Below the pieces are notes generated by a model. The model did no database searches. It saw nothing but the letters and a program-made list of their open reading frames with translations, and was not told the origin of the DNA. The position numbers and the translations under genes were made by a program. A stretch of DNA of 64,000 nt from Chelativorans salis (GTDB lineage: Bacteria; Pseudomonadota; Alphaproteobacteria; Rhizobiales; Rhizobiaceae): the NCBI RefSeq assembly GCF_025336525.1, contig NZ_JAOCZP010000008.1, positions 124,001-188,000 on the forward strand, in the 5' to 3' direction. Below, in pieces: positions 1 through 64,000 of this stretch (its first letter is position 1; the number at the start of each line of letters is the position of its first letter).

Positions 1-184
1 CGCCCGTCAGTTCATGTTCCATCGCATCCCGCTGATACTGGCGTCATGGATGATCCCCCTCACGTCGCGCGTGGCAAGCAAGTGTGCGCCAGCGGCAGTT
101 TTGGCGCAAGCAGCCGGATCTCTGGCAGAAAAAACCCCGGCCGCGCCAGCGCCGCCGGGACTTTCGATTGGCCGGGCAATGGCG

Positions 185-727
185 TCAGGCGGCGACGGCT
201 TCGCCGGCCCGCAGGTTATCCAGAATATTCTGCGGGGAGGAGACGCCGTAGGGGTCGGTCTCGCAATTGTCGGCGAAGCCTTCCTCCTCGAACCACTGCT
301 CGATGACGCCGTCGTTGACGACCGCCGCATAGCGCCAGGAGCGCATGCCGAAGCCGAGATTGTCCTTGGCGACCAGCATGCCCATCTTGCGGGTAAACTC
401 GCCCGAGCCGTCGGGTATGAGCCTGATGTTCTTGATGCCTTGCGCCTTCCCCCAGGCGTTCATGACGAAGGCGTCGTTGACCGAGATGCAGTAGATCTCG
501 TCGATGCCTTCGGCCTGAAACTCGTCGTAGAGCTTCTCGAAATCCGGAAGCTGGTAGGTGGAGCAGGTGGGGGTGAAGGCGCCCGGTAACGAGAAGAGGA
601 CGACCCGCTTGCCCGCGAAATAGTCGGCGGTGGTCTTCTCTTCCCAGCGATAGGGATTCGGCCCTTCGATGCTCTCGTCGCGCACGCGGGTGCGGAAGGT
701 CACGTCGGGGACTTTTCTCAACCTCAT
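185..727 (-). CDS. Peroxiredoxin, Prx5 (type II) family
   Basis: A 180-residue thiol peroxidase expected to reduce hydrogen peroxide and organic hydroperoxides in the cytoplasm. The family signature PGAFTPTCST is present near residue 50, with the peroxidatic cysteine inside it. The length and the downstream motifs (IYCISVNDAFVMNAW, MGMLVAKDNLGFGMRSWRY) match Prx5-type AhpC/TSA proteins without a fused glutaredoxin. Further cysteines lie in IYCIS and near the C-terminus (ADNCET), so an intramolecular resolving cysteine is possible but not shown. It lies 198 bases downstream of lysE on the same strand, far enough to suggest its own promoter. It has no evident functional link to urease. Family assignment is firm; the physiological reductant is unknown. 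Confidence 0.93.
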   Translation of the reverse strand: MRLRKVPDVTFRTRVRDESIEGPNPYRWEEKTTADYFAGKRVVLFSLPGAFTPTCSTYQLPDFEKLYDEFQAEGIDEIYCISVNDAFVMNAWGKAQGIKNIRLIPDGSGEFTRKMGMLVAKDNLGFGMRSWRYAAVVNDGVIEQWFEEEGFADNCETDPYGVSSPQNILDNLRAGEAVAA

Positions 728-758
728 GAATGCAATCCTTCGACAACAGATGAACCAG

Positions 759-775
759 CCCCGGAAAACCCGGGG
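759..775. other. Hairpin between lysE and the peroxiredoxin gene
   Basis: A perfect six-base-pair inverted repeat (CCCCGG / CCGGGG) with a five-base loop, 32 bases upstream of the peroxiredoxin start. No T-run follows on either strand, so it is at best a weak terminator or a 5' UTR structure of the peroxiredoxin mRNA. Confidence 0.3.
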
Positions 776-925
776 AGGCTACAGACTTGGTTCTGGTCAT
801 GATCCGGTGCGGGGGAGGACCGCACCGAGTGTGGCGCTGCAATAGAACATGTTGCAGGTGCGAAGCCAAGTGCGGCAAGTTGCCGATTCTGTTGAGAGAG
901 CGAAGAAAGCCGAGGCTCTTCCTGG

Positions 926-1534
926 TCAGTGCCGCGAAAGCGCCATCGAGGCGCCCGAGGCGATCAGGACGCCGCCGACCAGGCGATTCAGATGCACGAA
1001 GACGCGACCTGACTTCAACACCTTTCCAAGCAGCACACCCGCCACGACGTAAAGCAGCACGGCGACCACTTCGAGCAGAAGAAAGACACCGCCCATGGCC
1101 GCAAGCTGGCTCCAGGCCGGCGCGGAGGCCGTGATGAACTGCGGAAAGAAGGCGGTGAAGACGGCGATTGCCTTGGGATTTGAGATGGCGATGAGGAAAT
1201 CCCGTCGCATCAACAGCTTCACAGCCGACTCCTCGGACTGTGCCGCAGCCAGCGCCCGCGCCTTGCGCCAGAACTGGATGCCGACATAGACGAGGTAGGC
1301 CGCGCCTATGAACTTGATGATCGTGAAGGCGGTGGCTGAGGCGGCGAGCACGGCGCCAAGGCCGACAATCGTGATCAGGATCAGGATAGCGAAGGCCGGC
1401 ATGCGGCCGAGACCACCCGCCATCGCGCGGACGAGGCCCAGCCGGGCGCCGTTCGAGAAGGCCAGCATATTGTTCGGTCCTGGCGCGCAATTGAGCGCAA
1501 AGCAGGCGGGAATGAAGATGGACCAGGCGATCAT
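926..1534 (-). CDS. LysE/RhtB-family amino-acid exporter
   Basis: A 202-residue inner-membrane protein of the LysE/RhtB superfamily, which exports amino acids or small metabolites. The N-terminus carries the family signature (NCAPGPNNMLAFSNGARLG, residues about 14-32), followed by alternating hydrophobic segments consistent with five or six membrane helices. A longer reading upstream to 1735 runs into ureC in another frame and is non-hydrophobic, so the ATG at 1534 was chosen. It begins 28 bases after the ureC stop and is probably read through from the urease operon, at the place where ureE usually stands in related genomes. A role with urea is not indicated by the sequence; substrate unknown. 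Confidence 0.85.
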   Translation of the reverse strand: MIAWSIFIPACFALNCAPGPNNMLAFSNGARLGLVRAMAGGLGRMPAFAILILITIVGLGAVLAASATAFTIIKFIGAAYLVYVGIQFWRKARALAAAQSEESAVKLLMRRDFLIAISNPKAIAVFTAFFPQFITASAPAWSQLAAMGGVFLLLEVVAVLLYVVAGVLLGKVLKSGRVFVHLNRLVGGVLIASGASMALSRH

Positions 1535-1562
1535 GGCGTATCCAGGTGATGGAGGCGCGACC

Positions 1563-3274
<1,712 letters not shown>

Positions 3275-3275
<1 letters not shown>

Positions 3276-3580
3276 CAGAGCTCTCCCATGATCTTCTGCT
3301 GGAAACCGTAGACCCTGCGTGCACCGGAAAGCGGCACCAGCCGCACCTCGCGCGTCTGGCCCGGCTCGAAGCGCACCGCCGTGCCGGCAGCGATGTCGAG
3401 GCGCATTCCGCGTGCCTTTTCGCGGTCAAAAGACAGAGCCTCGTTGACCTCGAAGAAGTGGTAGTGCGAGCCGACCTGCACCGGCCGGTCGCCGGTGTTG
3501 CTTACCTCCAACATTAACTGTTTCGCGCCGGCGTTGAGTTCGATTTCGCCAGTTTTCGTAATAACTTCACCCGGTATCAT
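3275..3580 (-). CDS. ureB: Urease beta subunit
   Basis: A 101-residue structural subunit of urease forming the UreABC trimer with UreA and UreC. It begins [18 protein letters not shown], characteristic of UreB, and contains the conserved segment [18 protein letters not shown] and the C-terminal [20 protein letters not shown] typical of the family. It is a separate gene, not the UreAB fusion seen in Helicobacter. It lies 26 bases after the ureJ/hupE-like gene and abuts ureC, consistent with a single polycistronic mRNA. No odd features. Confidence 0.98.
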
Positions 3581-3606
3581 GAGAAACTGATTCCTCCTTC
3601 AAATTG

Positions 3607-4197
3607 TCAGCCGGCGAAAGCTAGCCAGAGGCCGGCAAGGGCCGTGGCGAAGCCGGCTATGCGGGTCAGCGCCCGGCCTATGACATCCTTCTGCCAGCGG
3701 CCGAAGGCGAGGCCCAATGCGATGCCGGCGGCATGCAGAAGCGGGGTGGCGAGGGCAAAGCCGATGGCGAATTGCAGCGCGCCGGCGGTGCCGAGTTCGC
3801 CACCATGGGCATGGCCGTGAAAGAACGCGAAGAAGGCGACGACGCCGGCCACACCCGCAGCGGGCATCGGAATGGCGAGTGCCACCATGAGCCCGATGAA
3901 GACGACGGAAGCAAGGATCACCGGCTCCACCAGCGGCAGCGATGCGCCGAGAAGGGCGATGGCGAAGCCGAGCACCATCATGCCGGCGAAGGCGGCCGGC
4001 ACCAGCATGAGAGCCCGCTGCCCGAGCGTTGCCGCCCACAGGCCTACTGCCACCATCACCAGAACATGGTCGAGGCCGAAGAGCGGATGCGAGACACCGG
4101 CCATGAAGGAGCCGTGCTCGGCGGGGTTCAGATGCGCGAGGGCGGGTGCGGTGGCGGCGACGAGCGCTATGGCAGCAAATGCGAGACGTTTGAACAT
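3607..4197 (-). CDS. ureJ: HupE/UreJ-family membrane protein (probable nickel permease)
   Basis: A 196-residue protein with a signal-like N-terminus (cleavage plausible after ALA, residues 19-21) and about six hydrophobic segments. The HupE/UreJ signature is clear: HPLFGLDHVLVMVAVGLW (residues about 37-54) and the histidine-rich loop FFHGHAHGGELG. In this family these histidines are thought to bind nickel or cobalt, and HupE proteins move nickel across the membrane. Placement between ureA and ureB strongly suggests nickel supply to urease. Gaps to neighbours are 23 and 26 bases. Family certain; nickel transport is inferred from family and context. Confidence 0.92.
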   Translation of the reverse strand: MFKRLAFAAIALVAATAPALAHLNPAEHGSFMAGVSHPLFGLDHVLVMVAVGLWAATLGQRALMLVPAAFAGMMVLGFAIALLGASLPLVEPVILASVVFIGLMVALAIPMPAAGVAGVVAFFAFFHGHAHGGELGTAGALQFAIGFALATPLLHAAGIALGLAFGRWQKDVIGRALTRIAGFATALAGLWLAFAG

Positions 4198-4220
4198 GCG
4201 GGTTCCCTCGGAGTTCCTGG

Positions 4221-4523
4221 TCAGCGGATGGGTTCGTGGACGGTGACGAGCTTTGTGCCGTCGGGAAAGGTGGCTTCGACCTGGACGTCGTGGATCATCT
4301 CGGCGACGCCCTCCATCACCTGGTCACGAGTGATCACGTGGGCGCCCGCTTCCATGAGTTCGGCAACGGGCCGGCCGTCGCGCGCGCCCTCGACGACGAA
4401 ATCGGTGATCAGGGCGATCGCCTCGGGGTGGTTCAGCTTCACGCCGCGTTCCAGCCTGCGGCGGGCGACTTGCGCCGCCATGGCGATCAGCAGCTTGTCC
4501 TTTTCGCGGGGCGTCAGGTTCAT
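4221..4523 (-). CDS. ureA: Urease gamma subunit
   Basis: The 100-residue smallest urease subunit. It starts [20 protein letters not shown] and keeps the family segments [19 protein letters not shown] and the C-terminal [21 protein letters not shown]. It has a structural role in the (UreABC)3 complex. It sits 18 bases after ureD and 23 bases before ureJ in the same operon. Full length, no anomalies. Confidence 0.98.
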
Positions 4524-4541
4524 GGCAGTCTCGTTTCCGTT

Positions 4542-5396
4542 TCAGATGGTCCATAGGCGGGGCAGGGCGCCGGCGCTTGAAAGGAGGGCGATGGCCGGCG
4601 CGAGCGTGCGCCGCAACATAAGGCCGGAAGGCGCGAGGATGCGCAAGACAAGGCGCTCACCGATGGCGCTCGCCGCGGCATGGGCGTGCGGCGCGATCAT
4701 CGCTCGCAGCGCTTCCAGCTTCTCTCCGGCGTCGGGCGTGACCGCTAGGAGGGTGGCGAAGGCGTTGTGGCCGGACAGCAGCGAGAGCCCGTCGCGCTCG
4801 ATATCGTCGCCGGTGAGCCGCGTCGTCTCGGCGTGGATCAGCCGGCCTGAACGATAGATGTGCCATCTATCCTTGAGTCGTGCGGAGCGTGCTGCCTCGC
4901 CCATTGCCTCGCGGCCGAGAAGGACGGCCTCGATGGCGGTGAATGTGGCGCCCTCCGCAAGCTCCACCTTCAGCGTGCGGTCGAGCCGGCTTGCCTCGAA
5001 CAGGATCGTCTCCTGCGGCAGCCAGTCGACATGGGCGCCTGGGCCGACGCGTAGCGCCGTCGATATGCGGGCATCATCCCCCGTCGAGCGGTAGATGCGT
5101 TCGCAGGCTTGCGTGGTCAGCACCAGCTTGGTGCCCGCCGCCGCTTCCGCCTTCCATTCCATGTGATCGCCGCCGGTGAGCCCGCCGGAGGTGTTGATCA
5201 GCACCGCCTCCAGCGCCTCGCCATGGCCGCGCGGCAGACGGATCTTACAGCAGCCTTCCTGGTAGAAGGTGTCGAGGCACGTTCGGCCGGCGCGCAACTT
5301 TGTGCCAAGCCGGCCCGCGCCGCGCGCGCGCTGCATGGAAGCAGGCGGGAGTGGTGGGGCATTGGAAATGGTCAAGGGGGCGGGCTGCACGGTCAC
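4542..5396 (-). CDS. ureD: Urease accessory protein UreD
   Basis: A 284-residue urease accessory protein (UreD/UreH) that binds apo-urease and, with UreF and UreG, delivers nickel and carbon dioxide for active-site assembly. Family segments include FYQEGCCKIRLP, LINTSGGLTGGDHMEW and LTTQACERIYRS, all diagnostic of UreD. Its ATG overlaps the urtE stop by four bases (ATGA at 5393-5396), which ties the urea importer and the urease genes into one transcript. UreF and UreG partners are missing from the window and must be encoded elsewhere. Confidence 0.97.
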   Translation of the reverse strand: MTVQPAPLTISNAPPLPPASMQRARGAGRLGTKLRAGRTCLDTFYQEGCCKIRLPRGHGEALEAVLINTSGGLTGGDHMEWKAEAAAGTKLVLTTQACERIYRSTGDDARISTALRVGPGAHVDWLPQETILFEASRLDRTLKVELAEGATFTAIEAVLLGREAMGEAARSARLKDRWHIYRSGRLIHAETTRLTGDDIERDGLSLLSGHNAFATLLAVTPDAGEKLEALRAMIAPHAHAAASAIGERLVLRILAPSGLMLRRTLAPAIALLSSAGALPRLWTI

Positions 5397-6103
5397 ACCA
5401 TCAAATGCCGCTTGATTTCCGGCTTATCGAGATCGGAGGCGGGGCCCGAATGGAGGATTTCCCCCCGATCCATGACGTAGATACTGTCGGCCAGTTCGCG
5501 GCAGAAGTCGAGATACTGCTCCACCAGCAGAATGGTCATGTCCAGTTCGTCGCGCAGGAATTGCAGCGCCCGGCCGATGTCCTTGATGATCGAGGGCTGG
5601 ATGCCCTCTGTCGGCTCATCGAGGATCAGCACGCTCGGCCGCGTGACCAGCGCCCTGCCGATGGCGAGCTGCTGCTGCTGGCCGCCGGACAGGTCGCCGC
5701 CCCGCCGAGAAAGCATCTCCTTCAGCACCGGAAAGAGGGTGAAGACCGCGTCTGGAATGGAGCGCTCGCTTGGTTTCAAAGGCGCAAAGCCTGTCTGCAG
5801 GTTCTCCCGCACCGTCAGAAGCGGAAAGATCTCGCGGCCCTGCGGCACGTAGCCGAGGCCGAGGCGGGCGCGCCTGTAGGGCGGGGACTTGTCGAGGGCC
5901 GCTCCGTCCAGGCGGATGTTGCCCCCCGAGATCGGGTGGACACCGGCGATGGCTCTGAGCAGCGAGGATTTTCCCACGCCGTTGCGGCCGAGGACGGCGG
6001 TGATGGCGGCGGGTTTGGCTTCGACACTCACCGATTTCAATGCCCGTGCGGCGCCGTAGTAAAGGTCGATGCCTTCGACGGCTAGTGCCGTTGCCATCCT
6101 CAC
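5393..6103 (-). CDS. urtE: Urea ABC transporter ATPase UrtE
   Basis: A 236-residue ABC ATPase of the branched-chain amino-acid (LivF-like) type. Walker A is GRNGVGKSS (residues about 39-47), the signature LSGGQQQQLAIGRAL and Walker B VLILDEPTEGIQPSII follow, and the DEPTEGIQPSI form is typical of UrtE. It pairs with UrtD to energise high-affinity urea uptake. It overlaps urtD and ureD by four bases each. Only the location in a complete urtABCDE series and the family signature decide urea over branched-chain amino acids, but the set is unambiguous. Confidence 0.96.
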   Translation of the reverse strand: MRMATALAVEGIDLYYGAARALKSVSVEAKPAAITAVLGRNGVGKSSLLRAIAGVHPISGGNIRLDGAALDKSPPYRRARLGLGYVPQGREIFPLLTVRENLQTGFAPLKPSERSIPDAVFTLFPVLKEMLSRRGGDLSGGQQQQLAIGRALVTRPSVLILDEPTEGIQPSIIKDIGRALQFLRDELDMTILLVEQYLDFCRELADSIYVMDRGEILHSGPASDLDKPEIKRHLMV

Positions 6104-6849
6104 CTCCCCAGATAGCTTTCGATGACGCGCGGGTCCGCACTCACATGGTCGAGGCTGCCCTGGGCCAGTACGGAACCTTCGGCCAGCACGGTGACGCGCG
6201 CGGCAAGGTCGCGGATGAAGCTCATATCGTGCTCCACCACGATGACGGAGCGAGACGCGGCAATCTCCTTCAGAAGCCTTGCCGTCTCCACCGTCTCGGC
6301 GTCGGTCATGCCCGCCACCGGCTCATCGACGAGCAGGAGCTTGGGGTCCTGGGCGAGCAGCATGCCGATTTCCAGCCACTGCTTCTGTCCATGGCTGAGA
6401 TTCGCGGCGAGTTCGTCGCGACGCACTGTCAGGCGGATGGTGGCGAGAATTTCTTCGAGGCGCTCCTCGTCTTCCTTCGAGGAGTTGTAGAACCAGGCGG
6501 AGAAGACGCCGCGCGGTTTCTTGAGCGCCAGTTCCAGATTGTCCCACACTGTGTGGCTTTCGAAGACGGTGGGTTTCTGGAATTTCCGGCCGATCCCCAG
6601 TTCGGCGATGGCCGCCTCGTCGAGCCGGGTCAGGTCTATGTCGCCGGTGAAGAAGACTTCGCCTTCATCGGGCCGCGTCTTGCCGGTGACGATGTCCATC
6701 ATGGTCGTCTTGCCGGCCCCGTTGGGGCCGATGATGGCCTGGAGTTCGCCATGCTGGACGATCAGCGACAGGTTGTTGATAGCCTTGAAGCCGTCGAAGG
6801 AGACGGACACGCCGTCGAGATAGAGGAGAGGGGGATGGTTCTGATCCAT
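6100..6849 (-). CDS. urtD: Urea ABC transporter ATPase UrtD
   Basis: A 249-residue ABC ATPase (LivG-like). Walker A GPNGAGKTTMMDIVTGKTRP, the UrtD-typical signature NLSHGQKQWLEIGMLLAQDP (in place of LSGGQ) and Walker B LLLVDEPVAGMTDAE are visible, ending with the common ADPRVIESYLGR tail. It forms the heterodimeric ATPase with UrtE. The start follows the urtC stop by ten bases; the stop overlaps the urtE start by four. The LSHGQ variant is normal for this family and does not imply loss of function. Confidence 0.96.
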   Translation of the reverse strand: MDQNHPPLLYLDGVSVSFDGFKAINNLSLIVQHGELQAIIGPNGAGKTTMMDIVTGKTRPDEGEVFFTGDIDLTRLDEAAIAELGIGRKFQKPTVFESHTVWDNLELALKKPRGVFSAWFYNSSKEDEERLEEILATIRLTVRRDELAANLSHGQKQWLEIGMLLAQDPKLLLVDEPVAGMTDAETVETARLLKEIAASRSVIVVEHDMSFIRDLAARVTVLAEGSVLAQGSLDHVSADPRVIESYLGR

Positions 6850-6859
6850 GGGCCGATTC

Positions 6860-8020
6860 CTATTCCGCCGGCGAGGGTTCGGGCGCGATGTCGCTGCCGC
6901 CCTCCGCCCTTGCTGAAGTGCGCCGCGCCTTCAGCGCCGTCCACCCCTGGGTTAGTGCGCCGACGATTCCCTTGGGCAGGAACAACGTGACGGCGACGAA
7001 GAGGCCGCCCAGCGCAAACAGCCAGAACTCGGGCCAAACGCCGGTGAACCAGGATTTGCCGGCGTTCACCAGCACTGCGCCGACGATGGGCCCGACGAGC
7101 GTTCCGCGTCCGCCGACGGCGGTCCAGATGACGATTTCGATGGAGTTGGCGGGCGCGAATTCGCCGGGGTTGATGATGCCGACCTGCGGCACGTAGAGCG
7201 CGCCCGCGATGCCGGCCATGACGGCCGAGGCGGTGAAGGCGAAGAGCTTGTAGTTGTCGACGCGGTAGCCGAGGAAGCGGGTGCGGCTTTCGGCGTCGCG
7301 CACAGCGACGAGTACTTTGCCGAGTTTCGAGTTCACGATGGCGGAGCAGACGATGAAGGCGAGCGCCAGGGCAATCGCCGAGGCGGCGAAGAGGGCGGCC
7401 CGCGTCGTGTCTGCCTGGAGGGGTGCGCCGAGGATGTCCTTGAAGTCGGTGAGGCCATTGTTGCCGCCGAAGCCCATATCGTTGCGGAAGAAGGCCAGGA
7501 GAAGCGCGTAGGTCATCGCCTGGGTGATGATGGAGAGGTAGACGCCGGTAACGCGCGAGCGGAAGGCGAACCAGCCGAAGACGAAGGCAAGCAGCCCCGG
7601 CACGAGCACGACCATAATGGCGGCGAACCAGAACATGTCGAAGCCGTGCCAGAACCAAGGTAGTTCTTGGTAGTTCAGGAACACCATGAAATCTGGCAGG
7701 ATCGGATTTGCATAGACGCCGCGGTCGCCGATCTGGCGCATCAGGTACATGCCCATGGCGTAGCCGCCGAGCGCGAAGAAGGCGCCGTGGCCGAGCGAGA
7801 GGATGCCGCAATAGCCCCATACGAGATCGAGCGCGAGGGCAAGCATCGCATAGGTGAGATACTTGCCGAACAGCGGCACGAAATGGTTGGCCACGCGCAG
7901 CGGGTGGCCGACGGGCAGATAGAGGTTGGAGGCCGGTACGGCGACGGCGATGATAAGCAGGATCGCCACCACCCATATGGCCTTGCCGTCGAAGGCGCGC
8001 AGGAGCGTTTTCGTGATCAT
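6860..8020 (-). CDS. urtC: Urea ABC transporter permease UrtC
   Basis: A 386-residue inner-membrane permease of the LivM type with about ten hydrophobic segments. The conserved cytoplasmic coupling region (VAVRDAESRTRFLGYRVDNYKLFAFT) and YCGILSLGHGAFFALGGYAMGMYL are typical of UrtC. The ATG at 8020 (MITKTLLRAF) was chosen because it makes a four-base ATGA overlap with the urtB stop; longer in-frame readings extend into urtB and are not membrane-like. It forms the transmembrane channel for urea with UrtB. Confidence 0.96.
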   Translation of the reverse strand: MITKTLLRAFDGKAIWVVAILLIIAVAVPASNLYLPVGHPLRVANHFVPLFGKYLTYAMLALALDLVWGYCGILSLGHGAFFALGGYAMGMYLMRQIGDRGVYANPILPDFMVFLNYQELPWFWHGFDMFWFAAIMVVLVPGLLAFVFGWFAFRSRVTGVYLSIITQAMTYALLLAFFRNDMGFGGNNGLTDFKDILGAPLQADTTRAALFAASAIALALAFIVCSAIVNSKLGKVLVAVRDAESRTRFLGYRVDNYKLFAFTASAVMAGIAGALYVPQVGIINPGEFAPANSIEIVIWTAVGGRGTLVGPIVGAVLVNAGKSWFTGVWPEFWLFALGGLFVAVTLFLPKGIVGALTQGWTALKARRTSARAEGGSDIAPEPSPAE

Positions 8021-9633
8021 GCGTCCACTGCCCGGCCCTTGAGCGCGAACAGTCCGCGCGGGCGCCGCTGGATGAAGAGAATGATGAAGACGAGGATGAA
8101 GATCTTGGCGAGCACGGCGCCGGCATAAGGCTCCAGGAACTTGTTGGCGACACCAAGCGTCAATGCCCCCACCAGCGTACCCCACAGGTTTCCCACACCG
8201 CCGAAGACGACGACCATGAAGGAGTCGATGATGTAGCTCTGGCCGAGGTTGGGCGAGACGTTGTCGATCTGCGAAAGCGCGACGCCCGCCATGCCGGCGA
8301 TACCGGAGCCAAGGCCGAAGGTCATGGCATCGACCCAGGGAGTGCGAATGCCCATGGAGGAGGCCATGCGGCGGTTCTGGGTCACGGCGCGCATCTGCAG
8401 GCCGAGCGGCGTGCGGTTGAGCACAGCGAGGAGGACGGCGAAGACGGCGAGCGCGAAGACGACGATCCACAGCCGGTTCCAGGTGATCGACAGGCCAGCG
8501 AGATCGAAGGCGCCGGACATCCAGGAGGGATTGCCTACCTCACGGTTGTTGGGGCCGAAAATGGTGCGCACGGTCTGCTGGAGGATGAGGCTCAGGCCCC
8601 AGGTGGCGAGCAGTGTTTCGAGTGGGCGTCCATAGAGCCAACGGATGATGCCGCGCTCGATGGCAATGCCGACGAGGGCGGTGACCAGGAAGGCGAGGGG
8701 AAGCGCGATGGCGAGCGAATAGTCGAAGAGGCCGGGGAAGGAGGTGCGGATCACCTGCTGCACGGCGAAGGTGGTATAGGCACCCAGCATGACGATCTCG
8801 CCATGGGCCATGTTGATGACGCCCATCGCGCCGAAGGTGATGGCCAGGCCGATCGCCGCCAGAAGGAGCACGGAGCCGAGCGACAGCCCGTACCAGACGT
8901 TTTGCAGTGCGTCGCGCAGGGCCAGCTTGCGTTCGATACCAGCGATGCCGCGCTCGATGACCGGCTGAAGCTCAGGCGCGGCGGAGGGGAGGGCGCCAGT
9001 CAGCATAGCCAGCGCCTCGCGGTCTCCGCGCGCGGCGAGGAGGTTGATGGCGGCCGCCTTCTCCTCGAGGCCGGCATCGGTCTTGATGATGATCGCGGCG
9101 CGCGCCGTCTCCATCATCTTCTTCACCTGCGGGTCTGTCTCGGCGGCGAGTGCCGTGTCCAGCAGTTCCAGGGAATCGGGATCGGCGTTTCTCAAGAGGC
9201 TGCTCGCAGCCCTGAGGCGCACTGGCGGGCTGGGGCTCATCAACGTCAGTTGCCCGATGGCGCTGCGGACGGCGCGGCGCAACCGATTGTTGACGCGGAT
9301 TTTTTCCAGAGCAGAGGAAGGGGCAGTACCCAGTTCCTCACCGGTGAGCGCGTCAGTCAGCGCATAGTCGCGACCGGAGCGCTTGCCCACCACCACGCGG
9401 CCGTCTTCCTCATGCACGTAAAGGTCGCCTTCGCCGAGCGCATTGAGCAGCCCCGCCACGCGATCGTCACCGGTGGCTGCAAGGTCGAAAATCACCTTCT
9501 CGCGATCGGAATAGCTGCCATCGGGCAGGGCGTTCACGAGAGCTTCAACGTCCTGCGCCAAGGCGCCGGGCAGGGCGGCGAGCAACAGGGCCAGCGCGAG
9601 GAGAAGCTTCGGGAAGAGGCGGGTCGGGTACAT
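8017..9633 (-). CDS. urtB: Urea ABC transporter permease UrtB
   Basis: A 538-residue protein with a signal peptide (about residues 1-26), a non-membrane N-terminal region of about 220 residues rich in alanine-leucine helices, and then a LivH-type permease domain (about residues 245-530, including INMAHGEIVMLGAYTTFAVQ). The long periplasmic N-terminal extension is normal for UrtB and distinguishes it from LivH. The start at 9633 follows a hairpin after urtA. Partner of UrtC in the membrane channel. Confidence 0.96.
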   Translation of the reverse strand: MYPTRLFPKLLLALALLLAALPGALAQDVEALVNALPDGSYSDREKVIFDLAATGDDRVAGLLNALGEGDLYVHEEDGRVVVGKRSGRDYALTDALTGEELGTAPSSALEKIRVNNRLRRAVRSAIGQLTLMSPSPPVRLRAASSLLRNADPDSLELLDTALAAETDPQVKKMMETARAAIIIKTDAGLEEKAAAINLLAARGDREALAMLTGALPSAAPELQPVIERGIAGIERKLALRDALQNVWYGLSLGSVLLLAAIGLAITFGAMGVINMAHGEIVMLGAYTTFAVQQVIRTSFPGLFDYSLAIALPLAFLVTALVGIAIERGIIRWLYGRPLETLLATWGLSLILQQTVRTIFGPNNREVGNPSWMSGAFDLAGLSITWNRLWIVVFALAVFAVLLAVLNRTPLGLQMRAVTQNRRMASSMGIRTPWVDAMTFGLGSGIAGMAGVALSQIDNVSPNLGQSYIIDSFMVVVFGGVGNLWGTLVGALTLGVANKFLEPYAGAVLAKIFILVFIILFIQRRPRGLFALKGRAVDA

Positions 9634-9739
9634 GGCTTTTGTTCTGCTTTTGCGGAAAGACCATCGCTTTGTCGCGCGCCCTTCTGGCCTGCCGATACCT
9701 CTCCCGGAAGGGAAGTGGCCGGTAGGCCAAAGAGGGTGT

Positions 9740-9767
9740 GAAGGGCGCGGCCTTGGCCACGCCCTTC
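9740..9767 (-). terminator. Intercistronic hairpin after urtA
   Basis: Just downstream of the urtA stop lies a long inverted repeat: GAAGGGCG pairs with CGCCCTTC, and inside it GGCC pairs with GGCC around a TT loop, giving a twelve-base-pair stem with one mismatch. No T-run follows, so it is unlikely to terminate fully. It more likely protects the abundant binding-protein mRNA from 3' decay or partly attenuates transcription into urtB. The structure is seen; the function is inferred. Confidence 0.6.
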
Positions 9768-9773
9768 AAGCAG

Positions 9774-11069
9774 TCAGCTCGCCCCACCGCAGCTCTTCGT
9801 CTCGGTGTTGTAGTTCCCGCAGTTGATCGGAGCGGTCCAGTCGGCCTCGATCATCTTCGATTCTGGCAGGAAGTCGGACCAGGCGTCGCCCGGCACCACC
9901 TCTTCCGTCTCCCACACCACCTCGAACTGGCCGTCGTCCTGGATCTCGCCGATCAGCACGGGCTTTGTGATGTGGTGGTTGGGGAGCATCTTGGCTGTGC
10001 CGCCGGTCAGGTTTGGGGTCTCGAGCCCGATGATGGCGTCGAGCACAGCGTCGGTATCGGTCGTGCCGGCCTTCTCGACCGCCTGGACCCAGAGGTTGAA
10101 GCCGACCACATGGGCTTCCATCGGGTCGTTGGTCACGCGGTTTTCGTCGCCGATGAACTCACGCCACTTGGCGATGAACTCTTCGTTCTCGGGCGTCTCG
10201 ACGGATTGGAAGTAGTTCCAGGCGGCCAGATGCCCGACCAGCGGCTCGGTGTCGATGCCGGCAAGCTCCTCCTCACCCACGGAGAAGGCCACGACGGGAA
10301 TGTCTTCCGCCGCGATGCCCTGGTTGGCGAGTTCCTTGTAGAAGGGCACGTTGGCGTCGCCGTTGATGGTGGAGACCACTGCCGTCTTCTTGCCCGCAGA
10401 GCCGAAGGCCTTGATATCGGAGACGATCGTCTGCCAGTCGGAATGGCTGAAGGGCGTGTAGTTGATCATGATGTCCTCGGCAGCCACACCCTTGTCCATC
10501 AGGTACTGCTCGAGGATCTTGTTGGTCGTGCGCGGGTAGACGTAGTCGGTGCCAGCCAGCACCCAGCGCTCCACGCCTTCTTCGTTCATCAGGTAGTCGA
10601 CGGCGGGGATGGCCTGCTGGTTCGGCGCGGCACCCGTGTAGAAGACGTTGCGCTGGCTCTCCTCGCCTTCGTACTGAACAGGATAGAAGAGGATCGAGTT
10701 CAGCTCCTCAAAGACCGGAAGGACGGATTTGCGGCTGACCGACGTCCAGCAGCCGAACACGGCAGCAACCTCGTCGACGGCGATCAGTTCGCGCGCCTTC
10801 TCGGCGAAGAGCGGCCAATCGGAGGCCGGGTCGACGACGACCGCCTCGAGCTTCTTGCCGAGAAGCCCCCCCTTCTTGTTCTGCTCGTCGATAAGGAAGA
10901 GCATTGTGTCCTTCAGCGTCGTCTCGGAGATCGCCATCGTGCCCGAAAGCGAATGCAGGACGCCGACCTTGATGGCCTCTTCCTGGGCATACGAGATGCC
11001 GGCGGAAAGGCTTACGGAGCCGGCGAGAGCCGCTGCGAGAATCGCGCGGCGGGTGAATGTGGTGCTCAT
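9774..11069 (-). CDS. urtA: Urea ABC transporter substrate-binding protein UrtA
   Basis: A 431-residue periplasmic urea-binding protein. The ATG at 11069 (MSTTFTRRAILAAALAGS) gives a twin-arginine-like signal sequence followed by cleavage near SYAQE; the longer in-frame reading to 11246 is not signal-like and was rejected. Segments such as KVGVLHSLSGTMAISE, FYPVQYEGEESQRNVFYTGAAPNQQ and NGDANVPFYKELANQG are those of the UrtA/AmiC type within the Peripla_BP_5/6 family. First gene of the urea operon; its promoter must lie in the 360 bases shared with the divergent kinase. Confidence 0.97.
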   Translation of the reverse strand: MSTTFTRRAILAAALAGSVSLSAGISYAQEEAIKVGVLHSLSGTMAISETTLKDTMLFLIDEQNKKGGLLGKKLEAVVVDPASDWPLFAEKARELIAVDEVAAVFGCWTSVSRKSVLPVFEELNSILFYPVQYEGEESQRNVFYTGAAPNQQAIPAVDYLMNEEGVERWVLAGTDYVYPRTTNKILEQYLMDKGVAAEDIMINYTPFSHSDWQTIVSDIKAFGSAGKKTAVVSTINGDANVPFYKELANQGIAAEDIPVVAFSVGEEELAGIDTEPLVGHLAAWNYFQSVETPENEEFIAKWREFIGDENRVTNDPMEAHVVGFNLWVQAVEKAGTTDTDAVLDAIIGLETPNLTGGTAKMLPNHHITKPVLIGEIQDDGQFEVVWETEEVVPGDAWSDFLPESKMIEADWTAPINCGNYNTETKSCGGAS

Positions 11070-11429
11070 CTGTTTGTTCCCCTGAGAGAGATCGGTTGGG
11101 CCGAGAGGCTCGAGCCGGAGGGCACTTTGCAGACGCGGGCGCACGCCTCCTATACGTCGAACAACGTAGGTGAGGCGGCAGGAAGAGAGGCTTCGGGTGT
11201 GAAAGGCTGGATTTCCGGGGTATTTCGGCTGGAAAAGGAGGCGCACAATTTTTTGGCATATTGCAGAATTGATGAAAAAGTAGTCATCTACCGGGCTGGC
11301 GACCGGTCGTCTTCGTGATCAGCTTTGCAGTTTGTGCTTCCTGGCTGTGGACCGTCCGGCCCCGGGGGGAAAATGTCGCAAGAGCGGCGGCGGTGTGATG
11401 CCGGCCACAGGGGGACACGAAAAAGAGCG
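11070..11429. other. Divergent intergenic region urtA / permease-kinase
   Basis: These 360 bases separate urtA (leftward) from the hybrid kinase (rightward) and must hold the promoters for both. The middle part (about 11230-11300) is notably AT-rich for this genome. No perfect operator, sigma-54 site or hairpin could be supported by eye. Open readings that cross it have no recognisable protein character. Confidence 0.5.
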
Positions 11430-14400
11430 ATGGCGCGGCAGCGGATTCTTCCCATCAGGCGCGAGTATAACCGCTGGGTGGCGAACCAGACGCTGGAGGA
11501 TTATGCGCTGCGCTTCACGGCAAAGAGCGCGCGGCGCTTCTCCAGCCAACGCATCTCACAGACCGCAATCGGCGCCATCTCTTTCCTGGCGCTGGAGGCG
11601 ATCGGCGGGGCAATCACGCTGTCCTACGGCACGGCGAATGCGGTTGCCGCCATCGTCATCGCCTCGATCGCCATTCTGGCGGTCGGCGTGCCGATTTCGC
11701 GCTATGCTACGCGGCATGGGCTCGACATCGACCTGCTGACGCGGGGAGCCGGCTTCGGCTATATCGGTTCCACCGTCACCTCGCTCGTCTATGCAAGCTT
11801 CACTTTCATCTTGTTTGCTATCGAAGCCTCGATCATGACAGGCGCGCTCAGGCTCGCCTTCGGCATTCCGCCGTGGATCGGCTACATCATCAGCGCCGTG
11901 GTGGTGATCCCGCTGGTCACCCACGGGGTGAAGCTGATCAGCCGCTTTCAGCTTATCACCCAGCCCGTCTGGATCGTTCTCAACATCCTGCCCTTCCTCT
12001 TCATTGCCTGGCTCGACTGGGAGAAGTTCGACCTGTGGCGCGCCTTCCCCGGCATTCATGCGCCGGCCGGCAGCGTTTCAGCGCTGGAGGTGGCGAAGTT
12101 CGGGGCGGCCTCGGCCGTCATCCTGGCGCTGATGACGCAGATCGGTGAGCAGGTCGACTTCCTGCGCTTCCTGCCGGCCGACGGCGAGAAACGGAAGCGC
12201 TATCGGCTCGGCGTCTTCCTCGCGGGTCCCGGCTGGGTGGTGGTCGGCGCGCCGAAGCTGCTCGCTGGTTCCTTCCTCGCCGTCCTGGTGCTGTCGAGCG
12301 GTGTGGCTCCGGAACATGCCTCCGAGCCGGCGGAGATGTATGCGATAGCCTTTGGCTACATGATCCCCAACGAGACCCTGGCGCTGGTGCTGATGGCTAT
12401 TTTCGTGGTGGTCAGCCAGCTCAAGATCAACGTTATGAACGCCTATGCCGGGTCACTTGCCTGGTCGAACTTCTTCTCGCGTCTCACGCACAGCCATCCC
12501 GGCCGCGTGGTCTGGCTGGTCTTCAACGTTGCCATTGCCCTTCTCCTGATGGAGCTCGGCATTTACCGGCTGCTCGAAGCCACGCTCGCCATCTTCTCGA
12601 TCGTTGCCATGGCATGGCTGTGCACCGTCTCGGCCGATCTCTTCGTCAACAAGCCGCTGGGGCTTGCGCCACCGGGCATCGAGTTCAAGCGGGCACATCT
12701 CTACGATATCAACCCCGTTGGCCTCGGCTCTATGTCGCTTTCGGGGGCGCTGGCGCTTGTCGCCCATTTCGGCGCCTTCGGGGAGATGGCGGCGGCGCTT
12801 GCACCCTACATCGCCCTGGTTACGGCTTTCATCGCAGCCCCGGCCATCGCCTATGCTACCGGCGGCAAATACTATCTGGCGCGCAAGCCGCGCAGGGCCT
12901 GGGCCGGCAAGGGAGAGATTAGATGCTCCATCTGCGAGCATCCTTTCGAGCCGGAGGACATGGCTTGGTGTCCTGCCTATGCCGCGCCCATCTGTTCGCT
13001 CTGCTGCTCGCTCGATGCGCGCTGCCATGATCTGTGCAAGCCTAAAGCCAATGCCAGGGCACAGGCCCTGACGCTAGCGACAAGCCTGCTGCCTGCGCTG
13101 GCGGTAGAAAAGTTGCAGACGCGGCTCGGCAAGTTCGGCATGGCGATGGCTTTCGCCGTAACGCTCATCGGCGCCCTCCTGGCGCTGGTCTACTCCTTCG
13201 CCACGAAGGTCGCGCCCGATACGGCGGAGGTGGTGGGCGGCACTATCCTCGTCGTCTTCTTCGCCTTCTCGGTGGTGGCCGGCATCGTCGCCTGGTTTCT
13301 GGTGCTCGCCCATGACAGCCGCAGGATCGCGGAGAAGGAGAGTGCCCGGCAGAACACGCTGCTCTTGAGGGAGATCTCGGCGCACCGAAAGACCGATGCT
13401 GCATTACAGATGGCCAAGGAGAAGGCCGAAGCGGCCAACCGGGCCAAGAGCCGCTATGTCGTCGGCCTGTCGCATGAGCTGCGCACGCCGCTCAATGCCG
13501 TGCTCGGCTACGCGCAAATCCTTGAACGGGAAACGGAGGCGCCTGCCCCCTGGCGCTCATCGATCAGAGTGATCCGCCGCAGTGCCGAACATCTGTCGGG
13601 CCTGATCGACGGCCTGCTCGATATCTCCAAGATCGAGACGGGGCGGCTGCAGGTCTATACCAATGAGGTCAACATTTCCGATTTCCTCGACCAGATCGTC
13701 GGCATGTTCCGCCTGCAGGCTGAGGCCAAGGGGCTTATCTTCCGGCATGAGCGCGATGCGGGCCTGCCGCAATATGTGCGTACCGATGAGAAGCGGCTGA
13801 GGCAGATCCTCGTCAACTTGCTTTCCAACGCCATCAAGTTCACCGACAAGGGCCACGTCGACTTCACGGTCGACTATCGTTCAGAGGTAGCTTCGTTCCG
13901 GGTCGCCGACAGCGGTCCCGGCATCGGCGCGAGTGATCTGGAACACGTGTTCGAGGCTTTCGTGCGCGGCCCGGCCGAACGCAACCGCCTGTCGCCTGGG
14001 CTGGGTCTCGGCCTCACCATCACAAAGCTGCTCACCGAGACGCTGGGCGGCGAGATCACGGTCGAAAGCGCACCGGGAGAGGGTTCCGTCTTCCAGGTGC
14101 GCCTGATGCTCGCCAAGGTTGATCGGCCGGGGGCTTTTGCCGCGCAGGATCTCACCGTCAAGGGCTACAAAGGCGCGCGCCGCACTGTCATGGTGGTGGA
14201 CGACAATGCCGAGCACCGGGAGATGATGCGGCAGATGCTGCAGCCGCTCGACTTCACGGTGCTCACCGCCGTAGATGGGCCGGACTGCCTGACGATGATC
14301 CAAAGCGTGCAGCCGGACCTGCTCTTCGTCGACATTCTCATGCCCGGCATGACGGGCTGGGAGTTGGTCGAGCGCTTGCGCGAGAAGGGCGTTTCAGCCC

Positions 14401-14792
14401 CGATCGTCATGCTGTCGGCCAATATCGGTGACGGCACTGCCAAGACCAATAGCGATGCCGGCCACAGTGATGCCATGGCAAAGCCGTTCGGCCTGCGCCA
14501 GCTTCTGGAAAAGATTGCCACGCACCTGCAGCTCGAATGGATCGAGGAGGGGACGGAGAAGCCGGTGCGTGCCGCCGGGGGCAACGGGCTCCATTCGCCC
14601 GGCGCCGATCATGTCAGCGAGCTTCTGAGCCTCGGCAAGATCGGCCATGTGCGCGGGATCGACCGCAAGCTGACGGAGCTGGCGGCCATGCCGGAGAACG
14701 CCCTGTTGGTCGAGCGTTTGAGGGCGCATATGGAAGTCTACGACTTTGCCGGCTACACCAAGCTTCTGGAAAGCGTGAGCGAGCATGAGTGA
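11430..14792 (+). CDS. Hybrid sensor histidine kinase with NCS1 permease-like sensor domain
   Basis: A 1120-residue membrane sensor kinase. Residues about 40-485 form a twelve-helix-like domain resembling NCS1 (purine/cytosine/hydantoin) permeases. Residues 499-536 contain eight cysteines spaced C-x2-C-x11-C-x7-C-x2-CC-x5-C-x3-C, resembling a zinc-binding module. Two more helices (about 571-590 and 603-627) lead into HisKA with H682 in SHELRTPLNAVLGYAQIL, an ATPase domain with N800 (NLLSNAIKF) and the G-box DSGPGIG, and a receiver domain with D968 and K1018. The ATG at 11430 was chosen for the AAAGAG sequence upstream; an in-frame ATG at 11373 is possible. It is coupled to the next gene and divergent from urtA, so urea or a related nitrogen compound is a reasonable but unproven signal. 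Confidence 0.93.
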   Translation: MARQRILPIRREYNRWVANQTLEDYALRFTAKSARRFSSQRISQTAIGAISFLALEAIGGAITLSYGTANAVAAIVIASIAILAVGVPISRYATRHGLDIDLLTRGAGFGYIGSTVTSLVYASFTFILFAIEASIMTGALRLAFGIPPWIGYIISAVVVIPLVTHGVKLISRFQLITQPVWIVLNILPFLFIAWLDWEKFDLWRAFPGIHAPAGSVSALEVAKFGAASAVILALMTQIGEQVDFLRFLPADGEKRKRYRLGVFLAGPGWVVVGAPKLLAGSFLAVLVLSSGVAPEHASEPAEMYAIAFGYMIPNETLALVLMAIFVVVSQLKINVMNAYAGSLAWSNFFSRLTHSHPGRVVWLVFNVAIALLLMELGIYRLLEATLAIFSIVAMAWLCTVSADLFVNKPLGLAPPGIEFKRAHLYDINPVGLGSMSLSGALALVAHFGAFGEMAAALAPYIALVTAFIAAPAIAYATGGKYYLARKPRRAWAGKGEIRCSICEHPFEPEDMAWCPAYAAPICSLCCSLDARCHDLCKPKANARAQALTLATSLLPALAVEKLQTRLGKFGMAMAFAVTLIGALLALVYSFATKVAPDTAEVVGGTILVVFFAFSVVAGIVAWFLVLAHDSRRIAEKESARQNTLLLREISAHRKTDAALQMAKEKAEAANRAKSRYVVGLSHELRTPLNAVLGYAQILERETEAPAPWRSSIRVIRRSAEHLSGLIDGLLDISKIETGRLQVYTNEVNISDFLDQIVGMFRLQAEAKGLIFRHERDAGLPQYVRTDEKRLRQILVNLLSNAIKFTDKGHVDFTVDYRSEVASFRVADSGPGIGASDLEHVFEAFVRGPAERNRLSPGLGLGLTITKLLTETLGGEITVESAPGEGSVFQVRLMLAKVDRPGAFAAQDLTVKGYKGARRTVMVVDDNAEHREMMRQMLQPLDFTVLTAVDGPDCLTMIQSVQPDLLFVDILMPGMTGWELVERLREKGVSAPIVMLSANIGDGTAKTNSDAGHSDAMAKPFGLRQLLEKIATHLQLEWIEEGTEKPVRAAGGNGLHSPGADHVSELLSLGKIGHVRGIDRKLTELAAMPENALLVERLRAHMEVYDFAGYTKLLESVSEHE

Positions 14793-15699
14793 GGTTATCC
14801 CAGAAGGGGAGATCGTTTTAGTCGTCGACGATTCGCCCGAGGCCTTGGGCTTCCTCACCCATGCACTGGAGGAGGCGGGCATCACCGTGCTGGTCGCCAC
14901 CAGCGGCGAGAAGGCCCTGAGCATCGCCGGGAAGGTGACGCCGGACGTTGTGCTGATGGACGCCATGATGCCGGGCCTCGACGGGTTCGAGACCTGCCGC
15001 CGGATGAAGGCGCTGCCGGGCGCAGCACATGTGCCGGTGATCTTCATGACGGCGCTGACCGAGACCGAGCACGTGGTGCACGCGCTGGAATCGGGCGGTG
15101 TCGACTACCTCACCAAACCCATCAATCTGGAGGAGATGCGGGCGCGCATGCGCGTACATCTGGCCAATGCGCGGCGTGCGCAGAGCGCACGCGTTGCGCT
15201 GGACGCCGCGGGAAGGCACCTGATCGCGCTGTCTTCGACGGGGAAGGTGCAGTGGGCAACGCCGCAGGCGGACAGACTTCTCAATGCACCGGAGGCCGGA
15301 GCGGGGGTGCTCGTAGCGCTGGGCGAGCGGGCGCGGCAATGGCTCAGCGGGCGCGATCCGGCTGCACTCGCCGGCGAAAGCCTGACGTTGAGGCTTGCCG
15401 ATTCGAGTGAACTGCAGTTGGTGTGCCTCGGCACGATCGCCCCAGGTGAGCATCTCTTCCGTCTAGTCTCCCAAGGCGGTGCCAAGGAGGAGGAGACGCT
15501 GCGCCAGCATTTCGGCCTGACGCTGCGGGAAAGCGAGGTGTTGGTGTGGATCGCCCGCGGCAAAACCAACCGCGACATCGCCGACGTCCTGAAGCTGAGC
15601 CCGCGCACGGTGAACAAGCATCTCGAGCAGATCTACGTGAAGCTGGGCGTGGAGAATCGTGCCTCGGCAGCCGTCAAAGCGATGCACGTGCTGACGTAG
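14785..15699 (+). CDS. LuxR-type response regulator
   Basis: A 304-residue regulator. Residues about 9-130 are a receiver domain with acidic pair D15/D16, phospho-acceptor D59 (VVLMDAMMPGLDGF) and the lysine of LTKPIN. A linker of about 100 residues follows without a clear domain, perhaps PAS-like. Residues about 240-300 form a LuxR/FixJ helix-turn-helix (LTLRESEVLVWIARGKTNRDIADVL then SPRTVNKHLEQIYVKLGVENR). The start lies eight bases inside the kinase gene, so the two are translationally coupled and almost certainly a signalling pair. Likely target is the divergent urea operon (inference). Confidence 0.94.
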   Translation: MSEVIPEGEIVLVVDDSPEALGFLTHALEEAGITVLVATSGEKALSIAGKVTPDVVLMDAMMPGLDGFETCRRMKALPGAAHVPVIFMTALTETEHVVHALESGGVDYLTKPINLEEMRARMRVHLANARRAQSARVALDAAGRHLIALSSTGKVQWATPQADRLLNAPEAGAGVLVALGERARQWLSGRDPAALAGESLTLRLADSSELQLVCLGTIAPGEHLFRLVSQGGAKEEETLRQHFGLTLRESEVLVWIARGKTNRDIADVLKLSPRTVNKHLEQIYVKLGVENRASAAVKAMHVLT

Positions 15700-15842
15700 G
15701 CGCTTTCGCTGAATTCGTGCGGCCGGCGTTCCGCTTTCAGGTAGGTGGCTGGGTGAAAGGTCTGCGCTCCTTCCGATTCCATCCGGGTACATCCTGCTCT
15801 AAGGTCCCCGCGAAGTGCGATTCCTGTTGAAAGGTGAGGGTG

Positions 15843-17000
15843 ATGGTTATCGAGCGGGACGAGATGGAGCGGGGCCGGTTTGTCGGGCGGGTATGGCGGC
15901 CGGATGTACAAGGGCCGGCGCTGGTGGCCCTGCGCAAAGGGCGGCTGGTGGACGTCACCTCGCGCGCAATCCCGACCATGCGCGACCTGATGGAGCATGA
16001 CGACCCGGCCTCGCTCGTGGACGGCGCCGAGGGCGAGGATCTCGGCTCGCTGGAGGAGATCGCTCAAGGCTCGACCGAGGGAGAAGGCGCGGCCGACCGG
16101 CTTCATCTCCTTTCCCCGTGCGATCTGCAGGCCGTGAAGGCGTGCGGCGTCACCTTCGCCCGCTCAATGATCGAGCGCGTCATTGAGGAGAAGGCCGCCG
16201 GCGATCCCGCCAAGGCAGTGGCGATCCGCGAGCGGGCGGGCGCCATCATCGGAGAGAGCCTGCGAAGCCTGGTGCCGGGCTCCCCCGAGGCCGAGCGCGT
16301 GAAGCAAGCGCTCACGGAGGAGGGCGTGTGGTCGCAATATCTGGAGGTCGGCATCGGCCCGGACGCCGAGGTCTTCACAAAGGGTCAGCCCATGTCGACG
16401 GTCGGCTGGGGTGCTGCCGTCGGGCTGCACCCGGCCTCGCAGTGGAACAACCCCGAGCCGGAGGTGGTGCTGGCGGTGGACAGCCGCGGCACGGTGAAAG
16501 GTGCCACGCTCGGCAACGACGTCAACCTGCGCGACGTGGAAGGACGTTCGGCCCTGCTCCTCGGCAAGGCGAAGGACAACAACGCTTCCTGCGCGATCGG
16601 TCCCTTCATCCGCCTCTTCGACCGCTCTTACGGCATCGACGACGTGCGCGCTGCCGAGCTGGAACTCCGTGTCGAGGGCGAGGATGGCTTCGTGCTCAAG
16701 GGACAAAGCTCCATGAAGGAAATCAGCCGCGACCCGCTCGACCTGGTCTCCCAGACCATCGGCCGACACCATCAGTATCCCGACGGCTTCCTCCTGTTCC
16801 TGGGAACGCTCTTCGCTCCGGTCGAGGATCGCGATGCGCCGGGCCAGGGGTTTACGCACAAAACTGGCGATGTGGTCACCATCTCGGAGCGGCATCTAGG
16901 CCGGCTGGTCAACACGGTGCGCCTGTCCACCGAATGCCCCGAATGGACTTTCGGCACCGCCGTGCTCATGCGCAACCTTGCCGGACGCGGCCTCTTGTGA
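15843..17000 (+). CDS. Fumarylacetoacetate hydrolase-family protein
   Basis: A 385-residue FAH-superfamily enzyme. The C-terminal half holds the fold's hallmark segments: GWGAAVGLHPASQWNNPEPE, NDVNLRDVEGRS and GPFIRLFD. Family members hydrolyse acylpyruvates or dehydrate 2-keto-3-deoxy sugar acids; they use a divalent metal. The ATG at 15843 has a good AAGGTGAGG ribosome site; the GTG nine bases earlier is less likely. Position directly before a LacI repressor and a uronide-type lyase favours a sugar-acid role (2-keto-3-deoxy acid breakdown), which is inference. The gap to the repressor is 101 bases, containing an operator-like palindrome. Confidence 0.85.
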   Translation: MVIERDEMERGRFVGRVWRPDVQGPALVALRKGRLVDVTSRAIPTMRDLMEHDDPASLVDGAEGEDLGSLEEIAQGSTEGEGAADRLHLLSPCDLQAVKACGVTFARSMIERVIEEKAAGDPAKAVAIRERAGAIIGESLRSLVPGSPEAERVKQALTEEGVWSQYLEVGIGPDAEVFTKGQPMSTVGWGAAVGLHPASQWNNPEPEVVLAVDSRGTVKGATLGNDVNLRDVEGRSALLLGKAKDNNASCAIGPFIRLFDRSYGIDDVRAAELELRVEGEDGFVLKGQSSMKEISRDPLDLVSQTIGRHHQYPDGFLLFLGTLFAPVEDRDAPGQGFTHKTGDVVTISERHLGRLVNTVRLSTECPEWTFGTAVLMRNLAGRGLL

Positions 17001-17048
17001 GGTGCGGAACCGCCTGCACCTCTTCGACCGCATTCCCGCTTTCAAAAA

Positions 17049-17063
17049 ACGCAAAACTTGCGT
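17049..17063. promoter_or_regulatory. LacI-type operator upstream of its repressor gene
   Basis: ACGCAAAACTTGCGT, a perfect palindrome (ACGCAA / TTGCGT) with a three-base centre, 38 bases before the repressor start. A near-identical site precedes the lyase gene (18173-18187, 12 of 15 bases). Probable autoregulatory operator. Confidence 0.7.
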
Positions 17064-17101
17064 AAGAGGAGAAAAATCTCCTTTGCACGAGGCGGAGCAC
17101 C

Positions 17102-18112
17102 ATGAGCATCACACCCCGGCGCCCCAACCAGGCCGACATCGCGGCCCGCCTGGGCGTGTCGGTGAGCACCGTGTCGCGGGCCTTGACGAACGAAGCGGGA
17201 GTCAGCGAGACGGTGCGGCGCGACGTGCACAAGGTTGCCCGTGCGCTAGGTTACAAGAGCAAGCACTCCGGCGTCATCAACCTTGACCGGCGGGCGGTCG
17301 CGCTGGTGCCACTGGGCGGCGCCATGAGCGGCATGTCGGGATTTTACGTCGGCATCGCAGAGGGCATGCGCGCGGCCGCCGAAGAGGCGGGACTGGCGCT
17401 CGACGTGCGGCTGGTGAACGAGGTCCAGGTGCCGCTCCAGCTCATCGAGCGTCACCTCACGCAATCGGAAGCTAATGGCATTCTCCTGGCGGGCATCGAT
17501 GCCTGGGAAGGGCTGGTCTCCTGGTGCGCCGAGAAGGCCGTTCCCGCCGTGCTGGTCAACGGCACCGATCCCTTGATGCGGCTGAGCTCTGTCGCGCCTG
17601 CCAATTTCTACGGCGCCTATCTCGCCACGCAGCGTCTGCTGGACGCCGGTCACCGCCGCATCCTGCACTACACGCACGGGCTGCGCCCGACCATCCTGGA
17701 GCGCCGGCGCGGCTTTGAGACGGCGATAGCCGCGGCCGGCGGCGCCGAGGCCGTGGTGGTGAGCACCGCCGAGCGCAGTTCTAATGAGCTGGCTCAGGAT
17801 ATCCTTGCCGACCGCTATGGCGTGACGGCGCTCTTTTCATGGAACGACCTCGCCGCAGTCGAGATCATCGAGGGGCTGCATGGCGGTAGCGGAGTGCTCC
17901 CCAAGACCTTCTCCATCGTCGGTTTCGACGACCTGCCGCTAGCCGCCATGACAAGCCCGCGGCTTTCAACCATGCGCATCGACCGCGAGGCCATCGGCCG
18001 CGGCGCCATCCGCCTGCTTATCCGGCAGATGGAAGGGGAGACGGCCGTGCAACAGCTGGAGATCGGTGTCACGCCGGTCGAGGGGCAGACGGTGCGGCAG
18101 GTGGCGTCGTAG
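17102..18112 (+). CDS. LacI-family transcriptional repressor
   Basis: A 336-residue LacI/GalR regulator. The N-terminal helix-turn-helix is clear (QADIAARLGVSVSTVSRALTNEAGVSE, residues about 8-34), followed by the hinge helix and a periplasmic-binding-protein-like effector domain (residues about 60-330, with SIVGFDDLPLAAMTSPRLSTM). It is expected to bind a sugar ligand and release operators near this locus. The palindromes at 17049 and 18173 and related half-sites before the importer gene outline its probable regulon. Effector unknown; the neighbours suggest a uronic-acid oligosaccharide or its breakdown product. Confidence 0.93.
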   Translation: MSITPRRPNQADIAARLGVSVSTVSRALTNEAGVSETVRRDVHKVARALGYKSKHSGVINLDRRAVALVPLGGAMSGMSGFYVGIAEGMRAAAEEAGLALDVRLVNEVQVPLQLIERHLTQSEANGILLAGIDAWEGLVSWCAEKAVPAVLVNGTDPLMRLSSVAPANFYGAYLATQRLLDAGHRRILHYTHGLRPTILERRRGFETAIAAAGGAEAVVVSTAERSSNELAQDILADRYGVTALFSWNDLAAVEIIEGLHGGSGVLPKTFSIVGFDDLPLAAMTSPRLSTMRIDREAIGRGAIRLLIRQMEGETAVQQLEIGVTPVEGQTVRQVAS

Positions 18113-18172
18113 GGGCTGCCTCCAGCCATGTCCGCGTCTCTGGCTGCGCGATTCCACTTGGCGCTTCATCCC

Positions 18173-18187
18173 GTGCAAAATTTGCGT
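18173..18187. promoter_or_regulatory. LacI-type operator upstream of the lyase gene
   Basis: GTGCAAAATTTGCGT, matching the site at 17049 in 12 of 15 positions with the same arm spacing. A third half-site (TTGCAAAT) follows at 18190. It lies 51 bases before the lyase start, in promoter range. Confidence 0.65.
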
Positions 18188-18238
18188 TCTTGCAAATCCT
18201 GTGGCGCCTCATAGTCTCGCTGAATGGAAGGAGACACG

Positions 18239-20071
18239 ATGGTCCCGCTTCGACTTTGGAACGTGCGCCGAATCGATGCTGCCTTGGCGCATGGAGGCAT
18301 ATTTGCGCCGTTCGCACCGGGCGCCGACCGCAAAGGCTGGGCGGCCATCGCCGTGCGGGCGGGAGAGGGCGCGGTAACCCTGCTTCAGGCGCAGGCGAGT
18401 GCTGATGCAGCGGCGCTGATCCCCGCGCTGCCGGCCAGCCTTTATCTCGACTTCCAGCGCACCGGCCGGCGCGAGGCCTACGAGGACGCACAGCGCCGCC
18501 GCCGGAACATGCTCTACCGGCTCGTTCTCGCCGAATGTCTGGCGTGGCAAGGAACGTTCCTCGACGCGATTTCCGATATCATCTGGGCACGGCTGGAGGA
18601 AACCAACTGGGCATGGCCGGCCCACGCTCACACCCTTGATGCGCCTAACCGCCCGACTCTCGATCTTGCTGCCGCCATGACGGCGCTGGATTTGGCCGAG
18701 ATCGACTACCTCCTCGGCGAGCGGTTGGACGAAAACTTGCGCGCGCACATCCGCGGCGAGGTCGACCGGCGCGCGATCTCGCCTTTCCTTGATCGGCACG
18801 ACCATTGGTGGCTGCATTCGACGGGGGACAAGCAGGTCAACAACTGGACCGCCGTCTGCGTGGCGGGTGTGGCGGGCGCTGCCTGCTATCTGGAGCCCGA
18901 CCGGGCGCGGCTGGCGGAAGTCCTCGCTCGCGGCATGGCCTGCCTTGCCGACTATCTCGACACCTTCGACTCGCGCGGCGGCTCCACCGAGGGGCCGGAC
19001 TACTGGAGCTACGGCTTCGGCAATTTCGTCGTGCTCGCCCAGCTTGTGGATGTCCGGACAGGCGGCGCGCTGCGCTTGCTGGACGATCCCTTCGTGCGCG
19101 AGATCGCGCAGTTTCCGCTGCGCACGATCCTCGCGCCGGGCTGTTGGGTGAGTTTTTCGGATTCCGATCTGGAGGCGGGCTTTCATCCCGGCCTGCTGGC
19201 CTACCTCGCCGAGCGCCTTGCTCTCCCGGAGTTGACGCAGATTGGTGTTGCCAACGACTTTGCCGTCGACCACTTCAACCAGTTCGCCTGGCCGCTGCGG
19301 CAATATCTATGGCCGCTGCCGGAGGAAGCGGTCTCCTTCACCGGTGGTACCCACGACTGGTTCCCCAAAATGGGATGGATGATCTCGCGCCTCGACCCCG
19401 CCGATCCGGCTTCGCTCAAGGTCGCCGTCAAGGGCGGCCACAATGCGGAGATGCACAACCAGAACGACGTCGGCTCGCTGATCGTCATGACGCGCGGCCA
19501 CGCCGTCGTTACCGATCCGGGGCGCGGACGCTATTCGAAGGCGTATTTCGGGGCCGAGCGCTACGAGAACTTGATGACCTCCTCGCACGGACATTCCGTA
19601 CCGGTGGTCGACGGCCATCTTCAGCGACCGGGTGGCGACTTTGCCGCGCGCGTGGTCGAGCACCAACACGATGCCGCCGGCGACCGTCTGCTCCTTGACA
19701 TGACTGCCGCCTATCCTGCCGAGGCAGGACTCGCCTCGTTGCACAGGACGCTGGAGATTGATCGGCGCCCGCCGGGCGGGGCAATCACGCTCACGGATGA
19801 ATTCGCTTTCGCGGACAGGGCCCGGTCATTCGAGAGCGTGCTGGTGACCACGGGCGACGCCGAGTTCGGCGGCGGCACCGTTGTCATGCGTGCGGGGGAG
19901 GGGGCTCTGGAGGTGTCATTCGACCCGGAGAGCGTGTCGGTGCGGGTGGAGCGGCATCCCGACGTGGAGAAACAATATGCGCCCTCCGTCGACGTGACGC
20001 GGGTCATTTTCGCCCTAACGAACTCCGAAAAGGCGGGGCAGGTTTCCCTTATTATGCGGCCTCTCCGGTGA
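18239..20071 (+). CDS. Heparinase II/III-family polysaccharide lyase (cytoplasmic)
   Basis: A 610-residue protein with an alpha/alpha-toroid N-terminal half and a beta-sandwich C-terminal half typical of heparinase II/III and oligo-alginate lyases. Candidate catalytic elements are NNWTAVCVAGVAGAA (asparagine), the tyrosine in STEGPDYWSYGFGNF and the histidines of KGGHNAEMHNQNDVGSLIV. There is no signal peptide, so it should act inside the cell on imported oligosaccharides by beta-elimination. The ATG at 18239 has AAGGAG six bases upstream and replaces the earlier in-frame ATG at 18224. An operator-like palindrome precedes it. The exact substrate (alginate-, heparin-, hyaluronan- or other uronide-like) cannot be read from sequence. 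Confidence 0.85.
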   Translation: MVPLRLWNVRRIDAALAHGGIFAPFAPGADRKGWAAIAVRAGEGAVTLLQAQASADAAALIPALPASLYLDFQRTGRREAYEDAQRRRRNMLYRLVLAECLAWQGTFLDAISDIIWARLEETNWAWPAHAHTLDAPNRPTLDLAAAMTALDLAEIDYLLGERLDENLRAHIRGEVDRRAISPFLDRHDHWWLHSTGDKQVNNWTAVCVAGVAGAACYLEPDRARLAEVLARGMACLADYLDTFDSRGGSTEGPDYWSYGFGNFVVLAQLVDVRTGGALRLLDDPFVREIAQFPLRTILAPGCWVSFSDSDLEAGFHPGLLAYLAERLALPELTQIGVANDFAVDHFNQFAWPLRQYLWPLPEEAVSFTGGTHDWFPKMGWMISRLDPADPASLKVAVKGGHNAEMHNQNDVGSLIVMTRGHAVVTDPGRGRYSKAYFGAERYENLMTSSHGHSVPVVDGHLQRPGGDFAARVVEHQHDAAGDRLLLDMTAAYPAEAGLASLHRTLEIDRRPPGGAITLTDEFAFADRARSFESVLVTTGDAEFGGGTVVMRAGEGALEVSFDPESVSVRVERHPDVEKQYAPSVDVTRVIFALTNSEKAGQVSLIMRPLR

Positions 20072-20092
20072 AAGATTACGTAAGATCAGCTG

Positions 20093-20158
20093 TTTGCGTA
20101 TAAACTGCGCAAAAAACGCAAATTACCGGAAAATTGTTGTGCCAACGCAAATTTGTGT
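20093..20158. promoter_or_regulatory. Cluster of CGCAA half-sites before the importer operon
   Basis: The sequence holds TTTGCG (20093), CGCAAA (20108), ACGCAAATT (20116) and the imperfect palindrome ACGCAAATTTGTGT (20145-20158). These resemble halves of the repressor sites at 17049 and 18173. Site spacing is irregular, so true operators cannot be assigned singly, but LacI control of the operon is likely. Confidence 0.5.
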
Positions 20159-20219
20159 TAGCCTTGGGCGTTGTTAAGGAGAGGCCGCCCGTGCGCGGTC
20201 GGATGGGAGGAGAAGTTCA

Positions 20220-22157
20220 ATGCTCAAGCGTATCCCGCACCCAAATGCCTGTGTCCGAGCAATCCGCTCACGCAAGATCCTGGCGGCGCTGCTGCCGGGC
20301 CTCATGCTTTCCGCTGCCCCGGCTCTCGCCTATGAGCAGGCGCCGATGCTCGACGAACGCGTCGAAAGCGGCGACCTTCCGCCGGTGGACGAGCGCCTGC
20401 CGAAGAACCCGCTGGTGGTCGAGCCCTATGAGAGCATCGGCAAATATGGCGGGGTGTGGCGATCCGGCCTGCGCGGCGGCAACGATAACGGCTGGATCGC
20501 CCGCACGGTCGGCTATGAGGGCCTGGTGCGCTATGACCGCGAATGGAAAAAGGTCATTCCCAATATCGCCGAGTCGTGGGAAGTCAACGACGACGCCACC
20601 GAATATACCTTCGAGCTGCGCGAGGGGCTGAAGTGGTCGGACGGCCATCCTTTCACCTCGGAGGACGTCGCTTTCACGGTGGAGATGTTCAAGAACCCCG
20701 AATACCCGGCGAACACCTGGATTGATGCGCAGAGCAACCCCACCAGCGTTGAGGTGATCGACGACACCACGTTCAAGCTCGTCTACGACAAGCCGAACGG
20801 CATGCTGATGGACCAGCTCGCCGACATCAACGGCACGATGATCGTCACTATCCCCAAGCACTACTGCAGCCAGTTCAACCCAGACTACAACGCCGACGCC
20901 AACGAGATGGCGAAAGAAGAAGGTTTCCAGAACTGGACCTTCCTGATGCAGGACAAGTGTGCCTGGGGCTGGGAGACCGAGCGCTGGACCAACCCGGACC
21001 TGCCCACCATAGGCGCCTGGATCGTCAAGGAGCCGCTGTCGGGCGACGCGGCGCGGGTCGTCTGGGAGCGCAATCCTTACTACTTCAAGGTCGATCCGGA
21101 GGGCAACCAGCTTCCCTATATCGACCGTCTCAACATGCGGGTGTCGGAGAGTGCCGAGGAGTTGACGCTGATGGCGCTCAACGGCGAGATCGACTGGCAG
21201 GACCGCCACATCAACACGAACGCCAACCAGGCGGTGTTCTACGACGGGCAGGAGAAGGGGGGCTACCACCTGGGCAAGGAGGTACGGGCGACCTCGTCCA
21301 CTCTCGTGTTCCAGCTCAACTTGAATCATGATGACCCGGCCATGCGCGAGCTGTTCCAGAACAAGGATTTCCGCATTGGCATCTCGCACGCCATTGACCG
21401 GCAGGAGATCATCGACGTGGTCTTCATCGGCCAGGGCGAACCCTTCCAGGTAGCGCCGCGGCCGCAGTCGCAGTTCTATGACGAGAAACTGGCCAAGCAG
21501 TACACCGAGTTCGACCCTGAACGCGCGGTCGAGCACCTGGAGGCGGCCGGCCTCACGGAGACGAATGCGGACGGCGTCCGCCTGATGGAAGACGGGCGCC
21601 CCGTGCGCATCGTGGTCGACGTCATCGCTGCTCTTCGGCCGGAATGGGTCGACATGCTTGAGCTGATCCAGCTTCAGCTTGCCCAGGTCGGCATCGAGAT
21701 CGAGATCAACAACATCGACCGCACGCTCTTCTACGACAAGCGTCCGGGCAACGATTACGACGCCCAGGTCTGGTCCGGCGACGGCGGTCTCGATGTCATG
21801 CAGGAGCCGCGCTACTACTTCCCCGCAAACGAGGAATCCGTCTGGGCCTACAAGTGGCAGGCCTGGTACACCGGCGCCAACCCGGACATCGCCGAAGAGC
21901 CCGCCGACTGGGCAAAGAAGCAGATGGCGCTCTATGACGAGTTGAAGAGCGAGGGTGACCCGGACCGCCGCGCCGAGCTGATGAAGGAAATTCTCACCAT
22001 CACCAAGGAGAACTTCCCGGTGATCGGGGTCAGCTTGATGCCGGATGGCTATTACATCGCTCAGAACAACCTGAAGAATGTTGCGCCGACTATGATCGAT
22101 GCCTGGCTGTTCCCGCAGCCCGGCGCCTACGATCCGGCGCAGTGGTACTTCGAGTAG
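20220..22157 (+). CDS. Oligosaccharide ABC transporter substrate-binding protein (SBP_bac_5 family)
   Basis: A 645-residue periplasmic binding protein of the peptide/oligosaccharide family 5. A signal peptide spans about residues 1-38, ending in PALA. Segments such as VIPNIAESWEVNDDATEYTFELR and GLKWSDGHPFTSEDVAFTVEMF are the family 5 signature. Large proteins of this type in rhizobia (for example the AgpA alpha-galactoside binder) carry oligosaccharides rather than peptides. It starts an operon with two permeases and two ATPases and is surrounded by carbohydrate enzymes, so an oligosaccharide ligand is inferred. Ribosome site GGGAGGAG precedes the ATG. Confidence 0.93.
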   Translation: MLKRIPHPNACVRAIRSRKILAALLPGLMLSAAPALAYEQAPMLDERVESGDLPPVDERLPKNPLVVEPYESIGKYGGVWRSGLRGGNDNGWIARTVGYEGLVRYDREWKKVIPNIAESWEVNDDATEYTFELREGLKWSDGHPFTSEDVAFTVEMFKNPEYPANTWIDAQSNPTSVEVIDDTTFKLVYDKPNGMLMDQLADINGTMIVTIPKHYCSQFNPDYNADANEMAKEEGFQNWTFLMQDKCAWGWETERWTNPDLPTIGAWIVKEPLSGDAARVVWERNPYYFKVDPEGNQLPYIDRLNMRVSESAEELTLMALNGEIDWQDRHINTNANQAVFYDGQEKGGYHLGKEVRATSSTLVFQLNLNHDDPAMRELFQNKDFRIGISHAIDRQEIIDVVFIGQGEPFQVAPRPQSQFYDEKLAKQYTEFDPERAVEHLEAAGLTETNADGVRLMEDGRPVRIVVDVIAALRPEWVDMLELIQLQLAQVGIEIEINNIDRTLFYDKRPGNDYDAQVWSGDGGLDVMQEPRYYFPANEESVWAYKWQAWYTGANPDIAEEPADWAKKQMALYDELKSEGDPDRRAELMKEILTITKENFPVIGVSLMPDGYYIAQNNLKNVAPTMIDAWLFPQPGAYDPAQWYFE

Positions 22158-22207
22158 GTCACACTGAGCCCGAACTGGCTCTGCACTTCTTCTCCAGGTG
22201 CAGGGCC

Positions 22208-22270
22208 GCCGGCCAAGAGCCGGCTCGTGAGCGGCGGCGGAGGTCTTCCTCCTCCTGCGGCCCCCGCCGC
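22208..22270 (+). terminator. Intercistronic hairpins after the binding-protein gene
   Basis: Two structures: GCCGGC paired with GCCGGC around CAAGA (22208-22224), and GCGGCGG paired with CCGCCGC (22231-22237 / 22264-22270) enclosing GGAGG-TCTT-CCTCC. No T-run. Their place between binding protein and permease fits mRNA stabilisation or partial attenuation, as after urtA. Confidence 0.55.
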
Positions 22271-22305
22271 CCTCGATATTGCTGCTAAGCCCGGAACCCG
22301 TCGCC

Positions 22306-23301
22306 ATGCTCCGCTTCCTCACCACACGGCTGATCTCGATGGTGCTCACCATCTGGGCCGTCTCGTTCGTGGCCTTCGCCATCATCCAGTTGCCCCCGGG
22401 CGACTATCTGACGGCCTACATGGCCAGGATCGCTGCCGAGGGAGAGCGCGTCACGGCGGCAGAGATGGAGGCGATGCGGCAGCAATACGGCCTCGGTGAT
22501 CCCTTCCTCATCCAGTATTGGAAATGGATCTCCGGCATCTTCGGGAGCGGCGACTTCGGTCAGAGCTTTGAGTGGAAGCGGCCGGTGACTTCGCTGATCT
22601 GGGGCCGGCTTGGCAATTCGATCCTGCTTGAAGGCCTCGCCGTTCTCGTCATGTGGCTGGTGGCGCTGCCCATCGGCGTTTATGCGGCGGTGCGCAAGTA
22701 CTCGCTGGGGGATTATCTCGCTACCGTCTTCGGCTTCCTGGGCCTTGCCGTACCCAATTTCCTCTTCGCGCTGGTCTTGATGTACCTCTCCTATGTCTGG
22801 TTCGGCACTACGTTAGGGGGGCTGTTCTCGCAGGAGTTCGAGCGGGCGCATTGGAGCCTGCCGCGCATTTGGGACTTCTTCTCCCACGCCTGGGCGCCCA
22901 TCATCGTGCTGGCCACCGCCGGCACGGCGCAACTCATCCGCATCATGCGAGCCAATCTGCTTGATGAGTTGAAGAAGCCCTACGTCACCACCGCCCGCGC
23001 AAAAGGTCTGCCGGAATGGAAGGTAATCGTGAAGTATCCGGTGCGTGTAGCGCTTAACCCGCTGGTCTCCACCATCGGCTGGCTGTTGCCGACGCTCGTT
23101 TCCTCTTCCGTCATCGTCTCGGTAGTGATGAGCTTGCCGACGGCCGGGCCTCTTCTGCTCCGTTCGCTCACCAGCCAGGACATGTATCTTGCCGGCGCCA
23201 TCATCATGCTTCTGGGCGTGCTCACCGTCGTCGGCACTCTGATCTCCGACCTGATCCTGGCATGGATCGATCCGCGCATTCGCCATGGAGGCGGGCGATG
23301 A
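22306..23301 (+). CDS. Oligosaccharide ABC transporter permease (DppB type)
   Basis: A 331-residue inner-membrane permease with about six helices. The N-terminus MLRFLTTRLISMVLTIWAVSFVAF and the cytoplasmic coupling segment LLDELKKPYVTTARAKGLPEWKVIVKYPVRVALNPLVSTIGW are typical of DppB/OppB permeases. The ATG at 22306 was preferred to an upstream TTG at 22279 because it matches the family start. It ends in a four-base ATGA overlap with the next permease. Forms the channel with that protein for the substrate delivered by the upstream binding protein. Confidence 0.94.
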   Translation: MLRFLTTRLISMVLTIWAVSFVAFAIIQLPPGDYLTAYMARIAAEGERVTAAEMEAMRQQYGLGDPFLIQYWKWISGIFGSGDFGQSFEWKRPVTSLIWGRLGNSILLEGLAVLVMWLVALPIGVYAAVRKYSLGDYLATVFGFLGLAVPNFLFALVLMYLSYVWFGTTLGGLFSQEFERAHWSLPRIWDFFSHAWAPIIVLATAGTAQLIRIMRANLLDELKKPYVTTARAKGLPEWKVIVKYPVRVALNPLVSTIGWLLPTLVSSSVIVSVVMSLPTAGPLLLRSLTSQDMYLAGAIIMLLGVLTVVGTLISDLILAWIDPRIRHGGGR

Positions 23302-24434
23302 CGGCCGAAACGCTCCCCCGCGAACACGTGCTGCCGGAGGCAGTGCCTGTCCGTGAATCCCAGGCGGGGCTGATGTGGCGCCGCTTCCGCCAGCACCGGC
23401 TGGCAGTGTGGAGCCTGTGGATCGTCGCCGCTTTCTATTTCGTCGCGCTCTTCGCCGAGTTTCTGGCGCCTTTCGAGCCGTCCGCCTATAACCCGCGCTA
23501 CACATACGCCGCGCCGCAGGGGCTCCACTTCTCCTACACGGACGAGGAGGGGAGCTGGCGTTTCGGGCCTTATGTCTACGGCTATAAGGTCGAGATCGAT
23601 CAGGCCGCCATGCGGCGCACCTTTGTCGTGGACAAGGAGGTGAGACATCCCGTCGGCTTCTTCGTCGAAACGAAGCCTTATCACCTCCTCGGCATCATCC
23701 CGATGAATGTCAAACTCTTCGGCCCCACGGAGCCGCGTGCGCCGCTCTACATCCTCGGTGCCGACCGCCTCGGCCGTGATCTTTTGAGCCGCCTCATCCA
23801 CGGCACGCGCATCTCGCTCTCCATCGGCCTTATCGGCGTGGTGCTGAGCCTTTTCTTCGGCGTCATCATCGGTGGCTTTTCCGGCTACTATGGCGGCTGG
23901 TTCGACAGCGTCGTCCAGCGTGTCATCGAGTTCATTCGCTCACTCCCCACCATCCCACTGTGGCTGGGGCTTGCGGCCGCGCTGCCGCGTGACTGGTCGT
24001 CGCTGCAGATTTACTTCGCCATCACCGTCATCCTTTCGCTCATCGGCTGGACGGAACTAGCGCGCGTCGTGCGCGGGCGCTTCCTGGCGCTGCGCACGGA
24101 GGATTTCGTCACCGCCGCAAGGCTTGACGGCGCAAGCGACTGGCGCGTGATCACCCGCCACATGGTGCCGAACTTCATGAGCCACATCATCGCCGCGACC
24201 ACGCTCGCCATTCCCGGCATGATCCTGGCCGAGACGGCGCTCTCCTTCCTCGGTCTCGGCCTACAGGCGCCCATCGTCAGCTGGGGCACGCTGCTTCAGG
24301 AGGCGCAGAACATCCGCACGCTCGCCAGCGCGCCATGGCTGCTTTTGCCCGGCGTTGCCGTGGTGGTCGCAATCCTTGCCCTCAACTTCCTTGGAGACGG
24401 ACTTCGTGATGCCGCCGACCCCTATGGCCGATAA
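23298..24434 (+). CDS. Oligosaccharide ABC transporter permease (DppC type)
   Basis: A 378-residue permease of the DppC/OppC type. It has the usual N-terminal cytoplasmic tail and first helix (SLWIVAAFYFVALFAEFLAPFEP), then a roughly 90-residue extra periplasmic segment (YAAPQGLHFSYTDEEG region), the motif LGADRLGRDLLSRLIHGTRISL and the coupling loop EDFVTAARLDGASDWRVITRHMVPN. The ATG at 23298 overlaps the previous stop by four bases. The long first periplasmic loop occurs in related oligosaccharide-type transporters. The end overlaps the following ATPase gene. Confidence 0.94.
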   Translation: MTAETLPREHVLPEAVPVRESQAGLMWRRFRQHRLAVWSLWIVAAFYFVALFAEFLAPFEPSAYNPRYTYAAPQGLHFSYTDEEGSWRFGPYVYGYKVEIDQAAMRRTFVVDKEVRHPVGFFVETKPYHLLGIIPMNVKLFGPTEPRAPLYILGADRLGRDLLSRLIHGTRISLSIGLIGVVLSLFFGVIIGGFSGYYGGWFDSVVQRVIEFIRSLPTIPLWLGLAAALPRDWSSLQIYFAITVILSLIGWTELARVVRGRFLALRTEDFVTAARLDGASDWRVITRHMVPNFMSHIIAATTLAIPGMILAETALSFLGLGLQAPIVSWGTLLQEAQNIRTLASAPWLLLPGVAVVVAILALNFLGDGLRDAADPYGR

Positions 24435-25452
24435 GCCGCTTCTCAAGATCGAGGACGTCGAGATCGCATTCTCGTCGCCGGACGAGGCGGATATCGTCGC
24501 CGTGCGCCAGGTGGACCTGTCGCTTTATCCCGGCAAGACGCTCTGCCTTGTCGGCGAAAGCGGCTGCGGGAAATCGGTCACGGCGCGGGCGGTTCTGCGC
24601 CTCAACGACCAGAACTCCCTCATCCGCTGCGGCCGTATCCGCTTTTCCCCGTCGGATGGAGAGACCGTCGACATCGCCGCCCTGAAGCCCGACAGCCTTG
24701 CCATGCGGAAGATCAGGGGCAATCAGATCTCCATGATCTTTCAGGAGCCGATGAGCTCGCTGTCGCCGGTCCACACTGTGGGTGACCAGATCGACGAGAT
24801 GATCATGCTGCACGAGGGGCTGAAGCCGAAAGACGCGCGCGAGCGGACGGTGGCGCTTCTCGACCAGGTGGGGGTGCCGGGGCCGCGCGAGCGCGCCAAT
24901 TCCTACCCTTTCCAGCTTTCCGGTGGCCTGCGCCAGCGCGCCATGATCGCCATGGCGCTCGCCTGCAAACCGAATCTCCTGATCGCTGACGAGCCCACCA
25001 CGGCGCTTGATGTCACGACGCAGGCGCAAATCCTCGATCTCCTGAAGGAGCTGCAGGAGGAGTACGGCATGGCCATGCTCTTCATTACCCACGATCTCGG
25101 CGTGGTAGCGGAGATCGCTGATGAGGTGGCGGTGATGTATCTGGGCGACGTGGTGGAGCAGGGCAACGTTTTCGACGTCTTCCGCGCTCCGAGCCACCCC
25201 TACACCCAAGCGCTGATGCGCTCGATCCCGACCATCGCCCGCAAAAAGGAGCGGCAGCGCCTTTCACCCATCAAGGGCACCGTGCCTTCGGCGAAGGATC
25301 GGCCCGAGGGCTGCGCCTTCACCAGCCGCTGCCCCTATGCTTTCGAGCCCTGCGCCGGCATGATGCCCGGCCGTACGTCCGTCAGCGGGAATCACGTGGC
25401 GCGCTGCCACTTGCTCACTGAAAACGCCCGGAAGGCAGAGGTGCCGGCATGA
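24409..25452 (+). CDS. Oligosaccharide ABC transporter ATPase (DppD type)
   Basis: A 347-residue ATPase. Walker A is [17 protein letters not shown], the Q-loop [18 protein letters not shown], signature [17 protein letters not shown] and Walker [18 protein letters not shown]. The C-terminal oligopeptide/dipeptide extension with the cysteine pattern [15 protein letters not shown] is present; in this family it can bind an iron-sulfur cluster. Start at 24409 is preferred because a GGAG lies upstream; ATG at 24424 is the alternative. It overlaps both neighbours and works as a heterodimer with the next ATPase. Confidence 0.94.
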
Positions 25453-26486
25453 CAGCGCTTCTCTCGGTCGAGAACGTCTCCAAGACCTTCTCCTTCCGCA
25501 GCGGCTGGTTCGGCCCGCTCACCACCCTCGATGCGCTGTGTGACGTCACCCTTTCGGTCGCGCCCGGCGAAACGCTGGCGGTCGTCGGCGAAAGCGGCTG
25601 CGGCAAGACCACGCTCGGGCGCAGCATTGTGCGGGCGCAGCCGGTGACGGCGGGCAAGGTGACCTACCGACCCCCGGGCCATGACCCGGTGGAACTGACG
25701 GCCCTCGACAAGCGGGCGATGAAGCCCTGGCGGCGCGACATCCGCATGATCTTCCAGGACCCGATGAGCTCGCTCAATCCGCATATGCGGGTGTTCGACA
25801 TCGTCGCCGAGCCGCTGCGCATCCACCGCCTCGCCAGGGGGCAGGAGTTGGAAGAGCGCGTGGCCGGCGTACTCGAAAAGGTCGGTATTCCCCGCGATGC
25901 CATGGGCCGCTACCCGCATGCCTTCTCGGGTGGCCAGCGCCAGCGCATCGGCATCGCCCGCGCCCTTGTGCTCGACCCCAAGCTCGTCATCGCCGACGAG
26001 GCCGTCTCGGCCCTCGACGTTTCTATCCAGGCGCAGGTCTTGAACCTGCTTGAAGACCTGAAGGACGAGTTCGGCCTCACCTACATCTTCATCAGCCACG
26101 ACCTCGGCGTCGTGAACTACATCGCCGACCGCGTCGTCGTCATGTATCTCGGCCACGTGGTCGAGAATGCGCCCACCGAAGCGCTGTTCGAGCGCCCGCG
26201 CCACCCCTATACCGAAATCCTCCTCGAGGCGCTGCCGATCGCCGATCCGGCCCGCAGGATGCGCCGCGCCAAGACGGTGCGCGGCGAGATTCCCTATCTC
26301 GGCAGCCGCCCCACCGGCTGTCCCTTCCATACCCGCTGCCGTTTCGCCGAAGACCGCTGCCGCACCGAAAAGCCGGCATTGCGCAAGGTCGGCGAGACGG
26401 AGGTTGCCTGCCATTTTGCCGAAACGCTGGAACTGAAGGGCGCTTACGGGGACGCGCCTGCGACAAGGACTTTTGCCAAAGCATGA
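25449..26486 (+). CDS. Oligosaccharide ABC transporter ATPase (DppF type)
   Basis: A 345-residue ATPase with Walker A GESGCGKTTLGRSIV, signature FSGGQRQRIGIARALVLDPK, Walker B LVIADEAVSALDVSIQAQ and the C-terminal cysteine motif GCPFHTRCRFAEDRC. It completes a five-part importer (binding protein, two permeases, two ATPases). ATGA overlaps join it to the genes on either side, so the downstream DUF2264 gene is in the same transcript. Confidence 0.94.
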   Translation: MTALLSVENVSKTFSFRSGWFGPLTTLDALCDVTLSVAPGETLAVVGESGCGKTTLGRSIVRAQPVTAGKVTYRPPGHDPVELTALDKRAMKPWRRDIRMIFQDPMSSLNPHMRVFDIVAEPLRIHRLARGQELEERVAGVLEKVGIPRDAMGRYPHAFSGGQRQRIGIARALVLDPKLVIADEAVSALDVSIQAQVLNLLEDLKDEFGLTYIFISHDLGVVNYIADRVVVMYLGHVVENAPTEALFERPRHPYTEILLEALPIADPARRMRRAKTVRGEIPYLGSRPTGCPFHTRCRFAEDRCRTEKPALRKVGETEVACHFAETLELKGAYGDAPATRTFAKA

Positions 26487-28342
26487 CCTACGATCCCTCA
26501 AGCGCCAATCCGCTCGCCGGCAATCCGCTGCAGACGCGAGCCGATGTCGAGAAGGCGCTGCACGACCTGTTCAATCCTTTGCTGCCGTTCTTTTCCGAAG
26601 GCGGTGCGCGGGTGCGCCTCGATGGTGCGGCCGCCCATTTCGATCGCATCGCAGCCGATATTGAAGGTTTCGCTCGCCCGCTGTGGGGGCTAACCCCGCT
26701 GGCCGCCGGCGGCGGGCGGTTCGACCATTGGACGCTCTACCGCGAAGGCCTTGCCAACGGCATGGACCCGGAGCATCCGGAATACTGGGGCGAAGTGAGC
26801 CGTACCGACCAGCGCATGGTCGAGATGGCGGCGATCGGCTTTACGCTGAAGATGGTACCGCATCTCGTGTGGGAGCCGCTGCCGGAGCGGGCGAAGAAGA
26901 ATGTTGCCGCTTACCTGAAACACATCCGTCGCTTCGACTACGCCGACAACAACTGGAAATTCTTCCGCATCCTCGTGGATCTCGGGTTGGAAGAGATCGG
27001 CGTCGACTTCGATCGCTCACTGACGGACAAATACCTCGAGGAACTCGACGGCTTCTATCTCGGCGACGGCTGGTATCGCGATGGGAACGTGCGGCGCATC
27101 GACCACTACATTCCCTTCGCCATGCACTTCTACGGCCTGATCTATGCCAGGCTTGCCAAGAGCGACGAGGAACGCACCGCCCGCTACCGCGAACGGGCCG
27201 AACGGTTCGCCCGCGATATCCGTCACTGGTACGACGAGGATGGCGGCGCGCTCGCCTTTGGCCGCAGCCTCACCTACCGCTTCGCCTGCGCCGGCATCTG
27301 GGGCGCTTATGCCTTTGCGGACGTGGAGGCGCTGCCGTGGGCCGAGGTCAAGGGCCAGTACATGCGCCATCTGCGCTGGTGGTCGAAACAGCCGATCGCC
27401 AACCGCGACGGAGTGCTCTCCGTCGGCTATGGCTATCCGAACCTTCTCATGAGCGAGAGCTACAACTCCGCCGGCTCCCCCTATTGGGCGCTGAAGGCCT
27501 TCCTGCCGCTGGCATTGCCCGAGAGCCACCCGTTCTGGCAGGCGGAGGAGGCTCCTGCCGTCACCACGCCGGAGCCGGTGCCGCTCAAGCACCCCGGCAT
27601 GGTGATGATGCACACGCCCGGTAACGTGGTGGCGCTCTCCTCAGGGCAGCAGAACTATCAGATGCGCTTCGGCGCGGAGAAGTACGCCAAGTTCGCCTAT
27701 TCCTCCCGCTATGGCTTCTCGGTCGAGGCGGACGAGCGCGCGTATGCCAACGCCGCCTTTGACGGCATGATCGGCTTCTCGGATGACGGTCGGCACTACC
27801 GGGTGCGCGAGAGCAATGAAGCGGCGCTGATTGCCGGCGATACCCTCTACGGCAAATGGAAGCCGTGGAGTGACGTGACGGTCGAAACCTGGCTGGTACC
27901 GGCCAACCCTTGGCATATCCGTATCCACCGGATCGAAACGCCGCGACCGCTCAACGCCACCGAGGGCGGCTTCGTCATTGCCCGTGCCGATCTCGACGCA
28001 GATACCTGCGAGGAGGGTGAGGGCAGGGCGCTCGCCCGCTCCGCCACGGACATCAGCGCCGTTCTCGATCTTTCGTCCGGCGTGAAACGCTCCGGTCGTG
28101 CCCATCGCGCGCTCCCCAACACCAACCTTATTTGCGCGAAAACCATCGTCCCCCAGTTGCTGGGCGACATCTCCGCCGGCACCACGGTTCTCGTAACGGC
28201 CGCCATGGCTCTGCCGGCGGGCGAGGCAGCCGAAGCCGTCCTTGCCGGTGCACCGCCGCCGCCGGATCTTGCCGCCCTTGAAGACCTTTTCGCCCGCGAG
28301 GGCATCGACGTCAGCGCCATCCAGGTGCCGGAGAGATTTTGA
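26483..28342 (+). CDS. DUF2264-domain protein (probable glycoside hydrolase)
   Basis: A 619-residue cytoplasmic protein. The first ~390 residues match DUF2264: NPLLPFFSEGGARVRL, RPLWGLTPLAAGGG, DNNWKFFRILVDLGLEEIG and VRRIDHYIPFAMHFYGLIYA. The remainder is a predicted beta-rich region with SRYGFSVEADERAYANAAFDGMIGF. The fold is an (alpha/alpha) toroid; some relatives have been assigned to a glycoside hydrolase family with beta-glucuronidase activity, as far as I recall. That would suit removal of uronic acid residues here. No signal peptide, so it should act on imported sugars. Overlaps both neighbours by four bases. Activity inferred, family firm. Confidence 0.82.
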   Translation: MTYDPSSANPLAGNPLQTRADVEKALHDLFNPLLPFFSEGGARVRLDGAAAHFDRIAADIEGFARPLWGLTPLAAGGGRFDHWTLYREGLANGMDPEHPEYWGEVSRTDQRMVEMAAIGFTLKMVPHLVWEPLPERAKKNVAAYLKHIRRFDYADNNWKFFRILVDLGLEEIGVDFDRSLTDKYLEELDGFYLGDGWYRDGNVRRIDHYIPFAMHFYGLIYARLAKSDEERTARYRERAERFARDIRHWYDEDGGALAFGRSLTYRFACAGIWGAYAFADVEALPWAEVKGQYMRHLRWWSKQPIANRDGVLSVGYGYPNLLMSESYNSAGSPYWALKAFLPLALPESHPFWQAEEAPAVTTPEPVPLKHPGMVMMHTPGNVVALSSGQQNYQMRFGAEKYAKFAYSSRYGFSVEADERAYANAAFDGMIGFSDDGRHYRVRESNEAALIAGDTLYGKWKPWSDVTVETWLVPANPWHIRIHRIETPRPLNATEGGFVIARADLDADTCEEGEGRALARSATDISAVLDLSSGVKRSGRAHRALPNTNLICAKTIVPQLLGDISAGTTVLVTAAMALPAGEAAEAVLAGAPPPPDLAALEDLFAREGIDVSAIQVPERF

Positions 28343-29349
28343 TGCGGCCGAAACTCGTCTTCGCCATGGCGCCGAGCAGGACGCGGCACGTCTTTGACGA
28401 GCGTTTGCTCGCCCGTCTCGGCCAGAGCTGCGATGTTCTCTCCGCTACGCCGCTGGAGGAGTTTTCCAGTAATGTCGCGCGCGATCTCCTGCAGCAGACG
28501 GAAATCCTGGTGACCGGCTGGGGCTGTCCCTTCATTACGCCCGAGGTGCTGGCGGCGATGCCCAATCTCCGCCTCGTCGCCCATGCCGCCGGCACCGTCA
28601 AATACACACTCGACCCCGCCATTTTTGAGGCTGGCATTGCCGTCACCCATGCGGCGGAAGCCAATGCGGTGCCGGTCGCCGAATTCACGCTCGCCGCCAT
28701 CATCTTCGCCAACAAGCGCATCTTCGACCTGCGCGACCTCTATCGCTCCGACCCCTCCCGCCGCTCCGTCTGGGCGCTGATGGACAAGCCTATCGGCAAC
28801 TATCGCCGCACGGTTGGCCTCGTCGGCGCCTCGCGCATCGGCCGCAAGGTGGCTGCTCTCCTCGAGATGCTGGAGGTCGAGGTGCTGTTGGCCGATCCCT
28901 ATGTCGATGGCACCGATCCTATCGCCCGTATCACCGAGATCACTGATCTCGACGACCTTTTGATCCGCGCCGACATTGTCTCCCTCCACGCCCCTTCGCT
29001 CGCCTCCACCCGGCAGATGATCGGCGCGCGCGAACTGAAGCTGATGCGGGACGGCGCCACCTTCATCAATACCGCGCGCGGGGCGCTGGTCGACGAGGCT
29101 GCCCTTCTTGCGGAACTTCAAACGGGTCGCATCCAGGCGGTGATCGATGTCACGGATCCGGAGATTCCACCGCGCGGCTCTCCCTTTTACACGCTCCCCA
29201 ACGTCTTCCTTACCCCGCATGTGGCCGGAGCAGCCGGGCTCGAGCGCCTGAGGCTCGGCCAGATGGCCGTTGAGGAGATCGAGCGCTTCGCCGCCGGAGA
29301 GCCGCTTCTTTACGCCATAGAACCGCACATCCTGGAGCGGCTGGCATGA
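28339..29349 (+). CDS. D-isomer-specific 2-hydroxyacid dehydrogenase
   Basis: A 336-residue NAD(P)-dependent dehydrogenase. The nucleotide site appears as [20 protein letters not shown], a variant of GxGxxG with G-A-S-R-I-G. Catalytic residues are visible: arginine in [15 protein letters not shown], glutamate in [13 protein letters not shown] and histidine in [10 protein letters not shown]. In this operon it may oxidise or reduce a sugar acid released from the imported oligosaccharide. It overlaps the preceding and following genes by four bases. Substrate not predictable from sequence. Confidence 0.9.
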
Positions 29350-30998
29350 GCGAGGCCAGGCGCACTCTCAGCGAGGCGCCGGAGGAACATGAGGTGCGCC
29401 TACAGTTCCTTACCTGGGAGCGCACGCCGGCCGATATCGACAGCCCCCCGCATCGTGCACGTAGAGAAAAGCTCGCCCGCGACGCCGGCGCCAGCATGGC
29501 CGACACGGCTTATGTGGCGGCCGAGGCACGTATCTTCACCGACCGCCTCGTCATGGGCGAGCGTTCCTGGATCGCCGGCCATGCGCTGGTGCGTGGCGAC
29601 GTCGAATTCGGTGCCCACTGTACGGTCAATCCCTATGCCTGCATCTCCGGCAAGGTCGTCTGCGGCGATGGCGTGCGCATCGCCTCTCTGGTCTCCATCG
29701 TCGGCTTCAATCACGGCTTCGAAGATCCCGACCGCCCGATCCACACGCAACCGCATGAAGCCCGCGGCATCACCATCGAGGACGATGTCTGGATTGGCGC
29801 CAACGCCGTTGTCGTCGACGGCGTCACGATCGGTCGCGGCGCGGTGATCGCCGCCGGTGCGGTGGTGACAAAGGATGTGCCGGAAATGACCATCGTCGCC
29901 GGCGTTCCGGCAAAGATCGTGCGCCGGCGCGGCGAGCCCACATCCCGCCCCCGCCGCAGTGCGGCGGAGACAGCGATTGAGAAGATCGGACGTACCGCTG
30001 CTGCCGAATGGCCGGCGGTACTGGCGAAATACCGCACCGCCGAAGGTTATCTCTCGCCGGAGGCGGACGGCACCGCACGCATGAACACCCGGCACTTGTG
30101 CGACGCGATCGAGATCGCGGCTGGCTTCGATGCGCAACCGGAGCATCTCGATATTCGCAAAGCCATCGTGCATCTCCAGTCCATCCAGGATTCCGCCACC
30201 GGCCTCTTCCCGGATCCCTACCGCCTACCGGAGCAGGGTAAGGCCCTGCACGAGGATGGGCTTGCGCTCTACAATGTGCTGGCTGTCGGCTACGCGCTCG
30301 AAGTGTTGGGCGCTAGGCCGCTGCACCCGATCTCCGCAGTCGAGATCGATGCTCCCGCGCTGTGCGCCTGGCTCGAAAGCCTGCCCTGGAAGACGCACGC
30401 CTGGTCCGCCGGTGCGCATGTGGATGCCATAGCCACCGCGCTTTATTTCAATGCACGCTACTTCACCACCGGCCGCGCCCGCGAGGTGCTGTTCGGCTGG
30501 TTGGCGATGAATGTCGACCGCGCCACCGGCCTGTGGGGCAGTCCTACTACTGGAGAGGGTCTACTGCAGCCAGTCAACGGCTTCTACCGTCTCACGCGCG
30601 GTGCCTATGCCCAGTTCGGCCTGCCGGTGCCACGGCCCGAGGCCGCCATAGAATCTGTCCTTGCGAACTACCGCAATCACGGCGGGTTCTCCGGCGTCAC
30701 CTACACTGCGTGCAACCTGCTCGACACCATCCACCCGCTCTGGCTCTGTCTCAAGCAGACGGATCACCGCCGTGGAGAAGCAGAGGCGATCGCCGAGGCC
30801 ATCATCCTGCGCGCACCGGAGCGCTGGCGGCCGGGCGAGGGCTTCCCCTTCGCAGACAGCCAGCCGGGCAGCCTGCAAGGCACTGAGATGTGGCTGTCGG
30901 TGCTGCATCTTGCCGCCGATCTCCTGGGCCTCACGGAGGCCTTCCCCTTTGTGCCCAAAGGCGTGCACCGTACGCGCCCTGTCGGCCTCGGATTATAG
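29346..30998 (+). CDS. Fusion protein: left-handed beta-helix acyltransferase plus alpha/alpha-toroid domain
   Basis: A 550-residue two-domain protein. Residues about 50-195 are a hexapeptide-repeat acetyltransferase (LbH): repeats run from [12 protein letters not shown] to [19 protein letters not shown] and end [19 protein letters not shown], with a probable catalytic histidine H123 in GFNHGF. After a linker (about 195-215, basic and proline-rich) comes a C-terminal region of about 335 residues of helical repeats ([45 protein letters not shown]) resembling prenyltransferase/toroid or unsaturated-sugar hydrolase folds. It overlaps the previous gene by four bases. I do not know a described protein with this combination; the role may be acetylation or deacylation of the sugar plus binding or hydrolysis. 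Confidence 0.75.
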
Positions 30999-31008
30999 GA
31001 GCTCGCCC

Positions 31009-31659
31009 ATGACCAACCGAAGAAAAGCCCTCGTCGTCTATGGCGGGATGGAGCTGCACACACCGAAGCGTGGTGCCGAGACAGTACGCGACCTGCTCGA
31101 GGCGGAGCTTTTCGCGGTGACCCTCACCGAGGACTGCGAGGCGCTCGGCGCCGAGGATATCGGCACCTATGACCTCGTCATGCCCGTCGTCACCGGCGGC
31201 ACGCTCAGCCGCGAGAGGGGGGAGCGGCTGACGGCGGCGATCCGCGCCGGCACCGGTCTTGCCGGCTATCACATGGGGCTTGCCACCAGCTTCCGCGATT
31301 GCGTGCCTTTCCGCTATGCAGCCGGTTGCTACTGGGTCGCCCACCCCGGCAACATTATCACCTACCGCGTCGACGTCACTGCACCCGACCACCCGATCAT
31401 GGCCGGCATCGAAAGCTTCGAGCACACCTCGGAGCAGTACTACCTTCACTACGATCCGGCGGTCGAAGTACTCGCCACCACCACCTTCTCCGGTGAGCAC
31501 CACCCTTGGCGCAAGGATGTGGTGATGCCCGTGGTGTTCACCACGACGCACGGGGCGGGAAGAGTATTCTATTCCTCCCTAGGCCATACGGCAGACGAAC
31601 TGGAAATCCCTGAGGTGCGCACGATCCTGCAACGCGGGCTTTTGTGGGCGGCACGCTAG
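31009..31659 (+). CDS. ThuA-domain protein
   Basis: A 216-residue ThuA-like protein (class I glutamine amidotransferase-like fold). It begins MTNRRKALVVYGGMELHTPKRGAE and carries GLAGYHMGLATSFRDC, GNIITYRVDV, DHPIMAGIESFEHTSEQYYLHYDP and VFTTTHGAGRVFYSSLGHT, all typical of the family. ThuA proteins are linked to trehalose and other sugar catabolism in rhizobia, but their reaction is not settled. TAGGAG lies in the 10-base gap after the fusion gene. It appears to be the last gene of the oligosaccharide operon. Confidence 0.9.
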   Translation: MTNRRKALVVYGGMELHTPKRGAETVRDLLEAELFAVTLTEDCEALGAEDIGTYDLVMPVVTGGTLSRERGERLTAAIRAGTGLAGYHMGLATSFRDCVPFRYAAGCYWVAHPGNIITYRVDVTAPDHPIMAGIESFEHTSEQYYLHYDPAVEVLATTTFSGEHHPWRKDVVMPVVFTTTHGAGRVFYSSLGHTADELEIPEVRTILQRGLLWAAR

Positions 31660-31818
31660 GAGAGTAAGTCTCCACAACCCTCCCGGAAAAGTGAAGGACA
31701 AAAGCGGCTTCCCATAGTACTATCGATCTACGGCAAGGGTTGCGGTTTCACGTGACCGGCCCATCGTCAGGCTACGTGAGCCGCAGCCATACCGGGACCC
31801 GATGGAGGGAGGAAGGTT

Positions 31819-32643
31819 ATGGCAGGTTTTCATGTTCTTGCAGGCGCCCAGAAAACGGTTGCGCATCCCAAAGTCCGTACAGTCGATTTCGCGGATATTG
31901 TCGATGTTCTTCGCCGCGGCCTGGATGATTTTTGGGAGAAGCCCTCCCACTACGTTTTCCTGTGCCTGATCTATCCTATTGTCGGAATTATCCTGATCAC
32001 GTGGGCATCGAGCGGCCACGCTCTGCAACTCATCTTCCCCTTGATCGCCGGTTTTGCCCTTCTGGGGCCGTTTGCGGCCATCGGTCTTTACGAGATCAGC
32101 CGGCGCCGCGAGTTGGGGATGGATTCGTCCTGGCGGCACGCTTTCGAGGTGCTCAGGTCGCCGGCGATCCCATCCATGGTTGCCGTCGGCGCCATGCTCA
32201 TGGTGATCTTCCTGGCGTGGATTTTCACCGCCCAGGCGCTCTTTGTCTGGATTTACGGGCCTGTCGTGCCGGAATCCTTCCTCGGCTTCATAGGCGAGAT
32301 CTTGGCCACGCAGCAGGGTTGGACGCTGCTTCTATTGGGTAATGCGATCGGCTTTGTCTTCGCGTTGGTCGTCCTCAGCACCACATCGGTGGCTTTTCCA
32401 CTGTTGCTCGATCGGGACGTCGGCGCCTACGCGGCCATCCAGACCTCGGCGCGCGTCATGTTGGCCAATCCGCTCCCCGTGCTCTTCTGGGGCCTGATCG
32501 TCGCCACGCTTCTGGTGATCGGCTCGGTGCCGTTCTTCGTCGGTCTCGCCGTGGTCATCCCCGTGCTCGGGCATTCGACCTGGCACCTCTACCGCAAAAC
32601 GGTGATCGCGCCTGGGGTCAGGAAGCGGCAGTCCAAGGAGTAG
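31819..32643 (+). CDS. DUF2189-family membrane protein
   Basis: A 274-residue membrane protein with about six hydrophobic segments, matching DUF2189 (RRGLDDFWEKPSHYVFLCLIYPIVG, GPFAAIGLYEISRRRELG, TSVAFPLLLDRDVG). Such genes often lie near cytochrome oxidase genes in alphaproteobacteria; here it is convergent with the cox cluster. Function unknown. The 159 bases between thuA and this gene hold nothing I can name; no operator-like repeat. Confidence 0.88.
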   Translation: MAGFHVLAGAQKTVAHPKVRTVDFADIVDVLRRGLDDFWEKPSHYVFLCLIYPIVGIILITWASSGHALQLIFPLIAGFALLGPFAAIGLYEISRRRELGMDSSWRHAFEVLRSPAIPSMVAVGAMLMVIFLAWIFTAQALFVWIYGPVVPESFLGFIGEILATQQGWTLLLLGNAIGFVFALVVLSTTSVAFPLLLDRDVGAYAAIQTSARVMLANPLPVLFWGLIVATLLVIGSVPFFVGLAVVIPVLGHSTWHLYRKTVIAPGVRKRQSKE

Positions 32644-32661
32644 GGGATCGTTGAAGAGCGG

Positions 32662-32677
32662 GGGGCACTTTTGCCCC
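32662..32677. terminator. Hairpin between converging DUF2189 and coxIV genes
   Basis: GGGGCA pairs with TGCCCC around a CTTT loop, just beyond the stops of two converging genes. Short and without a strong T-run, but correctly placed for a bidirectional terminator. Confidence 0.4.
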
Positions 32678-33055
32678 TCATCCCCCGCCGGAGAACAATG
32701 TCATGCGTGTGAGCGCCGTATAGTCGGATTCGATCGCCATGATGGTGACGAACACGAGGACGGCGATTGGCGGCAGCAGGATGGCGTATACCAGCGCCAG
32801 CCGCTCCCACACCATGTGCATGAACACCGCCACGATCAGCCCTGCCTTCAGCATCATGAAGACGAGGATCAGGCTCCAGCGCAGGTAGCCTTCGAAGCCG
32901 GCATAGTCGACCAGGTAGGAACAGGCGCTGAGCACGAACAGCCAGAACCAGACGAGCAGATAGAGCCGGACCGGGTGCTGCTGGCCTTCGGCATGGGATG
33001 CCGCGGCGTCCGTTTGGCTGGAGGTGTGCACGGGGGTTGAAGGTGGTGCCGACAT
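32678..33055 (-). CDS. Cytochrome c oxidase subunit IV-like protein
   Basis: A 125-residue membrane protein of the prokaryotic subunit IV type, with three hydrophobic helices (LYLLVWFWLFVLSACSYLVDY, LRWSLILVFMMLKAGLIVAVFMHMVWERL, VYAILLPPIAVLVFVTIMAIE). The KAGLIVAVFMHMVWERL segment is characteristic. It is the last gene of the oxidase operon, nine bases after subunit III, and probably stabilises the complex. Confidence 0.9.
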   Translation of the reverse strand: MSAPPSTPVHTSSQTDAAASHAEGQQHPVRLYLLVWFWLFVLSACSYLVDYAGFEGYLRWSLILVFMMLKAGLIVAVFMHMVWERLALVYAILLPPIAVLVFVTIMAIESDYTALTRMTLFSGGG

Positions 33056-33064
33056 GATCGTCCC

Positions 33065-33787
33065 TCACCAGAGATAGAAGAATGCGAAAATGAAGACCCA
33101 GACGAGGTCAACGAAGTGCCAGTAGAGCCCCATCGTCTCCACGTGTTCGTAATCACCGGGGCGGCTGGTGAAGAAGCCGCGCGTGCCACGGTCGTAGTCG
33201 CCGCGCCAGACCTTGCGCGCGACGATGAGCAGGAAGATCACGCCGAAGGTCACGTGGGTGCCGTGAAAACCGGTGATCATGAAGAAGGTAGCGCCGAACT
33301 GTGGCGCCCCCCACGGATTGCCCCATGGCCGTACGCCCTCGGTGATGAGCTTGGTCCACTCGAAGGCCTGCATGCCGACGAAGGTGGCGCCCATCAGCGC
33401 CGTCAAGAGGAGCAGGATCACCGTCATCCTACGGTTGCGCCGATAGGCGAAGTTGACCGCCATCGCCATCGTGCCGCTTGAGGAGATCAAGACGAAGGTC
33501 ATGATAGCAATCAGAATGAGAGGCATATCGGCCCCGCCGATATGCAGCGCGAAGACCGAGCTGGCGTCGGGCCACGGTACCGTTGTCGACATGCGCGCCG
33601 TCATGTAGGCGAGCAGGAAGCAGCCGAAGATGAAGGTATCGGACAGAAGGAAGATCCACATCATGGACTTCCCCCAGGAGGCACTCTTGAAGGCACGCTG
33701 ATCCGACGCCCAGTCGGCGACGACGCCGCGCATGCCGTTCGGGCGGGTGGGCTGTGCTCCGAATCCGTTCAGCGATGTCTCAGCCAT
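33065..33787 (-). CDS. coxP: Cytochrome c oxidase subunit III (CoxP type)
   Basis: A 240-residue heme-copper oxidase subunit III. Conserved features are SDTFIFGCFLLAYMTAR, EWTKLITEGVRPWGNPWGAPQFGATFFMITGFHGTHVTFGVIFLLIV and the C-terminal VETMGLYWHFVDLVWVFIFAFFYLW. It is the second of two subunit-III-family genes in tandem, as in the CoxMNOP oxidase of Bradyrhizobium, hence the symbol. It lies 13 bases after coxO. Subunit III is not catalytic but supports proton uptake and stability. Confidence 0.93.
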   Translation of the reverse strand: MAETSLNGFGAQPTRPNGMRGVVADWASDQRAFKSASWGKSMMWIFLLSDTFIFGCFLLAYMTARMSTTVPWPDASSVFALHIGGADMPLILIAIMTFVLISSSGTMAMAVNFAYRRNRRMTVILLLLTALMGATFVGMQAFEWTKLITEGVRPWGNPWGAPQFGATFFMITGFHGTHVTFGVIFLLIVARKVWRGDYDRGTRGFFTSRPGDYEHVETMGLYWHFVDLVWVFIFAFFYLW

Positions 33788-33800
33788 CGTCGTTTCCCCT

Positions 33801-34508
33801 TCACGTCAGTATCTGCCGGCAGAGCGCGAGCAGGTCCCCGGCCCAGCCGGCCAGAAGGACGAAGACGCCGAGCCAGACGAGGAGCAGGAAGTGCCAGTAG
33901 GCGGCGCACAGTTCGACGCCGAGGCGCAGTTGCTCCGCCGCCACGTTATCGTCCCATGCCTTCACCGTGGTCCGCCCGAGAGCGACGAGGCCGCCCAGGA
34001 TGTGCAGCCCGTGCACGCCTGTCATCAGATAGAAGAAGCCGTTGGCCGGGTTCATGTCCAGATAGTGCCCGCCAGCCGCCAAATCCCGCCATGCCGTCAC
34101 CTGGCCGGCCAGGAAGACCACCGTTGCAAGCCCGGCCGTCACCAGTGCAAGGCGTGTCATCTTGCGGCGCTGCTCGCGGGCAGCGCGCACGGCGCAGGAA
34201 AGGGCGACGCTGGCAAGGATAAGGATCGCCGTGTTGACCCACAGGATGCGGGGGAGCGGTGGCGCCTGCCAGTCGGAATAGTCCATGCGCATGAAATAGG
34301 CGCTGGCGAACAGCGCGAAGAGGCTGCCGACGACGGCAAGAAAGACGGCCAGCGCGACCTTGGCCGTCGGCATGCCTGAAACGTCGGTCTCAGGCAGGGC
34401 TGTGTGCACGCCATGCTCCAGCCAAGGCTTCTCCATCACCTTCTGGTGGAAGAGCCACCAGAAGGAGAAGCCGATCACCACAGCCAGGAAGACGAGGATG
34501 ACGCTCAT
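33801..34508 (-). CDS. coxO: Cytochrome c oxidase subunit III-like protein (CoxO type)
   Basis: A 235-residue subunit-III-family protein, more divergent than its neighbour. An N-terminal helix (MSVILVFLAVVIGFSFWWLF) is followed by a cytoplasmic or periplasmic stretch and five further helices including GGHYLDMNPANGFFYLMTGVHGLHILGGLVALGR and AAYWHFLLLVWLGVFVLLAGW. The ATG at 34508 gives an ATGA overlap with coxN; an in-frame start at 34538 would enlarge that overlap. Two consecutive subunit III genes are a mark of CoxMNOP-type oxidases. Confidence 0.87.
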   Translation of the reverse strand: MSVILVFLAVVIGFSFWWLFHQKVMEKPWLEHGVHTALPETDVSGMPTAKVALAVFLAVVGSLFALFASAYFMRMDYSDWQAPPLPRILWVNTAILILASVALSCAVRAAREQRRKMTRLALVTAGLATVVFLAGQVTAWRDLAAGGHYLDMNPANGFFYLMTGVHGLHILGGLVALGRTTVKAWDDNVAAEQLRLGVELCAAYWHFLLLVWLGVFVLLAGWAGDLLALCRQILT

Positions 34509-36280
34509 GCGGGCCTCGCTGCTACCTTCTCCGGCCACGGATCATTCTGGGGGATGAAATCCTCCGGCGCGCCGGGCACCGAGTAGTCGTAGGCCCAGCG
34601 ATAGACCACCGGCCGCTCATCGCCCCAGTTGCCGTGCGGAGGAGGGGTGGTGGGCGTCTGCCACTCCAGGCTCGTGGCGCGCCAGGGGTTGGGCCCGGCC
34701 TCCTTGCCGAAGCGCAGGCTCCAGACGAGATTGAACAGGAACACCATCTGCGCGAAGCCGACGATCAGCGCAGCGACGGAGATGAAGGCGTTGAGATTGT
34801 CCACCGGCGCGGTCATGAAGGCCGCCTCGCCGATCTCGGGATAGCGCCGCGGCACGCCCACGAGCCCGACATAGTGCATGGGGAAGAAAATCGCGTAGCT
34901 GCCGACGAAGGTGACCCAGAAATGAAACTGGCCCATCCAATCCTCGAGCATGCGCCCGGTGATCTTGGGATACCAGTGATAGATGGCGCCAAAGATGACC
35001 ATGATTGGGGCCACGCCCATCACCATGTGGAAGTGGGCGACCACGAACATCGTGTCGGACAAGGGTACGTCGACCACCACATTGCCAAGGAAAAGCCCCG
35101 TCAGCCCGCCATTGACGAAGGTGACGATGAAGGCGAGCGCGAACAGCATCGGCACGGTGAGGTGAATGTCGCCGCGCCACAGGGTCAGCACCCAGTTGTA
35201 GACCTTGATGGCGGTGGGTACGGCAATGATCAGTGTCGTCGTGGCGAAGAAGAAGCCGAACCAGGGATGCATGCCGGAGACATACATGTGGTGCGCCCAG
35301 ACGATGAAGGAGAGTGCGCCGATGATGACAATCGCCCACACCATCATGCGGTAGCCGAAGATGTTCTTGCGCGCATGGGTCGAGATCAGGTCCGAGACGA
35401 TGCCGAAGGCCGGAAGTGCCACGATGTAGACCTCCGGATGGCCGAAGAACCAGAACAGGTGTTGGAACAGGATCGGGCTGCCGCCGCCGTAGCTCAATTG
35501 CTCGCCCATCTCGACCAGCGCCGGCATGAAGAACGAGGTGCCGAGCACCCGATCGAACAGCATCATGACGCAGGCCACGAACAGAGCCGGGAAGGCGAGC
35601 AGCGCCATCACGGTGGCGGTAAAAATACCCCAGACGGTCAGCGGCATGCGCATTAGGGTCATTCCGCGCGTGCGGCCCTGGATGACCGTTACCGCGTAGT
35701 TAAGCCCACCCATGGTGAAGCCGATGATGAACAGGATCAGCGAGACCAGCATCAGGATGATGCCCCAGTCCTGGCCGCCGGGCGTGCCGCCGAGGATCGC
35801 TTGCGGGGGGTAGAGCGTCCAGCCCGCCCCTGTCGGCCCGCCGGGTGCGAAGAAGCTCGCTGCCAGCACGAGGACCGCCAGCAGATAGATCCAGAAGCTC
35901 AACATGTTGACGTAGGGGAAGACCATGTCCCGCGCGCCGACCATGAGCGGGATCAGGTAATTGCCGAAGCCGCCGAGGAAGAGCGCCGTGAGCAGGTAGA
36001 TCACCATGATCATGCCGTGCATGGTGATGAACTGGTAGTAGGCTTCCGGGGTGATGAAGTCGAAGGTGCCGGGAAAGCCGAGCTGCAGCCGCATCAGCCA
36101 GGAAAGCACCAGCGCCACTAGGCCGATGGCCACCGCCGTGCCGGAATACTGGATGGCAATGACCTTGGCGTCCTGCGAGAAGACATAGGTCGTCCACCAG
36201 CTTTTCGGATGGTAAAGCTCGAGCTCAGGGACTTCCGCAGGCGGAATGTCCCGTTCCGCGCGAGGTGTGGCATCGACCAT
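34505..36280 (-). CDS. coxN: Cytochrome c oxidase subunit I (CoxN type)
   Basis: The 591-residue catalytic subunit with about twelve helices, holding heme a, heme a3 and CuB and pumping protons. Diagnostic segments are present: the HGMIMVIYL heme-ligand region, WFFGHPEVYIVALPAFGIVSD (CuB histidine and cross-linked tyrosine), the paired histidines of VWAHHMYVSGMHPWFG and the HFHMVMG heme ligands. The operon order II-I-III-III-IV corresponds to coxMNOP, described as an alternative aa3 oxidase in Bradyrhizobium. The 88 bases before it, after coxM, hold no gene. Confidence 0.96.
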   Translation of the reverse strand: MVDATPRAERDIPPAEVPELELYHPKSWWTTYVFSQDAKVIAIQYSGTAVAIGLVALVLSWLMRLQLGFPGTFDFITPEAYYQFITMHGMIMVIYLLTALFLGGFGNYLIPLMVGARDMVFPYVNMLSFWIYLLAVLVLAASFFAPGGPTGAGWTLYPPQAILGGTPGGQDWGIILMLVSLILFIIGFTMGGLNYAVTVIQGRTRGMTLMRMPLTVWGIFTATVMALLAFPALFVACVMMLFDRVLGTSFFMPALVEMGEQLSYGGGSPILFQHLFWFFGHPEVYIVALPAFGIVSDLISTHARKNIFGYRMMVWAIVIIGALSFIVWAHHMYVSGMHPWFGFFFATTTLIIAVPTAIKVYNWVLTLWRGDIHLTVPMLFALAFIVTFVNGGLTGLFLGNVVVDVPLSDTMFVVAHFHMVMGVAPIMVIFGAIYHWYPKITGRMLEDWMGQFHFWVTFVGSYAIFFPMHYVGLVGVPRRYPEIGEAAFMTAPVDNLNAFISVAALIVGFAQMVFLFNLVWSLRFGKEAGPNPWRATSLEWQTPTTPPPHGNWGDERPVVYRWAYDYSVPGAPEDFIPQNDPWPEKVAARPA

Positions 36281-36368
36281 CGCTTCACCTCCTTAGGCCT
36301 CCCGGCGAGGCCCGACCGAATGCCGGGTGCGCCGGAACGTGCCGCGTTAAACCGTCTCCCGTCTCATC

Positions 36369-37196
36369 TCACGGCTCGGCCTCCTCGGCCGCACCGAGTT
36401 TCTGTGGGGCGGAAAGTTCGGCGAAGGTGGACTGCCCCTCGAGCCAGGCCAGATAGTCCTCCTCCGTCTCCACGGCGACTATGCCGCGCATATAGCCGTG
36501 TCCGGTGCCGCACAGCTCCGCGCACAGCACCTCGAACGTCCCCGTCCTTGTCGGTGTGAACCAGAAATAGGTGACCATGCCCGGCACCATGTCCATCTTG
36601 GCGCGGAACTCGGGCACATAGAAATCATGCAGCACGTCGATCGAGCGCAGCAGCATCTTCACCGGCTTATCTATGGGCAGGTGCAGATCACCCGCTTCGA
36701 TGACGATGTCATCCTGGCCGGCGGGGTCCTCCGGATCGATACCCAGTGGGTTCTCGAAGGTGACGAGCCGATTGTCGGACTTGCCAAGCTTGCCGTCCTC
36801 GCCGGGCAGCCGGTAGTTCCACTGCCACTGCTGCCCCACCACCTCGACCTCGGTTGCATCGTCGGGAACGGTGACGAACTGCGACCAGACGTAGAGCCCC
36901 GGCGCCAGCATTGCCGCCACGCCCACCGCCGTCACGATCGTTAGCCACCATTCCAGCCTCTTGCTCTCCGGCTGGTAGGCCGCCTTGGCGCCTTCCTTAT
37001 GGCGAAAGCGGTAGACGCAATAGGCCATGAACAGGATAACTGCGCTGAAGACAGCGCCGGTAATCCAGAAGGTGATGATGAGCGTATCGTCGATATAGCC
37101 CCAGTTGGACGCAATGGGCGTCCACCACCACGGGCTCAAGATATGGAACAATATCGAGCCCAGGACCACAAGAACGAGTATCAGTGCGACGGCCAT
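36369..37196 (-). CDS. coxM: Cytochrome c oxidase subunit II (CoxM type)
   Basis: A 275-residue subunit II: two N-terminal helices (about 1-25 and 39-62, with a third hydrophobic stretch near 85-105) and a periplasmic cupredoxin domain. The dinuclear CuA site is complete: H190 (VLHDFYVPEF), C225, C229, H233 and M236 in CAELCGTGHGYM. The QQWQWNYRLPGEDG electron-entry motif is also seen. No fused cytochrome c domain, so electrons come from a separate cytochrome c, possibly the one encoded at 37791. First gene of the oxidase operon. Confidence 0.96.
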   Translation of the reverse strand: MAVALILVLVVLGSILFHILSPWWWTPIASNWGYIDDTLIITFWITGAVFSAVILFMAYCVYRFRHKEGAKAAYQPESKRLEWWLTIVTAVGVAAMLAPGLYVWSQFVTVPDDATEVEVVGQQWQWNYRLPGEDGKLGKSDNRLVTFENPLGIDPEDPAGQDDIVIEAGDLHLPIDKPVKMLLRSIDVLHDFYVPEFRAKMDMVPGMVTYFWFTPTRTGTFEVLCAELCGTGHGYMRGIVAVETEEDYLAWLEGQSTFAELSAPQKLGAAEEAEP

Positions 37197-37544
37197 TCTC
37201 CGTCCCTCCCGGCTCCCTAGTAGACCTCTCCTCCGTCAGGAAGCCGGCGACATATTAGCCTGAAATGACCGGGGATATCCAGAGCCGGCCAACGCGCCTC
37301 CGGTTAGCCGGAAGATTTCAAACCCCTGAGCCACGGCGCTTTCTTCTTTTTTTCTGCCGACGCCTTGCCAGCCGACTTGGCTTAACTTGCGTCGTCTCAT
37401 GCTTTTTTGAGACGGCATGCCGAACAGGCTGCTGCACAAGGCTGGCGCCGGCGGTTATTCTTCTGTAACCTGTGGAAAGTGAGGCAAACCGGTATGTTCG
37501 GATGTTGCCGAGATGCCTCCGATTTCGTCCCGGGAGGTCGTGCG
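37197..37544. other. Intergenic region upstream of coxM and of the microprotein
   Basis: 348 bases with no convincing gene before the microprotein. It must contain the leftward promoter of the cox operon and a rightward promoter for the microprotein and cytochrome c. I looked for an FNR/FixK-type site (TTGAT-N4-ATCAA) and for sigma-54 elements and saw none. Confidence 0.5.
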
Positions 37545-37625
37545 ATGGACGCCAAAACCTCGCTGTTGGTCGCGCTTTCTGTGCTGATACTGCTGTTGAT
37601 CGGCTTCGGTCTCATTCCTGTTTGA
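37545..37625 (+). CDS. Putative 26-residue single-helix membrane microprotein
   Basis: An ATG at 37545, preceded by GGGAGG eight bases upstream, opens a 26-codon reading that starts MDAKTSLLVALSVL and is almost wholly hydrophobic, ending PV before TGA. One transmembrane helix with a short polar N-terminus is predicted. It stands between the cox operon and a cytochrome c gene, similar in size to small oxidase subunits such as CcoQ or CydX, although no similarity in sequence can be claimed. Below normal gene-calling length. Real translation is inferred from start context and composition. Confidence 0.45.
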   Translation: MDAKTSLLVALSVLILLLIGFGLIPV

Positions 37626-37790
37626 GACGGCGGGTCGTGCTGCTCGGCACCGGGTTTGCGGCCTTATGTCACAGGAGCATGCGACAATTTGCCCATTGTT
37701 GGTGTGGGGGAGGGGCAACAGGATGAATGTCTGGGGAGGCGTTTGCGTCGCCGAATGCATGGCGGCGTCCGAAAGGGAGGAGGATTCGTC

Positions 37791-38192
37791 ATGAAATCGG
37801 TATCCCATTGCATTCGGATCGGCTTTGCCGCCGCGTTGCTCGCCCCGATTCCAGCATTAGCCCAGGAGGGAGACCCGGCCGCCGGCAAGACGGTATTTAA
37901 CAAGTGCCGGGCCTGCCATGAGGCGGAGACGGACAGAAACAAGGTCGGCCCGTCACTGCTCGGCGTTATCGGCCGCACCGCCGGCACGCTGGAATCGTTC
38001 CAGTCGCGCTATTCCCCAGCGATGAAGGAAGCGGGCGAGCAGGGGCTTGTCTGGGACGAGGAGAACCTGGCAGCATATTTGCGTGACCCCAAGGGGTTCA
38101 TGCCGGGCAACAAGATGGCCTTCGCCGGCCTTAAGAGCGACGAGGATATCGCCAATGTCACCGCCTATCTAAAGGCCGACCCCAAGCCGTGA
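37791..38192 (+). CDS. Class I cytochrome c
   Basis: A 133-residue exported c-type cytochrome. A signal peptide runs to about residue 24 (ALA-Q cleavage). The heme-binding motif is C39-R-A-C42-H43 and the distal methionine is probably M109 in NKMAF, giving a mature protein of about 109 residues like cytochrome c2. GGGAGGAGG lies directly upstream of the ATG at 37791; a longer reading to 37656 was rejected because it lacks the signal sequence. Likely electron donor to the adjacent CoxMNOP oxidase. Confidence 0.95.
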   Translation: MKSVSHCIRIGFAAALLAPIPALAQEGDPAAGKTVFNKCRACHEAETDRNKVGPSLLGVIGRTAGTLESFQSRYSPAMKEAGEQGLVWDEENLAAYLRDPKGFMPGNKMAFAGLKSDEDIANVTAYLKADPKP

Positions 38193-38215
38193 ATGGCGGC
38201 TGGGCGGAATTAAAC

Positions 38216-38240
38216 GGAGGTGCCGGGCGCCGACACCTCC
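38216..38240. terminator. Bidirectional terminator-like hairpin
   Basis: GGAGGTG pairs with CACCTCC around an 11-base loop, between the converging cytochrome c and GH127 genes. No long T-run, so efficiency is uncertain. Confidence 0.55.
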
Positions 38241-38246
38241 CGACAG

Positions 38247-40148
38247 CTACACTTCCTCCGCGATCCACACCTGCATCGGTCCCGGCCCACGGTTGTTCCA
38301 GAGGAAATAGGGGATTGCCGTCAGTGTGGCCGGGCGTTCGCGCGGCGGCTCGGTGCGGTAGAGGGCGCGCTGCCAGCCATCGTCGTCTATAGCCTTTCCC
38401 TCGGCGGTGAGGAGCGTTGCGCCGTCGAAGAGGTCGTTCCTTGCCAGCGCCCGTACCTCTGAATTTCGCGGCAGGCGCGTCTGCCGGACGGGGATACCGG
38501 GATTGTCAGCTTGCTCCAGGCAATAGACCAGCGGTCCGCGCCTCAGCGCCACGCGACCGAAATCCGCCGAGACCTGCGGATTGGCGTAGACGCGCTCGGG
38601 GCGCATGGGCAGGTCGAGCTCGACGCGATCGCCCTTTGCCCAACGGCGGCGGATGCCGAGGTAGCCGTTGACAGTATTCGCCGCCACGTCGATCTCTTCG
38701 CCGTTTACCTTCGCCCGCGCCCCGCGCGCCCAGCCGGGGATGCGCAGCTTGAGGCCGAACTCGGTTTCGGCTTCCGGGGTGAGCGTGATTGAGACGGCGC
38801 CAGACCAGGGATAATCGCTTTCCTCCATGACGCCGACCCTGGTGCCGGCGACATCGAGCGTGGTCTCGGTGCCGCCGTAGAGGTGCACGATCAGCGAGTC
38901 GGCACTAGTGGCGTAGAAATAGCCGCTGACCGAGGCGATCAACCGCGAGGCGTTCATCGTGCAGCAAGGGCAGGGATGCCAGGCCCAGCGCGTGTGGCTG
39001 CCGTCGCTCTCCAGCGGATTGTCGTAGAAATAGTGCTCGCCGTCGCGGCTCAGCCCCGTCAGCGCGCCGTTGAAGAGGGCGAGTTCGAGCGTGTCTGCAT
39101 ATTTGCCTTCGAGGTCAAGGTTGAGCATGCGCTGCGCCCACAGGATGAGGGCAACGGAGGCGCAGGTCTCTGCGTAGGCGGTATCGTTGGGGAGGTCGTA
39201 GTCCTTCGTGAAGCCTTCATTGTGCGCCGAGGGGCCGACGCCGGCCGTCACGTACATGCGTTTGGTGGTGATGTCTTCCCACAGCCGCTCGCAGGCCCTC
39301 TTGAGCGCCGCGTCGTCGAGCTCGGCGGCGAGATCGGCCATGGCCGTGTAGAGATACATGGCGCGCACAGCGTGGCCGACGGCCTTGTCCTGCTCGCGCA
39401 CCGGCTTGTGGGACTGTGAATATTCGTGAGTGCCCGCCCAGTAGTGATCGTCGCCGCGGGCTTCGGCCTCGATGTCGAAATAGTTCGGCTTTGCGCCCCG
39501 CTCGTTGACGAAATAGGCGGCTAGGTCGAGGCGGCGTTTATCGCCAGTGAGGTGATAGAGCTTGACCAGCGCCAGCTCGATCTCCGGGTGGCCGGGATAG
39601 CCGCGCTTCTGGCCGGGGCCCGTGCCGAAGGTCTCAGCGATGTGGTCGAGATAGCGCTCCATGATGTCGAGGAAGCGGCGGCGGCCGGTCGCCTGGTAGT
39701 AGGCGATGGCACCTTCCAACAGGTGTCCGGCATTGTAGAGCTCGTGGTTGTCCCTGAGGTTTGTCCAGCGGTTTTCAAGCTCGCGTTGGATGTACCAGCA
39801 GTTCAGATAGCCGTCGGGAAGCTGGGCCTTGGCCAAATCCTCGACGACGGCGTCGATCTGCGCTTCGATCTCGGCGTCGCGCTTGTGGGCGAGCGCGTAG
39901 CTGGCCACCTCGATCCATTTGCCGACGTCGGAATCCCAAAAGATCTGCGTTGTGAAGTTATGCCGGTTGGGCGGGATGGAGACCGGCGGCACGGGCTTCG
40001 GCAACTTCAAGGATTCCAGGATGCCGTGTGCGGCGAGCTGGCGGTGCTGGCTAGGCACTGTTCGGGCAAGGACAGTATCGAGCCGCTCGCGCCAGAATGC
40101 GCCGGTGAGTTTGACGTCTGTGAATCTGGCCGGAGTGTATCTACGCAT
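38247..40148 (-). CDS. GH127 beta-L-arabinofuranosidase
   Basis: A 633-residue glycoside hydrolase of family 127 (DUF1680), with an (alpha/alpha) barrel and C-terminal beta domains. Counterparts of the known zinc and catalytic residues of Bifidobacterium HypBA1 are readable: E311 (HNEGF), E327 and C329 (YAETCAS) and the C395-C396 pair in HPCPCCTMNASR, with equal spacing between the two glutamates. Family enzymes release beta-L-arabinofuranose with a cysteine nucleophile. There is no signal peptide, so short imported arabino-oligosaccharides are the likely substrate. It overlaps the LacI gene by eight bases and is the last gene of the operon. Confidence 0.92.
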   Translation of the reverse strand: MRRYTPARFTDVKLTGAFWRERLDTVLARTVPSQHRQLAAHGILESLKLPKPVPPVSIPPNRHNFTTQIFWDSDVGKWIEVASYALAHKRDAEIEAQIDAVVEDLAKAQLPDGYLNCWYIQRELENRWTNLRDNHELYNAGHLLEGAIAYYQATGRRRFLDIMERYLDHIAETFGTGPGQKRGYPGHPEIELALVKLYHLTGDKRRLDLAAYFVNERGAKPNYFDIEAEARGDDHYWAGTHEYSQSHKPVREQDKAVGHAVRAMYLYTAMADLAAELDDAALKRACERLWEDITTKRMYVTAGVGPSAHNEGFTKDYDLPNDTAYAETCASVALILWAQRMLNLDLEGKYADTLELALFNGALTGLSRDGEHYFYDNPLESDGSHTRWAWHPCPCCTMNASRLIASVSGYFYATSADSLIVHLYGGTETTLDVAGTRVGVMEESDYPWSGAVSITLTPEAETEFGLKLRIPGWARGARAKVNGEEIDVAANTVNGYLGIRRRWAKGDRVELDLPMRPERVYANPQVSADFGRVALRRGPLVYCLEQADNPGIPVRQTRLPRNSEVRALARNDLFDGATLLTAEGKAIDDDGWQRALYRTEPPRERPATLTAIPYFLWNNRGPGPMQVWIAEEV

Positions 40149-41238
40149 AGTCTTCCGTTCCCGTTAGAGTGTCCGTCTTGGCACCGCAGGATTCGCGGAT
40201 CACCAGGGTGCATGGCAGGCGGCTGACGCCCCGCATCGGCGTACCGTCGATCATGGCAATCAGGCGGCGGCCAGCCTCGCGGCCGAGCGCGCGGAGATTG
40301 AGATCGACGCTGGTGAGCGGCGGACGGCTGGCCTCGGTCATGACGTTCCAGTTGTCGAAGCCGACGATGGCGACATCCTCGGGCACGGCGATGCCGCGCT
40401 CGCGCAGCGCGTCGGCGGCACCGCGGGCGATCTGGTCATTGCCGCAGAAGAGCGCGTCCGGCGGCTCCCGCCCGTGGGCGAAGAGCCGAGCGGCTGCATC
40501 GTAGCCCCATTTCTCCGACCAATCTCCGCTCAGATAGTAGCCTTCGCCTTCCGCAAGCCCCGCTGCCGTCAGCGCTTGGCGATATCCGTCGCGGCGCAGG
40601 CGCACGGCCTCGAAGCGCTCCGGCCCAGTGATGTGGGCTATGCGCTGCCGTCCCAGCCCGATCAGGTGCTCGACGGCCATGCGCGCGCCGCCCTCGTCGT
40701 CGGGCAGCAGGCACACGGCCTCGGGATCGTCGGACTGGGAAAATACGTAGATGACCGGTAGCCCGCGCAGCGCACCGTCGAGTCCCGGCCGACGGTCGGC
40801 GCGGCGGGCGGTGATCACCATGCCGTCAACCCGCTTGCCCAAGAGCTGCTCCACGTGCTGGCGCTCGCGCTCGGGGTCGTCGGTGGCATTGCACATGAAG
40901 ACGGCGATCTGCCGGTCGGCCAGGCATGCCTCAAGGCCCTCGGCGATCGGCATGGTGAAGCGGCCGAAGCTATCGTTGGAGATCAGGCCGACGGTGAAGC
41001 TATGCCGCCGGTGCAGGCTCTGAGCCAGGCTGTTGGGGCGGAAGCCGAGCGCGTTGGCCACGGCGATGACGCGCTCGCGCGTCTCGGCCTTGAGGCTGCC
41101 GTTGTTGTTAAGCGCCTTCGAGACCGTGCCGATGCTCACATTGGCCATGCGCGCCACGTCGCGGATGGTAGGGCCGATCCGGCGCCGCAGCCGGTCATCT
41201 TCCGGTGTGCGGCTCGTGGGATTGGCTGGATCTTTCAT
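40141..41238 (-). CDS. LacI-family transcriptional regulator
   Basis: A 365-residue LacI/GalR regulator with helix-turn-helix TIRDVARMANVSIGTVSKALNNNGSLKAETRERV (residues about 24-57) and a sugar-binding effector domain ending PLTSVDLNLRALGREAGRRLIAMIDG. The ATG at 41238 was chosen; the reading to 41319 extends into the permease gene. It lies between the importer and GH127 genes in one operon, so it probably senses the imported sugar and may bind the two palindromes upstream of the binding protein gene (44652 and 44709). Effector unknown. Confidence 0.92.
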   Translation of the reverse strand: MKDPANPTSRTPEDDRLRRRIGPTIRDVARMANVSIGTVSKALNNNGSLKAETRERVIAVANALGFRPNSLAQSLHRRHSFTVGLISNDSFGRFTMPIAEGLEACLADRQIAVFMCNATDDPERERQHVEQLLGKRVDGMVITARRADRRPGLDGALRGLPVIYVFSQSDDPEAVCLLPDDEGGARMAVEHLIGLGRQRIAHITGPERFEAVRLRRDGYRQALTAAGLAEGEGYYLSGDWSEKWGYDAAARLFAHGREPPDALFCGNDQIARGAADALRERGIAVPEDVAIVGFDNWNVMTEASRPPLTSVDLNLRALGREAGRRLIAMIDGTPMRGVSRLPCTLVIRESCGAKTDTLTGTEDYA

Positions 41239-41249
41239 CGCGGGACCGC

Positions 41250-42137
41250 CTATTTCACCGCGCCGCTCAGGAAGCCGGACACGTAGTGGCGCTGCAGCAG
41301 GAAATAGATGGCGATGCATGGAATGACGGAGACCATCACGCCAGCCTGCAGCGGGCCCCAGGCTACAGAACCGTAGAAACTGCCGATCACGCTAGTCAAA
41401 AGCACCGGCAGCGTGAAGGAGGTCTCCTTGCTCATGAAGATGAGGGCGGCGAGGAACTCGTTCCAGCTCATGATGAAGGCAAACAGCGCGACCGTCACCA
41501 TGCCGGGCACAGCCAGCGGCATGAAGACACGGCCGAGGATCTGCAACGGGCTGCACCCGTCGACGATCGCCGCCTCCTCCAGTTCGCGGGGGATACCCTC
41601 GAAGGCATTGCGCATCACGTAGACGCTGAACGGCAGTTGCAGGATCGTGTGGATGATCGCCAAGCCGACATGGTTGTTGGTCAACCCGAGCTTGGTGAAC
41701 ATCAGGAAGAGTGGCGTCAAAAGCGCTTGGTAGGGGATCATCATACTCGCGAGCAGGAGGAGGAACAGGACCTCCTTGAACGGCACGTGGAAGCGGGCGA
41801 GCCCGTACCCTGCCGGCACGGCGAGCGCGAGACAGAAGAGGATGGTCAGGAAGGCCACCATAGAGGAGTTGAAAAGGTAGGTGGGCAGTCCCGCCTGGTA
41901 TTCATAGACCGTCAGATAGCTCTGCAGGCTCAAGGAATGCGGCAGGTAGTCGGGCGGGATGGCCGTCACCTCCGCCTGCGGCTTCAAGGAGGCAAGGAAG
42001 GACATGATGAGCGGCCAGGCCATGATGGCGATCACCAGCCAGCAGATCAGCGCGACGATCACCCGTGCCGGCAATCTAGTGCCGACCCTACGGGTGGAGA
42101 CGCCGACGGCGCTTCTTTCGAGGGGAATGTCGCTCAC
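41250..42137 (-). CDS. Sugar ABC transporter permease (MalG type)
   Basis: A 295-residue inner-membrane permease of the carbohydrate uptake (CUT1) family with about six helices. The cytoplasmic coupling loop is EGIPRELEEAAIVDGCSPLQILGRVFMPLAVPGM. The start is a GTG at 42137 forming a GTGA overlap with the upstream permease; the longer open reading to 43226 belongs to other genes. No ATPase gene accompanies this importer, so it probably uses the MalK-type protein encoded at 45996. Confidence 0.93.
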   Translation of the reverse strand: MSDIPLERSAVGVSTRRVGTRLPARVIVALICWLVIAIMAWPLIMSFLASLKPQAEVTAIPPDYLPHSLSLQSYLTVYEYQAGLPTYLFNSSMVAFLTILFCLALAVPAGYGLARFHVPFKEVLFLLLLASMMIPYQALLTPLFLMFTKLGLTNNHVGLAIIHTILQLPFSVYVMRNAFEGIPRELEEAAIVDGCSPLQILGRVFMPLAVPGMVTVALFAFIMSWNEFLAALIFMSKETSFTLPVLLTSVIGSFYGSVAWGPLQAGVMVSVIPCIAIYFLLQRHYVSGFLSGAVK

Positions 42138-43009
42138 GAGCGCCCTTTCCGGCTGGTCAGCGCGATCTGGACGGCCGCGCCCGCCATGATGATCACCATC
42201 AGGATAAGCGACAGCGCACTGCCATAGCCGAGTTTGAAGTAGACGAACGAGTTCTGGTAAATCCAGTAGACCGAGGTGAAGGTCTGCCCGCGCGGGGCGC
42301 CGCTGGTCATGATGTAGAACTGGTCGAAGGCAAGCATGGAGCCGATGGCGCTGATGAGCGTCGCCAGCAGAATGCTGCGGGCGGCGAGCGGCAGGATGAT
42401 GCGGCGCACGCGCTGCCAGTAGCTGGCGCCGTCGATCATCGCCGCCTCGATAAGGTCGTCGCCGATGGACTGGATGCCGGCGACCATAAGGATCATGCCG
42501 AAGCCGACGATCTTCCACGTCACCGAGATGATGACGGCAAGCTGGCCGAGTTCGGCCGAGCGAAACCACACCAGCGGCTTGTCGAGAATGCCGATGTCGA
42601 CTAGGAGCCTGTTGAACAGGCCCACCTGCTGATCGAACAACCACAGCCAGATGAAGCTGGAGGAGGCCAGGCCGATGACCACGGGCAGAAAGATGGCGCC
42701 GCGCGTGACCTGCTTGAGCCTCGTGTTCTCGGTGGTGAGCAGGGCAGCCAGAAAGCCGAGCCCCATCAGTACCGGAGTGATGTAGAGCGTGTAGCTGACG
42801 GTGAACCAGAGCGAGCGCCAGAAGCCCCTGTCCGAGAACGCCTTGGCGTAGTTCTCGAGCCCTACGAACTTGCCGCCGCCGAGCAGCGAGGCGTCGGTCA
42901 TCGAGGTGTAGACAAGCTGCCCCAGCGGATAGAAGACGAACACGGCCACGAACAGGAGGGCCGGCGTCATGAACAGGAGCCCGACATATCTGCTGGAGTT
43001 GGCGTACAT
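42134..43009 (-). CDS. Sugar ABC transporter permease (MalF type)
   Basis: A 291-residue CUT1-family permease with six helices (MTPALLFVAVFVFYPLGQLVYTSM at the start) and the coupling loop QSIGDDLIEAAMIDGASYWQRVRRIILPLAARS. Partner of the MalG-type protein, with which it overlaps by four bases. A palindromic repeat element fills most of the gap between it and the binding-protein gene. Confidence 0.93.
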   Translation of the reverse strand: MYANSSRYVGLLFMTPALLFVAVFVFYPLGQLVYTSMTDASLLGGGKFVGLENYAKAFSDRGFWRSLWFTVSYTLYITPVLMGLGFLAALLTTENTRLKQVTRGAIFLPVVIGLASSSFIWLWLFDQQVGLFNRLLVDIGILDKPLVWFRSAELGQLAVIISVTWKIVGFGMILMVAGIQSIGDDLIEAAMIDGASYWQRVRRIILPLAARSILLATLISAIGSMLAFDQFYIMTSGAPRGQTFTSVYWIYQNSFVYFKLGYGSALSLILMVIIMAGAAVQIALTSRKGRS

Positions 43010-43053
43010 GTGCTTGGGTTCGTGCCTCGTTATGGTGTTTGGTGATGCCGACG

Positions 43054-43230
43054 CCCTGCGGCGCCCCCCTCTGTCCTGCCGGACATCTCCCCCACGAGGG
43101 GGGAGATTGCGCCGTCGCGAAGACCTTCGCCAATCGTCGGCGCCGCAGGAAAAGCGACGGCGCGAACAGTCGGCTGATCTCCCTCCTTGTGGGGGAGATG
43201 TCCGGCGGGACAGAGGGGGGCGACATAGGG
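43054..43230. repeat. Palindromic repeat element, copy 1
   Basis: An inverted repeat of about 177 bases. The left arm starts near GCGCCCCCCTCTGTCC, contains GCCGGACATCTCCCCC and runs to 43107; the right arm (43177-43222) is its near-perfect reverse complement (about 42 of 47 bases). The outermost bases CCCTGCG and CATAGGG are also partly complementary. The centre is unrelated to the arms. A second copy with very similar arms lies inside cobG (62908-63075). Located between the binding-protein gene and its permease gene, where it will also form a strong mRNA hairpin. Non-coding; similar repeats are, to my knowledge, frequent in Mesorhizobium relatives. Confidence 0.88.
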
Positions 43231-43282
43231 TGCCTGCATCTCCGAACTTCCTGCTTTCACGCAGTCACGCCCCTCGCGCCTC

Positions 43283-44545
43283 CTACTCGCTGGCGATCTC
43301 GATCATGCGCTCGCGCGCTTCCTCGATGGCTTCATCGATCTCGCCGTCGAAGACCGCGCGCTGCAGCATATTGATCCACGGGCTCGAATCCGAATTCACC
43401 ATGTCAGCGAAGTGGAAAACCCACGGGACGTAGCCGACCTTGAGCGCTTCCGCCGTCACCTGCACCTTTGGCTGGTCCGCGAAATACTTGTTGTCGGTGG
43501 CGAGATCGGCGCGCACTGGCAGGATGCCGTTCTTGGCCAGCCCCTCCAACTGAGCCTCGTCTGAAAGCGACCAGTTGATGAACTCGCGCGCCAACTCCTC
43601 GTTATTTGAACCGCGCGGGATGGCGATTGTATCGCCGCCCACGAAGGCGGAGACCTGGCCTTCCTTGAGGCCCGGCAAGAGGGCCACGCCGTAGTCGAGG
43701 TCGGGGAAGTCCGATTCCACCAGCGGAATGACGAAGCCGCCCGTGCCCGCGATGCCGACATTTCCGTTGGTGAAGCCGGAGACGAAGTTCGCCCCGTTGT
43801 CGGTCTCCGCGCTTTCGGGGATCAGGCCCTCGGTCCACATGTCGCGGTAGACCTGGAGCACCTCCTTGACCGCTTCGCCCTCGAGTGCGGTGTCCTCGCC
43901 ATTGCGCGGCAGCATCTTGGCACCGCCGGCGACCATTAGCGGCGAGGTGACGAAGATGTTGCAGCCCGGGCAGGAGCCCGAGAAGTAGAAACCGTAGGTG
44001 TCGTCGCCGAGCGCGGCGACCTTCTTCGCCATCTCATGAATCTCGTAGATTGTGCGTGGCGGCTTCTCCGGGTCGAGGCCTGCTTTGCGGAACAGGTCCT
44101 TGTTCCAGGCGATGACCGAGACGTCCGGCGTGAAGCCGGTGCCGTAGGTGCGGCCTTCATAGGTGGAGATCTCCTTATAGGCGTCGATCACCTTGTCGAA
44201 ATTGGGGTTCTTTTCCGCCTCGTCGGTGATGTCGACCAGCGAGCCGGCGCGCATGAAGTCCGGCATGTAGATCAGGTCGAGCGAGATCAGATCCGGCGGG
44301 TCGCCGGCGGCGATGCTGGTAGCGAGCTTGGTCACCATCTGCAGGTTGGGGATGACGGTGACTTCGATCTGGTTGTCGGGATGCGTCTCGTTCCACAACT
44401 CGGCGAGCACCTTGCCGGCGTTCGCAGCACTTCCGTCGCGCACCCACATGGTCATGTCCTGGGCAAGTGCCGTGCCGGCCATGAAGACGGCCGCAGCCGT
44501 GGCAAGCACGGCTTTCCCGACACCCCGGGCGTTCAACACTTTCAT
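43283..44545 (-). CDS. Sugar ABC transporter substrate-binding protein (family 1)
   Basis: A 420-residue periplasmic sugar-binding protein of the MalE/UgpB type. The signal peptide is residues about 1-30, ending TALAQ. GGGAGGAAATC precedes the ATG at 44545; the longer reading to 44605 is not signal-like. Typical segments are TRYGTGFTPDVSVIAWNKDLFRKAGL-like and FVGGDTIAIPRGSNNEELAREFINW. It heads the operon with two permeases, LacI and GH127, so an arabinose-containing oligosaccharide is a plausible ligand (inference). Two operator-like palindromes precede it. Confidence 0.93.
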   Translation of the reverse strand: MKVLNARGVGKAVLATAAAVFMAGTALAQDMTMWVRDGSAANAGKVLAELWNETHPDNQIEVTVIPNLQMVTKLATSIAAGDPPDLISLDLIYMPDFMRAGSLVDITDEAEKNPNFDKVIDAYKEISTYEGRTYGTGFTPDVSVIAWNKDLFRKAGLDPEKPPRTIYEIHEMAKKVAALGDDTYGFYFSGSCPGCNIFVTSPLMVAGGAKMLPRNGEDTALEGEAVKEVLQVYRDMWTEGLIPESAETDNGANFVSGFTNGNVGIAGTGGFVIPLVESDFPDLDYGVALLPGLKEGQVSAFVGGDTIAIPRGSNNEELAREFINWSLSDEAQLEGLAKNGILPVRADLATDNKYFADQPKVQVTAEALKVGYVPWVFHFADMVNSDSSPWINMLQRAVFDGEIDEAIEEARERMIEIASE

Positions 44546-44651
44546 GATTTCCTCCCATATAGCGGAACCGGTCACGGAGCTCGCCATGCTCCGCGGCAGG
44601 AGCAAGCTTTCCCTTACGCTGGCAGCGGCTCCTCCCGCCGATTGCCAATTA

Positions 44652-44665
44652 GGAAAACCTTTTCC
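44652..44665. promoter_or_regulatory. LacI-type operator, proximal
   Basis: GGAAAACCTTTTCC: arms GGAAAA and TTTTCC around CC. About 107 bases upstream of the binding-protein start; twin of the site at 44709. Confidence 0.65.
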
Positions 44666-44708
44666 TTAACTGAAGGTGACACGAAACAGCGTTGGTGGCA
44701 AGGATTTT

Positions 44709-44722
44709 GGAAAAGGTTTTCC
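44709..44722. promoter_or_regulatory. LacI-type operator, distal
   Basis: GGAAAAGGTTTTCC, the exact reverse complement of the site at 44652 and 57 bases away centre to centre. Paired identical sites suggest cooperative or looping repression by a LacI dimer pair. Confidence 0.65.
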
Positions 44723-44764
44723 GATATCCTGCCACCATCGCTACAGCCTTTGGGAGGAGAGCCT

Positions 44765-45910
44765 TCAGGCGGAGCCGGTCCTGCTGATCGCAGCCGCCAC
44801 TGAAGCCAGAATGCCGCCGGTCTGGGGGGTGCTCACGCCGGTGGTCTGCGGGAAGCTCAGCGGCAGCCCGCGCAGGGACCTTATCGCCAGATAGGCGAAG
44901 CATTCCGCCTCCACCGCGTCTCCGCGCAGCCCCACGTTCTCCGCTGGCAGCACCTCGACAGCGGCCCGCTTGCCGATCTCCCGCATTATCACGGGATTTT
45001 TGCGGCCGCCGCCGCAAACGACGAGGCGCTTCGGCCTCCTCGGTAACAGGTCAAGCGCCTTACCGACGGCACCGGCGGTAAAAGCCGCCAGCGTCGCCGC
45101 CCCGTCGGCAAGCGTTAGTCCATCGGCCATCGCGGCGTCAAAGTCGAACCTGTCGAGCGACTTTGGGAAAGGTGCCGCCAGGTAGGAATGCTGAAGCAGC
45201 ACGTGAAGACGCTCCTCGTCCGCCGTACCGGCGGCGGCGATTTCTCCGTCGCGGTCCATGGTGCCGGCGTCGTGCCTAGCGATCCAATCGTTGAGGGGTG
45301 CATTGGCCGGCCCCGTATCGAAGGCGATCAGCTGCTCCTCGCTCGCCCAGGTGATGTTCGCCACGCCGCCGAGATTTAGGATGGCGGTGTCGCCGCCGGC
45401 GCCGATCTTCTCGAGCATCGCCTTGTGGTAGATCGGTGCAAGAGGCGCGCCGTGACCACCGGCCGCCACATCGACAGAGCGGAAATCATAGACCACGTCG
45501 GTGCCGACGATCGCCGCCATCCGCGCGCCATCCCCCAACTGCCGTGTGTGTCCACGTCTGCCGCCCTCCGGCGCGATATGCAGCACGGTCTGCCCGTGAA
45601 AGCCCACCGCCGCGATGTCCGCGGGTGTAAAGCCGTGCTCTTCCAGAAACGCCTTCACCGCATGCGCCTGTGCCTCGCTGAGCGCAATCTCCGCCTCGTG
45701 GAAGATCGCCGGCTCCGGCCCCTCGAAGCCCCACGCGCGGGCGGCCTGCAACGTCTCGGCCAGCAATTCGCGCATTCCGGCAGGGTAGGGCGCCAGCGCC
45801 CAAGGCCCGAACGCCTCGATCCGCTCCCCATCCGTCTTGATCGCCGCGATGTCGATGTTGCCGTCGAGAACGGTCCCGGTCATCAGGCCGATTGCCCACA
45901 CTGGCTGCAT
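44765..45910 (-). CDS. anmK: Anhydro-N-acetylmuramic acid kinase
   Basis: A 381-residue sugar kinase of the AnmK family, which opens and phosphorylates 1,6-anhydro-N-acetylmuramic acid in the recycling of cell-wall peptidoglycan. Motifs: [79 protein letters not shown] and [15 protein letters not shown]. It lies within a minus-strand run of two sugar importers rather than with ampG or nagZ. The catalytic aspartate region ([12 protein letters not shown]) is intact. Close relatives act on other anhydro sugars such as levoglucosan, so the natural substrate here might differ. Confidence 0.93.
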
Positions 45911-45995
45911 TCTTCTGTCTTCCTTATCCCGCGGGTTGTGGTGTGGAGCTTAGCGGCTTTTCGCGCCGTGAGCGATGTGAGGCCGGCTTCGGCCT

Positions 45996-47093
45996 TTATA
46001 TCTCCTCAGCCACCCTGCTCTCCTCGATGCGCTTTCCATCCGCGTCGAAGGCATGGAGAAACCGCTCATCGAGGGCCAGCGAAATGGTGTTGCCGCTGGT
46101 GATCGACCGCTGTCCTGCAAGAGCGGCGACGATGCGAGGCTGGCCTTCCGCCTCGGCATGGACGATCGTCTCGGGGCCGAGCGCTTCGACAAGGGTCACG
46201 GTGGCGGGGATGCGCGCCTGCCCGCCCTCCGTCTCGATGTGGTGCGGTCGGATGCCGATGGTAATGGGCTCGCCCTCCGGCCGCGCCGGAATGGGCAGCA
46301 ACAGCACGTGCCCGCCATCAAGCTCGATGCGCGCTGCGCCATCGTCCCCGCCCGTAAAGCGGCCTTCCAGGAAGTTCATGTGCGGTGCACCTATGAAGCC
46401 GGCGACGAAGCGGTTGGCCGGGCGGTTGTAGAGTTCGAGCGGCGTGCCGATCTGCTCCACCCGCCCGTCGCGCAGGACAACGATACGGTCGGCCAGGGTC
46501 ATGGCTTCCGTCTGGTCATGTGTGACGTAGATCATGGTGGCGTCGAGCCGCTTGTGGAGCGCGGCGAGTTCGGCGCGCATGGTCACACGCAGCTCGGCGT
46601 CGAGGTTCGACAGCGGCTCGTCGAGCAGGAAGACGCCCGGTCGGCGCACCATGGCCCGACCGATGGCCACGCGCTGGCGCTGGCCGCCGGAAAGCTGCCG
46701 CGGCTTGCGCGCCAGAAGCTCCTCGATCCTCAGCATGCGGGCGATCTCGGCAACGCGCTCCTCGATCTTGTCCTTGGGCGTCTTGGTATTCTCCAGCCCA
46801 AAAGAGAGATTTTGGCGCACGCTCATATGCGGGTAAAGCGCGTAGGACTGGAAGACCATGGCGAGCCCGCGGTCGGCGGCCGCCAGATGATTCACCACCT
46901 CGCCATCGAGCATCACCTCTCCCGAGGTCGCCTTTTCAAGGCCGGCGATGATGCGCAGCAGCGTGGACTTGCCGCAGCCGGAGGGACCAACGAAGACGAC
47001 AAACTCCTTGTCCTTCACCTCAATGTCGACCTGGTGGAGCACCTCGACGGGGCCGAAGGACTTGCTGACGTTTTTCAGTTCGAGATGGCTCAT
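45996..47093 (-). CDS. Sugar ABC transporter ATPase (MalK/UgpC type)
   Basis: A 365-residue ATPase with Walker [19 protein letters not shown], signature [19 protein letters not shown], Walker [17 protein letters not shown] and a C-terminal regulatory TOBE-type domain ([14 protein letters not shown]). The ATG at 47093 ([13 protein letters not shown]) is the family start. It is the only MalK-type ATPase in this region and is 10 bases from the permease gene upstream. MalK proteins are often shared, so it could serve both importers here. Confidence 0.94.
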
Positions 47094-47103
47094 GCGCTGC
47101 GGC

Positions 47104-48156
47104 CTATTTGATACCGGTCGAGGCGATGCCGGAGGTGATGAAGCGTTGCAGGAAGGCAAAGATCACCACCACCGGCAACATGCTGACCACCGTCATCGCC
47201 AGGACGTAGTGCCATTGCACGTTAAGTTCGCCCTGGAAGGAGTTGAGGCCTACCTGCAGGGTATAAAGTTCCTGGTCGGACAACACGATCAGCGGCCAGA
47301 GAAAGTCATTCCAGCGCCACATGACCGAGAAGATGGCAAGCACCGCCACCGCGGGCATGGCGAGCGGCAGGACGATGCGCCAGTAGATCTTCCATTCGGA
47401 TGCATGGTCCATGCGGGCGGCCTCGAGAAGCTCGTCGGGGATGGTGAGCATGTATTGGCGCAGCAGAAATACGCCCGTCGGCGTGGCCACCGTCGGCAGG
47501 ATCACGCCCCACAGGCTGTTGAAAAGATTGAGTCCGTTGATGACGGAGAACAGTGGGACGATGATCACCGAAAGCGGCACCATCAGCGTGGCGAGGATAA
47601 CGGCGAGCACGGCAGTGCGGCCCTTGAACTGGTATTTGGACAGAGCGAAGGCGGCCATGGAGTTGAAGATCAGCGTGATGATGGTCGCCACAACCGTCAC
47701 GAAGACGGAGTTGTAGAAATAGCGCAGGAAGTTGTAGCGCTCGAAGGGTGTCGAATAGTTTTCCGTGGCGAGCCTGACCTCCCGCACCGGCTCGCGGGCG
47801 ACAAGCGGCACACGGATGATCTCGTCGGGCGCTTCCGGGTCGGCCATCTGCGCCACAGTGCCGATGCGACGGACCTGGACCAGCAGGCGCTCTTCACCGT
47901 CTTCCGTCTTCACTCTGTAGAGCGGCAGTGGCTCGTCGAAGCCTTCGACTTCTACCACCGACGTCTCGTAGGGCAGCAGCGTTGGGGGGAACTCGCTTAG
48001 GGCCGCGCGGGTCTTGAACGAGGAAAGCCCCAGCCAGACCACCGGGCCGAACATCAACAGAAGCCCGGCTAAAAGCCAAATCCAGGCCAGCACGTCGGTG
48101 AAGTGCCAGGAAGCGCCCCCGCGCCGACGGGTGAGGAAAGTGGCGATCCCGCTCAT
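47104..48156 (-). CDS. Sugar ABC transporter permease (MalG type) with large periplasmic insert
   Basis: A 350-residue permease, about 70 residues longer than a normal MalG-type protein. After the first helix (about 20-45) comes a hydrophilic insert of about 90 residues containing [20 protein letters not shown] and [19 protein letters not shown], expected in the periplasm. The remainder is ordinary, with coupling loop [34 protein letters not shown]. The ATG at 48156 overlaps the previous stop by four bases. Such inserts exist in some rhizobial sugar permeases; the role is unknown. Confidence 0.92.
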
Positions 48157-49181
48157 CGCTGCTCCTTCCGCTCTCGCCAGGCCGAGGCGAGAAGCTGAAC
48201 GAGTGTCAGCACGATCAGCACGGCGGCCATGAGGATGGAGGCGGCGGAGGCCAGCCCCAGATTGCGCACCTGCTGGGCAAGGCCCGTCTCGTAGATGTAC
48301 TGCACCAGGAAGAGCGTCGCCGTGCCGGGGCCGCCGCCGGTAAGCACGAATACCTCGTCGAAGACCTGCACGGCGCGGATCAGCGCCAGGAGGATGACGA
48401 CGACCAGATTGGGCCACAGAAGCGGCAGGGTGATGCGGGTAAGCACCCGCCAGCTCGGCGCTCCGTCCATCTCTGCGGCCTCGTAGAGTTCACGCGGGAT
48501 GGCCTGCAGGCCGGCGAGCAGAATGAGCGTGTAGAAGCCGAGATGGGCCCAGATGGAGAGAAATATCGCCCAGAACATCGCCCAGCCGCGGTTGACCAGC
48601 CACAGGGTGGGCTCGAAGCTCAATTCCACGAGCACCGCATTCAAGAGACCGTTCCTCTGCAGGATCCATTTCCATATCAGCGCCACAACCACCGGCGACA
48701 GGAGCACGGGAAAGAAGAAGACAGCACGCCAGAAGCCGCGTGCCCGCATTTCGCGGTTGAGCACCAGTGCCGTGGCAAGCGAGATCAGCACCAGCGCCGC
48801 AACCTGCACGATGACGAAGAAGCCGGTGTTGCCGACGGCGCGCCAGAACCGGTCCTCGCGGCAGGAGGAGGCATCGAGAAAGTCGCGGCAGGAAAGCAGG
48901 GTCTCGTATTGCAGCGTGCCGACGAAGACGCGGTTGTTAAGGAACAGCGCCCCGCCGCCGGTGAACGAGTAGGCGACGTTCAGCATCATCGGGAACAGCA
49001 CGAAGATGCCGAAGACGAGCAGGTTCGGCGCCAGGAATGCGGCGGCCACACCGCCGAGACCTAGCCGCCGCTGCAGCCATGTCATCGGGCGGTCGATGAG
49101 GTTCATCCCCCAGCGGACGGGGGCCAGGAGAAGGCCGGCGAGACGCTCGCCGGCGGTTTCATGTCTAGCCTCGGCCGTCAT
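48153..49181 (-). CDS. Sugar ABC transporter permease (MalF type)
   Basis: A 342-residue CUT1 permease. After a hydrophilic N-terminus, the first helix is AAAFLAPNLLVFGIFVLFPMMLNVAYSF; a periplasmic loop with two cysteines (SCRDFLDASSCREDRF) follows and may form a disulfide. Coupling loop: AIPRELYEAAEMDGAPSWRVLTRITLPLLWPN. The start is uncertain: ATG 49181 was chosen, while a TTG at 49226 with GGTGGAG upstream would add 15 residues. Pairs with the MalG-type permease. Confidence 0.92.
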   Translation of the reverse strand: MTAEARHETAGERLAGLLLAPVRWGMNLIDRPMTWLQRRLGLGGVAAAFLAPNLLVFGIFVLFPMMLNVAYSFTGGGALFLNNRVFVGTLQYETLLSCRDFLDASSCREDRFWRAVGNTGFFVIVQVAALVLISLATALVLNREMRARGFWRAVFFFPVLLSPVVVALIWKWILQRNGLLNAVLVELSFEPTLWLVNRGWAMFWAIFLSIWAHLGFYTLILLAGLQAIPRELYEAAEMDGAPSWRVLTRITLPLLWPNLVVVILLALIRAVQVFDEVFVLTGGGPGTATLFLVQYIYETGLAQQVRNLGLASAASILMAAVLIVLTLVQLLASAWRERKEQR

Positions 49182-49243
49182 GGCTTCGAGTGGGCTGTCG
49201 CTGACGGGCCCCCTCCTGGATCCCAACGCACTCCACCAGCCGC

Positions 49244-50521
49244 CTACCGCTGCGCCTCCTCGACCTGCTGCGCAATGTCATCCTCAATGCGGCTATAGGC
49301 CTCCTCCAGCGAAAGCTCGCCCGCTACCACCTGGCCGAGGCGGCCGATGATGGCGAAGTAGACGACGTTCGCCCACTCCCAGGACGGCATGCGGTTGGCG
49401 AGGGGGGCGAGATTGCCGACGGCGCCAACGAAGGTGTCGAGCGACTCCTTCACATTTGGATTGTCCGACTGGTAGTCGAGGCCGGCTTCGGTGAGCCCCT
49501 TGTGCCCAGGCAGGAACAGCGTGCGCTCGTAAAACTCCTTCAGAACCGGCTCGCTTGCCAGCCAGTCGATAAGGCGGGCGACCTCTTCGGGATGCTCCGT
49601 GTACTTGATGCCGACCACGCCGGCGCCACCGGGAAGGCCGGTGCAGGCCGCCGGGCCGCAGGGGTTGGGAACGGCCGCCCAGTCGAAGGCGTCGCCGATG
49701 GTCTCTTCGAACTGCGCGATCTGCCAGGAGCCGGAGTAGTACATGACGACTTCGGCGTTGGCGAACTCCTCGTTGGCGCCGCGATAGGTGGTGCCTGACA
49801 CGCTACCCCAGATCTCCGGCGACATCGTGCCGTCCTCGTGCCACCGGGCGATCCGCTCCGCCATGGCCTTGAAACCGTCGTCGATGACGGCAGGCATGCC
49901 GTCCTCGCCGATGAAGCCGGCCCCCATGGAGATGGCGGGGCCGGTGAAGCGGTGGCCGGAGCGGTCCATGGCGAGCGGGATCGGAATCTGCTGGTCCTCG
50001 GCCACTTGCTTGACTGCTTCGGCCCATTCGTCCCAGGTGGCGTCCTCGCCTGGAAGCTCCACGCCCGCCTGCTCGAACAGCGTTCGGTTGACGAAGGGCC
50101 CGGTGACGGTGAGCTGGGTCATGTAGCCGGGGATGATGTCGCTGCCTTCCGGCCGCATCCAGTCGAGATAGTTGCCGAAATTCTCCTCCCAATAGGACGC
50201 GTCCTCGACGAGGTCGCGCAGGTCGAGCCAATGGGGGGCGAGGTCCTTCAACGTGGTAACGCGGGCGAGATCCGGCCCCTGGCCGGCCTCAAGCTGCACG
50301 GGAAGCTGATCGCGGATGACGGTGTAGGCGACGTTGTCGAGCACCACCTTGATGTCCGGGTTCTCCTCCTCGAAGCGGGACAGAAGATCGGCCATGACAT
50401 CGCCTTCGTTGCCGTCGGAATACCACATGAAGCGAAGTTCTACGGGTTCCTGGGCGTAGGCCGCAGCACCGAACGATGCCGTCGCGGCGAGCGCGGCCAC
50501 GAGTGTCGTCTTCCTCAACAT
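49244..50521 (-). CDS. Sugar ABC transporter substrate-binding protein (family 1)
   Basis: A 425-residue periplasmic binding protein with signal peptide MLRKTTLVAALAATASFG, cleaved near AYAQ. Typical family 1 regions are VVLDNVAYTVIRDQLPVQLEAGQGPDLARV and YYSGSWQIAQFEETIGDAFDWAAVPNP. It heads the first importer operon (binding protein, two permeases, MalK-type ATPase, then anmK). Ligand unknown; anmK adjacency hints at an amino sugar or anhydro sugar. The 190 bases upstream hold its promoter region and no operator-like palindrome that I could find. Confidence 0.93.
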   Translation of the reverse strand: MLRKTTLVAALAATASFGAAAYAQEPVELRFMWYSDGNEGDVMADLLSRFEEENPDIKVVLDNVAYTVIRDQLPVQLEAGQGPDLARVTTLKDLAPHWLDLRDLVEDASYWEENFGNYLDWMRPEGSDIIPGYMTQLTVTGPFVNRTLFEQAGVELPGEDATWDEWAEAVKQVAEDQQIPIPLAMDRSGHRFTGPAISMGAGFIGEDGMPAVIDDGFKAMAERIARWHEDGTMSPEIWGSVSGTTYRGANEEFANAEVVMYYSGSWQIAQFEETIGDAFDWAAVPNPCGPAACTGLPGGAGVVGIKYTEHPEEVARLIDWLASEPVLKEFYERTLFLPGHKGLTEAGLDYQSDNPNVKESLDTFVGAVGNLAPLANRMPSWEWANVVYFAIIGRLGQVVAGELSLEEAYSRIEDDIAQQVEEAQR

Positions 50522-50712
50522 CGAGATGTCCTCCCTACCGGTCTATCTTTTTTCACTTCCGATTTCCAATGCCGGACCCCGCGCGTGTGTCCGCCGCATG
50601 TTGCCCTCTTCGCGCTCTGTCGTCCACCTGCTCGAAGTGGGAAAGGGGTCCCGAAAAGGGGCAAACGCCCTCGAATGGGTGTGGAAGGGCACCGGTTTTC
50701 GGCGGCAGCCGC

Positions 50713-51312
50713 CTACCGTCCGCAGCGCTGCATCTGGTAGGCGTAGTCGTTCGCCATCGCTGCCGCCCTGCCGGCGGCCTTCTTCATGTGCGCGTTGTTT
50801 TGCCAGGTGCCGCGCGAATAGCCGGCGTGGCCGGCATAGTAAGCCAGGTAGAGATTGTAGGTGTCGTCGAGCGCGATGCCGTTTTTGTGGTGGCTCTGGC
50901 GGTGATACCACCCGACGAAGTCCACCGCGTCGGCGAAATCGCCACGGCGGGCGCCTCGTCTGCCGGTTTCGCGCCGATAGCGATCCCATGTGCCGTCGAG
51001 GGCCTGGGAGTAGCCATAGGCGCTGGAAGGACGCTTCCAGGGAATGAAACCGAGCAGCTTTTTGCGTGGAGGTCTGGCATTGGCCTTGAAGCCGGATTCG
51101 GTGCGGATGGTTGCCATCAGCACGGGAACCGGCACGCCGTACTGACGCTCGGCGCGTTTGGCATCGCTATACCAGCCGCCGAACCAGCCGTCCTTCTGGT
51201 CGAACACGGAACAGAGATTGTTGATGTTTCCTGGCGTGGAGGCACAGCCGCCAAGCGCCAGAAGCACAACGGCGATCATTATGGCGCGCATCATACGCCG
51301 ACCATAACCCAT
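50713..51312 (-). CDS. Lytic transglycosylase-like lipoprotein
   Basis: A 199-residue predicted lipoprotein. The signal sequence ends at a lipobox LGGC (cysteine near residue 23). The body resembles the SLT/lysozyme-like fold: PVLMATIRTESGFKANARPP carries a probable catalytic glutamate, followed by SSAYGYSQALDGTWDRYRRETGR and YNLYLAYYAGHAGY. It should cleave peptidoglycan glycan strands at the outer membrane face. The start may be the second or third methionine (51294 or 51291). Its neighbours give no further clue, although anmK lies 5 kb away. Confidence 0.85.
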   Translation of the reverse strand: MGYGRRMMRAIMIAVVLLALGGCASTPGNINNLCSVFDQKDGWFGGWYSDAKRAERQYGVPVPVLMATIRTESGFKANARPPRKKLLGFIPWKRPSSAYGYSQALDGTWDRYRRETGRRGARRGDFADAVDFVGWYHRQSHHKNGIALDDTYNLYLAYYAGHAGYSRGTWQNNAHMKKAAGRAAAMANDYAYQMQRCGR

Positions 51313-51449
51313 AAAATTCTAACAATTCCTAACCGCGGCGGGGGGGAATCAGCTCGAAAGGGCCGGAAACAGGGCGGCAGATAGGCTTCCCGGGAGGCGA
51401 AAGTATTCCGTCCACCCGGCTTCACCAAGCAGCTGGCGCTTGCATAGGG

Positions 51450-52214
51450 ATGGCAAAAATGACATCCATTCGTGCGGGGACTGCGCATTGTACCAGATGC
51501 AATGCGGTTGGGGGTGAGAGGACGTTGAAAACGCCACAGAAGCGATCAAGTCGCCCTCGTGCGCCTGTTCGCAAGGCAGCGCAGCTTGAGGCCAAGCTGC
51601 AACCGTCGCAGAAGCGCGCGAAAAGCACGTTCGAGACCATTCTCGACGTGACGGGCCGTCTGCTGGGCGAGGTTGGGGTCGAGCGGCTTTCGACCAACAT
51701 GATCTGCGAACGGGCGGGGATGACGCCACCTGCTCTCTACCGCTGGTTTCCTAACAAGTACGCGATCCTTGCCGAACTCGCCCGCCGGCTGTCCACGGCG
51801 CAGTTGGAGGCAGTGGGAGGATTATGGCAGGAGCGGGTGGAACCCGCTGAGACTTTCCCCGAGGCGGCGAACGAGATTGCCGAGGTCCTGAAGCAGCTGA
51901 ACAAGATCACGCAGAGCAGGCCCGGCGGGATCTGGATCATGCGGGCCATGCGCGCCGTGCCGATGCTGCGCGACATCCGTATGGCATTCCGGACGCAGCT
52001 CGCCGCCATCATCCGCGACGGCCTGCGCGCACGAGGGGTGCGGATGGCGTCGGAGGAGGATCTCGATATTGCCGCTCATCTGATCGCGGAAACCATTTTG
52101 GCCGCCGACGAGATGGCGACGGAAGGCCCCGCCTCCGATGTCGACGCCATCGCGCGGGAGATCGGCTGGATGATAGAGCTTTACGCCCGCGAGCGCTGGG
52201 GGTCGCCGCAGTAG
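51450..52214 (+). CDS. TetR-family transcriptional regulator
   Basis: A regulator of up to 254 residues. The TetR helix-turn-helix spans about residues 60-107 (FETILDVTGRLLGEVGVERLSTNMICERAGMTPPALYRWFPNK). The remainder is an all-helical ligand domain ending IGWMIELYARERW. The start is unclear: ATG 51450, ATG 51459 or a TTG at 51525 with GAGAGGACG in front are all possible; a start at 51525 would remove a basic, low-complexity N-terminus. No operator or partner could be identified. Confidence 0.85.
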   Translation: MAKMTSIRAGTAHCTRCNAVGGERTLKTPQKRSSRPRAPVRKAAQLEAKLQPSQKRAKSTFETILDVTGRLLGEVGVERLSTNMICERAGMTPPALYRWFPNKYAILAELARRLSTAQLEAVGGLWQERVEPAETFPEAANEIAEVLKQLNKITQSRPGGIWIMRAMRAVPMLRDIRMAFRTQLAAIIRDGLRARGVRMASEEDLDIAAHLIAETILAADEMATEGPASDVDAIAREIGWMIELYARERWGSPQ

Positions 52215-52391
52215 GTCTCCCTCAGATCTTGGTCTCGGCGGGCGCCGGAGTCGCTCCAACCTCCGACGGTGCTCGACCAGCAGCCTTGAAAGGTGGCGGC
52301 CAAGGGCTTGATAACGCTGGTCGCCTTGGCGTTGCAGGGGCTCCGAGCGCTCGACGCAGCCGGTAGATAGGTCGGAGCGCCTTGACCTCCA

Positions 52392-52898
52392 TCAACGGAT
52401 ATCCAGGTCAAAAGGCGTTCCTTCGTATGCTTCCGCGCCCCGGCCGATGGCGCGGATCGCCGCGACCATGCGGCCGCGCCGACCGAGGATTTGGTCGGCG
52501 AAAGAGACGATGCGGATGTTGGGCGTGGCGGACGGTGCGCGGCTGCGGAGCTCCTGCGAAAGCGCCATCTCGTCGCGGTCGGGCTGGAGCGCTGCGGCGA
52601 TGGCGTAGGCGGCGGCTGTCGAGCGGCTGATGCCGGCATAGCAATGCACCACCATCGGAGCCGTGCGATTCCAGGAGTGGGCGAAATCAAGAAGCGTTTC
52701 GACGTGCGCCCGCGACGGCGCGACCAGTCCCGGCATCTCCTCGACAATATCATGCATGGCCATATGCAGGCAGCAGGACGGATCGAGATGAGCTGGCCGC
52801 GGAGGCACTGCATCAACGGAAAGGAGCGAGATCAGGTGGCCTGCGCTGCTCGCTTCCAGTGTTGCGGCAAGCTGGGAAAGGGGGGTGACGTGGATCAT
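52392..52898 (-). CDS. Protein tyrosine/dual-specificity phosphatase-like protein
   Basis: A 168-residue cytoplasmic phosphatase of the cysteine-dependent (C-x5-R) class. The P-loop is VVHCYAGISRSTAAA with nucleophile C86 and R92; D50 in AMHDI may serve as general acid. The start overlaps the cobC stop by four bases (ATGA at 52895-52898), coupling the two. It might act on proteins or on a small phosphate ester. Its coupling to cobC invites the idea of a cobalamin-pathway phosphatase, discussed in the findings. Family firm; substrate unknown. Confidence 0.85.
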   Translation of the reverse strand: MIHVTPLSQLAATLEASSAGHLISLLSVDAVPPRPAHLDPSCCLHMAMHDIVEEMPGLVAPSRAHVETLLDFAHSWNRTAPMVVHCYAGISRSTAAAYAIAAALQPDRDEMALSQELRSRAPSATPNIRIVSFADQILGRRGRMVAAIRAIGRGAEAYEGTPFDLDIR

Positions 52899-53941
52899 CC
52901 CGATTGCCCCTGTGCCTTCCGCCAGCGGCCGAGCGATCGCGCCAGCCGGCGGAATTCTTCGTCTGCTCCGGGCAATCCTATGCGCAGTGTCTGTGGGTAG
53001 GCACGGAAATTGCGCACCAGGATCCCATCCTCGCCGAATGACCGGAAGAGGGTTGCTGCGTGAACCGTTTGCAGGAAACGGAAGAGCGGCGTGCCGCCGG
53101 CTACGGTGAGGCCGTTTTCAGCCAGCAATGTATCGAGTTCCAGTGCTTGCCGGATAAGGCGCTCGCGCATTTCCGCCTGCCATGGAAGATTGGCGAGGGC
53201 GCGCCGGCCGATTTCAAGCGCCGGGCCGCTGATCGCCCAAGGGCCAAGGCGGGCTCGCAATGCTTCCGCAACCGGGTGCGCGGCAAGGGCAAAGCCGAGC
53301 CTGATGCCCGCGAGCCCGAAGAACTTGCCGAAGGAGCGCAGGACGACGATGCCGCCGGCTTCAACATCCCCGTCCAGCGCCTCCGCGCGCGCTCCGACGT
53401 CCATAAAGGCTTCATCGATCACGAGAAGACCGTCTTTCGCCCGCATGTGCTCGGCCAGATGCAGGAGATCGGCACGAGCGGTGATCCGGCCGTCGGGATT
53501 GTTCGGATTGACGACGACGGCAAGGTCGGCGTCGTAAAGTGCGCTGAAGTCGGAGACTTCGCTCACGTCATGCCCGGCAATGGCGGCCGCGCGCCTGTGC
53601 TCTGCATAGGTGGGCGACAGAATGGCCGCCTTGCCCCCGGCGACGAGGCCTGCCACCAGCGGGAGCAGGATTTGGGTGCCCGGCGCGGCCGCGATGTTCA
53701 TGGCGCCCGGCGCGCCATAGGCCTGTGCTGCAGCATCCATGAGCGCTTCAAGCTGTGCTGGCTCCGGCAGGCGCTGGAAGGTACTGGCAGATAGATCGGA
53801 AAGCGGATAGGGATGCGGGCTAATGCCCGTGGAAAGATCGAGCCAGGGCTTCGGTGCACCGGGGAAAAGCGCCTCGGCGCGCGAAAGACTGCCGCCGTGA
53901 TCGGTCACCTCCCTTGCCGGATTGTCCCTCAGCAACGCCAT
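52895..53941 (-). CDS. cobC: Threonine-phosphate decarboxylase (cobalamin biosynthesis)
   Basis: A 348-residue PLP enzyme of aminotransferase fold type I. In cobalamin synthesis it supplies (R)-1-amino-2-propanol phosphate from L-threonine phosphate. Seen: STGISPHPYPL near the start, NPNNPDGR, VIDEAFMDVG and the PLP-binding lysine K206 in RSFGKFFGLAGIRLGFA. The symbol uses the Pseudomonas/Paracoccus nomenclature. Its start codon lies back to back with that of cobD: the two ATGs share bases at 53939-53942 (CATG). The downstream phosphatase gene is coupled to it. Confidence 0.94.
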   Translation of the reverse strand: MALLRDNPAREVTDHGGSLSRAEALFPGAPKPWLDLSTGISPHPYPLSDLSASTFQRLPEPAQLEALMDAAAQAYGAPGAMNIAAAPGTQILLPLVAGLVAGGKAAILSPTYAEHRRAAAIAGHDVSEVSDFSALYDADLAVVVNPNNPDGRITARADLLHLAEHMRAKDGLLVIDEAFMDVGARAEALDGDVEAGGIVVLRSFGKFFGLAGIRLGFALAAHPVAEALRARLGPWAISGPALEIGRRALANLPWQAEMRERLIRQALELDTLLAENGLTVAGGTPLFRFLQTVHAATLFRSFGEDGILVRNFRAYPQTLRIGLPGADEEFRRLARSLGRWRKAQGQSG

Positions 53942-54908
53942 GTTCGTCCTTCTAGCCTTCCTGTCGCTCGTGTTGGAACTGGCGCTCGGCTATCCGGATC
54001 GCCTGTTTCGCGCGATCGGCCATCCCGTCACGTGGATCGGGCGACTGATCGGTTTCCTCGACCGGATGCTGAACCGGCAGGGCTGGACCCTGCAGAGCCG
54101 GCGCGCCGGCGGGGTTGCAGCTCTGTGTATTCTGTTGGCGGTCGCGGGCGGGGCCGGTTGGGGGCTTCAGTTGCTGCTGGGCGCTGGCGCCGGGCTCCTC
54201 TTTACTGCGCTTCTGGCCAGTTCGCTCATTGCCCAGCGCAGCCTTGCTTCCCACGTCGAGGCTGTTGCGTCCGCGCTTGAGACCGAGGGGCTGGAAGCCG
54301 GGCGTCGGGCCGTCTCGATGATCGTCGGCCGTGATACTGCAGTGCTTGACGAGGCGGGGGTTTCCCGCGCGGCCATCGAGAGCCTTGCGGAGAATTTTTC
54401 GGACGGCGTGGTGGCGCCGGCGTTTTGGCTGGCGGTTCTGGGGTTGCCGGGCGCGCTCGTCTACAAGGCCGTCAACACCGCCGACAGCATGGTGGGCCAT
54501 CGCACGCCGCGGCACCAGGCGTTCGGCTGGGCGGCGGCGCGCTTCGACGATCTCATAAACCTGCCCGCCTCGCGTCTGACGGCGCTGCTGATCGTGGCTG
54601 CGGCCTGGTTTGCAGGCACAGGCTCGCCGGTGAAAACCTGGAGCACCGTAAGGCGCGATGCGTGGCGGCACCGTTCGCCCAACGCTGGATGGCCGGAGGC
54701 TGCGATGGCCGGTGCGCTCGGGCTGGCGCTTGCGGGGCCGCGCAACTATGGCGGTGTGCTGGTCGACGACGCGCTGATGGGCGAGGGCGGTCGGCGCCAA
54801 GCTGTGGCGGCTGATATCCGCCGCGCTCTGCGCCTCTACAGGGCTGCCGACGCGATCCTGATTGTGCTCATGGGCGTTCTGGCGGGTCTTCTCTTCCTGC
54901 ATGGCTGA
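53940..54908 (+). CDS. cobD: Adenosylcobinamide-phosphate synthase (CbiB type)
   Basis: A 322-residue inner-membrane enzyme that attaches aminopropanol (phosphate) to adenosylcobyric acid. Family segments: LVLELALGYPDRLFRAIGHPVTWIGRLI, SMIVGRDTAVLDEAGVSRAAIESLAENFSDGVVAPAFW, YKAVNTADSMVGHR and WRHRSPNAGWPEAAMAGALG. The ATG at 53940 is preferred; a TTG at 53922 would extend into cobC. It converges with cobO, 17 bases away, and is divergent from cobC with no space for a separate promoter. Confidence 0.95.
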   Translation: MFVLLAFLSLVLELALGYPDRLFRAIGHPVTWIGRLIGFLDRMLNRQGWTLQSRRAGGVAALCILLAVAGGAGWGLQLLLGAGAGLLFTALLASSLIAQRSLASHVEAVASALETEGLEAGRRAVSMIVGRDTAVLDEAGVSRAAIESLAENFSDGVVAPAFWLAVLGLPGALVYKAVNTADSMVGHRTPRHQAFGWAAARFDDLINLPASRLTALLIVAAAWFAGTGSPVKTWSTVRRDAWRHRSPNAGWPEAAMAGALGLALAGPRNYGGVLVDDALMGEGGRRQAVAADIRRALRLYRAADAILIVLMGVLAGLLFLHG

Positions 54909-54925
54909 TGAGCCTGTCGGGCCAA

Positions 54926-55540
54926 CTAGAACTCGACACCCTTCTGCGCCTTCACGCCGGCGGAGAAGTGATGCTTCACCTGCCCCATCTCTGTCACGAG
55001 ATCGGCAGCCTCAACGAGCTGGGGCTTGGCGTTCCGACCAGTCACCACCACGTGGAGATCGGCTCTTCGTGCCTGGAGTGCCGTCACTACGGTGTGCAGA
55101 TCGAGATAGTCGTAGCGCAGCGCGATGTTGAGCTCGTCGAGGATGACGAGCCCGAAAGAGGGATCCGCCATAAGGTCCAGCGCCTTCTGCCACGCCCGCT
55201 CCGCGGCCGCGATATCGCGCTTGAGATCCTGCGTTTCCCAGGTGAATCCTTCGCCCATCGAGTGCCATTCCACCTGATCGCCGAAGCGCGCCAGCGCATC
55301 CTTCTCGCCGGTATGCCAGGCGCCTTTGATGAACTGCACGATGCCGACGCGCCGGCCGTGACCGAGCATCCTGAGCGCCAGGCCGAAGGCGGCGGTGGAC
55401 TTGCCTTTGCCGGGACCCGTGTTGACGATCAGGAGACCCTTTTCGACGTGCTTGTCGGCCACCTCGGCATCCTGCACCGTTTTGCGTTTGGCCATCTTGG
55501 CCTTGTGACGCTCGGCTTCCCGGTCTTCTATCTCGCGCAT
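54926..55540 (-). CDS. cobO: Cob(I)yrinic acid a,c-diamide adenosyltransferase
   Basis: A 204-residue adenosyltransferase of the CobO/BtuR family that transfers the adenosyl group from ATP to cobalt(I) corrinoids. P-loop NTGPGKGKSTAAFGLALRMLGHG (residues about 39-61) and the segments GIVQFIKGAWHTGEK and LVILDELNIALRYDYL are all conserved. It follows cobP directly (one base) and ends the leftward riboswitch-controlled unit cbtB-cbtA-cobP-cobO. Confidence 0.96.
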   Translation of the reverse strand: MREIEDREAERHKAKMAKRKTVQDAEVADKHVEKGLLIVNTGPGKGKSTAAFGLALRMLGHGRRVGIVQFIKGAWHTGEKDALARFGDQVEWHSMGEGFTWETQDLKRDIAAAERAWQKALDLMADPSFGLVILDELNIALRYDYLDLHTVVTALQARRADLHVVVTGRNAKPQLVEAADLVTEMGQVKHHFSAGVKAQKGVEF

Positions 55541-55541
55541 A

Positions 55542-56123
55542 TCACTTCACCTTCATCGGCAGGCCGGCGACCATGAAGACGACGCTGTCGGCTTCCGCCG
55601 CGACCATCTGGTTGAGTTTGCCCGCTGCATCCCGGAATTGCCTGGCCATCGTGTTGTCCGGCACGATGCCAAAACCGACCTCGTTGGACACGAGGACCCA
55701 GGGCCCGCGGGGGCGCTTGAGAACCTCGGCCAGCTGCTGGCATTTCGCCTCCACGTCATGTCCCGCAAGCATCACATTGGTCAGCCACAGTGTCAGGCAA
55801 TCCACCAGGACGGGCCTTCCCTCGTCGATCGCGGAAAGGGCCTCTCCGAGTTCCAGCGGTGCCTCAAGCACCGTCCAGCGTTCGTCGCGCCGGGCGCGAT
55901 GCTCAGTGATCCGCGCCCGCATTTCCTCGTCGAAGGCCTGGGCCGTGGCTATGTAGCTCCACGGCGCCGGATGGGCTTCGATCAATGCCTCGCCGTGGCG
56001 GCTCTTGCCGGAGCGCGCCCCGCCGAGGACGAAGGTCAATTGGCGGCCGTCAGGCAAGGCTGTTCTGCGGTGTGCCGAGGGCTCCGGAGAAGCGTGTACG
56101 TATGAAGCCCGTGGCGGCACCAA
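55542..56123 (-). CDS. cobP: Adenosylcobinamide kinase / guanylyltransferase
   Basis: A 193-residue bifunctional enzyme (CobP/CobU) that phosphorylates adenosylcobinamide and converts it to adenosylcobinamide-GDP. The P-loop is FVLGGARSGKSRHGEALIEA, followed by DCLTLWLTNVMLAG, SNEVGFGIVPDN and the C-terminal LPMKVK. The ATG at 56123 overlaps cbtA by 74 bases; a TTG at 56057 which reads LPDGRQLTFVLGG and straddles the cbtA stop is an equally likely start and would shorten the protein by 22 residues. Confidence 0.93.
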   Translation of the reverse strand: MVPPRASYVHASPEPSAHRRTALPDGRQLTFVLGGARSGKSRHGEALIEAHPAPWSYIATAQAFDEEMRARITEHRARRDERWTVLEAPLELGEALSAIDEGRPVLVDCLTLWLTNVMLAGHDVEAKCQQLAEVLKRPRGPWVLVSNEVGFGIVPDNTMARQFRDAAGKLNQMVAAEADSVVFMVAGLPMKVK

Positions 56124-56769
56124 GCACTGCCCAGAACAGGAGATTTGTGACCGTCACGGTCACCACAAAGCGCTGATGCAGGTCCGCCGGAACCGGCGTC
56201 TCATGGCTTACCGGCTGCGGTGCACCGACGACGTGCGGCACCACGATAAGCGCCAAGCCCAGTGCCGCAAGGGGCAGCGAACGCCTAAAAGCGATCAGGG
56301 CAAGCCCTGCCGCCGTGGCGCCGACCGTTGCGATCCACCATACCTGCCTCGCCAAAAGATTGGCCGCCGGCATGGCCGGAAGCTCCGGAGGCAGCCCCAG
56401 ACCCGGCGCAAGCGTGAAGACGGCAAAGCCGGCAAAGCCCCAGACAAGTCCCTGCCTCCAGCCCGTGATGCCGCCGGCGATCTCGGAGACAGCGACGAGC
56501 AGCAGCCCGAAGCCAATGCCCGTCACGATGTTGGCAAGTGCCGTGTAGAAGGTGCGTTCAGCACCGTCGGCGGGAGCCCAGGCCTCCTCGTCGTGATGGT
56601 GGTCGGCAGCTGCGCCTTCGCCGTGGTCATGGGCGGGCGCGGCGGCTTCATAGGTTTCGGCCTGAAGGATCAATGGTACGGTGAAGAAGCTTTGGAGCCC
56701 CGTCATGACGATGCCGGCGAAAAGCCCGGCGATGGCGGCAAGGAAAACCGCGTTTCTGAAAACGGACAT
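56050..56769 (-). CDS. cbtA: Cobalt transporter subunit CbtA
   Basis: A 239-residue membrane protein with about five helices and a histidine-rich loop after the first one (HDHGEGAAADHHHDEE), typical of CbtA. It contains FYTALANIVTGIGFGLLLVA, the GLVWGFAGFAVFTLAPGLGLPPELP region and VPHVVGAPQP. CbtA/CbtB are B12-regulated cobalt uptake proteins. The histidines probably bind cobalt(II). It follows cbtB by 119 bases, in which I see no further gene. Confidence 0.94.
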   Translation of the reverse strand: MSVFRNAVFLAAIAGLFAGIVMTGLQSFFTVPLILQAETYEAAAPAHDHGEGAAADHHHDEEAWAPADGAERTFYTALANIVTGIGFGLLLVAVSEIAGGITGWRQGLVWGFAGFAVFTLAPGLGLPPELPAMPAANLLARQVWWIATVGATAAGLALIAFRRSLPLAALGLALIVVPHVVGAPQPVSHETPVPADLHQRFVVTVTVTNLLFWAVLGAATGFIRTRFSGALGTPQNSLA

Positions 56770-56888
56770 GGATTCGACCTCTGCTTTAAGTTTTTGTCCC
56801 GAAAGGCGGGCGCCTTGCGGTCATTGATCACGGACGGCGTGACCACACGAATCGCGGTGGCGAATCAGCGGTCGACAGGACGTGCGAT

Positions 56889-57065
56889 CTAGTGGCAGGG
56901 GAAAGCCATGGAGTGGCGGTAGTCGTGTCCGGCGTTGTGGACGACGTCCATCTGCGCGAAGCCGGAAACGGCGATGATGAAGACGCCGAGCAGCCCGGTC
57001 ATGAGAAGCGGGAGAACGCGTGCTTTCGCGGATTCGACTGCACCGAAGGTCGTGGATGTGTTCAT
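56889..57065 (-). CDS. cbtB: Cobalt transporter subunit CbtB
   Basis: A 58-residue protein that is easily missed because of its length. It begins MNTSTTFGAVESAK, has one membrane helix (LPLLMTGLLGVFIIAVSGFA) and ends HDYRHSMAFPCH, the conserved histidine-rich C-terminus of CbtB. An AGAGGAT ribosome site precedes the ATG at 57065. It lies 54 bases beyond the riboswitch on the same strand. Works with CbtA in cobalt uptake. Confidence 0.92.
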   Translation of the reverse strand: MNTSTTFGAVESAKARVLPLLMTGLLGVFIIAVSGFAQMDVVHNAGHDYRHSMAFPCH

Positions 57066-57118
57066 GTTCAGATCCTCTACCCTCCACCCGAGGGCTGTTG
57101 CGGTTTCGTCTCGTCGAA

Positions 57119-57300
57119 GGCAGGTCTCCTGGCTTGCGGGTCCTTGCTTGGCCCGCCTTCCCGAAGCGCAGGGCTTCAGTGGCTCTTGGGCGCAAGCTCA
57201 CCGCTCACAGTTGCGGGGGCAGCCGCGGATCGGGGCAGGTGGCCCTTACCGCGTTCCCTCTTTCGTCCCCGAGGGGAACCGACGACGGTGCCGACCTTAA
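57119..57300 (-). ncRNA. Cobalamin riboswitch controlling cbtB-cbtA-cobP-cobO
   Basis: Read on the minus strand, the conserved parts of the B12 aptamer appear in order: a 5' GGTGCCGTCGT-like stem, CCGCGGCTGCCCCCGCAACTG core, GTGAGC, CCACTG, CTTCGGGAAGGCGGG, and finally the B12 box AGCCAGGAGACCTGCC. A small hairpin (CCCTC / GAGGG, 57080-57094) lies just before the ribosome site of cbtB and may be the expression platform. Ligand-bound RNA would repress translation. Confidence 0.93.
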
Positions 57301-57375
57301 ACGAAATGTGCGCCGGGACAAGATGAAATCATCCTGCGTTGACAGCACAGCCGCTGCCCATCTAAATGGCCGGCG

Positions 57376-57548
57376 ACGGTCTTCCATCCGCCAGGGTGGG
57401 AGCTAAGAGGGAATGCGGTGCGCCCTTGGGCAATTCCGCAGCTGTCCCCGCAACTGTAGTCGGAGAGCTCTCCGCCATACGCCACTGAGCATTGCGCTTC
57501 GGGAAGGCGGCGGCAGGGCGACGATCCGTAAGCCAGGAGACCTGCCGT
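57376..57548 (+). ncRNA. Cobalamin riboswitch controlling the DUF1636-cobW-cobN-cobG operon
   Basis: On the plus strand the same elements are read: GGTGGGAGCTAAGAGGGAA, the core GCAGCTGTCCCCGCAACTGT, GCCACTGAGC, GCTTCGGGAAGGC, and the B12 box AAGCCAGGAGACCTGCC at about 57530-57546. A short GGGTGACCC palindrome follows near the likely start of the first gene. It faces away from the other riboswitch with about 75 bases between them. Confidence 0.93.
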
Positions 57549-57601
57549 CGCGAAACTTAATCCTGACCGTCCGGCGGGTGACCCGGGCAAAGGACGTGAC
57601 C

Positions 57602-58039
57602 TTGGCTGACGGCTTACCAGATCGGGCGGACTTCCCCTCAACAGACGCTTCCGGCGATGCCGGCCGAAACAGTTCGGTCACCGTCGTGGTCTGCAGTTCC
57701 TGCCGCCGCTCCACCGACCCCGAGAACCTGCCGCGCCCCGGCGCTTTGCTGGCCGAGAATACGGCCCGGGCCGCGAACGGCGCCGGCGTGCGCGTGCGCC
57801 AGGTTGCCTGCCTCGGCAACTGCAAGCGGGGCCTGAGCGCGGCAATCCTGCGCGAGGGGGCGTGGAGCTATGTCTTCGGTGAGCTCGAGCCCGACAGCGG
57901 GCCGGACCTTATCGCCGGTGCCGAGCTCTTCGCCAATTCGAGCGACGGCTTCATGCCGTTCCGGCAGCGCCCGCAATCGCTGAAGCGCGGCCTCATTGCG
58001 CGAATCCCCACAACCGACAGCCTGAAGGAGGTCCCATGA
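57602..58039 (+). CDS. DUF1636 metal-binding protein
   Basis: A protein of about 145 residues with four cysteines in the pattern VVVCSSCRR ... VACLGNCKRGLSAAI, resembling a thioredoxin-like [2Fe-2S] ferredoxin, the DUF1636 family often placed beside cobW. Start uncertain because no ATG is available: TTG 57602 has AAAGGA upstream; GTG 57578 is the alternative. Earlier in-frame starts lie inside the riboswitch and were rejected. It overlaps cobW by four bases, so translation is coupled. Role in cobalt or iron-sulfur supply to the cobalamin pathway is inferred. Confidence 0.83.
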   Translation: MADGLPDRADFPSTDASGDAGRNSSVTVVVCSSCRRSTDPENLPRPGALLAENTARAANGAGVRVRQVACLGNCKRGLSAAILREGAWSYVFGELEPDSGPDLIAGAELFANSSDGFMPFRQRPQSLKRGLIARIPTTDSLKEVP

Positions 58040-59073
58040 CCGTTTCGTTCGACCGCGTTCCCTGTACCGTCGTGACGGGTTTCCTGGGGGCCGGCAAGAC
58101 GACCCTTATCCGCAATGTGCTGGAGCGTGCGAACGGCAAGCGCATCGCCATCATCGTCAACGAATTCGGCGATGTCGGCATCGATGGCGAGATACTGAGG
58201 AACTGCGGTATCGAAGGCTGCGCCGACGATGACGTTCTGGAACTTGCCAACGGCTGCATCTGCTGCACCGTTGCCGATGATTTCGTGCCGGCGCTCGACA
58301 AGATCCTGTCGCGCGAGCCGAGGGTGGATCATATCCTCATCGAGACCTCGGGCCTGGCGCTGCCCAAGCCGCTGGTGCAGGCCTTCAACTGGCCGAACGT
58401 CAAAAACCGCGTCACCGTCGATGGTGTGGTGGCGGTTGTCGATGGGCCGGCGCTGGCGGAGGGCAAGGTTGCAACCGATATGGAGGCGCTGGAGCGGCAG
58501 CGCGCCGCCGACGAATCGCTTGACCATGACGACCCGGTGGAGGAGGTGTTCGAGGATCAGGTCGCCTGCGCTGATCTCATCATCCTGTCCAAGGCGGATC
58601 TTCTAGACGAGCAAGCGCTCGCCCGCGCCAAGGGCGCGATGGCCGGTCATCTATCGGACGCCGTGAAGGTCGTGCATGGGATGAACGGCAATGTCGATCC
58701 CAGCGTCCTTCTCGGCCTTGGCTTTGCCGTCGAGAACGACATCGAAAACCGCAAGACCCACCATGATGGCGTGCTCGACCACGAGCATGACGATTTCGAC
58801 ACCTTCGTTGTGGAACTGCCGGCCATCGCTAGTCCGGACGAACTGGCGCGCAAGGTGGCACTTGCGGCGGAAGCGGAAAACGTGCTGCGCCTGAAGGGAT
58901 TCGCCCATGTGGAAGGCAAGCCGATGCGGCTCCTCGTTCAGGCTGTGGGCCCGCGCGTGACACATCACTACGACCGCCCCTGGAAGGCGGACGAGGCGCC
59001 TTCGACGCGTCTTGTCGTCATCGGCCTCAAAGGCCTCGACAGGGCAGCGGTCGAGAAGCTCCTGGCGGCATGA
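58036..59073 (+). CDS. cobW: Cobalamin biosynthesis GTPase CobW
   Basis: A 345-residue G3E-family GTPase, probably a cobalt metallochaperone. Walker A is GFLGAGKTTLIRNVLERANG (residues about 15-34), the metal motif CxCC appears as NGCICCTVADDF, and the switch region ends with IILSKADLLDEQ. A histidine/aspartate-rich stretch (THHDGVLDHEHDDFD) lies in the C-terminal half as in other COG0523 proteins. It supplies cobalt to the CobNST chelatase according to the accepted model. It begins within the DUF1636 stop and ends five bases before cobN. Confidence 0.96.
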   Translation: MTVSFDRVPCTVVTGFLGAGKTTLIRNVLERANGKRIAIIVNEFGDVGIDGEILRNCGIEGCADDDVLELANGCICCTVADDFVPALDKILSREPRVDHILIETSGLALPKPLVQAFNWPNVKNRVTVDGVVAVVDGPALAEGKVATDMEALERQRAADESLDHDDPVEEVFEDQVACADLIILSKADLLDEQALARAKGAMAGHLSDAVKVVHGMNGNVDPSVLLGLGFAVENDIENRKTHHDGVLDHEHDDFDTFVVELPAIASPDELARKVALAAEAENVLRLKGFAHVEGKPMRLLVQAVGPRVTHHYDRPWKADEAPSTRLVVIGLKGLDRAAVEKLLAA

Positions 59074-59077
59074 GACG

Positions 59078-62000
59078 ATGCATATTCTCGCCACCAGTTC
59101 CGCCTCGCTGGAAGACCTGATCGACCCGGTCGATCTGCGCCAGACGCCGGCGGAGATGGTTGCGCTGTCGTTCACCGACAGCGATCTGGCGGCCATTGCG
59201 GCGGCATGGGGTGCGGGGCGGGAGACGTTGCCCTCGCTCCGGCTCGCAGCGCTCAGCGACCTGCGCCACCCCATGTCGGTCGATCTGTGGATTGACAGCG
59301 TTGCCTCCCACGCGAAGGTCGTGGTGGCACGGATTTTGGGCGGCTACGACTGGTGGCGCTACGGCTGCGACAGGCTGGCGGCGGTTGCGCGCGAGCGCGG
59401 CATCTCCCTCGTTCTGCTTCCTGGCGAATGCCGCGCGGATGACGAGCGGCTTGCCGCGCTCTCGACGGTCGGCACGGAGACTTGCGAAACTCTGCTCGGC
59501 TGTTTCCGCGAGGGCGGGCCGGAGAACATGACGTTGTTCGTGCGCCACATGGCGCGCCTCGCCGGCCATGCGATTGCGGCCGGCGAGGCGCGGCCGCTGG
59601 CGCGCGCGGGATATTACGCGCCCGGCGAAGGCATTGTCGATCTGGCGTACTATCGGTCGGTAGCCAGGTCCGGCCGGCCTGTCGTGCCGGTGTTGTTTTA
59701 CCGCTCCATGCTGCTTGCCAATGATGTGGCGCCTATCGACGCTCTTTTCCGTGCGCTCGACGAGAGGGGCATCCTGGCGGTGCCCGTTTTTGTCTCGACG
59801 CTGCGCGACGCTTCCGCCCGGCAGCTTCTAGACGAGGTGGTGAAGACGTTACGATCTGCTGCTCTCATCACGACCACCGCCTTTGCGATCGGCATGGAAG
59901 GTGAGGACGAGAGTCTATTCGACAGCCTCGGCCTGCCGGTCTTCCAGGTCGCTGTCGCGACAACCAGGCGCGATGCGTGGGAGAGCGGCCAGCGGGGCAT
60001 GGCACCTGCCGATCTTGCCATGCATGTGGTGCTGCCCGAACTGGACGGCCGCATCATGGCCGGGGCGATTTCGTTCAAGGACAGGCAGACGCCGGACCCG
60101 GCACTGGCGGTTAGCCTGCAGGTCAACCGGCCGGAGCCGGACCGGGTGGCGCAGGTGGCCGAGCGGCTGGCGGCGTTTTTGAAACTGCAATCCACACCGC
60201 CCGCAGAGCGGCAGATCGCCATCATCCTGCCGGATTATCCGGCGGCAACCGGGCGTAGTGGTTATGCCGTCGGACTCGACGTGCCGCAAAGCGCCATCGC
60301 CATGCTGCATGACCTGAAGGCGGAAGGCTATCGGGCAGTGGATATTCCCGAAACCCCACGTGCCCTGATGCGCCTTCTGGAGCGGGAGAGGGCCGGCATT
60401 GCCGCCGAAGATTATGCCGCTGCCTTCGCACAGCTGCCGCAGGAGGCGCGCAATGCGGTGGAAGCCGCCTGGGGCGCGCCTGGAGGCGAGGACTTCTGTT
60501 TCCGCACGGCCCGCTTCGGCAACGTCACGGTGGCTTTTGCGCCCGACCGTGGCCGCTCGGCAGATCGCAGGATGGACTATCATGATCCGGTCCTGCCACC
60601 CGGCCATCCGCTCATCGCCTTCGGTGTTTGGCTGCGCGAAGGACTGGGCTGCCATGCACTTGTCCATCTGGGAGCACATGGCACTCTGGAATGGCTGCCG
60701 GGCAAGGCCGTGGCATTGAGCGCTGCTTGTTTCCCCGAGCTCATGGCCGGCCCGCTGCCGGTCATCTATCCCTTCATCGTCAGCAATCCGGGTGAGGCGG
60801 CGCAGGCCAAGCGGCGGATCGCAGCTGTGACGCTGGGCCATCTAACGCCGCCGCTGGTCGGCGCCGGCCTGAGCGAGGAGCAGCAGGCGCTGGAGCGGCT
60901 GGTCGACGAATATGCGCAGGCCGATGGCCTCGACCGACGCCGCCGCGACAGGCTGGCAAAGCTGATTGTGGAGACGGCGCAGAAGACCGGCCTTGCTCGG
61001 GAGGCTGGCGTTGACGAGAGGGACGATCCGGAAGCCGCACTGCTGCGCATCGATGCCTGGCTCTGTGACCTCAAGGACTTCGCTATCAAGGACGGACTTC
61101 ACATCTACGGCCGCGCAGCGGATGGTGAGGCGGACCCGCTGAGGATGGCGAGTGCGGAGCGCGAGCGCGCCGCGTTTATGGCTGCGCTGGATGGCAAGCG
61201 GGTGCGGCCCGGGCCGTCGGGCGCGCCGTCGCGCGGTCGTACCGACGTGCTGCCTACGGGCCGCAACCTTTTCACTGCCGATCCGCGTACGCTGCCTACT
61301 CCCACCGCCGTGGCGCTCGGCACTACCGCTGCCGATGAGATCGTGCGGGCATATCTGCAGGACCATGGCGATTACCCGTGCGCGCTGGTGCTCGACCTGT
61401 GGGGCAGCGCCAGCTTGCGCACGGGCGGTGAAGAGATCGCGCAAGGGCTGGCGCTGATGGGCTGCCGGCCGCAATGGGATGCCGCCACCGGGCGCGTGAC
61501 CGGGATCGAGGTGCTACCCCCCGCCGTCATCGGGCGACCTCGCATCGACGTCACCTGGCGCATCTCGGGACTTTTTCGCGACATGTTCCCGACACAGATC
61601 GCCTTGATCGACGCAGCCATAGCCGCCGTCGCCGCGCGCGACGAAACACAGGACGAGAACCCGCTTGCCGCCGCGAGCCGTAGCGAGGGAAGGGTGCCGG
61701 CTCGCATCTTCGGATCCGCCCCCGGCACCTATGGCGCTGGTATCGAGGAGCGCCTTGCGCGTGGCGACTGGCAAGACCGCTCGGAACTCGGCAAGGCCTA
61801 TCTCGACGCTGCCTCCCACGTCTTCGGTGGGGCGGAAGGGGAAGGGCAGGCAGCCCCCGGTACCTTCGCGGAGCGTGTCGGCGGAGCCGATCTGCTTGTG
61901 CATACGGGAGATGATCCTGGCCGTGATATCCTCGAGGGTTCCGCCGACGTGGCCTTCATCGGCGGCTTCTCCGCCGCACTTGCTGCCCTTGGCGGCAAGG

Positions 62001-62419
62001 CGGATCTCGTCGTGCTCGATACGACAGATCCGGAACGACCGCGCGCTCGCTCGCTGGCCGCAGCCGTTACGCGCGCCGTGCGGGCTCGCGCGCTCAACCC
62101 GCGCTTCATCGATGGGCAGTTACGGCACGGACCGCGCGGGGCGGCTGAATTTGCAGAGACCGTGGATCGTCTCGTCGGCTTTGCAGAGACGACGAATGCG
62201 ATACCCGGTGCGCTGATCGAGGCGGTGCATGCGGCTTATCTGGAAGATGAGCGCGTGCGCGACTTTCTGCTCCGGGAGAATCCCGCTGCCCTCCGTGCCA
62301 TTGCCGAGCGCTTTGCCGACGCGCGCCGCCGCGGCCTCTGGCACCCCCGCCGCAATGCGGTGGACAACGGTCTTGCGGGACTGATCGCGGAAGCGCGCAG
62401 GCAGGAGGAAGCCGCATGA
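59078..62419 (+). CDS. cobN: Cobaltochelatase subunit CobN
   Basis: A 1113-residue large subunit of the ATP-dependent aerobic cobaltochelatase CobNST, which inserts cobalt into hydrogenobyrinic acid a,c-diamide. It begins MHILATSSASLEDLIDPVDL at 59078, as expected from the family; a longer reading to 59012 overlaps cobW. Conserved stretches include HLGAHGTLEWLPGKAVALS, PVIYPFIVSNPGEAAQAKRR, RISGLFRDMFPTQIALID and FGSAPGTYGAGIEERL. The protein is somewhat shorter than the Paracoccus enzyme (about 1275) but all core motifs are there. CobS and CobT are not in the window. It overlaps cobG by four bases. Confidence 0.96.
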   Translation: MHILATSSASLEDLIDPVDLRQTPAEMVALSFTDSDLAAIAAAWGAGRETLPSLRLAALSDLRHPMSVDLWIDSVASHAKVVVARILGGYDWWRYGCDRLAAVARERGISLVLLPGECRADDERLAALSTVGTETCETLLGCFREGGPENMTLFVRHMARLAGHAIAAGEARPLARAGYYAPGEGIVDLAYYRSVARSGRPVVPVLFYRSMLLANDVAPIDALFRALDERGILAVPVFVSTLRDASARQLLDEVVKTLRSAALITTTAFAIGMEGEDESLFDSLGLPVFQVAVATTRRDAWESGQRGMAPADLAMHVVLPELDGRIMAGAISFKDRQTPDPALAVSLQVNRPEPDRVAQVAERLAAFLKLQSTPPAERQIAIILPDYPAATGRSGYAVGLDVPQSAIAMLHDLKAEGYRAVDIPETPRALMRLLERERAGIAAEDYAAAFAQLPQEARNAVEAAWGAPGGEDFCFRTARFGNVTVAFAPDRGRSADRRMDYHDPVLPPGHPLIAFGVWLREGLGCHALVHLGAHGTLEWLPGKAVALSAACFPELMAGPLPVIYPFIVSNPGEAAQAKRRIAAVTLGHLTPPLVGAGLSEEQQALERLVDEYAQADGLDRRRRDRLAKLIVETAQKTGLAREAGVDERDDPEAALLRIDAWLCDLKDFAIKDGLHIYGRAADGEADPLRMASAERERAAFMAALDGKRVRPGPSGAPSRGRTDVLPTGRNLFTADPRTLPTPTAVALGTTAADEIVRAYLQDHGDYPCALVLDLWGSASLRTGGEEIAQGLALMGCRPQWDAATGRVTGIEVLPPAVIGRPRIDVTWRISGLFRDMFPTQIALIDAAIAAVAARDETQDENPLAAASRSEGRVPARIFGSAPGTYGAGIEERLARGDWQDRSELGKAYLDAASHVFGGAEGEGQAAPGTFAERVGGADLLVHTGDDPGRDILEGSADVAFIGGFSAALAALGGKADLVVLDTTDPERPRARSLAAAVTRAVRARALNPRFIDGQLRHGPRGAAEFAETVDRLVGFAETTNAIPGALIEAVHAAYLEDERVRDFLLRENPAALRAIAERFADARRRGLWHPRRNAVDNGLAGLIAEARRQEEAA

Positions 62420-63843
62420 GCCTTCGCCGCGGTGTCTGCCCCTCGCTTTCCGCGCCGATGCAAACCGGCGATGGACTGCTTGTGCGCCTCAACCCGGTGG
62501 AGGGGCATCTTTCTGGACGCCAACTGGCGGGGGTTGCGCGGGCGGCCGAGAAGTTTGGCAACGGCATTCTGGAGATCACCGCGCGCGGCAGCCTGCAGGT
62601 GCGGGGGCTGACGGCGGAGAGCGCGGCCGCGCTTGGCGCGGAGGTGGACGCGCTGGGGATAGGGGTGCGCTGGGGGCTGCCGATCGACAGTAGCCCGCTT
62701 GCCGGGCTGGACGCCGAGGAGGTTGCCGATCCGCGTGGGCTCGCGCGGGAGATTTGGGAGCGATGCGAAGAACTGGGGCTGACTTCGCGGCTGGGGCCCA
62801 AGGTTTCGGTAACCGTCGATGGTGGCGGGGTGCTGGGGCTTGGCGGCGTGCTTGCGGACGTGAAGCTGGAGGCAGTGACCGGCGGGGAAGGTTCTGGTGG
62901 GGCAGCACTCCTTCGCGCCCCCCTCTGTCCTGCCGGACATCTCCCCCACAAGGAGGGAGATCGGCAATCATCGAGGCTTTACCGAATCTCAGAAGAAGGT
63001 GCCGACGCGAGCGGCAGACCAATCTCCCCCCTCGTGGGGGAGATATCCGGCAGGACAGAGGGGGGCGCCATAGGGCATACCGTTTCCGACGGGAGTACCA
63101 TCACCTGGCTCCTTCGCGTCGGCAGCACTTCTGCCACTGCCCGCGACCTGGGCTGTTTCGCGCAAGCCGATGCAGCAGAAGCTGCGGTTCGCATCCTCAA
63201 AGCCATTGCCGAACTCGGCGCTGAAGCGCGGGCGCGGGATCTTTCCGATAAGGATTTGGCGGCGGTCACGGGCAGCGAGCCGGTATCCAGCGTCACAGCA
63301 GTAGAGCCTATGCGCCCGCCGGTGGGGAGGTTCGCACTTGTCGGCGGCAGAAAGGCGAGGGGTTCCGTGCTTTCTTATGGGCAGATCGAAAGTGGTGCAC
63401 TTTCCTTCTTTGCAGAAGCCCTTGGCGAAGAGAGGAGCGTGTGCCTCGCGCGCGGCAGGGGCCTCATCGTCCTTGACGTGGCAGAGCACGAGGAGGCGGC
63501 ACTTGTGGGTGCCGCGGAGCGCCTGGGCTTTGTGACGAGGCCCGACGATCCGCGCCTTTCCATCGCCGTTTGCGCGGGCAAGCCGGCCTGTGCCTCGGCA
63601 CACCTGGCCACGAGGCACCTTGCCGACCGGATTGTGGCAAGCCGGCCAGACCTGCTTGACGGCTCCTATCACTTACAACTCTCAGGCTGCGGCAAGCAGT
63701 GTGCCCGTCCCTCCGGCCCTAGGGTAACGCTGGCGGGTGTCGAGGGGGGCTTTGACATCAGCGCTGAAGGCACCGCCATCCCATCCGATCTCGAAGCTCT
63801 GCTTTCGGAGCTGGCCGAGGAACAATTCAGGCAACGCCCATGA
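62416..63843 (+). CDS. cobG: Precorrin-3B synthase with an in-frame repeat insertion
   Basis: A 475-residue enzyme that oxidises precorrin-3A to precorrin-3B in the aerobic cobalamin pathway. It has two ferredoxin-nitrite/sulfite-reductase-like halves; the iron-sulfur/siroheme-type cysteines are C-x5-C in CAGKPACASAHLATRHLAD and C-x3-C in LSGCGKQCARPSGPRV. Codons 165-220 are derived from a palindromic repeat (62908-63075) that leaves the frame open; the remainder is about 419 residues. ATGA overlaps with cobN and cobH show the operon is tight. Whether the interrupted enzyme is active cannot be read; the intact downstream frame argues for it. Confidence 0.9.
   Translation: MSLRRGVCPSLSAPMQTGDGLLVRLNPVEGHLSGRQLAGVARAAEKFGNGILEITARGSLQVRGLTAESAAALGAEVDALGIGVRWGLPIDSSPLAGLDAEEVADPRGLAREIWERCEELGLTSRLGPKVSVTVDGGGVLGLGGVLADVKLEAVTGGEGSGGAALLRAPLCPAGHLPHKEGDRQSSRLYRISEEGADASGRPISPLVGEISGRTEGGAIGHTVSDGSTITWLLRVGSTSATARDLGCFAQADAAEAAVRILKAIAELGAEARARDLSDKDLAAVTGSEPVSSVTAVEPMRPPVGRFALVGGRKARGSVLSYGQIESGALSFFAEALGEERSVCLARGRGLIVLDVAEHEEAALVGAAERLGFVTRPDDPRLSIAVCAGKPACASAHLATRHLADRIVASRPDLLDGSYHLQLSGCGKQCARPSGPRVTLAGVEGGFDISAEGTAIPSDLEALLSELAEEQFRQRP
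62908..63075. repeat. Palindromic repeat element, copy 2, inside cobG
   Basis: A 168-base inverted repeat related to copy 1 (43054-43230). The left arm begins GCGCCCCCCTCTGTCC at 62915; the right arm ends GGGGGGCGC at 63068, followed by CATAGGG, which also follows copy 1. The length chosen from symmetric ends is exactly 56 codons, in phase with cobG. The central part differs between the copies. Exact borders are uncertain by a few bases. It encodes a cysteine- and glycine-containing insert in CobG. Confidence 0.85.
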
Positions 63844-64000
63844 CAACCGATTACATCCGCGACGGCACGGCCATCTACGAGAAATCCTTCGCCATCATCA
63901 GGGCGGAGGCGGATCTTTCACGCTTCTCCGAGGCGCAGGCGGATGTGGCGATGCGCATGATCCATGCCTGCGGGCTAGTCGAGGCGGCGCGTGATTTCGT
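63840..64000 (+). CDS. cobH: Precorrin-8X methylmutase, N-terminal part
   Basis: The first 53 codons of cobH, cut by the window edge. It begins MTTDYIRDGTAIYEKSFAI and contains RAEADLSRFSEAQADVAMRMIHACG, the well-conserved N-terminus of precorrin-8X methylmutase, which moves a methyl group to yield hydrogenobyrinic acid. It overlaps the cobG stop by four bases (ATGA). No judgment is possible on the missing remainder. Confidence 0.94.
   Translation, partial: MTTDYIRDGTAIYEKSFAIIRAEADLSRFSEAQADVAMRMIHACGLVEAARDF

Follow-up and report, generated by a model that had tools for sequence, protein, structure and literature searches.

The gene for precorrin-3B synthase (cobG) of Chelativorans salis contains a multi-copy palindromic repeat that lies in frame within the coding sequence. 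We consider it likely that a MITE-like palindrome was inserted in cobG between two strands of the encoded protein, that it is near-neutral there, and that such copies are subject to arm correction, loop flips and central deletion, as in Mesorhizobium. The window analyzed is a stretch of 64,000 nucleotides of the C. salis genome, in which cobG occupies positions 62416..63843 of the + strand. The 475-aa product has the nitrite/sulfite reductase fold and matches TIGR02435 with 287.8 bits (cut-off 234.8) in two stretches, the better of which covers aa 4-159. A sequence-only reading of this DNA had described a tightly overlapping cob operon, and this holds true. On the same strand, cobW (58036..59073; TIGR02475, 554.1 bits) and the cobaltochelatase subunit gene cobN (59078..62419; NF008973, 1565.6 bits) precede cobG; the 3' end of cobN overlaps the cobG start, the start of cobH (precorrin-8X methylmutase, 63840..64000) overlaps the cobG stop, and cobI follows beyond the window end. 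CobZ was considered as a substitute for CobG and rejected: the sole CobZ-like match above the cut-off is TcuA, located beside TcuB.

The Palindromic Element in cobG

The element extends over 62905..63078 of the + strand, i.e., 174 nt or 58 codons, a multiple of three, and the cobG frame stays open across the whole of it. It comprises a 5' arm (62915..62964), a loop (62965..63018) and a 3' arm (63019..63068), all given for the + strand. The arms are 50 nt long and 92% complementary, the loop measures 54 nt, and both arms lack stops in each of the six frames, the 3' arm being read as ISPLVGEISGRTEGG. The best pair of 50-nt arms in an 801-nt region has 46 matches, where 40 dinucleotide shuffles gave no more than 34, and the sequence occurs at 24 places in the genome, which bears out the palindromic repeat that had been proposed from the letters. 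Its ends, at about 62905 and 63078, were obtained from an alignment of 18 copies together with the empty site in C. alearense. The element had earlier been placed at 62908-63075, as an in-frame span of 56 codons with borders coinciding with codon phase. The open frame and a length divisible by three stand, whereas the extent had to be revised to the 58 codons given above and the border at a codon edge turned out to be a choice of border.

The predicted RNA fold of positions 62900-63085 reaches -116.8 kcal/mol with z = -9.1, a value equaled by none of 200 shuffles, in agreement with the strong hairpin in the mRNA that had been anticipated. An Rfam scan of the window from 58000 to 64000 returned only matches below the gathering score. 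In its traits the element resembles a MITE: the inverted repeats extend to its ends, it falls in the 100-200 bp class, and it is too short for a transposase. Inspection of the filled/empty cobG pair by eye revealed no clear target-site duplication. The loop has the same orientation as that of C. xinjiangense in the alignment; if inverted in frame it acquires 2 stops, that is, the window loop itself could flip only with a gain of stops.

Distribution among Relatives of Chelativorans

The hinge of CobG at which the element is located was compared between relatives. C. alearense lacks the element, its cobG being 174 nt shorter, and C. xinjiangense carries the same element at the same hinge. Twelve other aligned CobGs have no insert there. 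This is the pattern the sequence-only reading needed. One could also take the segment for an ancestral portion of ordinary CobG, as it is present in two species of the Chelativorans group. This reading has virtually no chance of being correct, given that C. alearense and the 12 other CobGs are without the segment and that the same sequence is found at 23 other genomic places. An ancestral CobG domain was accordingly ruled out by the empty hinges in relatives and the multi-copy nature of the sequence.

The history within the group is less direct. The cobG genes of C. xinjiangense and C. alearense share an identity of 0.875-0.885, and either of them shares 0.80-0.85 with the window gene. Since C. 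alearense is thus nearer to C. xinjiangense than to the window species, its empty hinge must be explained by a subsequent loss, by two separate insertions or by transfer of the gene. In the simplest history, the element was inserted once, in the ancestor of the window species and C. xinjiangense, and C. alearense subsequently lost it in frame; either of the other two histories may apply instead. A third congener (G007) has a palindrome of a different family in frame at the same CobG hinge, and its genome contains related sequence at five further places.

Location in the CobG Fold and Selection

In an AlphaFold model of the window CobG, built with 32 CobGs, the mean pLDDT is 81.5, and values below 50 are confined to residues 1-14 and to residues 159-220, which correspond to the insert. 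The latter lies between the strands 149-156 and 228-235. The model is closest to nitrite and sulfite reductases, with 1zj8 as the best match. A structural model had been suggested as a check on whether the insert is a surface loop, and it favors a related picture: the insert is the only internal stretch with pLDDT below 50 and is situated between two strands. It is thus predicted to be a floppy, disordered stretch within a confidently modeled CobG fold. Similarly, the model of M. ciceri CobG shows disorder only at its insert (224-282) and at the termini.

The dN/dS ratio in the cobG flanks is 0.19-0.27 when the window gene is compared with two relatives, and 0.26 and 0.41 between those two relatives; in the insert it is 0.39 over 52 aligned codons. 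These ratios indicate that the cobG flanks are under purifying selection.

Element Copies outside cobG

The element family gives 52 matches in the window genome, grouped into 24 places including cobG, one of which is a short fragment; this count may be low, as 40 of the 43 first-look candidates were scored. A second copy is located in the window itself (43037..43247, with no strand assigned) and has inverted arms of 71 nt that are 85% complementary; the ORF spanning it has no Pfam match, and one of the matches (G000:C18:167053-167222, equivalent to window 43053-43222) falls within this copy. At 10 of the 24 places, cobG included, an open frame crosses the element and continues for 60 nt or more on either side. 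The other nine places have 12 such frames, and none of the 10 scanned with Pfam has a domain on both sides. Copies inside genes are therefore regarded as rare in the window genome, because cobG is the only one of the 24 places where recognized protein homology flanks the element on both sides. A search for further copies within genes had been recommended earlier; the cobG copy is indeed in frame, but the other 23 places show no recognized two-sided homology. Near position 59476 of contig C18, a copy precedes the domain of a NicO nickel-transport gene (L007:438-1772).

The comparison with relatives covered 80 loci, some of which represent one place twice. Here 33 frames run through the element and extend 210 nt or more beyond it in both directions, and seven of these are at cobG. 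Twenty of the 26 non-cobG frames were scanned: two are ABC ATPases, two (L216, L223) carry domains to one side of the element only, and 16 have none. The two ATPases, of the oligopeptide type, come from two Mesorhizobium genomes (L175:908-1954 and L177:866-1897), with ABC_tran matching in two stretches around the element. Reverse-complementing raises the identity of their loops from 0.57 to 0.72, which is suggestive of an inverted pair; it was left out of the flip count given below.

The Element in Mesorhizobium CobG

Among 119 distinct CobG frames sampled from near relatives, 46 show a full-element pattern in the second linker of CobG. The Mesorhizobium cobG element belongs to the window family, yet it sits at this second linker and not at the window hinge. 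Its 3' arm shares the reading frame of the window copy (ISPLVGEMSGRTEGG), and its 5' arm uses a different one. Only 47 of the 552 arm readings from the 46 elements contain a stop vs. a fraction of 0.279 in shuffled arms. The lengths of all 46 loops fall in one class modulo 3, a class to which 15 of 69 non-cobG loops belong. Taken together with the different palindrome family in the hinge of the third Chelativorans congener, the position of the window family in the second linker makes CobG a repeated target. Two other loci (L040, L080) have in-frame insertions of other, repeat-like sequence in the second linker.

Not all copies are intact. In 11 further frames (L065, L067, L069, L070, L072, L076, L081, L088, L095, L104 and L124) in-frame stubs are present, and among the stubs with DNA inspected by eye, those of L081, L088, L095 and L104 have short arms that are perfectly complementary. 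A genus-wide search found CobG in 142 of 146 Mesorhizobium genomes, and 40 cobG regions were drawn from it, picked mostly for few contigs. In four of these 40 (L304, L306, L309 and L313, all from few-contig genomes) the frame is broken in or beside the element or stub; these breaks may be real or may be sequencing errors.

Orientation of the Loop

When aligned to one reference, the loops of the 46 Mesorhizobium cobG elements occur in two orientations, 22 A and 24 B. They are 62-92 nt long, with 30 at 65 and 12 at 83. Several closely related loops are opposite: the identity after and before reverse-complementing one member is 0.95 vs. 0.60 for L120/L133, 0.92 vs. 0.55 for L126/L131, and 0.92 vs. 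0.57 for L079/L085. The 40 additional regions yielded 32 loops, nine of which duplicate loops already in the first set, and the resulting 69 distinct loops are divided 35/34 between the orientations, with a median identity of 0.62 across all pairs. Clusters of mixed orientation number 4 of 9 at an identity threshold of 0.90, 4 of 10 at 0.85 and 3 of 9 at 0.80. The pair L099/L316 merges into the L079 cluster at 0.87, and the fourth mixed cluster at 0.85 contains L306, in which the frame is broken. Since the number of mixed clusters varies with the threshold, we put the separate loop flips suggested by these comparisons in Mesorhizobium cobG at three or four at least.

It could be argued that inverted repeats were misassembled and that the opposite orientations are artifacts of this. 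Such errors would be favored by the draft state of many genomes and by arms that are nearly the same over 45 nt. Genomes of at most five contigs nevertheless show both orientations (12 A and 11 B among 23 with a recognized loop), and one few-contig opposite pair, L298/L316, has identities of 0.87 after and 0.52 before reverse-complementing. The occurrence of both orientations in such genomes makes this account very unlikely.

A loop might also have been replaced, through ectopic gene conversion, by one from another genomic copy rather than inverted in place; each genome offers dozens of possible donor copies. The M. ciceri cobG loop shows an identity of at most 0.69 to 23 other loops recovered from its own genome, an incomplete set of copies, as compared to 0.85-0.92 to six hand-picked near cobG loops of other genomes. 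Likewise, the L120 loop is 0.90 and 0.84 identical to two orthologues and 0.76 to the next locus. As the M. ciceri loop is nearer to cobG loops elsewhere than to the loops of its own genome, an ectopic source is judged unlikely, and inversion in place is retained as the preferred reading.

A tree of the cobG flanks requires at least 16 orientation changes over 44 labeled rows, against a mean of 14.4 (range 10-20, n = 200) for shuffled labels. In this tree 17 of 55 inner branches are starred, and 13 rows without recognized linker edges were left out, including the element-bearing L083 and L138. Since orientation fits the tree no better than shuffled labels do, the tree neither dates nor counts the flips, and the loop clusters were used for the count instead. 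The misfit reflects either frequent flipping or a poor tree.

Of the 46 loops, 40 would stay open if flipped, vs. 0.69-0.71 in two controls. This excess is modest and the loops are related, so that openness in both orientations is weak evidence of selection for it. A bolder proposal is that Mesorhizobium CobG contains an invertible coding segment, in which about 20-30 residues are flipped back and forth by template switching, often enough for selection to keep both directions readable. We regard this as doubtful. Were it so, a single species might hold both protein forms, a possibility raised by the lack of fit between orientation and the flank tree.

Matching of the Arms

The arm tips are identical in 26 of the 46 Mesorhizobium cobG elements, as compared to a mean of 6.0 and a maximum of 15 in 5000 shuffles. 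For whole arms the contrast is modest, the mismatch being 0.044 within elements vs. 0.060-0.068 between species. Outside cobG, the arms of 25 M. ciceri copies have a mismatch of 0.074 within an element and 0.285 between copies, and those of 18 other copies 0.054 and 0.165, respectively, where register slips may inflate the between-copy values. The corresponding figure for the window-genome copies (12 of 17) was set aside, at least three rows being apparently out of register. Because arms outside cobG also match better within than between copies, the matching appears to be inherent in the repeat.

This bears on the suggestion that the hairpin is kept for a role in the cob mRNA or DNA, such as an RNase III site, a translational pause or protein binding, so that selection conserves the arms. 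The strong predicted RNA hairpin and the conservation and co-variation of the arm tips over Mesorhizobium cobG are what such a role would lead one to expect, but arms match within elements outside cobG as well, 11 Mesorhizobium frames retain stubs only, C. alearense does without the element, and its position varies between genera. We find a maintained hairpin function quite unlikely and prefer a near-neutral insertion.

Proposed History of the Element

According to the preferred reading, a multi-copy MITE-like repeat of the window genome would have inserted in cobG, most simply once, in a shared ancestor. The copy would have been tolerated owing to arms that are stop-free in all frames and a turn that can accommodate a disordered loop of 58 residues. 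As the stop-free arms and the tolerant turn would let a copy survive, we infer that the element is near-neutral, a piece of selfish DNA in a B12 gene. Its later fate may be read from the Mesorhizobium linker, where the arms appear to correct each other, the loop appears to switch orientation, and the center seems to be lost by deletion, in most cases in frame, so that short palindromic stubs persist. The engine is most likely replication template switching on the hairpin, a step deduced from its products; a switch of template from one arm to the other agrees with the loop flips and the co-varying arm tips of Mesorhizobium. Palindromes are also known to lose their central part by deletion.

Comparison with Known Systems

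The best-known cases of palindromes in protein-coding sequence are those of Rickettsia and Wolbachia. The present data extend them to Rhizobiales with larger genomes, in which CobG is struck repeatedly. At one CobG site of Mesorhizobium, copies occur whole, inverted or with part of their sequence deleted. How a selfish insert fares in a protein, and how fast long template-switch inversions arise, should therefore be directly testable in culturable bacteria. A literature search that covered few subscription papers returned no report of the element in CobG, nor of an inverted loop in any coding palindrome of bacteria.

In the parts of the Rickettsia and Wolbachia accounts consulted, palindromic elements of 100-150 bp are described in frame in conserved genes, some insertions are orthologous, the same part of biotin ligase is struck in the two genera, and small repeats of other kinds are mentioned as fused in frame in other bacteria (PMC10969869, PMC2229807, PMC3767692). 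The likeness is that a palindrome lies in frame in conserved genes, cobG here and cobG as well as the oligopeptide-type ABC ATPase in Mesorhizobium; the element is also multi-copy, at 24 places, and with 174 nt slightly longer than the about 100-150 bp of the Rickettsia palindromic elements. In contrast, the host belongs to another order of Alphaproteobacteria, frequent location in genes is not seen (1 of 24 places with two-sided homology), and those portions of the accounts contain no loop inversion inside genes. The parallel drawn in the sequence-only reading consequently survives in the way the element works, but the element is not filed among the Rickettsia palindromic elements, as its location in genes is rare and the likeness noted is one of behavior.

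Multi-copy palindromes of rhizobia, namely RIME, the AB and C motifs and Sm repeats, are intergenic as far as the consulted part of the source describes them (PMC2573895). They resemble the present family in being multi-copy palindromes of rhizobia and, compared by description only, differ in that intergenic location. In the chloroplast trnH-psbA spacer, frequent inversions are tied to palindromic sequence in the section consulted (PMC2903610); inversion at palindromes is common to both systems, and the spacer is non-coding.

A parallel in process comes from yeast coding sequence, where, in the portion of the study consulted, arm homogenization and spacer inversion are attributed to template switching, the inversions are substitutions of 2-5 bp with up to two residue changes, and long inversions in proteins are judged unlikely to be neutral (PMC8604942). 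Quasi-palindrome mutagenesis of this kind and the Mesorhizobium cobG elements have in common arm homogenization, spacer inversion and a coding location. In comparison with the 2-5 bp described there for yeast, the Mesorhizobium inversions span 62-92 nt, about 20-30 residues, and take place in a bacterial repeat family.
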